Source: Coriobacteriales bacterium (lineage in GTDB: Bacteria > Actinomycetota > Coriobacteriia > Coriobacteriales > Atopobiaceae). From it: a stretch of DNA of 47,129 nucleotides. A model generated the notes under the pieces. The model worked only from the letters and a program-made list of their open reading frames with translations, searched no databases and was not told the DNA's origin. The translations under genes were made by a program, and so were the position numbers. Positions within the stretch are counted from its first letter, which is position 1, and each line of letters begins with the position of its first letter. Of this stretch, positions 1-47,129 are shown in pieces. Where the stretch lies: NCBI GenBank assembly GCA_029101205.1, contig JAQXQO010000166.1, positions 1-47,129 of the forward strand, given 5' to 3'.

Positions 1-84
1 TTTGTCATAGCCCTGGTCCTGGGCCTGTGGGTGGTCATCGACATCATGCGCGAGAGTCACGGCCGCAAGTGCAAGGGCCGCTAG
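1..84 (+). CDS. C-terminal end of an unidentified membrane protein (partial)
   Basis: The window opens inside a reading frame that ends at a TAG at 82-84. The visible 27 residues begin with a hydrophobic stretch (FVIALVLGLWVVIDIM) and end in a short basic tail (HGRKCKGR). This looks like the last transmembrane helix and cytoplasmic tail of a membrane protein. Nothing else of the gene is present, so no family can be named. It converges with the minus-strand RlpA-like gene. Confidence 0.5.
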   Translation, partial: FVIALVLGLWVVIDIMRESHGRKCKGR

Positions 85-150
85 AGGCCCCTTCCGACGC
101 CCTGCCCGCCCAGACGGGCACACGGCATGGGCGTTCCTCCGTCTCCGTTC

Positions 151-190
151 AAGAAAAAAGGGCAAGAAGCGCGAAGTGCTTCTTGCCCTT
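151..190 (-). terminator. Rho-independent terminator of the first RlpA-like gene
   Basis: A perfect 13-bp stem (158-170 with 178-190, loop of 7) is followed on the minus strand by a run of T residues (151-157 on the plus strand is A-rich). It lies about 40 bases after the stop codon at 231-233. The plus-strand side has no T run, so it works best for the minus strand. Confidence 0.85.
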
Positions 191-230
191 AACATATTTA
201 TGCGATGGCGCTAGTCCAGGCGCGTGCAGG

Positions 231-854
231 CTAGCTGACGACCTTGTAGCCCACGGTGCCGACGCCGTCGAAGCTCAGCGCGTGTGCCACGGCGGGCTGC
301 AGGTCGATCTGGCGATTGCCCACGTAGGGGCCGCGGTCGTTCACGACGGCGGTGACGGTCTTGCCGTTGTAGGTCAGCTGGATGGTGGTGCCCAGGGGCA
401 TGGTCTTCATGGCCACTGCCATGGACGTGGGGGTCACCTGCGCGCCGGAGGCGGTGGCGCTGTACATGCAGCCGTCGCCCTCGCCGTAGGTGGAAGCCTG
501 CACGTAGGTGTAGCTGGCGGCCTCTGCGGCAGCCTGCTCGGCCTGCTGCTGGGCTTCCGCCTCGGCCTGGCGCTTGGCCTCGGCCTCTGCTTTCTCCTGG
601 GCCTCGCGCTGGTAGCGCTGGACCTCGGAGGCATTAATCGTGTGAATGCTCTGGATGCGCGACTGGTTGCGCTCGTAGACGGCCGTCGAGGTGTTGGAAG
701 TGGATGCGGACGCGGTCGACAGTGCGTTTGTCGGCCTGTCCATTGCGACGGCCACGCTGAAGGGCGAGAGGGTCATGACCAAAGCGGCCGTGACGGCGGC
801 TCCCGCCGCGAAGAAGGGATGCTTAGGTTTCGTGATAACTCGGTCGATACTCAT
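231..854 (-). CDS. Secreted RlpA-like double-psi beta-barrel protein, short form
   Basis: 207 residues. The start at 854 is chosen because GGGGAGG lies just upstream; an in-frame ATG at 965 lacks this. Residues 1-37 form a signal peptide with a basic start, a hydrophobic core and AVA before the likely cleavage site. Residues about 70-112 are a Glu/Ala/Gln-rich coiled coil. Residues about 117-207 form an RlpA-type double-psi beta-barrel with ASTYGEGDGC, VAMKTMPLGT and NDRGPY (about 172-177). RlpA proteins bind, and in some cases cleave, peptidoglycan. The SPOR domain of proteobacterial RlpA is absent. The barrel is nearly the same as that of the next gene, so the two are paralogues. A cell-wall role is inferred; enzymatic activity is not shown by sequence. 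Confidence 0.85.
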   Translation of the reverse strand: MSIDRVITKPKHPFFAAGAAVTAALVMTLSPFSVAVAMDRPTNALSTASASTSNTSTAVYERNQSRIQSIHTINASEVQRYQREAQEKAEAEAKRQAEAEAQQQAEQAAAEAASYTYVQASTYGEGDGCMYSATASGAQVTPTSMAVAMKTMPLGTTIQLTYNGKTVTAVVNDRGPYVGNRQIDLQPAVAHALSFDGVGTVGYKVVS

Positions 855-1228
855 ATACCTCCCCGGTCGGGACCTCGCGCCGCGGGGGGTCTCAAAGTGC
901 CCGTGTCCGCGTGCGCCTTGCAGGTAAAAGGGTAACTTATATGGCATAAGGGCACGTAAAACCACATGAGACCCGTATAAATTTATGAGTTATATGTCCA
1001 TTGGGCGGAGTTTGCGTATCCGGTGCGTGAAGTTTGATGCCCGTGTGGAGCCCAGATGTGCGCCCGATGGAGGGCCTGTGACGGCCGGATGGAGCGCTTT
1101 GGGCCTCCAGCCGGCGTTGCATCGCGCCCAGAGGGCGGGGAGAAGCGTTGCTGCGGGACTCGTGAGCGCTCCGGCGGAAGGGGTACTGCGGAGGGGGTGC
1201 GACGTACGAGTACGGCTGGGATGCGACC
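855..1228. other. Gene-free stretch between the two RlpA-like genes
   Basis: This stretch must hold the promoter and leader of the short RlpA-like gene. An AT-rich segment around 930-1000 includes TATAAG on the minus strand near 935-940, but no convincing -35 box. No RNA family or small gene was recognised in the GC-rich remainder. Confidence 0.4.
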
Positions 1229-1272
1229 AAAAAAGCTGCGGCACCGCCCCTTGGTTCTGGCGGTGCCGCAGC
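1229..1272 (-). terminator. Rho-independent terminator of the second RlpA-like gene
   Basis: A perfect 14-bp GC-rich stem (1235-1248 with 1259-1272, loop of 10) is followed on the minus strand by six T residues (A run at 1229-1234). It lies 34 bases after the stop codon at 1306-1308. Confidence 0.88.
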
Positions 1273-1305
1273 CGTGCTGTCGAAGCAAGTTTGATGAGTG
1301 GTGGG

Positions 1306-2511
1306 CTAGCCCACGACGCGATAGCCCACGGTGCCGACGCCGTCGAAGCCCAGCGCGTGTGCCACGGCGGGCTGCAGGTCGCTTTGGCGGTGGCCCGCGT
1401 AGGGGCCGCGGTCGTTCACGACGGCCGTCACGGTCTTGCCGTTGTAGGTAATCTCGATGATGGTGCCCAGCGGCATGGTCTTCATGGCCACGCCCATGGA
1501 GGTGGGGGTCACGATGTCGCCCGAGGCGGTCTCGCTGTACATGCAGCCGTCTCCCTCGCCGTACATGGACGCAAGCACGTACATGAAGCTGGCGGAGCTG
1601 GACGAGCTGGAGCTCGAGCTGGACGAGCTGCTGCTGGAGCTGCTGGACGAGCTGCCGGAGTTGTTCGAGCTGTTGGAACTGCTGGAGCTGTTGGAAGAGC
1701 TGCTAGAGCCGCTGGACGCGTTGCTGCTGGAGGAGCCGCTGTCCGTAGAGGTGGAGCTTGCGGCCTGCGAGCTCTGGTCCTGGCTGGCGGTCTGCGAGGA
1801 GTCGCTGGAGCTGGCGTCAGAGGACTGCGCAGCCGACGAGTCGGTGCTGGTGTCGCTGGCTGCCTGCTGCACCTCGGTCACGGTGGGATCCTGCTGGCCG
1901 GCCGCCTGGGCGGCCTCGTAGGCAGCCTGGTTGGCGGCTGCCTCCTCCTGGGCCTTCTTCTGCGCGGCCTCGGCCTTCTGCTGGGCGTCCTCCATGGCCT
2001 TCTGGGCCTCGTCCTTCTGCTGGTCCGCCTGCTGCAGCTGGGAGTTCAGCGCCGCCTGGGTGGACTCGAGGTCGCTTTGGGCCTGAGCCAGGCTGTTGAT
2101 GGCGTCGGAGTTGGACGACGCCACGGCGTCCAGGTAGTGCAGCTGGGCTATGAACTGAGTGAGGTCCTTCGAGGACAGCAGCATGCCGATGAGGTTGGGC
2201 TGGTCCTGCGAGAGCTTGTACTGGGTGCGGATGGCCGAGCTGGCGGCCTCGCGCAGCTGGGGCATCTGGTCGCTCAGCTGGTCGATGTGGTCCTGGTTCT
2301 GGTCTATCTGGGACTGCAGGTCGTCGACCTTCTGCTGGGCCTGCTGGTAGGCGTCGCCTGCGGCGATTGCCGCGTTCTGGAGGGACTCGAGGTCGGTGTC
2401 CTCTGCCAGGGCGACGGTGGGGGTAATCAGAGCGGTCGCGGGCGCAAAGAAGAGAGCGCAGGTGACGGCCGCGGCGGTTATGCGGTATCTGGTGCCTTTG
2501 TGGTAACCCAT
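1306..2511 (-). CDS. Secreted coiled-coil protein with Ser-rich linker and C-terminal RlpA-like barrel
   Basis: 401 residues. The start at 2511 has AGGAGG upstream and gives a good signal peptide ending near VALAED; an in-frame ATG at 2586 has no such site. Residues about 35-210 are a long coiled coil rich in Gln, Asp and Ala, like the N-terminal part of many NlpC/P60 and EnvC-like wall proteins. Residues about 215-310 are a Ser/Asn/Gly linker with a nearly pure Ser tract. The final 90 residues are a double-psi beta-barrel with NDRGPY, closely matching the preceding paralogue. The design suggests an envelope protein whose linker spans the wall and whose barrel binds or remodels peptidoglycan. 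The partner is unknown. Confidence 0.85.
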   Translation of the reverse strand: MGYHKGTRYRITAAAVTCALFFAPATALITPTVALAEDTDLESLQNAAIAAGDAYQQAQQKVDDLQSQIDQNQDHIDQLSDQMPQLREAASSAIRTQYKLSQDQPNLIGMLLSSKDLTQFIAQLHYLDAVASSNSDAINSLAQAQSDLESTQAALNSQLQQADQQKDEAQKAMEDAQQKAEAAQKKAQEEAAANQAAYEAAQAAGQQDPTVTEVQQAASDTSTDSSAAQSSDASSSDSSQTASQDQSSQAASSTSTDSGSSSSNASSGSSSSSNSSSSSNSSNNSGSSSSSSSSSSSSSSSSSSSSASFMYVLASMYGEGDGCMYSETASGDIVTPTSMGVAMKTMPLGTIIEITYNGKTVTAVVNDRGPYAGHRQSDLQPAVAHALGFDGVGTVGYRVVG

Positions 2512-2612
2512 GGGCCTCCTATGGTAGCGATTGAACGCCCCGCGAAGGTCGCGTGGACGCACGCACTTCTTGCGTATGCACTCCATGCTATCCCGTAGAA
2601 GGCGTCACCAGT

Positions 2613-2631
2613 AAAAAACCACAGGTTGTGG
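2613..2631 (-). terminator. Weak Rho-independent terminator of the transglutaminase-fold gene
   Basis: A 5-bp stem (CCACA/TGTGG, 2619-2631) with a 3-base loop is followed on the minus strand by six T residues (A run 2613-2618). The stem is short but lies about 45 bases after the stop codon at 2677. Confidence 0.45.
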
Positions 2632-2676
2632 CCGGTATGGGGCTGAAAACTAGATGTGGGATGGGTATTACAAGCG

Positions 2677-3930
2677 CTAGCCCACGTGCACCCACACCAT
2701 GCGGATGCGGTCGAAGGTGGCGTAGGTGTAGGTGGACACGTCGGGGTGGCCGTCCAGGTACTCGCTGATGGCCGTCTGCTGGAAGTCCCCGTCCTGGAGC
2801 TCCTGCTTTGCCTGCTGGTAGGCCTCCTCGCTGGTGAACTTCAGCGAGAAGTACGTGTCGGAGCTCGTGGCCGCCTGGCTCAGCGCGGAGTGCGCCACCG
2901 CGTAGGCCTGCGTGGAGTCGGGGGAGTCCACGAGCGCATCGTTCAGCACGTACCAGTCGTAGGCGTCGGTGGTGTCCGCGTCGTCGGGCAGCACCCCGTC
3001 GTAGCTGGAGTCGGGCACATGGTCGCTCTGGGTCATGGTACGGCCGCTGACGCACAGGTAGCCGTAGGTGATGTCGGGACCGTTGGCGTCTCCGCCGTTG
3101 TCGAAGGAGGGGTCGCCCCAGGTGGCGTCGACGTAGCACCACTTGCCGTCCACCAGCACCACGTTCCAGGCGTGGGCGCCCCCGCCTGCCGTTCCGCGCA
3201 CGAAGCCGCACCACACGCCCTCGCGCTGCAGCAGCCACTGGACTGCCTTCGCGTACGAGTCGCACACGCCCCTGCGGTCCAGCAGCACGCCCAGGAGGTC
3301 GTGCGCGTGTGCGGCGCCGGTGTCGTAGTCGGCCGTGGTGATGACGTAGGTGTAGGCGGCCTTCACTTTCTGGTAGTCGTCCGCGTCGGCGGGTACGGTG
3401 GCCTCGAAGTCCTGCGCCACCTGGTCCAGCTGTGCCTGCACCTGGGACTGCTGGTCGGTGGTCATGGAGTACGACGGCTTGAACGTTGTCTGGTCTGCTA
3501 CCGTGGAGTAGGAGCCCGTGCCGTCCGCCCAGAAGATTTCGGGGTGGTCGTCCAACACGTCCGTGTAGATGGTCGAGATGCTGCCGGAGTCGTCCGTGCT
3601 CAGGACGCCCGACTCCTGGTGGGCCTGCACGATGGCCAGCATCTGGTCGTACACCAGCTGCTGCTGGGACGACAGGGTGTCTCGGCACAGGGCGCCCAGC
3701 GTGCCGTCCTGGGTCACGCCCGAGGAGGCCGCGTCCACCACGGCTTGGGACGGCTGCACGGATTGCTGCTCCCACGGCAGCTGCCAGGTGGAGGGGTCCA
3801 TTGAGCAGCCCGAAAGCCCACCAACCAGCGCAAGGGCCAGGCCGATGGCCAGCATGTGGGGGAGCACACCGTGGTGCCGCGCGAGGCCCGCCCCTGTCCT
3901 TCTTTCATGAAAATGTTGCGGTGTCAACAT
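2677..3930 (-). CDS. Transglutaminase-like domain lipoprotein
   Basis: 417 residues. The start at 3930 is preceded by GGAAGGG. The N-terminus has a basic region, a hydrophobic helix (about 26-40) and a lipobox LSGC with Cys42, so the mature protein is probably lipid-anchored on the outer face of the membrane. A transglutaminase-like core lies at about 185-290 with the expected Cys-His-Asp triad: GVCDSYA (Cys223), GAHAWN (His253) and YVDATWGD (Asp268). Bacterial members are mostly proteases or peptide-modifying enzymes, often at the cell surface; the substrate cannot be told. The C-terminal region (about 300-417) matches no family I recognise. It follows two secreted wall proteins on the same strand but has its own terminator, so co-regulation is only a guess. 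Confidence 0.82.
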   Translation of the reverse strand: MLTPQHFHERRTGAGLARHHGVLPHMLAIGLALALVGGLSGCSMDPSTWQLPWEQQSVQPSQAVVDAASSGVTQDGTLGALCRDTLSSQQQLVYDQMLAIVQAHQESGVLSTDDSGSISTIYTDVLDDHPEIFWADGTGSYSTVADQTTFKPSYSMTTDQQSQVQAQLDQVAQDFEATVPADADDYQKVKAAYTYVITTADYDTGAAHAHDLLGVLLDRRGVCDSYAKAVQWLLQREGVWCGFVRGTAGGGAHAWNVVLVDGKWCYVDATWGDPSFDNGGDANGPDITYGYLCVSGRTMTQSDHVPDSSYDGVLPDDADTTDAYDWYVLNDALVDSPDSTQAYAVAHSALSQAATSSDTYFSLKFTSEEAYQQAKQELQDGDFQQTAISEYLDGHPDVSTYTYATFDRIRMVWVHVG

Positions 3931-4002
3931 TATTCCCTTCCTGCAGCCCTGACGGTGGTATCTTGCAGCTATTGACAGGGTTCCGGTGAAGGGAAGGTCC
4001 CC

Positions 4003-4644
4003 ATGACACACAAAACCCGTGTACTTGCAAACGAAGCCGAACGCGACAGCGCCACGAACGCCGCAGGCGTAACCAGGGGCATCGTCGACCTGGCGGCGTC
4101 ACACGCCGGCCTACTGGGCGCCGTCGCACGCGTGGCGGCAGGCACCGCAGCGCTGTGCATCAGCACGAACCTGGAGGTACCCCTGCAGCCGGTCCCGTTC
4201 ACCCTGCAGATCCTGGCACTGGGCTTCATCGCGGCCACGCTGAGGCCGCGCGAGACAGCCGCGTCCACCCTGTCCTACGTGGCGATTGGAGCCCTGGGCG
4301 CCCCTGTGTTCTCCGGCTTCATGGGCGGCGTCGCCCGCCTGGCCGGCCCCACCGGCGGCTTCATCCTGGGCTTCGTTGCCGGTGCCACGCTGGGCTCGTG
4401 GATGCTGAGGCGCCTGGAGCGCACGCGCCTGCCCTGGGCGGTGTCGTCCATGGCATCGCTTGCGGTCATGACCGCCGTCGTGTACCTGTGCGGCTGGGCC
4501 CAGCTGATGCTGGTGGCCCACCTGGGTCCCGTGGCCGCCTTCGCGGCGGGTGTGGCGCCCTTCGTCGCTCTGGATTTGATGAAGGCGGGCATCGCCACCT
4601 GCGCAACCGCCGCCGGCCGTCTGGCGCTGGGTCGCAGGGACTAG
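4003..4644 (+). CDS. bioY: BioY biotin transporter, ECF substrate-binding component
   Basis: 213 residues. The ATG at 4003 follows GAAGGGAAGG. The protein has about six hydrophobic helices and BioY family hallmarks: an N-terminal helix ending in LEVPLQPVPFTLQ, then TLSYVAIGALGAPVF, and the Gly-rich GPTGGFILGF segment. BioY is the membrane S-component that captures biotin and works with an energy-coupling EcfAAT module. No EcfA or EcfT gene is in the window, so it probably shares a group-II module encoded elsewhere. It diverges from the lipoprotein gene over a 72-base gap. A hairpin-like pair at 4716-4724/4748-4756 followed by TTTC could be a weak terminator in the 147-base gap after it. Confidence 0.9.
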   Translation: MTHKTRVLANEAERDSATNAAGVTRGIVDLAASHAGLLGAVARVAAGTAALCISTNLEVPLQPVPFTLQILALGFIAATLRPRETAASTLSYVAIGALGAPVFSGFMGGVARLAGPTGGFILGFVAGATLGSWMLRRLERTRLPWAVSSMASLAVMTAVVYLCGWAQLMLVAHLGPVAAFAAGVAPFVALDLMKAGIATCATAAGRLALGRRD

Positions 4645-4791
4645 GACTTCCTATCGCGTCGCATCCCCAACACTTTCTGGCATGGCAAATGGCCAAGTGC
4701 GACCACTGCAAAACAGCCCGTGCGTCTGCCCCGACTTTGGGACCAGGCGCGCGGGCTTTCTCATGCAAGAAGAGCACTATAAAAGAAGAAC

Positions 4792-5961
4792 CTACTCCCG
4801 TGACGCCTGCCCCGCGCTCAGGCGCAGCAGGCGTTCGACGACGTCCTTCGTCAGCTGGTACACGCCGGGCATCTTTGACTCGCGCGGGCCTGCCACGTTC
4901 AGTGTGACGCCGCGCATGCCCAAGGACTCCAGCCACTCCAGCGCCTCGCGGGCGCAGGCGTCCACGTCGGCGTGGTCCAGCACCAAGACGGGTCTGCCGA
5001 ACCTGCGGGCAAAGACCACGGTCATCTCGGTGCCGCTCTTTGGCTCCAGGCCGCCCGGCGACACGATCAGCGTGGCGTGCGAGTCGCGCACGTTCCAAGC
5101 GGTTCGCTCGACGTAGCCGGACGCTGCGCCCTCCTTCAGCTCGGGGTAGGGGCCCATGACTCCGGGGGGCTCGGTCAGGTCCTCAGCCAGGCCGCCCGGC
5201 GGGCACCAGCCGCAGATGGGGACGGCGCAGGCACGCGCCGCGTCCAATCCGCCGCGGTCGGCCCCTGTCTGGCCGCCCGTGCGCACGTGCGAGATCAGGG
5301 GCATGGCGTCTATGATGCCCATGGCCTCGGACTGCTGGTGGGTGATGGTGTACTGGTCGCCGGGGTCTGCCGCCAGGGCAGCCTTCCACTGCTCTCTGGT
5401 AATGCGGTGCAGCCTCTCGTCGCGGGGCTTCCCACTGGCGTCCACGTAGGTGTCGGTGCGGCCCGTTGAGTCGAAACCCGCCTTGTCCAGCACGCGCTCG
5501 CTTTGCGCGTTGTCGCTGAAGACGCCCGCCCAGATGGCGTCGAGGCCCTCGTCCAGAAAGCCGTGGCGCATGACCTCGCGCACCGCCTCGGGCGTGAGAC
5601 CCTGCCCCCACCAGGGGCGTCCCAGCCAGTAGCCTATCCACGCCTCGCCGTCCGTGGCCGGGTGCCCAGGCCTACCCACGTGAGACAGCGAGATTGCGCC
5701 GATCAACCTGCCGTCCTGCGAATCTCGGGTGCCTTTCTTACCCTGGGCATCCTCGTTCAGCAGGCAGATTGCCCACGAGTCGGGCACCATGAGCACGTGG
5801 CTCAGCACGCTCTGACTTTCCTGCAGGCTCTGGTGGGCGCTCCATCCGCAGTCGCTGCCGACGACGGGGTCGCTGGCTAGCCGGTAGAGGTCCTCCGCGT
5901 CGCCCTTGCGCCACGGGCGCAGCACCAGCCGGTCGGTCCTCAGCGTGCATGGCCAGATCAT
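4792..5961 (-). CDS. GNAT acetyltransferase fused to a SLOG-family putative molybdenum carrier domain
   Basis: 389 residues. AAGGAGG precedes the ATG at 5961. Residues 1 to about 190 form a RimJ/RimL-type GNAT acetyltransferase: TDRLVLRPW at the N-terminus, the acetyl-CoA loop region WWGQGLTPEA (about 117-126) and the SERVLDKAGF helix (about 154-163). Residues about 222-389 match the putative molybdenum carrier family (PF12694, a SLOG Rossmann fold): GGQTGADRGGLDAA (229-242), then GWCPPGG, YVERTAWNVRDS and SGTEMTVVFARRFGRPVLV. SLOG proteins bind nucleotides or nucleotide-derived ligands; molybdenum carriage is proposed for the family, not proven. The fusion is one uninterrupted frame with similar codon use throughout. 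Acetylation of a small metabolite sensed or held by the SLOG domain is speculation. Confidence 0.85.
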   Translation of the reverse strand: MIWPCTLRTDRLVLRPWRKGDAEDLYRLASDPVVGSDCGWSAHQSLQESQSVLSHVLMVPDSWAICLLNEDAQGKKGTRDSQDGRLIGAISLSHVGRPGHPATDGEAWIGYWLGRPWWGQGLTPEAVREVMRHGFLDEGLDAIWAGVFSDNAQSERVLDKAGFDSTGRTDTYVDASGKPRDERLHRITREQWKAALAADPGDQYTITHQQSEAMGIIDAMPLISHVRTGGQTGADRGGLDAARACAVPICGWCPPGGLAEDLTEPPGVMGPYPELKEGAASGYVERTAWNVRDSHATLIVSPGGLEPKSGTEMTVVFARRFGRPVLVLDHADVDACAREALEWLESLGMRGVTLNVAGPRESKMPGVYQLTKDVVERLLRLSAGQASRE

Positions 5962-6043
5962 GGTGCCTCCTTGCCGCGCCCGAGAGCGCATGTTTCTCTT
6001 GTGGTAGCGCACATGCTATCACGCTCGCTTGAAGCTCCCGACA

Positions 6044-6081
6044 GCAAAGGGCCGAACGCGCCTTGGTGACGCGCCCGGCCC
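6044..6081 (-). terminator. Possible terminator of the 51-residue membrane protein gene
   Basis: A 12-bp stem with two G-U pairs (6049-6060 with 6070-6081) lies about 40 bases after the stop codon at 6122. On the minus strand it is followed by only TTTGCTGT, so the signal is weak. Confidence 0.4.
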
Positions 6082-6121
6082 CGTATAGCAGCACGTTGGC
6101 GAGAAGAGCGTTGTGGTGCTC

Positions 6122-6277
6122 TTAGTCCTTCTTTGAAGAAGACGTAGGCTTGTCGTTCTTCTTTTCGGAGCGAACCTTCAGATAGGCGAACAGATAGACG
6201 AACGCGCGGATGATGAGAAAGATGAGCAGGACCGCAAAAGCAACGGTGGCCCATATTTCAATGACTGACGAATCCAT
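6122..6277 (-). CDS. Small single-span membrane protein, 51 residues
   Basis: This short frame starts at an ATG whose complement is at 6275-6277, just after AAGGAGGGG, an excellent ribosome binding site. It ends in TAA at 6122-6124. The protein begins MDSSVIEIW and has one strongly hydrophobic helix of about 22 residues (ATVAFAVLLIFLIIRAFVYL, about 10-29). It ends in a basic, Ser/Lys-rich cytoplasmic tail (SEKKNDKPTSSSKKD). No family is recognised. It lies between the GNAT-SLOG gene and the ABC exporter operon with its own leader and hairpin, so it is probably transcribed alone. Its role is unknown; small proteins of this shape often modulate a larger membrane complex. Confidence 0.7.
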   Translation of the reverse strand: MDSSVIEIWATVAFAVLLIFLIIRAFVYLFAYLKVRSEKKNDKPTSSSKKD

Positions 6278-6558
6278 GGCCCCTCCTTACGATGAGTGGG
6301 GATGGGCTTCTGACGCACATTAGAATGCCAAGGATGTTGCACATAGCCGGTAGCCACCCACATTCGATTGCTACCAGGCATCTACGAAACGGGTTCCATA
6401 GTTACCTCCTGGATGCCGTAACCTTTGAATGTTACGTTACCGTACTTAATTCCACATGTTGGTTGCAGCTTCCGCGACCAACCCCCCTCGCTCGTCGGTT
6501 GAAGGCGTTCAGTAAACCTTTAAACGGTGTTACCCAAACATCCTGGATATACAAGATA
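6278..6558 (-). promoter_or_regulatory. Leader region with GTTAC/GTAAC repeats and a five-codon open frame
   Basis: This 281-base stretch precedes the small membrane protein on the minus strand. It has four copies of a GTTAC-type element (6401-6406, 6418-6423 inverted, 6431-6435, 6436-6441). A perfect AGGAGG lies on the minus strand upstream of an ATG at 6397-6399, which opens a frame of only five codons ending at 6382. Whether this is a real leader peptide, a regulator site or chance cannot be decided from sequence. Confidence 0.3.
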
Positions 6559-6589
6559 GGCCCCATCCCCGCGGTAGGGGGATGGGGCC
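6559..6589 (-). terminator. Hairpin ending the ABC exporter operon
   Basis: A perfect 12-bp GC-rich stem (6559-6570 with 6578-6589, 7-base loop) lies 55 bases after the stop codon at 6645. It is followed on the minus strand by TATCTTGTAT, only partly T-rich. The position and stem strength support a terminator. Confidence 0.65.
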
Positions 6590-6644
6590 GCAATGGCGTC
6601 TGGAGACGCTCGCCAGGCATGTGACAGGGCAAGAAGCGCCAGCC

Positions 6645-8606
6645 CTACTCCAGCTCGAAGGCTCCGGTGTACAGCTGGTAGTACGTGCCCTTCTGGGCGA
6701 TGAGCTCGTCGTGGGTGCCGCGCTCGATGATGCGTCCGTGGTCCAGGACGATGATCACGTCGGAGTTGCGCACGGTGGACAGCCTGTGGGCAATGACGAA
6801 GGTCGTGCGCCCGTACATCAGGGCGTCCATGCCCTTCTGCACGATCTGCTCGGTGCGCGTGTCGATGGAGGACGTGGCCTCGTCCAGGATCATGACGGGC
6901 GGGTCGGCCACGGCGGCGCGGGCGATGGACAGGAGCTGGCGCTGGCCCTGGGACAGCTGGGCCGCGTTGTCGGTCAGCATGGTGTCGTAGCCGTTGGGGA
7001 GGCGACGGATGAAGCTGTCCGCGCCGGCCAGCTTGGCTGCGCCGATGCACTCCTCGTCGGTGGCGTCCAGGCGGCCGTAGCGGATGTTGTCCATGACGGT
7101 GCCGGTAAAGAGGTTCGTGTCCTGCAGCACCATGCCCAGGCTGTGACGCAGGTCGGCCTTCTTTATCTTGTTGATGTTGATGCCGTCGTAACGGATCTTT
7201 CCGTCGGCGATGTCGTAGAAGCGGTTCAGCAGGTTCGTGATCGTGGTCTTGCCTGCGCCTGTGGCGCCGACGAAGGCCACCTTCTGGCCGGGCTTCGCGA
7301 ACAGCGAGATGTTGTGCAGGACCGTGTGGTCCGGCGTGTAGCCGAAGTCCACGTCCACCAGGCGCACGTCGCCCTGCAGCGGCGTGTAGGTGACGGACCC
7401 GTCGTGGTGTGGGTGCTTCCAGCCCCAGCTTTCGGTGCGCTCCGGGCACTCCTCCAGCTGGCCCTGGGCGTTCTTGCGCACGTTCACCAGGGTGACGTAG
7501 CCCTCGTCGGTCTCGGGCTGCTCGTCCATCAGGCCAAAGATGCGCTCCGCGCCGGCCAGGCCCATGACCACGAAGTTGATCTGCTGAGACACCTGGCCGA
7601 TGGAGCCGGCGAAGCGCTTCGTCAGGTTCAGGAACGGCACGACGATGTCGATGCCCAGGATCATGCCCGAGATGGACGGGTTCGGGGTGTGCAGGTCCAT
7701 GAAGATGCAGCCTGCCAGGGCCACGACGACGTAGGCCAGGTTGCCCATGTTCATCAGGATGGGGCCCAAGACGTTGCCGTAGGTGTTCGCCTTGTTCGAC
7801 GCCTCAAACAGCTGCTCGTTCACGCGGTCGAAGTCCTTCTGGGTCAGCGCCTCGTGCGTGAAGACCTTGATGACCTTCTGGCCGTTCATGGCCTCCTCGG
7901 CGAAGCCCTCCTCGGCGGCCAGCGCACGCTGCTGGGCCAGGAAGAAGTGGGCGGACTTGCCGCCCAGCACGCGAGTCAGCACGACCATGATGCCCACCAT
8001 GACCAGGACCACCAGGGTCAGGGGCACGGAGTACCACAGCATGATGAACAGCACGGACAGCATGGCCACGGCCATGGTCAGCAGGTTCGGTATCGACTGG
8101 CCGATGAACTGGCGCAGGGTGTCCACGTCGTTCGTGTAGTGGCTCATGATGTCGCCGTGCTTGTGCGTGTCGAAGTAGCGAATGGGCAGGTCCTCCATGT
8201 GACCGAACATCTGGTCACGCACCTTCATGAGGGTGCCCTGGCAGATGACGGCGCCCAGCTGCGTCTGTGCGATGTTCGCGCCCAGTGCGACCACGTAGCA
8301 GGTTATGAGCGTCAGCGTGATGCTGAGGATCTGGGGGCCTGCGGAGGCCCAGTCGCCGGTCTGCATGGTCTGCTGCACGACGGCGATGGCCTGCTGCATG
8401 AATATGGAGGGCACGGACGCCAGGATGGCGGCGACCACGATGCAGACGACCTGCACGATCACGTGCACGGGATAGTAGTGGAACACCATCGCCAGCGTGC
8501 GGCTCAGGGTCTTTCCGGGATGTGCCGCGCCATGCCCGCGGGAGCCCTCCTGCGCCTGGGCGGGCGCCTGCTGCGGAGTGCTCTTCTGGTCCTTCTGGCT
8601 AGTCAT
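6645..8606 (-). CDS. ABC exporter half-transporter, subunit with canonical ATPase site
   Basis: 653 residues, a fused membrane-plus-ATPase half transporter. Six transmembrane helices span about 40-370. The nucleotide-binding domain follows with Walker A GATGAGKTT (about 445), the signature written as LSQGQ (about 547) instead of LSGGQ, and Walker B MILDEATSSID with the catalytic Glu (about 567). There is a roughly 40-residue insertion before the ATPase domain. AAAGGAGG precedes the ATG at 8606, and the start overlaps the stop of the upstream partner by eight bases. The pairing of one canonical and one degenerate ATPase is typical of heterodimeric exporters such as BmrCD and TM287/288. The likely role is export of drugs or lipophilic compounds, with the substrate unknown. 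Confidence 0.92.
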   Translation of the reverse strand: MTSQKDQKSTPQQAPAQAQEGSRGHGAAHPGKTLSRTLAMVFHYYPVHVIVQVVCIVVAAILASVPSIFMQQAIAVVQQTMQTGDWASAGPQILSITLTLITCYVVALGANIAQTQLGAVICQGTLMKVRDQMFGHMEDLPIRYFDTHKHGDIMSHYTNDVDTLRQFIGQSIPNLLTMAVAMLSVLFIMLWYSVPLTLVVLVMVGIMVVLTRVLGGKSAHFFLAQQRALAAEEGFAEEAMNGQKVIKVFTHEALTQKDFDRVNEQLFEASNKANTYGNVLGPILMNMGNLAYVVVALAGCIFMDLHTPNPSISGMILGIDIVVPFLNLTKRFAGSIGQVSQQINFVVMGLAGAERIFGLMDEQPETDEGYVTLVNVRKNAQGQLEECPERTESWGWKHPHHDGSVTYTPLQGDVRLVDVDFGYTPDHTVLHNISLFAKPGQKVAFVGATGAGKTTITNLLNRFYDIADGKIRYDGININKIKKADLRHSLGMVLQDTNLFTGTVMDNIRYGRLDATDEECIGAAKLAGADSFIRRLPNGYDTMLTDNAAQLSQGQRQLLSIARAAVADPPVMILDEATSSIDTRTEQIVQKGMDALMYGRTTFVIAHRLSTVRNSDVIIVLDHGRIIERGTHDELIAQKGTYYQLYTGAFELE

Positions 8607-10503
8607 TGCGTGCCTCCTTTCGGGTGTCGGGTAGCTTGCGGGAGTCCTTCTGCAGGGACTCCATCTTTACGTCGTGGGACTGCTTGTTCTGCGTGGTGTA
8701 CGTCTCGCGGTAGATGTCGTTCGTGCGCAGCAGCTCGTCGTGCGTGCCGACGGCGTCTATGCGGCCGTCCTTCATCACCACGATGCGGTCCGCGTCCTCG
8801 ACCGAACTGGTGCGCTGGGCGATGATGATCTTCGTCGTGGAGGGGATGAAGCTCTTGAAGCCCTCGCGGATCAGGCGGTCGGTCTTCGTGTCGACGGCGC
8901 TGGTGGAGTCGTCCAGGATCAGCACCTTCGGGTTCTTCAGGAGGGCGCGCGCGATGCACAGGCGCTGCTTCTGTCCGCCCGAGACGTTGGTGCCGCCCTG
9001 CTCGATGTAGGTGTCGTACTTCTGCGGGAACTGCTGGATGAACTCGTCGGCCTGTGCCAGCTTGCACGCCTCGAGCATCTGCTCGTCGGTGGCGTTGGGG
9101 TTGCCCCAGCGCAGGTTGTCCTTGATGGTGCCCGAGAAGAGCACGTTTCGCTGCAGGACCACTGCCACCTGGTTGCGCAGGGTGTCCAAGTCATACTCGC
9201 GCACGTCGTGGCCGCCCACGCGCACGGTGCCCTTCGTGGCGTCGTACAGGCGGCTGATCAGCTGGATCAGCGTGGACTTGGATGAGCCCGTGCCGCCGAT
9301 GATGCCTATGACCTCGCCGCTCTTTATGTGCAGGTTGATGTCGTCCAGAGCCATGCGGTCGGCCTTGCTGGAGTACTCGAAGCTGACGTGGTCGAAGTCG
9401 ATGGAGCCGTCGGGCACGTCCATCAGGGGATGCTCGGGGTTCGTCAGCGTGCTCTTCTCCTCCAGGACCTCGCACAGGCGCCTGGCGCTCTCGTCGGCCA
9501 TCGTGATCATCACGAACACCATTGAGAACATCATGAGGCTTATGAGCATGGCGAAGCCGTAGGTGATGAGTGCGGACAGCTGGCCTACGCCCATGATTTG
9601 GCCCTGGCTCGTGACGATGGCCTGCGAGCCGAAGTAGATGACGAACGAGTAGATGACGTCGATGGCCAGGGTCATGAGCGGCTGGTTCCAGGCCAGGATG
9701 CGCTCCACGTGCACGAAGTCGTGATACAGCGTGCCGGAGGCGGTGTTGAACTTGCGCTTCTCGTAGTCCTCGCGAACGTAGGACTTCACCACGCGGATGC
9801 CGCTGACGTTCTCCTCGACAGAGTCGTTCAGGCGGTCGTACTTCTTGAAGATGCGGCGGAAGATCGGCATGACCGTGAGCGCGATCTTGAAGACGCCGAA
9901 TCCCAGCGCGGCGGCCACGACCACATAGATGAGGGCCATGGGGCCACCCGACACGAGCGCCATCACGATGGAGAAGATGGCCATCAGCGGGCAGCGGATG
10001 GCGGTACGGATGATCATCATGTAGGCGTTCTGCACATTCGTGACGTCGGTCGTCAGTCGTGTGACCAGCGAGCTGGTCGAGAACTTGTCGATGTTGGCGA
10101 ACGAGAAGCCCTGGATCTTCTGAAAGACGTCGTGGCGGATGTTCATCGAGAGGCCCGATGCTGCCACGTAGCACGTGACGCCTGCGATGGTGCCGCAGAC
10201 CAGGGACGCCAGCGCCAGCAGAATCAGGGCGATGCTGAAGTGGATGACGGTCTCCAGGCCCGCGCCGGCGGCCAGCTGGTTGATGAGCTCGGCCGTGAAG
10301 AACGGGATCGTACACTCTATGAGTGCCTCGCCGATGACGAATATGGGGGTCAGGATGGAGGGCTTCTTGTACTCGCGAAGCGACTGGCCCAGGATGTGGA
10401 CGATCTGACCCAGCGTCAGCTTCTGGTCGCTGGCCAGCTCGCTGTCCAGCTGCGAGTCTATGCGAGCCTCGGTGTCGGCCCACTCGGCTTTCTGCTTTGC
10501 CAT
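8599..10503 (-). CDS. ABC exporter half-transporter, subunit with degenerate ATPase site
   Basis: 634 residues. About six transmembrane helices (about 60-340) precede an ATPase domain with Walker A GGTGSSKST (about 401), an intact signature VSGGQKQR (about 504) and Walker B VLILDDSTSAVD (about 526). In Walker B an Asp replaces the catalytic Glu, so the composite site using this Walker B should be weakly hydrolytic. This is the standard asymmetry of BmrC/TM287-like partners. The ATG at 10503 directly abuts the stop of the MarR gene (TAGATG), with AAAGGAG inside the end of that gene, which suggests translational coupling. The MarR repressor, this subunit and its partner form one operon. Confidence 0.92.
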   Translation of the reverse strand: MAKQKAEWADTEARIDSQLDSELASDQKLTLGQIVHILGQSLREYKKPSILTPIFVIGEALIECTIPFFTAELINQLAAGAGLETVIHFSIALILLALASLVCGTIAGVTCYVAASGLSMNIRHDVFQKIQGFSFANIDKFSTSSLVTRLTTDVTNVQNAYMMIIRTAIRCPLMAIFSIVMALVSGGPMALIYVVVAAALGFGVFKIALTVMPIFRRIFKKYDRLNDSVEENVSGIRVVKSYVREDYEKRKFNTASGTLYHDFVHVERILAWNQPLMTLAIDVIYSFVIYFGSQAIVTSQGQIMGVGQLSALITYGFAMLISLMMFSMVFVMITMADESARRLCEVLEEKSTLTNPEHPLMDVPDGSIDFDHVSFEYSSKADRMALDDINLHIKSGEVIGIIGGTGSSKSTLIQLISRLYDATKGTVRVGGHDVREYDLDTLRNQVAVVLQRNVLFSGTIKDNLRWGNPNATDEQMLEACKLAQADEFIQQFPQKYDTYIEQGGTNVSGGQKQRLCIARALLKNPKVLILDDSTSAVDTKTDRLIREGFKSFIPSTTKIIIAQRTSSVEDADRIVVMKDGRIDAVGTHDELLRTNDIYRETYTTQNKQSHDVKMESLQKDSRKLPDTRKEARND

Positions 10504-11031
10504 CTATGCTCCTTTCTGGTCTTTTGCGTTTTGGGTTGCTGGGGCCTGGGCTTGGCCCCTGGTGGTCTCTGCGACGGCACCGGTCTTCTCGATGGTGTCC
10601 CAGTGGGCCACCAGCTGGTCCAGCATCTGGACGAGGTCGCTCTTCTGTGCATCGCTCAGGGGGGCTAGCGACTGTCTTTCGAACTCCTGCTGGTCCTGCT
10701 CGATGTCGTGGGCTATCTGCGAGCCCTTCTGGGTCAGCACCACGTCCAGCTGCCTGCGGTCCACGTGCGAGCGGGTGCGCTGGATCAGTCCCTCGGCCTC
10801 CAGCTTTGACAGGACCTCCGACAGGGCCGCTGGGCTGTTGCCCGAGTGCTCTATCAGCGACCTCTGGGGCAGGCGGCCGTCGTGGCGGTACAGCCTGGCC
10901 AGCACGCGCTGCTTTCCTCCGCGACCGCCCGCGTGCACAAAGAGGTAGTGACCGAAGTAGCCCAGGTCGTGCAGTACGCGGTGCTCGAGGGTGGCCGTCC
11001 GGTCGTAGGGGGGCAGGTCAATGGGGTCCAT
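10504..11031 (-). CDS. MarR-family transcriptional regulator of the ABC exporter operon
   Basis: 175 residues from the ATG at 11031, with GGAAGGAAG upstream at a slightly long spacing. In-frame ATGs further upstream fall in the promoter or operator and lack a binding site. The winged helix spans about 40-110: the recognition region is QRSLIEHSGNSPAALSEVLSKLEAEGLI and the wing contains RSHVDRRQLDVVLTQKG with the family's D-x-R pattern. Residues about 115-150 form the dimerisation helix. The C-terminal 25 residues are Ala/Gln/Lys-rich and probably disordered. It is the first gene of the operon with the two exporter subunits, behind a promoter that overlaps a perfect inverted repeat. It probably represses the operon and is released by an exporter substrate, which is inference. 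Confidence 0.9.
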   Translation of the reverse strand: MDPIDLPPYDRTATLEHRVLHDLGYFGHYLFVHAGGRGGKQRVLARLYRHDGRLPQRSLIEHSGNSPAALSEVLSKLEAEGLIQRTRSHVDRRQLDVVLTQKGSQIAHDIEQDQQEFERQSLAPLSDAQKSDLVQMLDQLVAHWDTIEKTGAVAETTRGQAQAPATQNAKDQKGA

Positions 11032-11109
11032 GGCATCACTTCCTTCCGGGAAATCGGCCGTGGAATCCTGAGTTCCTGCGGCGGTACTTGGGTTGGTCCG
11101 CACGAAGTC

Positions 11110-11164
11110 CATGCGAATCGTTTCGTTCGCATGACATAGTAAGGAGCTTAACAATTAAGGTCAA
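11110..11164 (-). promoter_or_regulatory. Promoter and probable MarR operator of the ABC exporter operon
   Basis: On the minus strand TTGACC (complement at 11159-11164) and TACTAT (11136-11141) are spaced by exactly 17 bases. Directly downstream, over the expected transcription start, lies an inverted repeat with perfect 8-base arms: CATGCGAA at 11110-11117 and TTCGCATG at 11126-11133, centre of 8. The size and position match a MarR dimer site that would block initiation. Binding is inferred. Confidence 0.7.
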
Positions 11165-11367
11165 GTACCTAATGATTTGATTAGCAACCGAACGGTATAT
11201 CTTCACCGCTTTGACATCTTTTGCATGAGGCAAGAAGAAATGCCTGGTAGAGACACCGACTCAGGCCAGGTTGCGGCTCACGGAATCTCCCGGCACCCGG
11301 TTAGCTGTCCGAAAGTTTACGGCTTGCAGGCTAGTGGTCTGGGGCTCGTGTGCCCTTCTGGCCCGCG

Positions 11368-12294
11368 CTAGGCAGCGTGCAGGTGGCGCAGGACCTCGCG
11401 GCAGACCAGGTCGGGGGCCTGCTTGGGCAGGGAGTGGCCGCAGTCGGGCGCTATGACCAGCCGCGCGTTCGGGACGGCACGTGCGATGGCGGCCGTCTCG
11501 TGGGGAAATATGACGTCGAACTCGCCGGCCATCACCGTGACGGGGCAGCCGATGCGTGCCAGTGAGGCGGCCTCTATGTGGGGGTGCTCCAGCATCAGGC
11601 GCATGAGCTCGGCGGTGTTTCTGCATTCCGTGGCCTGAGGTACCAGCAGACTGGCGTCCACGCCGGGGTGGACTGTCGCGTCCTGCACCCAGGCGGCCCA
11701 CTCGTCGTTTGCCTGGGCAATCCGTGTCATGGGGAAGTCGGTGTCGTCCACGCCCTCGGGCGTCAGGTTGGCGCCGATGGCCACCACGCTGGCCACGCGC
11801 TCGGGATGGTCGCGGGCCAGGAGCAGCGCCTCGATGGCCCCGTCCGAGAAGCCCACCACGTGCGTGCGGGCCACGCCCAATGCGTCGCACGCCAGAAGTG
11901 CGTCCTGGGCCATGAGCTCGTAGCTCAGCGGCTCCGTTCCACGCGTCGAGAGGCCCTGCGCCCGGGAGTCCATGGCCACGGCCAGGCCGCCCGCCTGCAC
12001 CACCGCGTCGATCTGCGGCCCAAAGATGCCGTGCTCCTCTCCGTTTCCATGCAAGAAGAGCACCGGGGCGGCGGGGGAAGCGGAGGCACTGGAGGCAGGG
12101 CCGGCGGAAGCGTCTGTGGTGCAGGTGTCCCCGCCGGAGTGGGGGCCGTTCGATCCGTCTGCCGCCAGGTTCCCGTAGGCGAAGCAGGCCAGCGAGGCGC
12201 CGTCCGGTGCCGTTACCCGCAGGGCACGCGTGGGAGCTGTGCTGGGCCTGTGGTATGCGCTGGGGAAGTGCGGCTGTGCGGGTGTGGGTGCCAT
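11368..12294 (-). CDS. Alpha/beta-hydrolase fold protein
   Basis: 308 residues, start at 12294 with GGGAG upstream. Fold landmarks are all present: the oxyanion strand VLFLHGNGE (about 78-86), the nucleophile elbow GFSDGA (Ser about 148), the acidic residue in GEFDVI (about 257) and the His in CGHSL (about 286). The family includes esterases, lipases, C-C hydrolases and haloperoxidase-like enzymes, and the sequence does not single out one. An unusual Ser/Ala/Gly-rich insertion of about 30 residues (about 46-76) interrupts the N-terminal sheet region and is probably a disordered surface loop. It follows metG on the same strand after 188 bases, with no clear terminator between. About 200 bases separate it from the MarR promoter downstream. 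Confidence 0.85.
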   Translation of the reverse strand: MAPTPAQPHFPSAYHRPSTAPTRALRVTAPDGASLACFAYGNLAADGSNGPHSGGDTCTTDASAGPASSASASPAAPVLFLHGNGEEHGIFGPQIDAVVQAGGLAVAMDSRAQGLSTRGTEPLSYELMAQDALLACDALGVARTHVVGFSDGAIEALLLARDHPERVASVVAIGANLTPEGVDDTDFPMTRIAQANDEWAAWVQDATVHPGVDASLLVPQATECRNTAELMRLMLEHPHIEAASLARIGCPVTVMAGEFDVIFPHETAAIARAVPNARLVIAPDCGHSLPKQAPDLVCREVLRHLHAA

Positions 12295-12482
12295 GGCGTC
12301 TCCCTTGGTCGTGGGTTTGCGGCCCGCGAGTGGGCCCCGTCCTGCTAGGTGCGAATCGCGTCGACGGGCGAACGATTCTCCGTCCCCCGTTTATGCAAGG
12401 TGCGGGCCGCAGGCTGTGGCCCGCGACCCGCTCGTTTTGCTCAATCTATGCGGCTTCTGCCCGTACGGCAGATGGCTTTCGG

Positions 12483-14522
12483 CTAGCTGCGCTTCTTTTC
12501 CTGGGAGGGGTGCTTCTGGAAGAAGTCGAAGCGCGGGGGCAGCTCCACCAGGGCGTGCTCCTGCGGCGTCTGGCCCAGCTGGGCGGCCAGCTGGGTGGGC
12601 GTCTGGAACGCGTTGTCCCAGCTGAAGAACTGCTGCGGGTCAAAGGCCAGATGCTCGCACACCTTCTGGCAGCCGGTGGGCGTGGCGGGGTGCATGAGCA
12701 GCGTCACGGTGCGCAGCGCCACGAAGGCGTTTGCCAGGGCGTGCTCGTAGGCGGCGTCGTCACCCTTCGCGGCCTTGGACTCGGTGCCCCAGCGCTTGTT
12801 GGCCTCGCGGGCGTAGTCCTCGGCGATGGCCAGGGCGCCGTGGGCGTCGAACTGGTAGGCGGCGCGCTCGAAGTCCAGCGTGGCCTTCTTGGCCGCCTCG
12901 ACGGCGTCGGTGTCGGGCTCGCTGGCGGGCAGGTGGCCGCCGCACACGTTCTGTGCGCCATAGAAGCAGCTGCGCGCCAGGCGGTTGAAGATGTTCGTCA
13001 GGAAGGCGCTCTCCTTCAGGGCGGGGTCCACGACGCGCGGGTCGTCCTTCACGAGCACCTCCTGGCCGGTCTTCTTGTCCTTGTGGCTGACCGAGGTGTC
13101 GAAGGCCTTCGGGTTGAAGCTGACGGCCTTCTGGTCCAGGCCCAGGCTGAGCCAATGGCAGCGCAGCTGCTCGGGCGTGTAGTAGTTCAGCAGGTCGGCG
13201 GCCATGGGAGGCTTGATCTTTCCGGAGCTGGAGGCCTTCTTGTTCATAACCAGGATGTGGTAGTTCGCGATGGGCGTGTCCTGGAACAGGCCCCAGTCCA
13301 GCGCCTTCCACAGGGCGGGCTGAGCCACGCAGTAGAAGTAGATGTTGTCCTGGCCTATGAATTGGTACACCTTCGCGTCGTCGGCGCACCACCAGTCGCG
13401 CCAGTCGGTCGAGGAGTAGCGGCCTTCGGGGGCCGTGGCCAGCGCGGTCTGCACGAAGCTGATGGGCGCCCACAGGCTCTCGGGCCAGCACCACACGGTG
13501 AGGCCCTTCGTGTCCTCAAGCTCGGGAGCGGGGACGCCCCACGAAATGTTGCCCGTGATGCGGAAGGGCAGCAGGGTCTTGCCGGTGCGGAAGCGCACGC
13601 CAGCGGACTCCAGGGTGTCACGGGCCTGGTCGCGGTCCTTCCAGTTGTCGAACTCGACCCAGAAGGACTGCTGGTTGCCCTCGGCCTCGTGCAGGGTGTG
13701 GGCGGGCAGCTGGCCGGCGGCCTGGTCGAACTGCTGGCGGTACTTGTTCTGGACGTAGATCACGGGAGCGGCCAGCGACTCGCGCACGGTCTTGGTTACG
13801 ATGGGGCGCACCTGGGGGTCGACGTCCCACTCGTCCATGAGCTCCTCGAGCGTCTGCTTGAAGGCGGGCAGGTCGAAGTACCAGTTGTCCACCGGGCGCA
13901 GCTCGGGCTTCGTGCCGGTCAGCTGGCTGACGGGGTTGATGAGCTCCTCGGGGTCGAACTGGTGGCCCAGGTCGCACTCGTCGGCGTAGGCCTTCTCGGA
14001 CTTGCAGCCGCGCACGGGGCAGCGTCCGATGACCTGGCGGCCGTTCAGGAACTGGTGCGCCTCCACGTCGTAGAACTGCTTCGTCGACATCTTGTGCAGG
14101 TAGCCGCGCTCATGCAGACGACGGATGACCTCGGCGGTCAGCTTCTGGTGGAAGTCCTTTGCGGGCTCCAGGCCGGAGCCGGCAAAGAGGTCCAGCGAGA
14201 TGTCGTAGGCGTCCAGAGCGGCCTTCTGTGCGTTGTGGTTCGTGCGCACGTAGTCCACGATGGTGCCCTGGTAGCCCTCGTTCTCGACCTTCTTGCGATA
14301 GCCCTCCATGATGGGCGAGCCGTAGCAGTCGGTTCCCGAGATGAAGATCACGTTCTCCGCTCCGATGCGGTCGCGCAGGAAGCGGGCAAAGAAGTCCGCG
14401 CCCACGAACACGCCACCGATGTGGCCAAAGTGGAGGTTCTTGTTTCCGTAGGGCATGCCGCCGGTGATGACCGCGCGGTGGGGGAAGGTCGGGCGGCCTT
14501 CCGTGGTGTCGTTCAAAGACAT
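12483..14522 (-). CDS. metG: Methionyl-tRNA synthetase, variant with atypical KMSKS loop
   Basis: 679 residues from the ATG at 14522 (AAGGAC upstream). An in-frame ATG at 14720 would add 66 low-complexity residues encoded by tandem repeats and is rejected. The class I synthetase core has the HIGH-type motif HFGH (31-34) after GGMPYGNKN. A zinc-binding insertion carries GRCPVRGC and ECDLGH, followed by the MetRS-like segment PVDNWYFDLPAF. The KMSKS position reads KKASSSGK, so the second lysine is replaced. The alpha-helical anticodon-binding domain follows (FLTNIFNRLARSCF). No C-terminal tRNA-binding domain of the EMAP/Csa type is seen. I recall similar KASSSG-type proteins in Clostridia and relatives, but cannot check. 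Whether it is the only MetRS or a paralogue is not known. Confidence 0.85.
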   Translation of the reverse strand: MSLNDTTEGRPTFPHRAVITGGMPYGNKNLHFGHIGGVFVGADFFARFLRDRIGAENVIFISGTDCYGSPIMEGYRKKVENEGYQGTIVDYVRTNHNAQKAALDAYDISLDLFAGSGLEPAKDFHQKLTAEVIRRLHERGYLHKMSTKQFYDVEAHQFLNGRQVIGRCPVRGCKSEKAYADECDLGHQFDPEELINPVSQLTGTKPELRPVDNWYFDLPAFKQTLEELMDEWDVDPQVRPIVTKTVRESLAAPVIYVQNKYRQQFDQAAGQLPAHTLHEAEGNQQSFWVEFDNWKDRDQARDTLESAGVRFRTGKTLLPFRITGNISWGVPAPELEDTKGLTVWCWPESLWAPISFVQTALATAPEGRYSSTDWRDWWCADDAKVYQFIGQDNIYFYCVAQPALWKALDWGLFQDTPIANYHILVMNKKASSSGKIKPPMAADLLNYYTPEQLRCHWLSLGLDQKAVSFNPKAFDTSVSHKDKKTGQEVLVKDDPRVVDPALKESAFLTNIFNRLARSCFYGAQNVCGGHLPASEPDTDAVEAAKKATLDFERAAYQFDAHGALAIAEDYAREANKRWGTESKAAKGDDAAYEHALANAFVALRTVTLLMHPATPTGCQKVCEHLAFDPQQFFSWDNAFQTPTQLAAQLGQTPQEHALVELPPRFDFFQKHPSQEKKRS

Positions 14523-14600
14523 TCGAGCGTCCTTCTGCGTTGCGTGCGTTCGGTCGGCGGGCAGGGGTGGGCGATTGGACACCCCAGGTTCGGGGGTTCT

Positions 14601-14678
14601 CACTCGGGCTTCTCGGTCAGGTCTCCCGCTCGGGCTTCCCGGTCGGGATTCCCGCTCGGGCTTCCCGGTCGGCTTCGA
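14601..14678. repeat. Three tandem copies of a 26-base unit
   Basis: Units start at about 14601, 14627 and 14653. They share CTCGGGCTTC followed by CGGTC; copies two and three are nearly identical and copy one has a few changes. The array lies in the 5' leader of metG, about 80-155 bases upstream of its start, and is not expected to be translated. Confidence 0.75.
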
Positions 14679-14861
14679 AGTTCGCGTGGCTGCGGCAGCC
14701 CGCGAATTCGCTGCCTGCATGGTCTCCTGCCTGCATGACCGCTTTGGTGACGCGAAGATTATCCCACAACGTCTCCGAAGGGGTAGGGCACGGCACCCAT
14801 GAGGTCGGGGCTTGTCCTTCTTTGGATGGGCCGTCGGGCCTCCCGATTAACGTGCAACGGA

Positions 14862-14917
14862 CGCCCCAATCGGTGTGATTTTGTAAATATGAGCTGGCTA
14901 ACAGCCTGATTGGGGCG
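14862..14917 (-). other. Long-looped inverted repeat after the YadS/TRIC gene
   Basis: Perfect 10-base arms (CGCCCCAATC at 14862-14871, GATTGGGGCG at 14908-14917) enclose 36 bases, which contain a second small hairpin (GGCT/AGCC, 14896-14906). It lies about 30 bases after the stop codon at 14947 on the minus strand. There is no T run, so it may be a 3' end structure, a processing site or part of the metG leader. Confidence 0.4.
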
Positions 14918-14946
14918 GCAGTCAGATGGATGGAGTCGCTAGCATT

Positions 14947-15912
14947 TCATGGCTTCATGCCATGCGCCTTGGGGGAGTCCGGCTTTGTCGCGGCTGCGTC
15001 GCCGGTCTGCGATTTGCACACCATCTGCTCGGGGCGGTTCGATGAAACCGGGTGCCGTGAAGCCGTGTGCCGTGAAGCCGTGTGCTGGGAAGCCGTGTGC
15101 CGTGAAGCCGCATACTGCGTTTTCGACGCCTGGTTTGCGACGCCAGCGCCCATCCCCGGCTGAGCCAGGTGCTTCGCCGCGCGGACAACTTGCCCGCCCG
15201 CGCGTCGGGCCGAACCGGCCACGCGCCCCGCCGAGCGGTACAGCGCAGGCGTCAGGTCCACGTTGCTGGGGGTCTTTATGTCGCGCCACAGCGAGATGCG
15301 TCGGATGGTTACCGTGGCGACCACGCTGACGAATGCCGAGAAGGTCCTGCCCAGCCCGCCCCAGCGCACACACGCGAGGTAGACCACGGCCCCGCCCACG
15401 GCGCACAGCGCATAGAAGTGGCTGCGCACGAACACCCGCGGCACTTCTCCCAAAAAGACGTCGCGCAGCATGCCGCCGCCCACGCCCGTGATGACGCCCA
15501 TCAGCACGCATGCCAGGCTGAGCTGCTGGCTGACGATGGCCTTGTCGGTGCCTGCGCACACGAACAACGCGACCGAAAAGATGTCGACCCATTCCAGCAG
15601 GTTCGGGAACCTCCGAAACAGCCCGGGAAACGCAAAGCCGAACACGCCGGCAATCAGCGTCACCAAGATGGCCCAGCGCGACTGCAGCATGTAGACGCTG
15701 CCCATCTGCAGGATGACGTCGCGGATCAGACCACCGCCCAGGCCGCACAGCAGGCACACCGCGATGGTGCCCACCAGGTCCAGCTTGCGCTCCTGCGATG
15801 CCAGCACGCCCGAGAAGGAGCCCACGATGACGGACGACAAATCCAGCCACGTAGGCACCATGAGCTGCGAAGCGTTCGAATATATAAGGTTGTACGTGGT
15901 TTCCGTCAGCAT
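14947..15912 (-). CDS. YadS/TRIC-type (UPF0126) membrane protein with repetitive C-terminal tail
   Basis: 321 residues from the ATG at 15912 (AAAGGGG upstream). Seven hydrophobic helices span about 20-215. The family's internal duplication is plain: the half-repeats carry CGLGGGLIRDVIL and TGVGGGMLRDVFL, the Gly-rich G-G-x-x-R-D motifs of the UPF0126/TRIC fold. Bacterial members have been described as trimeric cation channels and, for YadS, linked to glycine transport; substrate here is unassigned. From about residue 225 a positively charged, non-homologous tail of about 95 residues follows, with five pentapeptide repeats of the type TASRH. These come from a 15-base DNA tandem repeat at 15044-15118. 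The tail may vary between strains by slippage. Confidence 0.85.
   Translation of the reverse strand: MLTETTYNLIYSNASQLMVPTWLDLSSVIVGSFSGVLASQERKLDLVGTIAVCLLCGLGGGLIRDVILQMGSVYMLQSRWAILVTLIAGVFGFAFPGLFRRFPNLLEWVDIFSVALFVCAGTDKAIVSQQLSLACVLMGVITGVGGGMLRDVFLGEVPRVFVRSHFYALCAVGGAVVYLACVRWGGLGRTFSAFVSVVATVTIRRISLWRDIKTPSNVDLTPALYRSAGRVAGSARRAGGQVVRAAKHLAQPGMGAGVANQASKTQYAASRHTASQHTASRHTASRHPVSSNRPEQMVCKSQTGDAAATKPDSPKAHGMKP
15044..15118. repeat. Five tandem 15-base units inside the YadS/TRIC gene
   Basis: Units of the type GAAGCCGTGTGCCGT run at 15044-15058, 15059-15073, 15074-15088, 15089-15103 and 15104-15118. The second and fourth are identical. The length is a multiple of three, so copy-number change would keep the frame and only lengthen or shorten the TASRH repeat in the protein tail. 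Confidence 0.85.
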
Positions 15913-16042
15913 GCCTGCCCCTTTGCGTCTTGGCGGGACTAGACTGTAGCGCTTTGCGCAGACATTTGAGAAGGGCGGGCCGGCCTGACGCGCTGCCCTC
16001 GTCACTTCGGGCTCCTCGGAGCGAAGTGATACGATCGCCCAC

Positions 16043-16714
16043 ATGAGACGAGTGGCTGACATAGATCTTCTGGACGATGAGGCGCTGCTGACCCGCATGT
16101 CGTGGGCCAGCGTGATGGTCGTCGTCGTTGGCGCGGTGGTGGGCGTGCTCGCCTGGGCATGCGGCGTATGGTCTGATCGCGTGGACCTGGCGTGGGTTGC
16201 CCTGGTTGTCGCGGCTAGCCTGGTGGCACTTCCCGTGCACGAGCTGGTGCACGGGGCGCTGTTCAAGCTGCTGGGAGGGCCAAAGGCCCATGTGAGCTTT
16301 GGCGCGCGGTGGGGAATGCTGTACACCTCGGCCGAGGGGCTGATCATGCCCAGGCGCCGCTTCATGGTGGTGCTCATGGGGCCGGCAGTTTTGGTGACTC
16401 TGGCCTTGGTGCTGGTGTGCGACGCCTTGGGGCTACCCCTGGCGGCGTGGGTCGTCGCGGTGCTGCACTTGTCTGGCTGTACCGGTGACCTGGGCTTCGT
16501 TGGCATCATCCACCGCTCGGATGCCACCTTCGTGCAAGATACCAACAAAGGCATCGCCCTCTATGTGGACGACGGGGGAGAATCCGCGGATGGAGGGGAT
16601 GAGCCAGAGACATCCGAGCCGGCCTTGTCGACTGGGACATCCGAGCCGGCCGAGTCCTCCTTGTCGACTGGGACATCCGAGCCGTCCGAGTCAAGCAAGT
16701 CCCTGCGGGGCTGA
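16043..16714 (+). CDS. DUF3267-type membrane protein with HExxH zincin motif
   Basis: 223 residues. Two N-terminal hydrophobic helices (about 20-42 and 48-64) lead into PVHELVHG, an HExxH motif (about 65-69), followed by two more helices (about 105-145). The pattern HELVHG, a Gly-rich segment, then MLYTSAEG and MGP matches DUF3267 putative zinc metalloproteases; activity has not been shown for most members. The C-terminal 50 residues are Glu/Ser/Thr-rich with a repeated block containing LSTGTSEP. No good ribosome binding site precedes the ATG at 16043. Instead a hairpin with 8-base arms (16002-16009, 16022-16029) ends 13 bases before it, and TACGAT sits 7 bases before it, so a leaderless transcript is possible. 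It diverges from the YadS/TRIC gene. Confidence 0.75.
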   Translation: MRRVADIDLLDDEALLTRMSWASVMVVVVGAVVGVLAWACGVWSDRVDLAWVALVVAASLVALPVHELVHGALFKLLGGPKAHVSFGARWGMLYTSAEGLIMPRRRFMVVLMGPAVLVTLALVLVCDALGLPLAAWVVAVLHLSGCTGDLGFVGIIHRSDATFVQDTNKGIALYVDDGGESADGGDEPETSEPALSTGTSEPAESSLSTGTSEPSESSKSLRG

Positions 16715-17397
16715 CTGTTTGGCACACGGCCTTGTCTGGTGTGCGGTTTGGTGTGCAGCTTCGGTCAGCGCACGGTTTAGATAGCACGGGGCTTCGAGAG
16801 GGCTAGTCTTCTAGCGAGATTCCAACATAGTGCCGCACTCCCCAATTCGGGCGCTCACACCTGCCACCCTTGCAGGGATTTCTGCAGGGGTCGGACCTGC
16901 GTGTACCCACACCCGCCACCCTTGCAGGGACACGACTTGTCCCTCCCGCAAAGGCCCTGGTCAATGGCCCGTCGACCAGAGCTTAAGACCACCTGAATGC
17001 AAAGGTCGTAGGTATGGGCGCTCACACCTGCCACCCTTGCAGGGATTTCTGCAGGGGTCGGACCTGCGAGTACCCACACCTGCCACCTTTGCAGGGGCCA
17101 GGTTTGCCCCTCTCGCGAAATGCCTGGTAGAGGGCCCGGGCCTCCGGGCGCGAGGGTTCCTGAATGCAAAGGTCGGACCTGTGGGTACGCGCACCTCGGG
17201 GTCCTGCAGGATTCCCTGCAGAAGTCGGACCCGTGGGCGCCCACACCTGCCGCCCCTGCAGGTCCGTGCGCAGAGATGGCCGCCGCGGGTACCCGCACCC
17301 GACAGGTTTGCGCGGCGCCGGAACCCCAGGTTGGGGCGCCTCCGCGAAACCCCAGGTCAGGGGGCTGATGGCGGCGAGGCCCCGTCGCCACAGCCCC
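16715..17397. other. Long gene-free region, mostly repeat array
   Basis: This 683-base stretch has no supportable gene; its open frames in several phases only read the repeat. The first 130 bases look featureless. The tandem array of about 167-bp units occupies 16849-17310. The last 60 bases form a strong GC-rich inverted repeat (arms CAGGGGGCTG near 17357-17366 and CAGCCCCC near 17391-17398), which may help end the small alarmone synthetase transcript although it lacks a T run. Confidence 0.6.
16849..17310. repeat. Tandem array of about 167-bp units rich in CCTGC/GCAGG dyads
   Basis: Three units start near 16849, 17016 and 17182. Between the first two, 53 consecutive bases are identical (16849-16901 and 17016-17068); the third is diverged. 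Each unit carries two sub-blocks with the dyad CCTGC-N7-GCAGG or a close variant, and the spacer segment CTGAATGCAAAGGTCG recurs at 16993 and 17159. The dyads could fold as short hairpins in either strand's RNA or serve as a protein-binding array. No mobile-element ends or target duplications were seen. Confidence 0.8.
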
Positions 17398-18291
17398 CTA
17401 CTCCTGGTCGGCCGAGCGGATGGCGTTCCTGATGGCCTGCATCGAAAGGTCGACAGAGGTAATCTCGTCGGCGCAGCGCTTAAGCTCGGCGCGCATGAGC
17501 TCCTCGTTCGCGATGGTCTTCTTGTACTTGATCTTGTGCTCCAGGGTGGCCCAGAAGTCGATGGCGATGGTGCGCAGCTGAATCTCCAGGGGCAGCAGGT
17601 CGGCGGCAGGGCCTTGCGTCAGCCTGACGATGAGGTGCAGGCTGCGGTAGCCGTTGGGCTTTGGGTTTGCGATGTAATCCTTTCGCTGCTGCACCCGCAC
17701 CTCGGGCCTTCCGCAGATGTAGTCGGCGGCGTCGTACACGTCGTCGATGAAGGCGCAGATGACGCGCGCGCCCACGATGTCGTGAATCTGCAGCGACAGG
17801 GCGGTCTCGAACGTGGGCTTGGCGTCCAAGCGGCGCAGCTTTCCCTGCAGGCTCTCGGGAGACTTAATGCGAGAGGAGTGATACACGACCGGCCCCAGGT
17901 CATCGGAGTCGCTGCGGGCGGCGATGTAGTCGTCCACCAGGGTGTCCAGCTGTCGCTGAGCTTCGAGCAGCCGCTGGTAGTAGTCGCCGTAGAACTCCTG
18001 GGGGCTGTCGCCTTCTGGTGCGGAGGGTGGGCAGGTGGCACCTCGTGGCGCGGAGGCCGACGGGGCGGCACCTTGTGGCGCATGGGCTGGTGATGTGGCT
18101 TGTGGCGCGGAAGCCGACGAGCTGGCGCCATGCGAGCCAGCGCCTTGCGTCGCGGCGCCCCGCGAGCCCACGCCTTGAGCATGCAAGAAGAGCTGGTCCG
18201 CTCCCGGCGTGTTTGCATCGAGAGAATCTGCCGCAGAAGCTTGGTTCTGGCCGTCTGCGGCCGCCGCACCAAGGCCGTTAGTGCTTCTCAT
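17398..18291 (-). CDS. Small alarmone synthetase (RelP/RelQ type) with disordered N-terminus
   Basis: 297 residues. The catalytic RelA/SpoT nucleotidyltransferase domain covers about 98-290, with the family blocks SSRIKSPESLQGKL, IHDIVGARVICAF, PKPNGYRSLHL and EIQLRTIAIDFWATLEHKIKYK. There is no HD hydrolase, TGS or ACT domain, so it should only make (p)ppGpp or related alarmones from GTP or GDP and ATP. The first 95 residues are Ala/Ser/Gly/Gln-rich and probably disordered, far longer than in typical members of about 210-230 residues. The ATG at 18291 lies inside the end of the histidine kinase gene (14-base overlap), so this synthetase is the third gene of a two-component operon and its synthesis is probably coupled to that signal. 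Confidence 0.88.
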   Translation of the reverse strand: MRSTNGLGAAAADGQNQASAADSLDANTPGADQLFLHAQGVGSRGAATQGAGSHGASSSASAPQATSPAHAPQGAAPSASAPRGATCPPSAPEGDSPQEFYGDYYQRLLEAQRQLDTLVDDYIAARSDSDDLGPVVYHSSRIKSPESLQGKLRRLDAKPTFETALSLQIHDIVGARVICAFIDDVYDAADYICGRPEVRVQQRKDYIANPKPNGYRSLHLIVRLTQGPAADLLPLEIQLRTIAIDFWATLEHKIKYKKTIANEELMRAELKRCADEITSVDLSMQAIRNAIRSADQE

Positions 18292-19531
18292 GCCTGGATC
18301 CCTTCTGTACGGGCAGCGTCACGGCGATGGTGACCGTGCTGCCGTCGGGCGTGGCCTCACCCACGACCTTGCCACCGTGCGCCTCGGCAACCGCCTCCAC
18401 CATCGAGAGGCCTATGCCGAAGCCCGCCTTGCTGTGCGTGCGCGCCTTGTCGGACTGGTAGAACCGGTCGAACCAGTGCTTGACCTCCGAGGGGTCCACA
18501 TGTTCGGCCTGGTTTCGCACGACCAGGATCGCGTGGGACCCCTTGCGCCCCAGCGATACCTGGATGGGTGTGCCCTCAGAGGAGTACTTCAGCGCGTTGT
18601 CCACCAGCTGCGACGTCATGCGCTCCAGGTAGCTGGGCTCGCCCGCCACGTGGACACCCGCCTGCACCTGGGTCTCCAGCTGATGGCCCTCCAGCTGCGC
18701 GCGCGAGCCGAAACCCTTCACGCTCTGCGACACCACGTCCGACAGGTCGACGTCCTGGGCGTCGTGCTGCACGCCCTCGCCGGCCTTCGCCAGCGTGACC
18801 AGGCTCTCGGTCAGGTCGGTCATGACGCGCACCTGCTTCTTTATGTCGTCGATCCACTCGTTCTCGCCCAGGTCCAGCGCCAGCACGTCCGCGTCGGCCG
18901 AGATGATGCTGACGGGCGTGCGCAGGTCGTGGCCGGCGTTGGTCACGAACTGCCGCTGCCTGCGCTGCGAGTCGATGATGGGCTTCACGATGTGCTTCGA
19001 CAGCAGCGCCACGATGCCCGTCAGGGCGAGGGCCGCTATCAGCGAGAGGATGGCCTCCCACTGCACGCTGAACGCCAGGGTGTCCATCTGCCTCTGTCGG
19101 TCCAGGAAGGCTATGGTGTAGCCGCCGTCCGTCTCCTTCTGCACGAGGAAGCGAAACGTGCCCACATAGCCCTTCTCGGTATTTTGTCTCAGGGCGTCCT
19201 GCGCGTACTGCGCCACCTGCTGCTGGGTGACCCGGGTGGTGTAGTCCAGGTTCGAGCTGACGACGTCGCCGTTGGAGTCCAGGTGCAGGACGAAGTAGCG
19301 CGCTTCCTTCGTGGCCTCCTCCGAGGGCTCCTTGTCGGTGCCGGTCTCGGGCAGCGTCAGGTCGTCCGGCAGGCTGCCGTCGTAGCGCATGATGATTTCT
19401 AGGATGTCGTCGGCGTTGCTGTCCATGCGCGCAGAGTCCACGTAGCGGGTGATCAGCGTCACCACGCCCAGGAGCACCGCCAGCGAGATGAACACCGTGG
19501 CGACCAGTTGAACCCTAAGACGCCGCTCCAT
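18278..19531 (-). CDS. Sensor histidine kinase of a two-component system
   Basis: 417 residues with two membrane helices (about 10-28 and 158-178) flanking an extracellular sensor region of about 130 residues with no recognised domain. The H box is FVTNAGHDLRTP with His201. The ATPase domain has an N box QLVDNALKYSS, an F box HWFDRFYQSD and a G box GFGIGLSMVEAVAEAHGG. There is almost no HAMP domain between helix two and the H box. The start overlaps the end of the response regulator by 17 bases and the end overlaps the small alarmone synthetase by 14, a tight operon. It presumably phosphorylates the adjacent regulator; the stimulus is unknown. Confidence 0.93.
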   Translation of the reverse strand: MERRLRVQLVATVFISLAVLLGVVTLITRYVDSARMDSNADDILEIIMRYDGSLPDDLTLPETGTDKEPSEEATKEARYFVLHLDSNGDVVSSNLDYTTRVTQQQVAQYAQDALRQNTEKGYVGTFRFLVQKETDGGYTIAFLDRQRQMDTLAFSVQWEAILSLIAALALTGIVALLSKHIVKPIIDSQRRQRQFVTNAGHDLRTPVSIISADADVLALDLGENEWIDDIKKQVRVMTDLTESLVTLAKAGEGVQHDAQDVDLSDVVSQSVKGFGSRAQLEGHQLETQVQAGVHVAGEPSYLERMTSQLVDNALKYSSEGTPIQVSLGRKGSHAILVVRNQAEHVDPSEVKHWFDRFYQSDKARTHSKAGFGIGLSMVEAVAEAHGGKVVGEATPDGSTVTIAVTLPVQKGSRHEKH

Positions 19532-20189
19532 GGTCTTCCAGCCTCCAGCCTCCGTCAGATGCCGTTTGTATCCGCTGCGTGGAGCCTATGGCGGAAAGCT
19601 TGCTGTTCAGGTAGCTCACATACAGCTGGACCGTGCCGTCGGGTGCGTTGCCGCCCCACACGCGCTCCACCAGGCGCTTCTCCTGGAACGACGTGTTCGG
19701 CGCCAGGCACAGCGTCTGCAGCAGTCGGAACTCATGGGGCTCCAGTCGCAGAGAGCCGCGTGCGGAGCACGCCTCCAGCGAGGAGGGGTGCAGCGTCAGG
19801 TCGGCGCAGGTGACGTCGTCCGCTGCGCCCGAGCGGGGCCGAGCGATGGCCTTCACGCGGGCGATGAGCTCGCGCGCGTCGAACGGCTTCGTCAGGTAGT
19901 CGTTGGCGCCGTCGTCCAGGCCCTCGACCTTGTCCTCCACCTGGGCCTTTGCCGTCAGCAGCAGGATGGGGACGGGGTTTCCCTGCGAGCGCACCGTGCG
20001 CAGCACGTCCAGGCCCGAGGCCACGGGCATCATGATGTCCAGCACGGCGGCGTCGAAGTCGCCCTCCTGGAGGGCGTCCAGCGCCTCTCCGCCGTCGTTG
20101 ACCACCTGTACCTCGAATCCGCCGTGCTTCAGGATGGCGGCGGTGGCCCGTGCCAGGCTGGCATTGTCCTCGGCTAGCAGTACGCGCAC
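19515..20189 (-). CDS. OmpR/PhoB-family response regulator
   Basis: 224 residues from a GTG at 20189, with GCGAGG upstream; the open frame extends further 5' but only into the intergenic region. The receiver domain (1-115) has the acidic pair AEDN, phosphoacceptor Asp51 in VLDIMMP, Thr in LLLTAK and Lys in YLTKPF. The C-terminal winged helix (about 125-224) is of OmpR type, with LEPHEFRLLQTL and TVQLYVSYLNSKL. It is the first gene of an operon with the kinase and the small alarmone synthetase. The 274-base gap to the divergent queH gene should hold its promoter, but none stands out. Confidence 0.93.
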   Translation of the reverse strand: MRVLLAEDNASLARATAAILKHGGFEVQVVNDGGEALDALQEGDFDAAVLDIMMPVASGLDVLRTVRSQGNPVPILLLTAKAQVEDKVEGLDDGANDYLTKPFDARELIARVKAIARPRSGAADDVTCADLTLHPSSLEACSARGSLRLEPHEFRLLQTLCLAPNTSFQEKRLVERVWGGNAPDGTVQLYVSYLNSKLSAIGSTQRIQTASDGGWRLEDHGAAS

Positions 20190-20463
20190 GATTGCCTCGC
20201 TTTCGTTGTTGTGATTCCGGCTATGGTAGCCCACGGCGTGCCGGTGCCACGAGTGGCCGGCCCCATCGGGCGTGTGTTTTTTGCGCAAGCGGATGGCGCG
20301 GTGGGGCCGTGTGCGAACATTCCCTGCGGCGAGCCCAAGGCCGCTGCACATGCCGCGCATGCCACGTATGTCGCATATGCCCGCAAGGCACCCAAAGGCG
20401 CCAGCCATGCGCGTCCGCCATACATCAGTCTGTATACCCCCGCTCGCTCGAAGGGAGCACTCC

Positions 20464-21069
20464 ATGACCGTCACTCCATTGGCATTGCATGCCTGCTGCG
20501 GCCCTTGCTCCCTCGAGCCGGTGAAGTACCTGCGCCAGGAGGGCTTCGAGCCCACCATCATCTGGACGAACCCCAACATCCAGCCTGTGAAGGAGCACGA
20601 CCACCGGCTGGAGGTCCTGAAGGCCTGGGCGGCCGACGTCGCCCACGTCCCCGTGGTGGTGGCTGCCGACGACCGCGAGGCATGGGAGAAAGGCGTGGCC
20701 CCCCGTGGCTTCGACCGCGAGGCCCGCTGTCGCGCCTGCTACGCCGTGCGCCTGGCGGAGGCCTGTCGCACGGCCTCCCAGCTGGGCTTTCGATACATCA
20801 GCACCACGCTGGTGGTCAGCCCCTACCCGCTGTTCGACGTGTGCCACGACGTGCTGTTCGGCGTGGCGCCGCGCTACGGGCTGACGCCCGTGTGGCGCGA
20901 CTTCAGGCCGCACTACCCCGAGTCGGTGAGCGACTCGCGCAGCCTGGGGATGTACCGCCAGAACTACTGCGGGTGCAGGTTCTCGGCCGCCGAGGCCGCC
21001 ATCGAGCGCCACGAGGCCCGCGACCAGCGCCGCCGCGCGAAGGAGGAGCGCAGGCGCCAGAGGCTATAA
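20464..21069 (+). CDS. queH: Epoxyqueuosine reductase QueH
   Basis: 201 residues from the ATG at 20464 with AAGGGAG six bases upstream. This is the DUF208/QueH family: HACCGPC near the N-terminus (Cys11, Cys12, Cys15), WTNPNIQP, RCRACYAVRL in the middle and YRQNYCGC near the C-terminus. These cysteines bind the iron-sulfur cluster and a second metal in the family. QueH reduces epoxyqueuosine in tRNA to queuosine, replacing the unrelated cobalamin enzyme QueG. It is followed after 64 bases by queA, whose product is its substrate, so the two form an operon. The C-terminus is a short Arg/Glu-rich helix. Confidence 0.93.
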   Translation: MTVTPLALHACCGPCSLEPVKYLRQEGFEPTIIWTNPNIQPVKEHDHRLEVLKAWAADVAHVPVVVAADDREAWEKGVAPRGFDREARCRACYAVRLAEACRTASQLGFRYISTTLVVSPYPLFDVCHDVLFGVAPRYGLTPVWRDFRPHYPESVSDSRSLGMYRQNYCGCRFSAAEAAIERHEARDQRRRAKEERRRQRL

Positions 21070-21133
21070 TCGTGGCCGTTTGGACACGCGACGCCGCAGG
21101 CTGGCGCCGACTAGCGAGAGGACCACTTCGTCC

Positions 21134-22297
21134 ATGAAGACCGATGACTTTGACTACCCGCTGCCCGACGAGCTCATAGCGCAGGAGCCCGCGGAGCCGC
21201 GAGACTCCTGCAGGCTCCTGGTGCTGAACCGCGAGGACGGCAGCCTGGAGCACCGCCACTTCACCGACATCGTCGACTACCTCGACCCAGGTGACCTGCT
21301 GGTGGCAAACAAGACCCGCGTGATGCCCGCCCGCCTGGTGGGCCACAAGCGCCAGACTGGCGGCGTCTCCGAGACGCTGCTGCTGAAGCGCCGCGAGGAC
21401 CTGGACCCGATGGGCCACGTGTGGGAGTGCCTGGTGAACCCCGGCAAGCGCCTGAAGCCCGGTGCCGTCATCGAGTACCGCACCGGCGGTGCCCATGCGC
21501 CCATGAGCGCCCCGGTGGTCCTGACCGGCGAGATCTTGGACTTCCTGGACGACAACCGCGGCGGCAGGCTGGTGCGCTACACGCCGGCCGAGGGGCTGTC
21601 CCTGGACGAGGCCATGCACAAGGCGGGCCACGTGCCCCTGCCTCCCTACATCACGAAGTACGAGGGCGACTCCGAGAAGTACCAGACCGTCTACGCCATG
21701 CACGAGGAGCACTCCGCGGCGGCGCCCACGGCCGGCCTGCACTTCACGCCGCAGCTGATCGACCGCATCCGCCAGATGGGCGTGGGCTGGGCCACGGTCG
21801 AGCTGGAGGTGGGCATCGACACGTTTCGCCTGGTGACCGAGGACGATCCCACGAAGCACGTCATGCACACCGAGCGCTATCACGTCCCGCAGTCCGTGGT
21901 CGACGCCGTGCACGCAACGAAGGAGGCCGGACACCGCGTCATAGCCGTGGGCACCACGTCGGTACGTTCGCTGGAGAGCGCCTTCGACCCGGACGCCCCC
22001 GCCTGGAGCACTCCCGTCGTGGCACGCCGCTTCGAGGACGCGCCGGACAGCGCCCGCACGCTGGGCAAGGGCGACATCGTCGAGCGCCGCGACGCCACGA
22101 CGAACCTGTACCTCATGCCCGGCTCCACGTATCACGTGGTCGACGCGCTCATCACGAACTTCCACGTGCCGCGCTCCACGCTCATGATGCTGGTCAGCGC
22201 CCTGGCCACGCGCGAGCAGATCATGGCCGCCTACAGCGAGGCCATAAGGCAGCGCTACCGCTTCCTCAGCTTCGGCGACGCCATGCTGATTCAGTAG
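21134..22297 (+). CDS. queA: S-adenosylmethionine:tRNA ribosyltransferase-isomerase QueA
   Basis: 387 residues. The start at 21134 gives the normal N-terminus MKTDDFDYPLPDELIAQEP; an upstream in-frame start at 21080 adds unrelated residues. Family signatures are present: LLVANKTRVMPARL, YQTVYAMHEEHSAAAPTAGLHFT, a long conserved central region, and the C-terminal ALITNFHVPRSTLMMLVSA. QueA transfers the ribosyl part of S-adenosylmethionine to preQ1 in tRNA to give epoxyqueuosine. It acts after Tgt (encoded at 25466) and before QueH (immediately upstream). A central segment (about 70-110) is a little longer than in E. coli. GAGAGGAC upstream serves as a weak binding site. Confidence 0.95.
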   Translation: MKTDDFDYPLPDELIAQEPAEPRDSCRLLVLNREDGSLEHRHFTDIVDYLDPGDLLVANKTRVMPARLVGHKRQTGGVSETLLLKRREDLDPMGHVWECLVNPGKRLKPGAVIEYRTGGAHAPMSAPVVLTGEILDFLDDNRGGRLVRYTPAEGLSLDEAMHKAGHVPLPPYITKYEGDSEKYQTVYAMHEEHSAAAPTAGLHFTPQLIDRIRQMGVGWATVELEVGIDTFRLVTEDDPTKHVMHTERYHVPQSVVDAVHATKEAGHRVIAVGTTSVRSLESAFDPDAPAWSTPVVARRFEDAPDSARTLGKGDIVERRDATTNLYLMPGSTYHVVDALITNFHVPRSTLMMLVSALATREQIMAAYSEAIRQRYRFLSFGDAMLIQ

Positions 22298-22325
22298 CCC
22301 TTCTTGCCATCAAGCAAAGCGCACC

Positions 22326-22368
22326 AAAAAGGCTGCCGCCGCATCTGACAACGGATGCGGCGGCAGCC
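22326..22368 (-). terminator. Strong terminator between queA and the coiled-coil gene
   Basis: A perfect 15-bp GC-rich stem (22331-22345 with 22354-22368, 8-base loop) is followed on the minus strand by five T residues (A run 22326-22330). On the plus strand it is followed by ACGTGTTTT, so it probably also stops transcripts from queA: a bidirectional terminator between convergent genes. Confidence 0.88.
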
Positions 22369-22436
22369 ACGTGTTTTGCCGGGAAACGCCTGGTCGCGAA
22401 CAGCCTGGTCAAGAAGAGCGTTCCTGCGGCCTCGAC

Positions 22437-23864
22437 CTAGTGCGGCACGGCGAAGTACCACAGCGCCACGATGACCAGCGCCACGACCACGATGGCCACC
22501 AGGGCGAACAGCACGCGCGCCTTGCGGGTGGACTGGCGCAGGTCCTGCATGGCCTCGCCCAGGGAGTTCACCTCGGCCTGCTTCTTTTGCACGTCGTGCT
22601 CCTCGTTGCGGATGCGCTCGCGCAGGCCGCGGGTCGTGGCGGGGTTGTTGTGGATGTCGTTGGCCTCGTTGATGATGGCCTGGGCCGCGTCGGCGCGGGC
22701 CTTCGCCGCGTCGGCCGCCTTGTCGGCCTCGCCGGCCTTGTCATCGCGCTCCTTCATGGCGTCCTCGAGCTTCTTCTCGGCCGCGGACGCCTCCTTGTAC
22801 AGGGACTCGTACTCGGTCTTTCGGCTGTTGGCCTCGGCCTTTGCCGTGGTGGCGGCACGCTCCGCGTCGGAGGTCTCCTTCTGCTGGTCGAACAGGTTCC
22901 TCTGGGCGATGTCGACGGCCTCCTGGGACTCCTTCGTCACCTGGGTCACGTTCTGACGGGCCGAGTCTACGTGCGACCTCTCAGCCTGCACCTCCGCCTG
23001 GGCCTTGTTGACGAGGCTGGGCGAGCTGGCGGTGTCGGCCTTCAGCATGGACAGGTTGTCCTGCGTGCGGCGCAGGCGCTCCTGCGCGCTGTCCACCTCG
23101 TGGTTGGCGGCCGAGATGCGCTGGTCGCGCCGCTTGGTCTCCTCGGTCATGCGCTGCTCGGCGGCCTTCAGCGTGCGGCGGGCGTCGGCCAGCTGGCGCG
23201 CGGCGTCGTCGGAGCGGCCGCGCGAGGTCTCCATGAGCTCACGGTACGGGCGCAGCTTCTGCTCGTTGGCGTCCTTGAGCTCCTTCAGCTTTTTTGCTAT
23301 GTCGGCACGCTCGCGCCTGAGGGCCTCGGCCCTGCGGCGGGCGCGGTCCTCGGCGGCCTTTGCTGCACGCACCTCGGCCCCCTGCTTCTGCATGATGGTG
23401 GGGTAGTCGTGCTCCACCTGCTCGCGGTGGGCCAGAAGGTCACGGTCGTCGCTCAGCATCTGCGTCAGGCTCTTCAGCTCGGACGTGGCGGTCGAGTAGC
23501 TCTTTGACGCGCGATGCACCGAGCGAAACGCGCTGTAGCCGCTGAGGATGGACCTGCCCGCGCCCTTCGCAGCGCCGGAGGCTCCCTTCAGCGCGCCCGT
23601 GGCACTGGCGGACAGCTTCTGCTTTGCGTTGGGGGTACCGGCCTGCTCGTTCTTCTTGCCCGCGTTTTGCGCGGGGGAGGTACCGTCTGCCGACTTGTTT
23701 GTTACGCCTGCCGATGCGCTTTGGGCGCTTTCAGACTGCGCCTGCGCTTCGGGCTGACGCTTGAAGCCCCGTCGGCGCGACTGGGACCCCGGCTGCGCGT
23801 GCCCGGATTCCTGGGCGGGCTGTACGGGAAACTCGGCGGTGTCGTCGGCCGACTTGCGAAACAT
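22437..23864 (-). CDS. Tail-anchored long coiled-coil protein, unknown function
   Basis: 475 residues from the ATG at 23864 (GAGAGGAG upstream). The first 100 residues are polar and low in complexity. Residues about 130-440 are an almost unbroken coiled coil rich in Ala, Glu, Lys, Arg and Gln, with heptad spacing. A single hydrophobic helix (about 449-471, ARVLFALVAIVVVALVIVAL) ends four residues before the C-terminus, so the protein should be tail-anchored with the coil in the cytoplasm. No enzyme motif is seen and I cannot assign a family. Possible roles are a scaffold, a chromosome or division factor, or an envelope tether. An inverted repeat CCCGTGG/CCACGGG (23902-23908, 23921-23927) lies 38-63 bases upstream of its start. 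Confidence 0.75.
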   Translation of the reverse strand: MFRKSADDTAEFPVQPAQESGHAQPGSQSRRRGFKRQPEAQAQSESAQSASAGVTNKSADGTSPAQNAGKKNEQAGTPNAKQKLSASATGALKGASGAAKGAGRSILSGYSAFRSVHRASKSYSTATSELKSLTQMLSDDRDLLAHREQVEHDYPTIMQKQGAEVRAAKAAEDRARRRAEALRRERADIAKKLKELKDANEQKLRPYRELMETSRGRSDDAARQLADARRTLKAAEQRMTEETKRRDQRISAANHEVDSAQERLRRTQDNLSMLKADTASSPSLVNKAQAEVQAERSHVDSARQNVTQVTKESQEAVDIAQRNLFDQQKETSDAERAATTAKAEANSRKTEYESLYKEASAAEKKLEDAMKERDDKAGEADKAADAAKARADAAQAIINEANDIHNNPATTRGLRERIRNEEHDVQKKQAEVNSLGEAMQDLRQSTRKARVLFALVAIVVVALVIVALWYFAVPH

Positions 23865-24075
23865 GGATTGCTCCTCTCGTATGGCTGCACAGGTGCGCAG
23901 ACCCGTGGATAGACCATACACCACGGGCTATTTCCGTGTGCTTACACCTTCTGCGAAACCGGGAAACGACAGAACGAAAACAGCCTTATTGAACGTTCGG
24001 CTTTCGAAAAACATGCCGCGCCCCCGCGATTTCACGACGCTTAACGGATATCTGCGCTTTTGCGTAAAACCCTGT

Positions 24076-24103
24076 TTGATATTTCCGGAATATTGGTTAG
24101 GAT
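24076..24103 (+). promoter_or_regulatory. Probable ptsH promoter with palindrome in the spacer
   Basis: TTGATA at 24076-24081 and TAGGAT at 24098-24103 are spaced by 16 bases. The spacer holds the palindrome TTCCGGAA (24083-24090), flanked by A/T-rich sequence, a plausible regulator site. The start would be about 55 bases before the ptsH start codon. Confidence 0.5.
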
Positions 24104-24166
24104 TTATGAAGGTAGTCGGGGGTTGTCCCCGCCGTACGAGGAGCAAAAGTCTAAGGAGTCCCCATC

Positions 24167-24439
24167 ATGGTTTCTAAGCAGACGACCATCGTCAACGCCA
24201 CTGGTCTTCACGCGCGTCCCGCTTCCGTGTTTGTGACCGAGGCAAAGAAGTACCAGTCCTCCGTCACTATCCGTGACGTCGACAAGGGCAGCGCTCCCGT
24301 GAACGCCAAGTCCATCATGATGATCCTGGCTGCCGGCATGGCTTCCGGCACCAAGGTCGAGATCGCTTGCGACGGCCCCGACGAGCAGCAGGCCCTCGAC
24401 GCCCTCGTCGCCCTCGTTGACAGCGGCTTTGGCGAGTAG
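24167..24439 (+). CDS. ptsH: Phosphocarrier protein HPr
   Basis: 90 residues, with AAGGAG upstream of the ATG at 24167. The active-site block NATGLHARPAS has the phosphorylated His15. The regulatory serine region reads AKSIMMILAAGM with Ser49 in the position of HPr Ser46, so control by HPr kinase is possible if one is encoded elsewhere. HPr passes phosphate from enzyme I to sugar-specific EII complexes. No ptsI or EII gene is in the window; ptsH stands alone with its own promoter and a strong terminator, but that terminator overlaps the next open frame. Confidence 0.96.
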   Translation: MVSKQTTIVNATGLHARPASVFVTEAKKYQSSVTIRDVDKGSAPVNAKSIMMILAAGMASGTKVEIACDGPDEQQALDALVALVDSGFGE

Positions 24440-25343
24440 TCGCACACCCACATCCGGTTCCGGAACTGGTGCCCAGCGCGTTCAACGCGCTGGGCTTTTG
24501 CTGTTCGACCTGGATGGGACCATTCTGCAGGACGGGCTCTACGTGTCGCAGCGCGTCATGGACGCCCTGCGCGACGCACGCCAGGCCGGCTACGTGCTGG
24601 CCGTGTGCTCCGGACGCCCCATCTGCATGATAAACAGCGCCCTGCGCGGCGCGCAGGTGATGGACTACTACGTTTGCTCCAACGGGGCGGCGATTCTGGA
24701 CCACGACGGGCGTGTGGTGGTGAGGAGGCCCATGAGCCGCCAGCAGGCCTTGCGAAACATCGACCTCCTGCGCGACCTCGGCGCGTCGTGGAACATGTTC
24801 ACGGGTCCCAGGGCATACCGCGACCGCAGCGGTAGCTCCTACATGATGTCTCGCGGCATGAAGGTGGTGTCCCAGGCAAGGGGCCTGCGCGGCCGACTGG
24901 ACGCCATCGGAAAGATCGTCAGCATGCAGAGGAGCACCCACTTCAGGCCCGTCGCCTCGGTGGAGCCCTACATACGGCGTGCCGTCGACGGCGTGGAAAA
25001 GATGGGCTGCCGCACCCCGCACGTGGAGGAAGCCCGCGACAGGCTGGTCGCCACAGGCGCCCTGGAGGTCGCCGTGATGGCGTACGGCGAGCTGGAGATC
25101 ACGGGCGCCGGGGTCACGAAGGGCACCGGCGTCGAGCTGCTGGGCCGCCTGGTGGGGGTGGACCGCCACCGCAGGGTGGCGTTCGGCGACGGCGGCAACG
25201 ACCTGCCCATGCTGGAGGCCACCGACCGCTTCGTGGCCATGGGCAACGCCATGGACGAGGTGAAGGCCCGCGCCACCGACGTGTGCGACACCATACAAAA
25301 CGACGGCGTCGCCACGTGGATCAGGCAGAACCTGCTGAGCTAG
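24417..25343 (+). CDS. Cof-type HAD-superfamily phosphatase (start uncertain)
   Basis: The body is a Cof-like HAD hydrolase: motif I LLLFDLDGT, motif II VCSGRP, a large C2 cap (about 110-215), motif III Lys near GVTKGTGVELL and motif IV FGDGGNDLPML. Family members dephosphorylate sugar phosphates, flavin precursors and similar metabolites; this substrate is unknown. The 5' end is ambiguous. The frame opens at a TTG at 24417 that overlaps ptsH by 23 bases, giving 308 residues, but no binding site is seen. Another in-frame TTG at 24498 would give a 281-residue protein starting MLFDLDGT, just after the ptsH terminator hairpin. Either way, its 5' region coincides with that terminator, so expression may depend on read-through. 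Confidence 0.85.
   Translation: MTAALASSRTPTSGSGTGAQRVQRAGLLLFDLDGTILQDGLYVSQRVMDALRDARQAGYVLAVCSGRPICMINSALRGAQVMDYYVCSNGAAILDHDGRVVVRRPMSRQQALRNIDLLRDLGASWNMFTGPRAYRDRSGSSYMMSRGMKVVSQARGLRGRLDAIGKIVSMQRSTHFRPVASVEPYIRRAVDGVEKMGCRTPHVEEARDRLVATGALEVAVMAYGELEITGAGVTKGTGVELLGRLVGVDRHRRVAFGDGGNDLPMLEATDRFVAMGNAMDEVKARATDVCDTIQNDGVATWIRQNLLS
24471..24499 (+). terminator. Terminator of ptsH inside the 5' end of the HAD gene
   Basis: GCCCAGCGCG pairs with CGCGCTGGGC (outer arms 24471-24480 and 24486-24495, 5-base loop) and is followed by TTTTG (24496-24500). It begins 32 bases after the ptsH stop codon. The next open frame runs through it. Confidence 0.85.
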
Positions 25344-25465
25344 CGACGCAGGCCAGACCACGCCGGCGGATGCGCGCAGCGCCCTCGGGCGCTGGCCTCC
25401 CCGCGGGCTTCTAGACACAAGCGCGACGTGCATCTGGTCGGACGCCGCGATGGACGGGGGATTCC

Positions 25466-26668
25466 TTGGTTTCGAACAACGCTCAGGACGAGCAGTCCTA
25501 CGCCAACATGGCACCGCTGACGGCACCGGACGGAAGGCCGTGGTACTCGTACGACATCGTGGCCGTCGACCCCCAGACCCACGCGCGTGCCGGCGTGCTG
25601 CACACGCCCCACGGCGACGTGCCCACGCCCATATTCATGCCCGTGGGGACCAAGGCCACCGTGAAGGGCATCCTGCCTCCGCAGCTGACGCAGATCGGCG
25701 CAAAAATCATCCTGGCCAACACCTACCATTGCGCCATGCGCCCGGGCGCCGAACTCATCCAGGAGATGGGCGGCCTGCACGAGTTCATGCAGTGGCACGG
25801 TCCCATCCTGACCGACTCGGGTGGCTTCCAGGTGTTCAGCCACGCGGACAACGTAAAGCTGACCAAGGACGGCGTCACGTTCAGGGCCGTGGACTACGAC
25901 GGCTCCTACGTCACGTGGACTCCCGAGCAGAACATGGCCATAGCGCAGAAGCTGGGCGCCGACATCGTGATGCAGCTGGACCAGTGCGCTGGCTACCCGG
26001 CGTCCCGCGCGTTCGTGGAGCGCGCCGTCGAGCTGTCCGGCAGCTGGGCGCGCCGCTGCTGGCAGGCGCACACCCGCCACGACCAGGCCCTCTTTGGCAT
26101 CGTGCAGGGCGGCATGCACATGGATCTGCGCCTGCGCAGCCTGCACTACCTGCTGGACGCCGGCGACTTCCCGGGATACGGCATAGGCGGCTACTCGGTG
26201 GGCGAGGACCACCAGACGATGTTTCGCACGCTGGAGCCCCTGGTGGCCGACTACATGCCCAAGGACAAGCCCCGCTACCTCATGGGCGTGGGCAACCCCA
26301 CCACGCTGGTGCGCGGTGTGGCCTGCGGCATCGACATGTTCGACTGCGTGCTGCCCACGCGCACGGCGCGCATGGGCTCCGCCTTCAGCAGCGAGGGCAG
26401 GCTGAACCTGAAGAACGCGCGCTTCGTGCACGACCACGGCCCGCTGGACGCCGCCTGCACCTGCCCGGTGTGCCAGGGCGGCTACACCCGCGCCTACATT
26501 CACCATCTCGTGCGCCAGAAGGAGATGGTGGGCAGCATACTCCTGTCCCTGCACAACCTGTACTACCTGCTTGACCTCATGAGGCGGGCGCGCCAGGCCA
26601 TCATCGACGGCACCTACGGCTCCTTCGTGCGCGACTGGATGGACCTTCCCGCCGCAAAGGACTGGTAA
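25466..26668 (+). CDS. tgt: tRNA-guanine(34) transglycosylase Tgt
   Basis: 400 residues from a TTG at 25466 preceded by GGGGG; the first in-frame ATG (25508) has no binding site, so the TTG is preferred. The TIM-barrel enzyme has TDSGGFQVFS with the general-base Asp117, GIVQGG, the loop GVGNP, and the nucleophile Asp293 in FDCVLPTRTAR. The zinc site is Cys331, Cys333, Cys336 and His363. It swaps guanine 34 for preQ1 in tRNAs with GUN anticodons. QueA and QueH, encoded 4-5 kb upstream, complete queuosine. Spacing from the HAD gene is 122 bases with a GC-rich hairpin (CAGCGCCC/GGGCGCTG) and no T run. Confidence 0.95.
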   Translation: MVSNNAQDEQSYANMAPLTAPDGRPWYSYDIVAVDPQTHARAGVLHTPHGDVPTPIFMPVGTKATVKGILPPQLTQIGAKIILANTYHCAMRPGAELIQEMGGLHEFMQWHGPILTDSGGFQVFSHADNVKLTKDGVTFRAVDYDGSYVTWTPEQNMAIAQKLGADIVMQLDQCAGYPASRAFVERAVELSGSWARRCWQAHTRHDQALFGIVQGGMHMDLRLRSLHYLLDAGDFPGYGIGGYSVGEDHQTMFRTLEPLVADYMPKDKPRYLMGVGNPTTLVRGVACGIDMFDCVLPTRTARMGSAFSSEGRLNLKNARFVHDHGPLDAACTCPVCQGGYTRAYIHHLVRQKEMVGSILLSLHNLYYLLDLMRRARQAIIDGTYGSFVRDWMDLPAAKDW

Positions 26669-26715
26669 GAAGGACATTGGCCCTCCGTGCCTTTGTGCCG
26701 GGGATTTGGTGTCAT

Positions 26716-26746
26716 TTGCGTTCGGTGCCATGAGGCCCCCTATAAT
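26716..26746 (+). promoter_or_regulatory. Promoter of the secDF-recJ-rel operon
   Basis: A consensus -10 box TATAAT lies at 26741-26746, with TTGCGT at 26716-26721 as a long-spaced (19) -35 box. The leader contains a 7-bp hairpin (26769-26785) and ends in GAGGGATG before the secD start. Confidence 0.65.
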
Positions 26747-26806
26747 GTCGGGGTTACGTGTGCAACTTGGGCGGCGCTGCCGCCCTACTGGACGAGGGAT
26801 GACTAT

Positions 26807-28363
26807 ATGGCTCGAAAGAAGGGGGCCCACGAGGCAGAGGAGGAGCGGACGGGCGTGGACCGCTGGAACGCCAGTGTGAACCACGAGTCCGACTCGGCTG
26901 TCAGGCCCAAGCGAAAGAGCAGGCGCACGCGCGCCGACCGACGTCGCTACATCTCGACACTGGTGGTCCTTGTGGTGGTGCTGGCGGTCTGCGCGTTCGG
27001 CTTTACCCCGGTGGGCGAGCGCATCACGCAGGGCCTGGACATCCAGGGCGGCGTGTCGGTCATCATGACCGCCACGAAGTCCGATGGTTCCACGCCGTCC
27101 TCGGACGAGATGAGCGAGGCCACGCAGATCGTGCAGCAGCGTGTGAACTCGCTGGGCGCCTCCGAGGCCACGGTGCAGCAGCAGGGCACCAACTCCATCC
27201 TGGTGCAGATCCCCGGCGCCACGAATGCCGACGACGCCGTGTCCACCATCGGACAGACCGGCCACATCGAGTTCGTGCGCATGGACCAGATTGGCGACGC
27301 CGACGCCCTCGCAAAGCTGAATGCAGGCACCGAGGACGTGCAGTTGGAGGAGGGCACCTACACGGCCTTCCTGGACGGTTCCTCCATCACCAACACGTCG
27401 GTGGACCAGTCCTCCAGCTCCACCAGCGGCTCCTATGCCGTGAACGTCACGTTCAACGACGAGGGCGCGCAGAAGTTCGCCGAGGTCACGAAGGAGCTGG
27501 CCCCCACGAACGGCCGCATCTGCATCGTGCTGGACGGTGTCGTGAAGTCCGCTCCCGCCGTGCAGAGCGAGATCACGGGCGGCAAGGTCTCCATCACGGG
27601 CAACTTCTCGTACGATGACGCCCAGTCGCTGAAGACGGTCCTGGACTCCGGCTCGCTGCCTGTGACGCTGACCTACTCCGAGAGCCGCGTCGTCGGCCCC
27701 ACGCTGGGACAGGACTCGCTGCAGCAGGGCATCATCGCTATCTGCGTGGGCGTGGCCATCGTGGTCGTGTACCTGTTCTTCTTCTACCGCGGCCTGGGCC
27801 TTCTGACCATGGGCTCGCTGGCGGTGTTCGCCGTCCTGTACCTGGGCCTTTTGGCGCTGCTGTCGCACTTCGGCTACTACTCGCTGACGCTACCCGGCCT
27901 GGCGGCCGTGGTGCTGACCACGGGCTCCGCCGCCGACTCCTCCATCCTGGTGCTGGAGCGCTTCCGCGAGGAGATCCGCATGGGGCGCACGGTGAAGAAC
28001 GCGTCGGTCTCGGGCGCAAAGCACGGCATCCGCACCTCGCTGGACGCCGACATCGTGACCCTGGTTACCGCGCTGGCGCTGTTCTTCGTCGCCGTGGGCT
28101 CGGTCAAAGGCTTCGGCCTGACCCTGGCCCTGGGCGTCGCGTGCGACGTGGTCACCATGTTCTGCTTTAAGGCTCCGGCCCTGAGGCTTCTGGCCCTGGG
28201 CACCATCCAGCGCCACCCGAAGTTCTGGGGCGTCGACTACGACCTGGACGAGGCGCAGGCGCGCAAGGAGGCGGCGGCACAGAAGGCCGCCCAGGCGCAG
28301 CAGCAGGACTGCCAGCAGGTCGTGCCTGCCTCGTCCGAGGAGGGGGGTGTCCGCAATGCGTAG
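26807..28363 (+). CDS. secD: Protein translocase subunit SecD
   Basis: 518 residues from the ATG at 26807. A basic N-terminal region (about 1-50, with KRKSRRTRADRRR) precedes the first helix (about 51-70). The motif GLDIQGGVSV (D1) follows, then the large periplasmic-type P1 region (about 85-330), here with a Ser/Thr-rich insertion near 195-210. Five further helices (about 345-500) contain VVGPTLGQDSLQQG and the LTTGSAADSSILVLERFREE block. SecD with SecF uses the proton gradient to assist late steps of Sec export. It overlaps secF by eight bases and heads the operon. The C-terminal tail is Ala/Gln-rich. Confidence 0.95.
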   Translation: MARKKGAHEAEEERTGVDRWNASVNHESDSAVRPKRKSRRTRADRRRYISTLVVLVVVLAVCAFGFTPVGERITQGLDIQGGVSVIMTATKSDGSTPSSDEMSEATQIVQQRVNSLGASEATVQQQGTNSILVQIPGATNADDAVSTIGQTGHIEFVRMDQIGDADALAKLNAGTEDVQLEEGTYTAFLDGSSITNTSVDQSSSSTSGSYAVNVTFNDEGAQKFAEVTKELAPTNGRICIVLDGVVKSAPAVQSEITGGKVSITGNFSYDDAQSLKTVLDSGSLPVTLTYSESRVVGPTLGQDSLQQGIIAICVGVAIVVVYLFFFYRGLGLLTMGSLAVFAVLYLGLLALLSHFGYYSLTLPGLAAVVLTTGSAADSSILVLERFREEIRMGRTVKNASVSGAKHGIRTSLDADIVTLVTALALFFVAVGSVKGFGLTLALGVACDVVTMFCFKAPALRLLALGTIQRHPKFWGVDYDLDEAQARKEAAAQKAAQAQQQDCQQVVPASSEEGGVRNA

Positions 28364-29342
28364 CCACTTCAAGCACGAGATCGCCTTCATCCCGCATCGC
28401 AAGCAGATGCTCAGCGTGTCCCTGGTGCTGGTTATCCTGGCCATCGTGGGGCTGGTGTTCCGCGGGCTGGTCTTTGGCATCGAGTTCAAGGGCGGCACCG
28501 AGATAGACTTCTCGAACACCGGCAGCATCACCATCGAGCAGATGCGCGATGCCCTGGTGTCGGCCGGCGAGGAGAACCCCGTGGTCCAGACCAGCCAGAC
28601 CAATGGCACGTCCGGATTCCTGGTGCGCACCGAGACCACCGACCCCAACACCGCAAACGGGCACGCCGCCACGGCCGCCGACTCCTTGGGCCTCACCGAC
28701 GAGGACTACACTGTGACCACCATCGGCCCCGACTGGGGCGCCAACACCACGCGCTCGTCGCTTCTGGCCTTCGGCGTTGCCATCCTGGCCATCATCGCCT
28801 ACGTCACCATCCGCTACGAGTTCAAGATGTCGCTGACCGCCGTCGTGGCCCTGCTGCATGACCTGCTTATCACGCTGGGCGTATACGCGTGGACCCAGAC
28901 GCCCGTGACGCCCAACGTCGTGGCGGCGCTTCTGACCATCATGGGCTTCTCGCTGTACGACACGGTGGTCGAGTTCAACCGCATCGACGAGAACGCGCGC
29001 CAGCTGAACGACGGCGTCCACAGGACGTACTACCAGATTGCGAACTTCTCGATCAACGAGGTCATCGTCCGTACCATCAACACGACCATCACGACGCTGG
29101 TGCCCGTCATCTGCATGCTGGCCATGGGCGGCTCCACGCTGAAGGACTTCGCGTTTGCCATGCTGATCGGCGAGGTGCTGGGCACCTACTCCAGCTTTGC
29201 CGTGGCATCGCCCCTGCTGTCCATCTGGAAGACCCACGAGCCCAAGTGGGCCAAGCTGGAGCGCAAATACGGCGAGGCCGCCGGCACCACGCGCGTGGAG
29301 GCCGTTTCGAAAAGCGATACCAGCCGGGACTCCCAGGAGTAG
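28356..29342 (+). CDS. secF: Protein translocase subunit SecF
   Basis: 328 residues from the ATG at 28356, overlapping the secD stop; GAGGAGGGG lies upstream, and a GTG at 28347 is a less likely start. Six helices: the first near 22-42, followed by the SecF signature GIEFKGGTEIDF, then a periplasmic loop, then VALLHDLLITLGVY, SLYDTVVEFNRIDEN and LVPVICMLAMGG, typical of the RND-like core. It forms a complex with SecD. The C-terminal 30 residues are polar. Recj/helicase follows after 57 bases with no terminator. Confidence 0.95.
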   Translation: MRSHFKHEIAFIPHRKQMLSVSLVLVILAIVGLVFRGLVFGIEFKGGTEIDFSNTGSITIEQMRDALVSAGEENPVVQTSQTNGTSGFLVRTETTDPNTANGHAATAADSLGLTDEDYTVTTIGPDWGANTTRSSLLAFGVAILAIIAYVTIRYEFKMSLTAVVALLHDLLITLGVYAWTQTPVTPNVVAALLTIMGFSLYDTVVEFNRIDENARQLNDGVHRTYYQIANFSINEVIVRTINTTITTLVPVICMLAMGGSTLKDFAFAMLIGEVLGTYSSFAVASPLLSIWKTHEPKWAKLERKYGEAAGTTRVEAVSKSDTSRDSQE

Positions 29343-29399
29343 GGGGCCCGTGGTCAGGCGCACAGCATAGGATTTCTAGCTCATCGAGGGGCGAGACGC

Positions 29400-32300
29400 A
29401 TGTCGGGACTGAAGGACAACAGGCGCTGGGAGTTGCTGCCCAGGGACGTTCGGGTGGAGCGCTTGCTGCAGAAGTCCTGCAACGTCTCGCCCCTCGTCGC
29501 GCGCGTCATGGCGGCGCGTGGCATCAAGACAGCGGAGCAGGCGCAGCGCTTCCTGACGCCGTCCTTGGAGCGCGACTGGCACGATCCGCTGGACATCCCC
29601 GGGATGTCCCAGGCCGCGGACCGTGTGGACCAGGCCCTGCGCGACGGCGAGAGGATCGCCATCTTTGGCGACTTCGACGTGGACGGTATGTCGTCCACCT
29701 GCCTTCTGACGCTGGCGCTGCGCCACTTCGGCGGCGTCGTGGCCCCCTACATCCCCAACCGCTTCGGAGAGGGCTACGGCCTTTCGCGCGAGGCGCTGAC
29801 CCGCGTGATCGAGGGGTCGCACCCCAGCCTCATCGTGACCGTGGACAACGGCATCGCGTCGGCGCACGAGGTGGCGTGGCTTCTGCGGCAGGGCATCGAC
29901 GTCGTGGTGACCGATCACCACGAGCCGGGTGACCTCGTGCCCCAGGGCGTTCCCGTGACCGACCCCAAGCTGGAGGCGGACTGCCCCTCGCGTGACCTAG
30001 CGGGCGCCGGCGTGGCGCTGAAGCTGGTGTGCGAGCTGGGCCGCAGACGGGGAGAGCCCGACTACTGGCGCCACTACACCGAGCTGGCCACGTTGGGCAC
30101 GGTGTCCGACATGATGGTGCTGCAGGACGAGAACCGCGCGCTCGTGGCCGACGGCATACGGCAGATGCGCCACACCGCCCGGCCCGGCCTGGTGGCCCTG
30201 GCCGCCACGGCGGGCATCGACCTCTCGACCGTGACCTCCGACTCGCTGCCCTTCTCGCTCATTCCGCGGCTGAACGCGGCGGGACGCATGGGCTCCACCG
30301 ACCTGGCCTTCGACCTGCTGCTGACGAGCGACCCCGCCGATGCGGCGGTTCTTGCCGGGAAGCTGGAGCAGATAAACAACGAGCGCCGCGAGATCGAGTC
30401 CGAGCTTACCGAGCAGGCCATGGCAAAGCTGGACGCCTCCTACAAGGGCGGACGCGTCATCGTGGTGGGCGGCGAGGGCTGGCACGAGGGCGTGAAGGGC
30501 ATCGTTGCCAGCCGCATCGTAAACAAGTACCACGTACCGACCATCCTGTTTTCCATCTCTGACGGGGTGGCGCGTGGCTCGGGCCGCTCCGTGGGCACGG
30601 TGGACCTCTTTCACGCGGTCGAGCAGTGCTCCGACCTTCTGGTGCGCTTTGGCGGGCATGCGGGCGCCGTGGGCGTCACCTGCGACGTCGAGAACCTGGA
30701 CGCGTTTCGCCAGCGCTTGGAGGAGGTCATGGACCAACTGCCCGCCGAGCAGTTCGAGGACCGCGGCGAGGTGGCCGCCCTCGTGAGCCTGAGCGAGGTC
30801 ACGATGGCCAACATCGCCTCGCTGGAGGCCATGCAGCCCTTTGGCCAGGGAAACAAGAAGCCCCTCTTTGGCGTGCGCGGCGTGCTCATGCGCAACCGCT
30901 CCAGGGTGGGCTATTCGGGCAACCACCTGCGCTTCTTGGCCACGAACGGCGTCTGCAGCGTGCCGGCCATCATGTTTCGCACGCCCGACATCGAACGTGC
31001 CAGCGACTACGAAGGGGCCGTTGACCTGGTGTTCGATGCGGTCAACGAGACCTGGCAGGGTCGCACGAAGCCAAAGCTCATGGTGAAGGACATCCTGTTT
31101 CGCGACGCGAAGGACGTCTCGTGCGACGCGTCGCTCTCCGCCCGGCTATTCGCGCACACCGATGAGATCCTGTCGCGTGACGAGTACGCGGGCATAGCGG
31201 ACGCCACCAGCTTCTTTACGCGCGTGGTGGGCATGCCGGACGCCAAGGCCACGGGCACGCTGAGCGCGGGGCAGACCCTGCGCATGCGGCACCAGGCAGA
31301 CGCCGGCGTGGGGCCTGACCAGGAGTGCCCCGTGGCGCTGCTGGCGCCCGACGGCACCAGGGTGGGGTACCTGCGCAGGCAGATTGCCAACGTTTTGGCG
31401 CCGCTGATGGACGCGGGCACCGAGTACGTGGCCACGGTGGTGGGCTCCTGCCCCTCGGAGGGCTCGTCGTACCTGGGCGTCGAGGTGTGCAGGAGGCCGG
31501 CGCAGCAGGCGGGGCAACCTGCCACGGAAGGCGCCGCGGTGGGCGCGGGCAGCCCAGCCCAGCCCGACGCGGACCTGCGCCGCAAGGAGGAGCTGGCGAG
31601 CCTGGGCTACGACCAGCTGACCGATGGCCTGCGCAGCCGTATGATAGGCGACCACGACTTCCTGCCCGCACAGCGCCAGGCGCTGGAGCTTCTGCGCGAT
31701 GGCCACAACACCTTGTGTGTCATGGCCACGGGCAGGGGAAAGTCCCTCATATTCCACGTGCATGCCGCGCGCGAGGCCATCCTGCACGGCAAGGCCAGCG
31801 TCTTCGTCTACCCGCTGCGCGCCCTGGTGGCCGACCAGCTGTATCACCTGCAGGAAGCGCTGGGCCCTTTGGGCCTGCACGTGCGCACCCTGACGGGTGA
31901 GACGCCCCTGGAGGAGCGAGACGACACCTTCGGCGCACTGGCGGAGGGCAGGGCAGACGTCATCCTGACCACGCCGGAGTTCCTGGCCATTCACTGCGCG
32001 CGTTTTGCGCGCGGCGGCAGGGTGGGCTTCGTCGTGGTGGACGAGGCACACCACGCGGGCTCCTCGCGGGGCGGCGGCCGTGACGCCTACGAGCAGCTGC
32101 CCCAGGTGCTGCACCGCCTGGGCGACCCCACGGTCCTGGCGGTCAGCGCCACCGCCCCCACGCCGGTGGCACGCCACATCTGCCAGCTGTGCTCCATCAA
32201 GCCTGACGACGTGGTGGTGGACCGCTCCGTGCGCCAGAACCTGACGCTGCGTGACCTGCGCGAGCTGCGTGAGCGCGAAGCCGCACTGGTGTCGGTGGTG

Positions 32301-33107
32301 GCCAGCGGGCAAAAGAGCGTCGTGTACGTGAACTCGCGCGAGCAGTCGGTGTCCCTGGCTCGCATGCTGCGCCGCGACATACCCGACCTCGGTCACCGCA
32401 TAGCGTTCTACAACGCAGGGCTCACCAGGGCGGACCGCGCCAGCGTGGAGTCGGCGTTTCGCGACGGCACGCTGACCTGCATCATCAGCACCAGCGCGTT
32501 CGGCGAGGGCGTGAACCTGCCCGACATCCGCAACGTGCTGCTGTACCACATGCCCCTGGGCTCCATAGAGTTCAACCAGATGAGCGGGCGCGCGGGGCGC
32601 GACGGCAAGCCCGCCAGCGTATACCTGCTGTTCGGCAGCCGCGATGCGCGCGTGAACGAGAGGATCCTCTCGGGTGCCGCACCCTCCCGCGACGAGCTGG
32701 CGACGCTGTACCGCACGCTCATGACCATTGCGCGCAGCCGCGCCACGCGCCAGACGCCCGACGGGCTGGCGGAGTTCCGCCTGGCGAACGCAGACATAGC
32801 GCAGGCCGCGCTGGACCTGAACCCCTGCACGCGCGTGGACGAGCGCACGGTGTCCTGTGGCATATCCATCTTCCGCGAGCTGGGGCTCCTGCGGGTGCAG
32901 GGCTTCGGCAGCGCCCGCGCCATCAGCATGACCCCGTCGCCTGCCCACGTGGACCTGGACAGCTCGATTCGCTTCCTGGAGGGAGCCCGCCTGCGCGAGG
33001 AGTTCTCGTCCTTCTGCGACTGGGCGCTGTCTTCCAGGCCTCAGGAGATGCTCAGCAGAATAAATAGGCCCATAACTCCTTCTTTTGGGCGTATTGTGGA
33101 GAACTAG
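29400..33107 (+). CDS. recJ: RecJ single-strand exonuclease fused to a HIRAN domain and a RecQ-like helicase
   Basis: 1235 residues in one frame; typical RecJ is 550-800. GAGGGGCG precedes the ATG. Residues 1-590 are RecJ: DFDVDG (Asp91, 93, 95), TVDNG (Asp149), TDHH (172-174), NAAGRMGS (292-299), the DHHA1 motif GGHAGAVG (418-425) and an OB-like domain. Residues about 604-697 resemble a HIRAN domain (FFTRVVGM, VGYLRRQIANVLAPL), which binds single-strand DNA ends. After an Ala/Gly linker, 755-1130 form a superfamily 2 helicase: ATGRGKS (776-782), DEAH (881-884), SAT (916-918), FGEGVNLPD and QMSGRAGRDG (1060-1069). The last part has no recognised RecQ zinc or HRDC domain. It probably unwinds and degrades 5' ends in repair, as the separate RecJ and RecQ do. 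The gap to rel is 25 bases. Confidence 0.93.
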   Translation: MSGLKDNRRWELLPRDVRVERLLQKSCNVSPLVARVMAARGIKTAEQAQRFLTPSLERDWHDPLDIPGMSQAADRVDQALRDGERIAIFGDFDVDGMSSTCLLTLALRHFGGVVAPYIPNRFGEGYGLSREALTRVIEGSHPSLIVTVDNGIASAHEVAWLLRQGIDVVVTDHHEPGDLVPQGVPVTDPKLEADCPSRDLAGAGVALKLVCELGRRRGEPDYWRHYTELATLGTVSDMMVLQDENRALVADGIRQMRHTARPGLVALAATAGIDLSTVTSDSLPFSLIPRLNAAGRMGSTDLAFDLLLTSDPADAAVLAGKLEQINNERREIESELTEQAMAKLDASYKGGRVIVVGGEGWHEGVKGIVASRIVNKYHVPTILFSISDGVARGSGRSVGTVDLFHAVEQCSDLLVRFGGHAGAVGVTCDVENLDAFRQRLEEVMDQLPAEQFEDRGEVAALVSLSEVTMANIASLEAMQPFGQGNKKPLFGVRGVLMRNRSRVGYSGNHLRFLATNGVCSVPAIMFRTPDIERASDYEGAVDLVFDAVNETWQGRTKPKLMVKDILFRDAKDVSCDASLSARLFAHTDEILSRDEYAGIADATSFFTRVVGMPDAKATGTLSAGQTLRMRHQADAGVGPDQECPVALLAPDGTRVGYLRRQIANVLAPLMDAGTEYVATVVGSCPSEGSSYLGVEVCRRPAQQAGQPATEGAAVGAGSPAQPDADLRRKEELASLGYDQLTDGLRSRMIGDHDFLPAQRQALELLRDGHNTLCVMATGRGKSLIFHVHAAREAILHGKASVFVYPLRALVADQLYHLQEALGPLGLHVRTLTGETPLEERDDTFGALAEGRADVILTTPEFLAIHCARFARGGRVGFVVVDEAHHAGSSRGGGRDAYEQLPQVLHRLGDPTVLAVSATAPTPVARHICQLCSIKPDDVVVDRSVRQNLTLRDLRELREREAALVSVVASGQKSVVYVNSREQSVSLARMLRRDIPDLGHRIAFYNAGLTRADRASVESAFRDGTLTCIISTSAFGEGVNLPDIRNVLLYHMPLGSIEFNQMSGRAGRDGKPASVYLLFGSRDARVNERILSGAAPSRDELATLYRTLMTIARSRATRQTPDGLAEFRLANADIAQAALDLNPCTRVDERTVSCGISIFRELGLLRVQGFGSARAISMTPSPAHVDLDSSIRFLEGARLREEFSSFCDWALSSRPQEMLSRINRPITPSFGRIVEN

Positions 33108-33132
33108 AAAACCCAGAGGGAGGGGAGCAGCC

Positions 33133-35490
33133 ATGACAACGGAAGACAAGCCTGCCAAAGAGTCCCACAGCAAAGGCGCGATTCCCGACGCAGACAACTA
33201 CCGTTTGCTGCAGTCGGCCTGTGCCGCCTACCTGGATTCCCAAAGCTGCGAGCGCATCCAGCATGCCTATCGCTTTGCGGCGCAGTTCCACAGAAACCAG
33301 AAGCGCCGCTCCGGCGAGGCGTACATCAACCACCCGGTCGAGGTGGCCCTGATTCTCTCGAAGGACCTGCACATGGACGCGGACTCCATCTGCGCCGCGC
33401 TGCTGCACGACACCGTGGAGGACACCCCTGCTACCCTGGACGACCTCAGAAAGCTGTTCGGCGAGACCGTGACCGAGCTGGTGGACGGCGTGACGAAGCT
33501 GACGTCCATCCAGGTGGCCTCCATGGACGAGAAGCAGGCGCTCAACCTGCGCAAGATGTTCCTCGCCATGTCCAAGGACATCCGCGTGGTCATCATCAAG
33601 CTGGCGGACCGCCTGCACAACATGCGCACCCTGGCTGCGCTGCCTCCCGACAGGCGTCTGTTCAAGGCGCGCGAGACCATGGACGTCTATGCGCCACTGG
33701 CCGACCGCCTGGGCATGAGCTCCATAAAGTGGGAGCTCGAGGACCTGTCCTTCTTCTACCTGTATCCCGAGGAGTACCAGCGCATTGCACGCATGGTGCA
33801 AGAGACGCGCGCCCAGCGCGAGCAGAACACCGAGGAGGCCATAAAGACCCTCTCGGACGAGCTGGTGCGCGTGGGGCTGAACCACTTCCAGATAGCCGGC
33901 AGGCCCAAGCACCTGTGGTCCATCTACCAAAAGATGAAGCGCAAGGGCATGGAGTTCAGCCAGATATACGACCTCATAGCGCTGCGTGTCATCACCCAGA
34001 CCGTGGGCGAGTGCTACTCGGTCCTGGGAGCCGTGCACACGCTGTGGCACCCGCTGTCCGGGCGCTTCAAGGACTACATAGCCATGCCGAAGGCCAACGG
34101 CTACCAGTCGCTGCACACCACGGTCATAGGCCCCGAGGCGCGACCCATCGAGATCCAGATCCGCACGCAGCAGATGCACGAGCAGGCCGAATACGGCATC
34201 GCCGCCCACTGGCTGTACAAGAAGTCCGGCAACTCCGAGGGTCAGATGTCGCGCGACGACAAGATGGTCGACTCTCAGATCAACTACATCCGCCGCAGCC
34301 TGGACTGGGTCAGCGAGACCGAGATAGACGACCCGCGCGAGTTCCTGAACAGCCTGCGCGTGGACCTCTTTGAGGGCGAGATCTTCGTCTTTACCCCAAA
34401 GGGCGAGGTCATGAGCATGCGCCGCGACTCGACGCCCCTGGACTTCGCCTACTCGGTGCACACCGAGGTGGGCAACCACTGCGTCGGCGCAAAGGTCAAC
34501 GGCTCGGTGGTGCCCCTGACCTACAAGCTGCAGACCGGCGACCGCGTCGAGATCTTGACGAACAAGAACTCCCACCCGTCGCGCGACTGGATGAACATCG
34601 CCGTCACTCCCTCGGCACGCTCGAAGATACGCAAGTACTTCAGCACGGTGACGAAGGCCAGCGACGCCGAGCAGGGCCGTGCCCAGCTGGCGCGCGAGCT
34701 GCGCAAGAGGGGCTATGGCATCTCGACGCCCAGGACGGTCAAGGCCATCGACCGCGTCCTCGAAGCGTTCGACGTGCGCACGAGCGACGACCTGTTCCAG
34801 GGCATCTACAACGGCAAGGTCTCCGAGAAGCAGGTGGCTAACCGCATCCAGGCCATCCTGGAGGAAGGCACGCCCGAGCAGATAGCGGCAGCCCAGAAGG
34901 CAGCCGAGGAGGAAGAGGCCCGTGCCACGGCCATCGCCGAGGACAAGCCCTTGCACCCCGCCGGCGTGTCGCAGCGCACCACGCATCGCTCTCCCGAGCG
35001 CAAGCGCACGAACTACGGAGTCATCGTGACGGGCGACCCGGACCTGCTGGTGCACCTGGCGCACTGCTGCAACCCCGTGGCAGGCGACGAAATAGTGGGC
35101 TTCGTCACGCGTGGGCGCGGCGTGTCGGTGCACCGTGCGAACTGCCCCAACGTAAAGAGCCTGATGAAGCACCCCGAGCGCATGATCGACGTCCAGTGGG
35201 ACACGTCTGGCGCCACCGAGTTCCAGGTGGAGATCGTGGTGGAGGCCACGGACCGCATGGGGCTTCTGAAGGACGTCACCATCGCCATAAACGACGCCGG
35301 TGCCAACATCCTTTCGGCTGCGACGCAGACCAGCAAGCAGGGGGTGGCGCGCCTGCGCTTCCTTGTGGCCATATCGGACGCCAGCCTCTTGGACACGCTT
35401 CTGACGTCTGTCAGCCACGTGCCCTCGGTGTTCGACGCCCGCCGCATCATGCCCGGTGAGGGCGGCAACGAGATGAGAAGGAGGGTCTAG
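33133..35490 (+). CDS. rel: Bifunctional (p)ppGpp synthetase/hydrolase Rel
   Basis: 785 residues from the ATG at 33133 (AGGGGAG upstream). Domain order is normal for long RSH enzymes. The HD hydrolase has ALLHDTVEDT (His92-Asp93) and the upstream R-x-x-GEAYINHP. The synthetase has IYDLIALRV, RFKDYIAMPKANGYQSLH and EIQIRTQQMH. A TGS domain lies at about 416-476 and a C-terminal ACT domain at about 705-785. The RFKD (311-314) is the R-x-K-D form associated with bifunctional Mg-dependent enzymes, not the E-x-D-D of monofunctional RelA. It can therefore make and remove alarmone, including that made by the small synthetase at 17398. It is flanked in the operon by recJ/helicase and a metallo-hydrolase that starts one base after its stop. 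Confidence 0.96.
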   Translation: MTTEDKPAKESHSKGAIPDADNYRLLQSACAAYLDSQSCERIQHAYRFAAQFHRNQKRRSGEAYINHPVEVALILSKDLHMDADSICAALLHDTVEDTPATLDDLRKLFGETVTELVDGVTKLTSIQVASMDEKQALNLRKMFLAMSKDIRVVIIKLADRLHNMRTLAALPPDRRLFKARETMDVYAPLADRLGMSSIKWELEDLSFFYLYPEEYQRIARMVQETRAQREQNTEEAIKTLSDELVRVGLNHFQIAGRPKHLWSIYQKMKRKGMEFSQIYDLIALRVITQTVGECYSVLGAVHTLWHPLSGRFKDYIAMPKANGYQSLHTTVIGPEARPIEIQIRTQQMHEQAEYGIAAHWLYKKSGNSEGQMSRDDKMVDSQINYIRRSLDWVSETEIDDPREFLNSLRVDLFEGEIFVFTPKGEVMSMRRDSTPLDFAYSVHTEVGNHCVGAKVNGSVVPLTYKLQTGDRVEILTNKNSHPSRDWMNIAVTPSARSKIRKYFSTVTKASDAEQGRAQLARELRKRGYGISTPRTVKAIDRVLEAFDVRTSDDLFQGIYNGKVSEKQVANRIQAILEEGTPEQIAAAQKAAEEEEARATAIAEDKPLHPAGVSQRTTHRSPERKRTNYGVIVTGDPDLLVHLAHCCNPVAGDEIVGFVTRGRGVSVHRANCPNVKSLMKHPERMIDVQWDTSGATEFQVEIVVEATDRMGLLKDVTIAINDAGANILSAATQTSKQGVARLRFLVAISDASLLDTLLTSVSHVPSVFDARRIMPGEGGNEMRRRV

Positions 35491-35491
35491 C

Positions 35492-36133
35492 ATGGCCCAG
35501 GAGAGCACGCAGCAGGGCGCCCCGTCGAAGCCGGAGGTCAGGCACTTCGTGGTGGGCCCCATCCAGACCAACTGCTACGCGTACGTCTGTGACGGCGAGG
35601 CCATGGTGGTGGATCCAGGTGACGCTGGACAAAAGATAGCCGACCAGCTGAAGGGCGTGCACGTCAGCCTGATCGTGGCCACGCACGGACATGGCGATCA
35701 CGTCAGCGGCGTGGCACAGCTGCAGAAGGCCACCGGGGCGCCGTTTGCCATGAACGCGGCCGACGTTGACCTGGCCACGCACGCCACGCACAATTCCCGC
35801 TGGGCCAGCGAGGACGCGCCCCAGCCGCAAAGGCTTCTCTCGGAGGGCGACCAGGTGCAGGTGGGGTCTGCCACGCTGCAGGTGCTTGCCGCCCCCGGCC
35901 ACACGCCTGGCGGCATCGTGCTTCTGGGGGACGGGGTCGCCTTCGTGGGCGACACCATCTTTGCGGGATCGTGCGGTCGCACCGACCTGGATGGGGGAGA
36001 TTCCCAGGCCATGCAGCAGACGCTGGCCCGCCTGTGCCAGGCAATCCCTCCCGACACCGTGCTTCTGTGCGGCCACGGTCCCATTACGAACATGCGCCAC
36101 GAGCTCCAGACGAACCCCACGTTCCCGCGCTAG
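35492..36133 (+). CDS. Metallo-beta-lactamase-fold hydrolase (glyoxalase II-like)
   Basis: 213 residues, with AAGGAGG seven bases before the ATG, just inside the end of rel. The metal ligands are visible: THGHGDH (about 65-71), APGHTPGG (about 133-140), GDTIFAGSCGRTD (about 150) and CGHGP (about 189). The short form without the C-terminal glutathione-binding helices resembles YcbL-type proteins, which hydrolyse thioesters such as S-lactoylglutathione in some species. As actinobacteria usually lack glutathione, a different thioester is more likely here. It ends the secD operon; a small hairpin follows without a T run, then the tRNA-Leu gene. Confidence 0.88.
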   Translation: MAQESTQQGAPSKPEVRHFVVGPIQTNCYAYVCDGEAMVVDPGDAGQKIADQLKGVHVSLIVATHGHGDHVSGVAQLQKATGAPFAMNAADVDLATHATHNSRWASEDAPQPQRLLSEGDQVQVGSATLQVLAAPGHTPGGIVLLGDGVAFVGDTIFAGSCGRTDLDGGDSQAMQQTLARLCQAIPPDTVLLCGHGPITNMRHELQTNPTFPR

Positions 36134-36225
36134 CAGAAACGCTGCCGCCAGCGTAATCTCGGGTGGTCGTCTGCGCTCATGTGATAGACTGCACCCATGC
36201 GCGCGGCTTTGACGCGCGACGCTTT

Positions 36226-36311
36226 GCCGGCGTGGCGGAATGGCAGACGCGGCAGACTCAAAATCTGCTCCTGGCAACAGGGTGTGGGTTCGACCCCCAC
36301 CGCCGGTACCA
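36226..36311 (+). tRNA. tRNA-Leu(CAA)
   Basis: Acceptor arms GCCGGCG (36226-36232) and CGCCGGT pair with one G-U. The anticodon stem GCAGA/TCTGC encloses CTCAAAA with anticodon CAA, reading UUG. A long variable arm (CCTG/CAGG) marks a class II tRNA, as expected for leucine. The T arm is GTGGG-TTCGACC-CCCAC. The CCA end is encoded (36309-36311). Confidence 0.96.
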
Positions 36312-36321
36312 TGAACTTGCA

Positions 36322-36347
36322 GGGCCCGGGCAACCGGGCCCTTTTTT
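36322..36347 (+). terminator. Rho-independent terminator of tRNA-Leu
   Basis: GGGCCCGG (36322-36329) and CCGGGCCC (36334-36341) form an 8-bp stem with a GCAA tetraloop, followed by six T residues (36342-36347). Confidence 0.93.
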
Positions 36348-36495
36348 CTACGTGACGGCAACGCTTGAGGTGGTCCTTCTTGCCGTAGCCTGGCTTGGGG
36401 CTATGCCTGTGGCGAATCCTTCGCCTGCCCTATGCTTTTAGGCGCTGACGCGCTTGTGGAGGGGACGTGAGCAAGGGGCAATTCTGCGTTCGCGC

Positions 36496-36524
36496 TTGCA
36501 TGGATTCCAACGGGGTCCTATTAT
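36496..36524 (+). promoter_or_regulatory. Promoter of the infC-rpmI-rplT operon
   Basis: TTGCAT (36496-36501) and TATTAT (36519-36524) are spaced by 17 bases. Transcription would begin near 36531 and give an untranslated leader of about 190 bases. Confidence 0.7.
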
Positions 36525-36530
36525 TACATC

Positions 36531-36717
36531 TTGTGTAAGTGCAAAGCGGGACGAGGTTGGTCCCCACCTACGCGGCGCCTTCGGCAGCTGCCTGGTCAGA
36601 CAAACTAGCTATATGTTGGCTCGCCTTCGGGTGAGGTTGTCTCCCAGTGCTGCAAAGGCGTGGGAGTTTTTTCATGTCGCGGCGCATGGCGCCGTACCGA
36701 AGGGAAGGTGTCCGACA
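36531..36717 (+). promoter_or_regulatory. infC leader with an attenuator-type terminator
   Basis: The leader contains a terminator-like hairpin, CTCCCA (36641-36646) with TGGGAG (36661-36666), directly followed by six T residues (36667-36672), all upstream of the infC start. Low-GC bacteria control infC-rpmI-rplT by L20-dependent premature termination in such a leader. This leader is analogous in layout; I could not verify that it matches the L20 binding structure. The stretch at 36348-36495 before the promoter shows nothing recognisable. Confidence 0.6.
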
Positions 36718-37293
36718 ATAGCGAAGAACGACGGCCCCCGCGTCAACGGGGAAATCACTGCCCGTACTTGCCGCCTCATCGGCGTCGATGGATCGCAGCT
36801 TGGACTTTTTGGTGTACGCGATGCCCTTCGTATCGCCAACGACCAGAACCTTGACCTCGTGGAGATTGCCCCGAACGCGGAGCCTCCCGTGTGCAAGGTC
36901 ATGGACTACCGCAAGTTCAAGTACGAGCAGGATCGCAAGGCCAAGGCCGCTCGCAAGAAGCAGGTCAAGGTCGAGGTCAAGGAGATGAAGTTTCGCCCAA
37001 AGATTGACGTGGGCGACTACGAGACCAAGAAGAACCACGTCATGCGCTTCCTGCGCAAGGGTGCGCGCGTGAAGGTCACCATCATGTTCCGCGGTCGAGA
37101 GATGGCTCACCCCGAGCAGGGCTTGAACGTGCTCGAGCGTCTTGCGAACGATTTGAAGCCGTACGCTACTGTCGAGTCGCAGCCAAAGATGGAAGGCCGC
37201 AACATGCACATGCTCGTCGCTCCCATCAAGGGCGCCTTCGACAAGCTCCCGCAGGACGACGGTGTGAACAAGGACGATCAGAAGGAGAACTAA
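36718..37293 (+). CDS. infC: Translation initiation factor IF-3, ATA start
   Basis: 191 residues if started at the ATA at 36718, which lies 8-12 bases after GGAAGG and gives the expected N-terminus, reading A-K-N-D-G-P-R-V-N-G-E-I after the initiator. No ATG, GTG or TTG lies in frame nearby. The next upstream in-frame ATG (36613) would place the attenuator and its T run inside the coding region. IF-3 genes are known to use rare AUU, AUC or AUA starts, allowing the factor to limit its own translation. The N-domain (to about 80), the Lys-rich linker, and the C-domain with VKVTIMFRGREM are typical. IF-3 proofreads the initiator tRNA and prevents subunit joining. L35 and L20 genes follow. Confidence 0.92.
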   Translation: MAKNDGPRVNGEITARTCRLIGVDGSQLGLFGVRDALRIANDQNLDLVEIAPNAEPPVCKVMDYRKFKYEQDRKAKAARKKQVKVEVKEMKFRPKIDVGDYETKKNHVMRFLRKGARVKVTIMFRGREMAHPEQGLNVLERLANDLKPYATVESQPKMEGRNMHMLVAPIKGAFDKLPQDDGVNKDDQKEN

Positions 37294-37296
37294 GTT

Positions 37297-37491
37297 ATGC
37301 CCAAGATGAAGACCCACAAGGGTACGGCAAAGCGCTTCCGCCGCACCGGCACCGGCAAGATCATGCGTGCCAAGGCATACAAGAGCCACATCCTGACCAA
37401 GAAGTCCCCCAAGCGCATTCGTGGTTTCCGTCAGGAGACCACCCTCTGCAAGTCGGATGCCAAGGTCGTTTCCCAGCGCATGGGCAAGTAG
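37297..37491 (+). CDS. rpmI: Ribosomal protein bL35
   Basis: 64 residues, strongly basic, with the family start [21 protein letters not shown] and [11 protein letters not shown]. It lies three bases after the infC stop, with AAGGAG inside the end of infC, so translation is probably coupled. It is a component of the large ribosomal subunit. Confidence 0.97.
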
Positions 37492-37536
37492 GCGCGCACG
37501 CGTCATTGAATTTTTTGATTGAGGAGTTGATTTTTA

Positions 37537-37902
37537 ATGGCACGTGTTAAGCGCGCAATGGCTGGCCGCAAGAAGCGTCAGACGCTGGTCAAGCTCACCA
37601 AGGGTTACTACGGCACCAGCTCTCGTACCTTCCGTGGCATGAAGGAGCAGGCTCGTCACTCCCTGCAGTACCAGTACCGCGACCGCAGGAACAAGAAGCG
37701 CGATATCCGCTCCTTGTGGATTCAGCGCATCAACGCCGCCGCCCGCCTGAACGACCTGTCCTACAGCAAGTTCATGCACGGCCTGAAGCTGGCCGGCGTG
37801 GACCTGGACCGCAAGGTCCTGGCCCAGATTGCCTACGAGGACGCCCAGGGCTTCGCTGACCTGGCTGCAGTCGCAAAGAAGGCCCTGGAGGCCGCCGAGT
37901 AG
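37537..37902 (+). CDS. rplT: Ribosomal protein bL20
   Basis: 121 residues with the family features [20 protein letters not shown] at the start (basic extension that binds 23S RNA) and [19 protein letters not shown] in the globular part. GAGGAG lies upstream, in a 45-base gap after rpmI. L20 is an early assembly protein of the large subunit and, in several bacteria, the repressor of this operon through the mRNA leader. Confidence 0.97.
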
Positions 37903-37937
37903 CACTCGGCCTTTGCGCCAACATAGCTTGAGCTCAA

Positions 37938-37970
37938 AAGGACGTCCGCAATCGCGGGCGTCCTTCTTTC
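37938..37970 (+). terminator. Bidirectional terminator between rplT and the WecA/TagO-like gene
   Basis: A 12-bp stem with one G-U pair (37938-37949 with 37954-37965, AATC loop) is followed by CTTTC on the plus strand. On the minus strand the same stem is followed by TTTTG, so it can serve both convergent genes. Confidence 0.8.
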
Positions 37971-38058
37971 ATGCGTGAATAGGGGACGGGAGGATGTCCA
38001 GCCTTACCGTGCCGAAGCCACCCGATGCCTGCTGCTGCGCGGCAGGCGAAGAAGCGCC

Positions 38059-39240
38059 CTACTGCTGGTCGTGGTGCTCGACCTGGCGCTTCTCCTCTTC
38101 CTTGAACTCGGGGTCCTGGGGGCACACGAGCTCGTCCTCGCCGGTCTTCGGGTCGTAGTGGTGCAGGAGCACCGGGCGGAACAGCTGCAGCCGCGCCGCG
38201 ATTATGGCGGAAGCAATGATGAGCACAAAGAAGATGATGATGCGGGGCACCACGCGCACCTGAGTCATCAGGATGGCGCCCAGGCACAGCAGCGCGGTCC
38301 ACGCATAGATGACCAGGACCGTCTGACGCTGGTCGAAGCCCTCGTTCAGCAGGCGGTGGTGGATATGGCCCTTGTCGGCGTGTCCAATGCTGACGTGCGC
38401 GCGCCCGCGCCTGACGATGGCCGAGAACGTGTCGATGATGGGGATGCCCGCCACGACCAGCGGGATGATGATGGCCGTGAGGCCCGCCACGCGCGAGACC
38501 GACAGCAGGGAAACCGAGCCCAGCGCGAAGCCTATGAGCAGTGAGCCCGAGTCGCCCAAGAAGATCGAGGCCGGGTGGAAGTTGTAGCGCAAGAAGCCCA
38601 GGGTGGCGCCGGCCAGCATGATGGACAGCGCCGCGGCGTCCAGGTGGCCCGAGATGGTGGAGACGACCCACATGGTCAGGCTGGCGATGAACGCGATGCC
38701 CGACGCTAGCCCGTCCAGGCCGTCGATCAGGTTGAAGATGTTCGTGTAGGCTACCAGGTAGACCACGGTGATGGGAAACGCCAGGATGCCCAGGTTTATG
38801 GCGTCGTTCGTGGCGGGGTTCACTATGACGTCGATGGACATGCCGCCAGCCGCGGCCACGCACGCGGCCACCGTCTGGCCGACCAGCTTCTGCAGGGGCT
38901 TCAGCTGAAACTTGTCGTCCAGAAGGCCCGTCAGAAAGATGATGCCGAACGAGGCGAACACATAGGGGAAGTTCACAGATCCGTGCGAGCTGGGTGACAG
39001 AACCACGGGCCAGTTCCAGAGGTTGGTGCCCAACACCTGGACCAGCTCTCCCACGATGAGGCCGCAGAAGACTGCGATGCCTCCCATGCGAGGGGTGGGA
39101 TGGGTGTTCACCCTGCGGGCGCTGGGGTAGTCGATGGCGCCGACCTTCCAGGCTATGCGGCGCGCCAGGGGGGTCAGCATCAGGGTCGCCACCAGAGAAG
39201 TGGCGAACAGCACGACAAAGGGGAGCCACCATGAGAGCAT
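38059..39240 (-). CDS. wecA: WecA/TagO-type undecaprenyl-phosphate sugar-1-phosphate transferase
   Basis: 393 residues from the ATG at 39240, which has GGGAGG upstream; an ATG six codons earlier lies before that site. About ten membrane helices. Family motifs are in order: THPTPRMGGIAVF (about 46-58), LLDDKF with the catalytic Asp pair (about 105), FNLIDGLDGLASG (about 170), FLGDSGSL (about 227) and the cytoplasmic HADKGHIHHRLL (about 285). The enzyme joins a sugar phosphate, usually GlcNAc-1-phosphate, to the undecaprenyl carrier, starting wall polysaccharide or teichoic-acid-like polymer synthesis. MraY is excluded by the HIHHRLL motif. The C-terminal 50 residues are a charged cytoplasmic tail. 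No other glycan gene is adjacent. Confidence 0.9.
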   Translation of the reverse strand: MLSWWLPFVVLFATSLVATLMLTPLARRIAWKVGAIDYPSARRVNTHPTPRMGGIAVFCGLIVGELVQVLGTNLWNWPVVLSPSSHGSVNFPYVFASFGIIFLTGLLDDKFQLKPLQKLVGQTVAACVAAAGGMSIDVIVNPATNDAINLGILAFPITVVYLVAYTNIFNLIDGLDGLASGIAFIASLTMWVVSTISGHLDAAALSIMLAGATLGFLRYNFHPASIFLGDSGSLLIGFALGSVSLLSVSRVAGLTAIIIPLVVAGIPIIDTFSAIVRRGRAHVSIGHADKGHIHHRLLNEGFDQRQTVLVIYAWTALLCLGAILMTQVRVVPRIIIFFVLIIASAIIAARLQLFRPVLLHHYDPKTGEDELVCPQDPEFKEEEKRQVEHHDQQ

Positions 39241-39349
39241 ATGCGGAGAACCTCCCATCTGCGGCCTTCATGCGTCACCAAGCGGGCACTCCGACTGCTG
39301 CTAAGGTGCACCCCTTTAATTTTTCCGCACATCGGCTCCAAGTCAAGCC

Positions 39350-39378
39350 TTGGTATTGTTCAACAAACCGCTTATATT
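39350..39378 (+). promoter_or_regulatory. Promoter of the 6S RNA gene
   Basis: TTGGTA (39350-39355) and TATATT (39373-39378) are spaced by 17 bases and place the start at about 39385, exactly at the first base of the closing stem of the RNA. Confidence 0.7.
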
Positions 39379-39384
39379 CTAGGT

Positions 39385-39554
39385 GTCGTCCTCCTGCGGT
39401 ACAAACTGGGTGAACCGACAAGCTTTTTTTGGGAGCCCGTATCTCGTACCCAGTACAGGTATCCTCCGTTGTTGTGGAAGCTGGAACAGGCGTCGAGGGC
39501 ACCCACCTGTGTATAGGTGGGTTCATTATCGCTACCGCAGGGGGCGACTTTTTT
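39385..39554 (+). ncRNA. ssrS: Probable 6S RNA
   Basis: About 165-170 nucleotides with a long closing stem: GTCG and CCTGCGGTA at the 5' end (39385-39401) pair with TACCGCAGG and CGAC at the 3' end (39533-39548). Six T residues follow. The 3' half holds the hairpin CCCACCT-GTGTAT-AGGTGGG (39502-39521) followed by TTCATTATC, which I recall as typical of Gram-positive 6S RNAs. The unpaired middle would mimic an open promoter. 6S RNA binds the housekeeping RNA polymerase and restrains transcription in slow growth. The identification rests on the fold, the hairpin, and a matching promoter and terminator; a covariance search would settle it. Confidence 0.78.
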
Positions 39555-39564
39555 CGATTTGCGG

Positions 39565-39593
39565 TTGACAGAACGTTTTCCGATTGTCAGAAT
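39565..39593 (+). promoter_or_regulatory. Promoter of tRNA-Ala
   Basis: A consensus -35 box TTGACA (39565-39570) and CAGAAT (39588-39593) are spaced by 17 bases, 21 bases before the tRNA. Confidence 0.75.
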
Positions 39594-39614
39594 AACGTTC
39601 GCGCCAAAGCGCCT

Positions 39615-39690
39615 GGGGATGTAGCTCAGCTGGGAGAGCGCTGCCTTCGCAAGGCAGAGGCCGAGGGTTCGAATCCCTTCATCTCCACCA
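39615..39690 (+). tRNA. tRNA-Ala(CGC)
   Basis: The cloverleaf is complete: acceptor GGGGATG with CATCTCC (one G-U), D arm with AGCTCAGCTGGGAGAGC, anticodon stem CTGCC/GGCAG with loop TTCGCAA and anticodon CGC, T arm GAGGG-TTCGAAT-CCCTT. CCA is encoded at 39688-39690. It reads GCG, a common Ala codon in such GC-rich genomes. Confidence 0.96.
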
Positions 39691-39702
39691 TTTGAACACA
39701 GG

Positions 39703-39733
39703 CACCTTCGAGCAAGGCTCGGAGGTGTTTTTT
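39703..39733 (+). terminator. Rho-independent terminator of tRNA-Ala
   Basis: An 11-bp stem with one G-U (39703-39713 with 39717-39727) and a 3-base loop is followed by six T residues (39728-39733). Confidence 0.92.
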
Positions 39734-39804
39734 CGTATGTGGCATGCTCGTGGCGCCGTGCGCCTACGAACGGCGCCTTTCCACGGGCAGGATCCGGAGT
39801 TGCA

Positions 39805-40794
39805 ATGACGAGCGAAGCAAACGAGCACGCGGTCGACCCATCGGCTGACGGCTTTTCCACCGACGAGTCCGCCTTCCAGTCGTGCACGCTGTGCCCGCGT
39901 CGCTGCGGGGCGCATCGCGCACAGGGCCAGGCGGGCCTGTGCGGCGCCACCTCCACGCTGAGGGTCGCGCGAAGCGCGCTGCATTACTGGGAGGAGCCTC
40001 CCATCTCGGGCGATTCGGGCTCGGGCGCCATATTCTTCTCGGGGTGTCCGCTGCGCTGCGTGTTTTGCCAGAACCACGAGATATCGCACGAGGGATTCGG
40101 CCTCGAGGTCAGCGTGCGCCGCCTGGCCCAGATGATGCTGGAGCTGCAGGACCAGGGGGCACTGAACATAAACCTGGTGACCCCCATGCACTTCTTGCCC
40201 CAGATACGCGAGGCGCTGCCCCTGGCGCGCAAGGCGGGGCTGCGGCTGCCCATCGTGTGCAACACCTCGGGCTACGAGCTGCCCCAGGCGGTGGATGCCA
40301 TGTCCGACGTCATCGACATCTGGCTGACCGACTTCAAGTACGCCTCGCCACGGCTGGCGGGAAGGCTCTCGGCCGTGCGTGACTACCCTGAGGTCGCCAC
40401 TGTCGCCCTGTCCAGGATGCTCGAGGCGCTGCGCCGTGCGGGTGGCGAGCTTTTGGACGACGACGGCATCATGAAGCGCGGCATCATAGTGCGTCACCTG
40501 GTGCTGCCCGGGCATGCCGACGACTCGTGCGCCGTGCTGGACCGCGTGTGGGAGCTGTGCGGCAACGAGGTGGACATCTCGGTCATGAACCAGTACACGC
40601 CCAACGACTACTGCAGGCAGAAGGGCGGCCTCTTGGCACGCTCGGTTACGGACCAGGAGTACGAGCAGGTGTTGGATCACGCGGACGACCTGGGGTTCGA
40701 GCGCATGTGGTGGCAGCAGGGCGGCACGGTGTCCGAGAGCTTCGTCCCCGCGTTCGACGCCACCGGCGTGCGTGGCCCGGAGCTAAAAGCCTAG
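39805..40794 (+). CDS. Radical SAM protein of the PflX/COG1313 type
   Basis: 329 residues from the ATG at 39805 with GGAG upstream; an in-frame ATG at 39739 lies within the tRNA terminator region and is rejected. An N-terminal cysteine cluster (CTLCPRRC at 27-34, GLCG near 46) is followed by the radical SAM motif GCPLRCVFCQN with Cys81, Cys85 and Cys88 binding the 4Fe-4S cluster. Other blocks are VTPMHFLPQI, CNTSGY, WLTDFKYA and the C-terminal MNQYTPNDYC. The group resembles pyruvate formate-lyase activating enzymes and the AmmeMemoRadiSam proteins, but no glycyl-radical enzyme gene is nearby, so its target is unknown. Confidence 0.85.
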   Translation: MTSEANEHAVDPSADGFSTDESAFQSCTLCPRRCGAHRAQGQAGLCGATSTLRVARSALHYWEEPPISGDSGSGAIFFSGCPLRCVFCQNHEISHEGFGLEVSVRRLAQMMLELQDQGALNINLVTPMHFLPQIREALPLARKAGLRLPIVCNTSGYELPQAVDAMSDVIDIWLTDFKYASPRLAGRLSAVRDYPEVATVALSRMLEALRRAGGELLDDDGIMKRGIIVRHLVLPGHADDSCAVLDRVWELCGNEVDISVMNQYTPNDYCRQKGGLLARSVTDQEYEQVLDHADDLGFERMWWQQGGTVSESFVPAFDATGVRGPELKA

Positions 40795-40951
40795 CGGCGC
40801 AGGGCACTGCGCCACGCCACGACGCGGCAAAGAAGCGCGCGGTGGGTTCCGGGGCAACCTTACGGGGTATAACACGGTGTATGCCCCGGGCGTATGCCGG
40901 GGAACGCAAACGTCACGCCCCCACGGGGCCAGCATAGGGGAGGACATCAGG

Positions 40952-41296
40952 ATGTCAGACGACTCGAGGCCGCTGTCGGACGAGGAGCGCGCAGAGCTGG
41001 AGCAGCTGCGCGCGCAGAAGCGCCAGGCGCAGAAGGGTGGCCACACCGGGTCGTCCTATGACAACGAGCCGCCCATGAAGTCCGCCGAGCAGCTGGAGGA
41101 GGAACGCCAGCGGCGCGAGCAGCAGCGGGTCGAGGCCATCCGCGACGCCCATGATGCCGAGCTGCGCGAGCGCGGCCGTGAGTTCATGGAGCCCGGCGAC
41201 GACCTGCGCATGCCCAAGGGGCAGAAGCTCGTCATCCTGGGCGTCATCATAGTGGTCGTCCTCTTTGTGCTGATGTCCGTCTTTGGCGGTCACTAG
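40952..41296 (+). CDS. Small membrane-anchored coiled-coil protein
   Basis: 114 residues from the ATG at 40952 with GGGGAGG upstream. Residues about 5-95 are very polar with two helical coiled-coil stretches (SDEERAELEQLRAQKRQAQK and SAEQLEEERQRREQQR). A single hydrophobic helix (about 90-110, LVILGVIIVVVLFVLMSVF) ends the protein, so it should be tail-anchored with the polar part in the cytoplasm. No family is recognised. In plan it is a small version of the protein encoded at 22437. It stands between the radical SAM gene (157-base gap) and pncB (100-base gap). Confidence 0.75.
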   Translation: MSDDSRPLSDEERAELEQLRAQKRQAQKGGHTGSSYDNEPPMKSAEQLEEERQRREQQRVEAIRDAHDAELRERGREFMEPGDDLRMPKGQKLVILGVIIVVVLFVLMSVFGGH

Positions 41297-41301
41297 GCGG
41301 G

Positions 41302-41340
41302 TGTACGTACATACGCAATGCTAGGAAAGTGCTAGGCTAG
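41302..41340 (+). promoter_or_regulatory. Possible regulatory site upstream of pncB
   Basis: A perfect palindrome TGTACGTACA (41302-41311) is followed by two direct repeats TGCTAGG (41319-41325 and 41330-41336) spaced 11 bases apart, one helical turn. They lie 57-95 bases before the pncB start. No known NAD-pathway regulator motif was recognised. Confidence 0.4.
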
Positions 41341-41396
41341 CTTTAAGCACAGACGACGCCTGCACAGGGTGGGCGCCCAATGTGAGGGGAACGCCA

Positions 41397-42893
41397 ATGT
41401 CTTTGACTGACAGAACCAAACCAACCGATGTCTCCTTGAACACCGACCTCTACGAGATCACGATGGCGCAGGGGTTCTGGGAGTCTGGTCTCGTGAACAC
41501 GCAGGCCTGCTTCAACGTCTTTTTCCGCGACAACCCGTTTGACGGCGGCTATGCCATCGCATGCGGCATGGGTCAGATTGCCGACCTCATCGAGAACTTC
41601 GTGTTCGAGCAGGAGGACATCGACTACCTCGCATCTCTGCAGGCTCCTGGCGGCGGTCCCATGTTCAAGCCCGAGTTCTTGGACTACCTGCGTGACTTCC
41701 GCATGGACGTGACGGTGCACGCCGTGCCCGAGGGCGACATCGTGTTCCCGCGCGAGCCCATGGTGCGCGTCGAGGGCTCGGTCATTGCCTGCCAGCTGCT
41801 GGAGACCGCGCTTCTGAACCTCGTGAACTTCCAGACGCTCGTTGCCACGAAGACCGCCCGCATCGTTCTGGCCGCTCAGGGTCACCCCGTCAGCGACTTC
41901 GGCCTGCGCCGTGCCCAGGGTCCCGACGGCGGTCTGGCCGTCGCCCGCGCGTCCTACATCGCCGGTGCGGCCAGCACGTCGAACGTCCTGGCCGGAAAGA
42001 TCTACGGCATCCCCGTGTTTGGCACCCACGCCCACAGCTGGGTCATGGCCTTCCCGACCGAGCTGGACGCCTTCCGCGCCTTCGCCCGCTCCATGCCAAA
42101 GAACTGCGTGCTGCTGCTGGACACCTATGACGTGCACCAGGGCATAAAGAACGCCATCACCGTGGCAAAGGAGATGGAGCAGAGGGGCGAGCGCCTGGCC
42201 GCCATCCGCATCGACTCCGGCGATCTGGCAAAGCTGACGAAGGAGACGCGCAAGGCCTTCGACGACGCCGGCCTGCCGTACGTGAAGATCTCCGCATCGA
42301 ACGACCTGGACGAGTACACCATCCAGTCGCTGTATGCGCAGGGTGCCCCCATCGACTCGTTCGGCGTCGGTACGAAGCTGGCCACCTGCGACCCGCAGCC
42401 CGCGCTGGGCGGCGTCTACAAGCTGTCGGCCACGCGTCCTTCGGCTGACGCGCCCTGGGAGCCCGTCATCAAGCTGTCCGAGCAGATGTATAAGCGCACC
42501 ATCCCCGGCATCCAGCACATCCTGCGCTTCACGGACGACTCCGGCTGCCCCGTGGGCGACATGATTCTGGACGACGCCTACGACACCGGCGCCCACGACC
42601 ACATGGTGGACATACTGGATCCCGTGACCTCCTACGACGTCAGCGGCTACGACTCGCACGAGCTTCTGGAGTGCGTGGTGAAGGACGGCGTGCGCGCGAA
42701 GGAGCCCGACACCATCGAGCAGGCAAAGTCGCGCTGCAGGGACGCCCTCATGCACCTGGATCCCTCCATCAAGCGCTTCCTGAACCCGCAGGTGTACCCC
42801 GTGGGCATGGAGCAGGGCCTCTCGGACCTGCGCCAGCGCCTGGCCCGCACCGAGCGCGCCGGCTCCGGTCGCAAACCCTCCCACCAGGAGTAG
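41397..42893 (+). CDS. pncB: Nicotinate phosphoribosyltransferase
   Basis: 498 residues from the ATG at 41397, with GAGGGG upstream; a GTG five codons earlier contains that site. The NAPRTase fold is clear: LNTDLYEITMAQGFW at the start, LLNLVNFQTLVATKTAR, DFGLRRAQGPDGG, the conserved-His motif FGTHAHSWVMAF, LLLDTYDVHQG, RIDSGDLAKLT and VKISASNDLDEY, and SFGVGTKLATC. It makes nicotinate mononucleotide from nicotinate and PRPP, the first step of NAD salvage by the Preiss-Handler route. No other NAD gene is in the window. The length fits the longer, Gram-positive type of the enzyme. Confidence 0.95.
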   Translation: MSLTDRTKPTDVSLNTDLYEITMAQGFWESGLVNTQACFNVFFRDNPFDGGYAIACGMGQIADLIENFVFEQEDIDYLASLQAPGGGPMFKPEFLDYLRDFRMDVTVHAVPEGDIVFPREPMVRVEGSVIACQLLETALLNLVNFQTLVATKTARIVLAAQGHPVSDFGLRRAQGPDGGLAVARASYIAGAASTSNVLAGKIYGIPVFGTHAHSWVMAFPTELDAFRAFARSMPKNCVLLLDTYDVHQGIKNAITVAKEMEQRGERLAAIRIDSGDLAKLTKETRKAFDDAGLPYVKISASNDLDEYTIQSLYAQGAPIDSFGVGTKLATCDPQPALGGVYKLSATRPSADAPWEPVIKLSEQMYKRTIPGIQHILRFTDDSGCPVGDMILDDAYDTGAHDHMVDILDPVTSYDVSGYDSHELLECVVKDGVRAKEPDTIEQAKSRCRDALMHLDPSIKRFLNPQVYPVGMEQGLSDLRQRLARTERAGSGRKPSHQE

Positions 42894-42917
42894 CGCAGCC
42901 ATACAGCACGGCATCCA

Positions 42918-42958
42918 AAGCCGCCGCCCCCAGGGTGGCGGCTTCTTTGTTGTTCTTT
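42918..42958 (+). terminator. Rho-independent terminator of pncB
   Basis: AAGCCGCC (42918-42925) and GGCGGCTT (42937-42944) form an 8-bp stem with an 11-base loop. A T-rich tract (CTTTGTTGTTCTTT) follows. It lies 25 bases after the stop codon. Confidence 0.8.
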
Positions 42959-42978
42959 CGACGTCGTGCTCTACCTGC

Positions 42979-42984
42979 TAGAAT
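42979..42984 (+). promoter_or_regulatory. -10 box of the argS promoter
   Basis: TAGAAT at 42979-42984 is close to the consensus and lies 28 bases before the argS start. A -35 box is weak (TTCGAC with 16-base spacing). Confidence 0.5.
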
Positions 42985-43012
42985 CATCCAGACCAACACA
43001 AAGGAGAAGAAC

Positions 43013-44854
43013 ATGCCCCAAGCGCTCGAGAACCTAGTACGCACCGCCCTGAAGTCCGCCCAGCAGGCGGGCGACCTCCCCGAGTTCGAGGTGGACGACC
43101 TGGGGTTCGAGCGACCTGCCGACACCTCGAACGGCGACTGGAGCTCCACGGTGGCCATGCGCTCCGCGCGTCTGGCGCACACGTCGCCCCGCAACATCGC
43201 CCAGGCCATCGTGGCGCACCTGCCCCAGGACCCCGGCGTGTCGAAGGTCGAGGTTGCCGGTCCTGGCTTCATCAACTTCTACCTGAACGCCGCCAGCAAC
43301 AACGAGGTGCTGCGCACCGCACGCCAGCAGGGCATGGACTTCGGTCGCTCGAACATTGGCCACGGGCTGAAGACCCAGGTCGAGTTCATCTCGGCCAACC
43401 CCGTGGGCCCCATGCACATCGGCCATGGCCGCTGGGCCGCCCTGGGCGACTCGCTGTGCCGCGTGATGGAGCACGCCGGCTATGACATCGAGCGCGAGTA
43501 CTACATCAACGACCACGGCAGCCAGATGGACGTGTTTGGCCGCTCGGTCTCGAAGCGCTACCTGCAGCTGTTCGAACTGGTGGAGCAGGGCCACACGCTG
43601 GACCAGGCATACCACGCGCTAATCGCCGACCGCCAGGCCTTCGTGAACGACGAGGACGACTCCGCCCCCGACACGCACCCGTATCAGAACGAGTTCATGC
43701 ACGATTTGGGCGAGGACTCCTACGGTGGCGACTACATCATCGACGTGGCGATGCACTTCGCACGCGAGGACGGTGACGCCTGGCTGACCAAGACCTCCGA
43801 GGAGCGCGTGTCCAACTTCCGCGAGCGTGGATACCAGCTGATGCTGGCCTCCATCCGCAAGACCTGCCACGAGGCGCGCTGCGACTTCGACGTCTGGTTC
43901 TCGGAGCGCTCCCTCTACCAGAAGGACGCCAACGGCCAGGACGCGGTCGATCGCGCCTTCGCAAAGCTGGACCAGATGGGCTACCTGTACCGCACCGACG
44001 ACGGTGCGCTGTGGTTCCGCACGACTGAATTCGGCGACGACAAGGACCGCGTGCTCATAAAGTCCAATGGCCAGTACACCTACTTCGCTTCCGACATCGC
44101 GTACCACTACAACAAGTTCCAGCGCGTGGACCACGTCGTCGACATCTGGGGCGCCGACCACCACGGCTACATCAAGCGCGTCGACGCGGCCTGCTCGGCC
44201 TTGGGCTATCCCGGCCATTTCGAGGTGCTGCTGGGCCAGTTGGTGAACCTGCTGCGCAACGGCGTCGCGGTGCGCATGTCCAAGCGCAAGGGTACGATGA
44301 TCACCTTCGACGAGCTGCTGGACGAGGTGGGCGTCGACGCCACGCGCTACACGCTGATCTCAAAGAGCTCGAACCAGGTCATCGACTTCGACATCGAGAA
44401 GGTAAAGGAGAAGAGCCAGGACAACCCCGTCTACTACGTGCAGTATGCGCACGCCCGCATCTGCTCCATCCTGCGTCGCGCCGCCGGCGTCAGCGTGGAG
44501 GAGGCCCATCAGATGGGCATGGCCGCGGTGGCGCAGAAGGCGGTGGGTGACGACTACGACCTCGGACTGCTGACCGACCCGTCCGAGCTGGCGCTGTCGC
44601 GCAAGGTGGGGGAGTTCCCCGGCCTGGTGGAGGGCTGCGCCAGGGACCGCGCGCCGTTCAGGCTGACGCACTACGCCGAGGAGCTGGCGGGCGAGTTCCA
44701 TTCGTTCTACGGCCGCTGCCAGGTGCTGCCCAGCGAGGGACGCCCGGTGGATCCGCAGCTGTCGCGTGCCCGCCTGGCCGCCTGCGACGCCGTCCGCTCG
44801 GTCCTGGCGCTGACGCTCAGCCTCATTGGCGTGTCTGCTCCGCTGGCAATGTAG
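43013..44854 (+). CDS. argS: Arginyl-tRNA synthetase
   Basis: 613 residues from the ATG at 43013 (AAGGAGAAG upstream). An N-terminal ArgRS domain (1 to about 95, with GDWSSTVAMRSAR) precedes the class I core. The HIGH motif is PMHIGHGRW (135-138 HIGH). Other landmarks are YINDHGSQMD, SDIAYHYNKF, WGADHHGYIKR and, at the KMSKS position, RMSKRKGTMITFDEL. The C-terminal DALR anticodon domain includes QYAHARICSILRR. It charges tRNA-Arg. It has its own promoter and stands between pncB and the tandem winged-helix regulator. No clear terminator with a T run follows. Confidence 0.96.
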   Translation: MPQALENLVRTALKSAQQAGDLPEFEVDDLGFERPADTSNGDWSSTVAMRSARLAHTSPRNIAQAIVAHLPQDPGVSKVEVAGPGFINFYLNAASNNEVLRTARQQGMDFGRSNIGHGLKTQVEFISANPVGPMHIGHGRWAALGDSLCRVMEHAGYDIEREYYINDHGSQMDVFGRSVSKRYLQLFELVEQGHTLDQAYHALIADRQAFVNDEDDSAPDTHPYQNEFMHDLGEDSYGGDYIIDVAMHFAREDGDAWLTKTSEERVSNFRERGYQLMLASIRKTCHEARCDFDVWFSERSLYQKDANGQDAVDRAFAKLDQMGYLYRTDDGALWFRTTEFGDDKDRVLIKSNGQYTYFASDIAYHYNKFQRVDHVVDIWGADHHGYIKRVDAACSALGYPGHFEVLLGQLVNLLRNGVAVRMSKRKGTMITFDELLDEVGVDATRYTLISKSSNQVIDFDIEKVKEKSQDNPVYYVQYAHARICSILRRAAGVSVEEAHQMGMAAVAQKAVGDDYDLGLLTDPSELALSRKVGEFPGLVEGCARDRAPFRLTHYAEELAGEFHSFYGRCQVLPSEGRPVDPQLSRARLAACDAVRSVLALTLSLIGVSAPLAM

Positions 44855-45029
44855 CGCGGGTCGGAATTTACAAAATATATGTGCTTCTACTACCGCTAGC
44901 TGGTCTCCATCAGCCGCATTATGAACATACGTTTAACATGCGGCCTCTGTTCAAAAGCGTGCAATCATCAATTTGTATTTTTACGCTAACGTGGTAGCTG
45001 AAAGCGCTGTGTGCGATCGTACGCCTCTT

Positions 45030-45054
45030 CAGGGGACCCCGCCGGGGTCCCCTG
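45030..45054 (+). other. Perfect 11-bp hairpin before the tandem winged-helix regulator
   Basis: CAGGGGACCCC (45030-45040) and GGGGTCCCCTG (45044-45054) with a 3-base loop form a very stable hairpin without a T run, 56 bases before the GTG start. It may lie in the leader of that gene or terminate argS. A second inverted repeat (GCCGCAT/ATGCGGC, 44913-44919 and 44938-44944) lies in the AT-rich stretch upstream. Confidence 0.5.
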
Positions 45055-45110
45055 ATGCTATGTGGGGTGCGATGCATGCCGCAGGGCGGACGTGGTGATA
45101 GGAGGATGCT

Positions 45111-45794
45111 GTGGAGCTGCGGGAGTACATGTCCATACGACGCGCCTACAACCTCGTGCGCCAGTCGGTTCCTGCAAAGAAGCGCCTCACATTCGAGGAA
45201 TTTGCCATTCTGTGTCGTCTGGCCCTGGCGGGTGTTCCCCAGAAGACCTCCGACATCGCCGACTACCAGGATGCCCTCAGGCCGACCATGACACACAGGA
45301 CGAACCACCTGGCTCGCCTGGGCCTCATCGACCGCGGCAGCGGCATGAAGGACAAGAGAAACATCGTGTGCTCCATCTCGGACGATGGCGAGGAGTACGT
45401 GGACTTCCTGTGCCAGAAGACCTGCGACGAGATCCTGTCGGGCCAAGCGCTGTCGCGCACGTCACCCGAGCGGGTGCGTCGCTACGTGGACGCCATGGGC
45501 GCCGTGTACTGCACCGCCAGCGACCTGGTGCTTCTGGGAATCTCCGTGGATCAGCGCGGGGTCTGCTCGGTGACTGACCTCGTCGCCAGGCTGGGGCTTC
45601 TGCAGCCCACCGTGTCCATGTCGGTGAGCTCGTTGGTCGAGGACGGCTGCGTGCAGAGGCGTAGGGATCCGAACGCCTCCAACCGCATCGTGAATCTGAC
45701 CCTGACTGAGGAGGGGCGCAAGGAGGCCGAGCAGCTGTGCAAGCTGGTCGACGGCATCGTTGTCCGCAGGCGCATGCGCTTCCGCCCCGCATAG
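45111..45794 (+). CDS. MarR-like regulator with two winged-helix domains in one chain
   Basis: 227 residues from a GTG at 45111, five bases after AGGAGG, a clear start. Two MarR-type winged helices are visible. The first (about 25-105) has the recognition segment QDALRPTMTHRTNHLARLGLI and the wing RGSGMKDKRNIVCSISDDG. The second (about 137-215) has LLQPTVSMSVSSLVEDGCV and the wing RRRDPNASNRIVNLTLTEEG. Ordinary MarR proteins have one such domain and dimerise, so this looks like a single-chain version that may use its two heads on an asymmetric site. The end is Arg-rich (VVRRRMRFRPA). No neighbour suggests a target; the AT-rich region upstream (44855-45000) is a likely autoregulatory site. Confidence 0.78.
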   Translation: MELREYMSIRRAYNLVRQSVPAKKRLTFEEFAILCRLALAGVPQKTSDIADYQDALRPTMTHRTNHLARLGLIDRGSGMKDKRNIVCSISDDGEEYVDFLCQKTCDEILSGQALSRTSPERVRRYVDAMGAVYCTASDLVLLGISVDQRGVCSVTDLVARLGLLQPTVSMSVSSLVEDGCVQRRRDPNASNRIVNLTLTEEGRKEAEQLCKLVDGIVVRRRMRFRPA

Positions 45795-45876
45795 GCCGCC
45801 CAAGGCCATCCAATCGTCCTGCGTTGGGCACGAATCAGCGGGAAGCTAAGCTTTTTTCGTCATCCGAACGTTTGCG

Positions 45877-45885
45877 TGGTATATT
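45877..45885 (+). promoter_or_regulatory. Extended -10 promoter of rho
   Basis: TGGTATATT (45877-45885) is an extended -10 element. No good -35 is seen, as is usual with this type. Transcription from about 45892 would give a leader of about 190 bases, long enough for the autogenous attenuation known for rho genes. Apart from this and an AGCT-A-AGCT-TTTTTT tract near 45844-45857, the 291-base gap shows nothing else. Confidence 0.5.
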
Positions 45886-46085
45886 TATGCACGTGAAGGG
45901 GCTAATTTTCTAGCTTGTGCGCACTTCTTGCCCTCCTGCGCCTGTAGCCCCGCATTCAAACTCCCGGTGGATTTCTAGCATTCCCCGCAGGTCAGTTCTG
46001 CGGCCATGTGCCCTTTTGACTGGTCGATGCCCAGGGCATCCGTTGTCGTCGTGCTTGGCTGCAGCCTAGAAGGATGGTCAACCAT

Positions 46086-47129
46086 ATGTCAGACGATATT
46101 AACGAGCCCCAGCAGGCGCCGCTGTTCGAGCAGCCTGCGGCAGACGCCGTGCAGGCGCAGCATGCAGATGCCCAGCCGCAGGACCAGCCCGCCGCGCAGG
46201 CGCCCCAACAGGCTCAGCCTCAGGAGCCCGCGCAGGCGCAGCAACAGGATGCCTCCACCTCCAGCCCTGAGGCCACGCCCCGCAGGCGCACCACGCGCAG
46301 GCGAAAGCCCGCGAACGATGCGCAGCAGGAGCAGTCGGAGGGCACCCAGGAGCAGGGCGCGCAGGCCGACGCCCCCAAGCCCCATCGTCGCCGCCGCGCC
46401 GGAAAGAAGGCGCTGGAGGCGGCCGAGGCGGCTCAGCAGGCAGCCCAGGCCCAGCAGGATGCTGACGGCCAGGCCGACCAGGCGGACCAGCAGCCAAAGC
46501 CCGCGCGCCGTCGCGCCAGGAAGGCCGACCCCGAGCAGGTGATGCCTGTGGGGCTGGGTCCTCAGGCTGCGCAGGAGCATGATTCCCAGGAGTCCCAGGA
46601 CCAGCAGGACCAGGACGAGGGCCAGCGCAAGCCCGCTCGCAGGACGCGCACGCGCCGTGCCAGGCGCAGCGAGGCCCAGGCGGAGGAGCAGCCCCAGGAC
46701 GTCCAGCAGCCCCAGGACCAGCCGCAGGCTGACTCTGGCGACGAGGCGGAGGGCTCGCAGGGGGAGTCCGAGCGGGGCCAGCAGCACGCGCAGCGCCGCG
46801 GCAGGCAGCGCCACCCGGGCGACCTGGGATCGACGCAGCCCGAGGACGATCAGGCGTCCGGCGAGGGCAACAACCGCCGCAGGCGCCACAACCGCGAGCG
46901 CGTGCGAAACTCCGACCAGCGCGGCTCGTACAACGACCGCAACGAGCGCGGACGCAACTCCCGCTACGACCGCTACCAGGACAACCGCAACAACCGCAGG
47001 AACAATAACCGCAGGAACAACCGCTCTGAGCAGCAGACCGAGCCCAGCCTGACCATCGAGGACCTGCAGGTCATGAAGGTGGCCGAGCTGCGCAGCACGG
47101 CCGCCGAGCTGGACGTCGAGCACGTTGGA
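46086..47129 (+). CDS. rho: Transcription termination factor Rho, N-terminal part (runs off the window)
   Basis: 348 codons are visible, open at the right edge. Residues 1 to about 320 are a highly polar, probably disordered extension: Gln/Ala/Pro/Asp-rich (about 1-75), then basic patches such as RRRTTRRRKP separated by acidic Gln-rich stretches, ending in an Asn/Arg-rich part (DRNERGRNSRYDRY, DNRNNRRNNN). From about residue 323 the Rho N-domain starts: LTIEDLQVMKVAELRSTAAEL. The RNA-binding OB fold and the ATPase motor lie beyond the window. Actinobacterial Rho proteins often carry long Arg-rich inserts here, which improve RNA binding and termination on structured GC-rich RNA. The ATG at 46086 is chosen; an in-frame ATG at 46074 has its binding site too close. 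Confidence 0.88.
   Translation, partial: MSDDINEPQQAPLFEQPAADAVQAQHADAQPQDQPAAQAPQQAQPQEPAQAQQQDASTSSPEATPRRRTTRRRKPANDAQQEQSEGTQEQGAQADAPKPHRRRRAGKKALEAAEAAQQAAQAQQDADGQADQADQQPKPARRRARKADPEQVMPVGLGPQAAQEHDSQESQDQQDQDEGQRKPARRTRTRRARRSEAQAEEQPQDVQQPQDQPQADSGDEAEGSQGESERGQQHAQRRGRQRHPGDLGSTQPEDDQASGEGNNRRRRHNRERVRNSDQRGSYNDRNERGRNSRYDRYQDNRNNRRNNNRRNNRSEQQTEPSLTIEDLQVMKVAELRSTAAELDVEHVG

Follow-up and report, generated by a model that had tools for sequence, protein, structure and literature searches.

A RecJ nuclease fused to a RecQ-like helicase in Coriobacteriia, and a probable origin of the RecJ tail in other Gram-positive bacteria

RecQ and RecJ are established partners in resection, and how they cooperate was called unclear in a 2024 review (PMC11442139); each is a protein of its own that binds SSB, and no direct contact between them is reported (PMC11442139). 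In a 47,129-nt stretch of DNA from a Coriobacteriales bacterium (contig JAQXQO010000166.1; hereafter the window), a single reading frame appeared to join a RecJ to a RecQ-like helicase, which raises the questions of whether such a gene is real, where it came from and what its product does. The features of the locus are collected in Table 1.

Table 1. Features of the fused recJ gene and its neighbours (positions in the window; residues of the fusion protein)
Feature	Residues and motifs	Position	Strand	Basis
secD		26687..28363	+	NCBIfam; conserved synteny
secF		28347..29342	+	NCBIfam; conserved synteny
recJ fusion gene, RecJ - HIRAN-like - RecQ-like SF2 helicase - winged helix	1235 codons	29400..33107	+	ORF + Pfam/NCBIfam
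DHH domain	85-234; DFDVDG (91-96), TDHHE (171-175)	29652..30101	+	Pfam + motifs
DHHA1 domain	351-444; GGHAGAVG (418-425)	30450..30731	+	Pfam + motifs
RecJ OB domain (RecJ_OB)	461-564	30780..31091	+	Pfam
HIRAN-like segment, marginal score	about 605-683	31212..31448	+	Pfam + alignment
Helicase RecA1	756-923; motif I MATGRGKS (775-782), Ia, Ib, II VVDEAHHA (879-886), III VSATA (915-919)	31665..32168	+	Pfam DEAD + motifs
Helicase RecA2	963-1069; motifs IV, V STSAFGEGVNLPD, VI NQMSGRAGRDG	32286..32606	+	Pfam Helicase_C + motifs
Winged-helix-like C-terminal region	about 1090-1232	32667..33095	+	model + profile comparison
relA/spoT	likely ATG at 33133 after GGAGGGGAG ribosome-binding site	33133..35490	+	NCBIfam; conserved synteny

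The fusion gene is real and no artefact. Its frame opens with an ATG and closes with a TAG exactly at the ends of the interval, third-position G+C stays at 86–95% per 100-codon block across the RecJ/helicase junction, a same-genus sequence (L039) is 69% identical to the protein over its entire length, and in dozens of orthologues from independent genomes the frame is continuous through the junction. The source assembly is a draft of 174 contigs, which leaves a frameshift or an assembly join of two genes, which the earlier note had located at about 31500–31650 if it existed, a negligible chance; the even codon-position composition and the orthologues rule it out. Domain searches bore out what had been read from the letters, namely that one frame encodes a complete RecJ followed by a HIRAN-like segment and then an SF2 helicase resembling RecQ: DHH, DHHA1, DEAD and Helicase_C were matched, HIRAN was marginal, and every catalytic motif named for either half was found intact.

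The RecJ half contains the DHH, DHHA1 and OB domains together with the DFDVDG, DHH and GGH motifs, and the NCBIfam recJ model TIGR00644 matches residues 30–565 at 477.6 bits (cut-off 396.9) with the whole model covered. A genome search found no second recJ in the source genome, and the synteny secD-secF-recJ-relA of the canonical recJ locus is kept around the fused gene, which is the cell's housekeeping RecJ. In the helicase half, SF2 motifs I, Ia, Ib, II, III, IV, V and VI are all intact and the Pfam DEAD and Helicase_C matches lie above cut-off. NCBIfam RecQ models match residues 747–1105 below their cut-offs (TIGR00614, 156.3 vs 219.8 bits; TIGR01389, 159.8 vs 640.2 bits), and beyond the helicase core Pfam gave no match to Zn-binding/RQC or HRDC (E limit 1, raised to 10 for the C-terminal part). 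The best structural matches of the helicase model (pLDDT 85.5) were WRN, BLM and RecQ at Z 27–28; helicases filled the Foldseek/VIA match lists for this model, which did not separately probe the HIRAN segment and the winged helix. The motor is RecQ-like and not RecQ; the likeness and the full set of motifs proposed earlier hold. Because it falls under all RecQ cut-offs and lacks RQC and HRDC matches, we can only infer its polarity, which would be 3′→5′ by homology with RecQ.

The segment between the two halves has been eroded in the source protein. Residues 618–683 score 20.4 bits (E 4.5e-4) against HIRAN (PF08797) in a Pfam search of the protein and 25.5 bits in a six-frame search of the source genome, for a cut-off of 24.7, and relatives reach 36.7–59.4 bits, so that the HIRAN domain claimed for residues 604–697 is clear in the relatives and marginal here. 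The GVTFEGRQ and NPxDxNA stretches present in relatives are degraded in the source protein, whose DNA-pocket stretch reads RHQADAGVGPDQE where relatives retain an NPYDxNA-like sequence; the pocket residues of HLTF HIRAN, N90/N91 and the Y93 stretch (RDPNNPYDK; PMC4666394), are not conserved in it. Since HIRAN is gone from the majority of the order while the helicase there is still intact, and since it is eroded in the source protein, coupling cannot depend on it. The earlier suggestion that HIRAN hands the DNA end to the nuclease is weakened on the same grounds, and also by the reported binding of HLTF HIRAN to single-stranded DNA, its 3′ end or forks, with forks preferred (PMC4666394), as against the 5′ ends on which RecJ acts.

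The fusion is no isolated oddity of the source genome but the class-wide recJ of Coriobacteriia, and it also occurs in Bacillota. We found recJ in 292 of 298 Coriobacteriia genomes, usually as a single match; almost all of the frames listed were 1000–1340 aa long, and the gene was fused in nearly every sampled genome of the class. In one genome (G007) a RecJ of 571 aa stands directly before relA, and because the helicase half has been cleanly lost at least this once it is not indispensable; short RecJ frames in two others (G135, G119) stop at contig ends and were rejected as losses. Our survey covered Actinomycetota and one sample of Bacillota. Within Actinomycetota, Oleimmundimicrobium-type MAGs (L059–L063) encode proteins 36–38% identical to the fusion protein over nearly the full length; the Bacillota sample of 199 contained intact-motif fusions at 16 loci (L103–L118) and four further fusions with dead helicases (L119–L122). 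A scan of genome contigs with two short patterns returned 12 loci, the Oleimmundimicrobium-type fusions among them, and has no bearing on absence from other phyla; the scan of viral contigs found no relatives, and a viral origin was set aside. The open-access literature that we searched contained no description of a fused RecJ-helicase. As to separate recJ and recQ genes, about which the earlier note had asked, the source genome has no second recJ but does encode a stand-alone RecQ apart from the fusion, so that the fused motor is not its only such helicase. Among sampled Coriobacteriia, a separate RecQ is absent from about 74 of 199 (about 37%) and present in about 125.

The C-terminal tail of other RecJs has been described only as a nonconserved domain (2024 review, PMC11442139). 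As judged by profile-profile comparison, these tails, including PF10141 of Bacillus and Staphylococcus, are homologous to the RecA2 and winged-helix half of the fused helicase, a relationship that is new here. Against the fused RecA2 plus winged helix, PF10141-type tails gave a local P of 7.7e-8 (94.5%), all sampled Bacillota tails 6e-24 and actinobacterial tails 3e-19, and the controls (reversed, shuffled, RecA1, HIRAN) gave 0.15 or more. PF10141 itself found no direct match in the C-terminus of the source protein or across the source genome, so the homology rests on these comparisons and on intermediates: in Pfam searches the fused helicase of L047 reaches PF10141 with E 0.0046, below cut-off, and the tail of L073 with E 8e-4; L119–L122 keep homology to the helicase and have lost its motifs; and in L099–L101, L073 and others only RecA2/winged helix is left. 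The RecJ active site is intact in lineages with a decayed helicase. A model of the PF10141 tail (pLDDT 88.6) matches S. aureus RecJ 558–756 at Z 17.2 and next, at Z 6–7, winged helices and the RecA2 halves of WRN, RECQL4, RECQL5 and BLM; taken alone, these RecA2 matches are at background level. By sequence, a winged-helix-only profile missed S. aureus RecJ in the PDB and touched only MarR/SmtB-type winged helices, weakly. That the likeness reflects nothing more than shared Rossmann-like and winged-helix folds is very improbable: such a reading fits the low Z scores, and also the P of 0.02 that PF10141-type tails give against RecA2 alone, most of their signal lying in the winged-helix half, but not a collinear match of more than 220 columns, a P of about 5e-8 against RecA2 alone for actinobacterial and broad Bacillota tails, the graded intermediates, or a shared site within RecJ and a shared locus. 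We read these tails, PF10141 included, as probable eroded remnants of a RecQ-like motor, with loss rather than gain as the presumed direction of change.

In both the RecJ tree and the helicase tree, Coriobacteriia form a single clade and the main subgroups of Bacillota are the same; the fused helicases make up one clade, separate from two RecQ-like outgroups. The trees differ in where they place L102 and some further rows. Because they are broadly congruent, the fusion appears to be old and to have been inherited vertically. In the RecJ tree, intact fusions and tail-only forms are interspersed (Bac_full requires 7 changes), deep branching is weakly supported and the Oleimmundimicrobium-type RecJs group with Bacillota, as might be expected if the fusion had arisen several times or recJ had moved horizontally between Bacillota and Actinomycetota, PF10141 tails being a separate ancestral form and not remnants. 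We consider this unlikely, given the single, broadly congruent helicase clade, the same relA-side site of fused recJ in both phyla, and the dead two-domain intermediates L119–L122, which loss directly predicts. Instead, we hold it distinctly likely that the Gram-positive RecJ was ancestrally a single-chain helicase-nuclease, that the PF10141 tail seen in 8y30 is its motor's fossil, and that the complete machine survives in Coriobacteriia, many of them with no other RecQ-type helicase, and in some Bacillota. This suggests that many Coriobacteriia may depend on the fusion protein as their sole RecQ-type helicase.

The fusion, the integrity of its motifs, its distribution and synteny, the broad congruence of the trees and the homology of the tails are established at the level of sequence; enzymatic coupling, polarity and biological role we infer. 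It seems rather likely that this housekeeping RecJ serves as a single-chain helicase-nuclease in 5′-end resection, an ancient fusion whose motor decayed elsewhere to the PF10141 tail, and coupled unwinding and degradation may fairly be expected of it. The ATP-dependent RecA1-RecA2-winged helix motor, 3′→5′ by homology, would unwind duplex from ends or gaps for the RecJ core to digest the displaced 5′-ended strand, leaving a 3′ single strand onto which RecFOR would load RecA; HIRAN, where kept, probably helps to seat the motor at a fork, a 3′ end or a single-stranded end, and is dispensable. Coriobacteriia, some Bacillota and Oleimmundimicrobium-type Actinomycetota have kept the fusion intact; elsewhere its motor would have passed through a dead two-domain form to a RecA2 and winged-helix tail, the RecJ active site being kept. 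The helicase could instead have another job, for instance to remodel replication forks, process gaps or remove R-loops, and RecJ would then act independently or be a mere anchor. The separate RecQ in the source genome and in most sampled Coriobacteriia, the fork preference of HLTF HIRAN (PMC4666394) and the decay of the helicase in many lineages with RecJ intact would agree with this, but the motor is closest to RecQ by sequence and model, RecQ-RecJ resection is an established pairing (PMC11442139), and strong motif conservation in one chain argues for joint action, so that we regard another job as rather unlikely. A natural single chain of this kind opens coupling, hand-over and processivity to direct study.

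Compared with typical RecJs (TIGR00644; E. coli, Thermus, Deinococcus, S. aureus), the fusion protein has the same complete DHH-DHHA1-OB core and motifs, and its gene the same place beside relA and secDF, but where these have no motor it carries an SF2 helicase, intact, together with a HIRAN-like segment. PF10141 (ssDNA-exonuc_C; PDB 8y30 residues 558–756) occupies the same position in RecJ as the homologous RecA2 and winged helix, but is catalytically dead and lacks the RecA1, helicase motifs and HIRAN that the fusion protein has. Deinococcus RecJ is likewise extended past the OB fold by a partner-contacting domain, which binds HerA (PMC4663267) and whose sequence is reported to be very unlike that of the S. 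aureus tail (PMC11442139); an SSB tail pocket has also been reported (PMC11442139). The decay series, which gives the RecJ C-terminal domain an evolutionary origin, hints at possible sites of partner-binding surfaces. The fused motor shares the RecA1-RecA2 core of RecQ but differs from it in lacking RQC/HRDC matches and in scoring below RecQ cut-offs. DinG of S. aureus and B. subtilis, with its N-terminal 3′-5′ exonuclease, also combines a nuclease and an SF2 helicase in one bacterial protein, but its polarity is opposite and both its nuclease and its helicase belong to different families (PMC12345164). In archaeal HAN-Hef, too, a RecJ-family nuclease and an SF2 helicase serve fork repair together (PMC5717133), but as two interacting proteins of archaeal families. 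When RecQ and RecJ work as a pair, RecJ receives its 5′ strands from a 3′→5′ motor; motor and nuclease are divided there between two proteins and joined here in one chain.

The RecJ, HIRAN-like and SF2 helicase parts that the earlier note had placed in one polypeptide lie in a single uninterrupted frame. Pfam searches of this protein return, in order, DHH, DHHA1, RecJ_OB, a sub-threshold HIRAN, DEAD and Helicase_C; it exceeds the RecJ equivalog model (477.6 bits, cut-off 396.9), and RecQ models match its C-terminal half below their cut-offs. A frameshift or an assembly join of two genes is contradicted by the even codon-position composition on both sides of the junction, by a full-length homologue with 69% identity in the same genus (L039), and by the same continuous frame in many other genomes, and the union of RecJ with a helicase is thereby borne out.

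Features of the recJ locus in the window
Feature	Coordinates	Strand	Remarks
RecJ-helicase fusion	29400-33107	+	1235 codons, ATG to TAG; flanked by secD-secF and relA
MBL-fold hydrolase	35492-36133		directly downstream of relA; glyoxalase II models matched below cut-off

This neighborhood is where recJ usually lies in Gram-positive bacteria. As for separate recJ and recQ genes, the genome holds no second RecJ, the fusion being its sole copy, but it does encode a separate RecQ on another contig. Scoring RecQ as absent where the best E of a genome is weaker than 1e-100, we found that about 74 of 199 sampled Coriobacteriia have no RecQ scoring better than the fusion itself, so that these genomes, some of them incomplete drafts, may have no RecQ-type motor besides the fusion.

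Our survey covered Coriobacteriia, the wider phylum and one Bacillota sample (199 genomes centred on the genome of a Desulfosporosinus record). recJ was present in 292 of 298 Coriobacteriia genomes, with frames nearly all of 1000–1340 aa among the matches listed, and all 30 loci read from this search join RecJ to RecA1 within a single frame. The full fusion is also carried by Oleimmundimicrobium-type genomes (L059-L063) of the wider Actinomycetota and by Bacillota, where the 20 recJ frames of 1091–1272 aa that were read comprise 16 fusions with intact helicase motifs, of which one is truncated at a contig end, and a further four whose helicases are dead. In one genome, G007, a 571-aa RecJ immediately precedes relA and no helicase remnant adjoins it, a clean loss of the HIRAN-helicase half; its congeners G003 and G005 keep frames of 1210–1212 aa, confining the loss to one species. 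Separately, a 1340-aa fusion in record DYIV01000050, named Slackia heliotrinireducens, is only ~40% identical to that of the window, and neither the RecJ nor the helicase tree places it within the Coriobacteriia clade; the organism name looks wrong. Two archaeal MAGs (Caldisphaera and Acidilobaceae) contain ~1400-aa frames with a helicase part 24–27% identical to the fused motor and no RecJ match.

Every row of our motif table has intact RecJ motifs; intact helicase motifs are shared by all fusions from Coriobacteriia and Oleimmundimicrobium-type genomes and by 16 from Bacillota. In two of the dead helicases, L120 and L122, both RecA domains persist, but motifs V and VI are gone and motif I reads STAVVDIS and QGSLATRM; in L119 and L121 RecA1 is fragmentary and RecA2 recognisable. 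Tail-only RecJs occur in Actinomycetota (L073, L069, L070, L068 and others) and in Bacillota (L099-L101 plus 20 further RecJs of 772–821 aa, picked by frame length alone), and three Bacillota tails contain a textbook PF10141 (214–233 bits). Three Bacillota genomes (G696, G725, G752) have two RecJ genes each, one long (975–1106 aa) and one shorter (763–794 aa); in G725 and G752 the long one has a dead helicase (L120 and L119, respectively).

A profile of the fused RecA2 and winged helix matched tails in a small set (L073, E 5e-19; L070, 1e-9; L069, 5e-8) and in Bacillota (L141, 6e-15; L130, 2e-12). In local profile-profile alignments it matched all Bacillota tails (P 6e-24), actinobacterial tails (P 3e-19) and six PF10141-type tails (P 7.7e-8), with no signal from the RecA1, HIRAN, column-reversed and column-shuffled controls (P 0.15 or more). 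RecA2 alone was significant against broad tail sets (P about 5e-8) but not against the PF10141-type set (P 0.02), so for Bacillus-type tails the proposed RecA2 homology rests on collinearity and intermediates. The structure predicted by AlphaFold2 for a PF10141 tail (pLDDT 88.6) matches the S. aureus RecJ crystal tail (8y30 558-756; Z 17.2), followed by winged helices and RecA2 halves of WRN, RECQL4, RECQL5 and BLM at Z 6–7, weak alone.

Coriobacteriia form one clade in both RecJ and helicase trees (99-100), the main Bacillota subgroups are the same in both, and the fused helicases are one clade against two RecQ-like outgroups. This agreement, together with the shared locus, favours one old fusion, inherited vertically and repeatedly eroded, over repeated fusion, although the whole recJ gene may have been transferred horizontally between the phyla.

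The HIRAN domain is matched, but marginally (20.4 bits by hmmscan and 25.5 bits in a six-frame search; cut-off 24.7), and its proposed role in handing the DNA end from helicase to nuclease fares poorly. Its DNA binding in this protein is doubtful because the pocket stretch reads RHQADAGVGPDQE, as opposed to RDPNNPYDK in HLTF. Since the HLTF HIRAN binds single-strand DNA, with a reported preference for 3′ ends and forks (PMC4666394), its likelier role would be to position the motor on the unpaired or 3′ strand, rather than to feed RecJ a 5′ end. Outside the window's order, HIRAN lies within the RecJ frame of almost every sampled Coriobacteriia genome; inside it, HIRAN is kept in the window's genus and a few others (G104, G110, G118, G130), and most members have HIRAN-less RecJ frames of ~1100–1160 aa. 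This loss beside intact helicase motifs argues that helicase-nuclease coupling does not depend on HIRAN. Many genomes of this order with a HIRAN-less RecJ (e.g. G042, G024, G060) encode a separate small protein (frame ~110–220 aa) consisting of hardly anything beyond a HIRAN domain.

Among solved helicases, those nearest to the fused motor in sequence are RecQs, and the model of the motor (pLDDT 85.5) resembles WRN, BLM and RecQ most (Z 27–28). RecQ-type motors travel 3′ to 5′ and unwind duplex, giving RecJ access to the 5′ strand for digestion (PMC11442139 and references therein). By analogy, the fused motor would open the duplex in this direction while the RecJ core digests the 5′ strand; joined in one chain, the two would stay at the same DNA end. 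Our searches of open-licence full-text literature turned up neither an account of a RecJ-helicase fusion nor one of the origin of the RecJ tail, and in a 2024 review the tail of S. aureus RecJ is described as a nonconserved C-terminal domain (PMC11442139).
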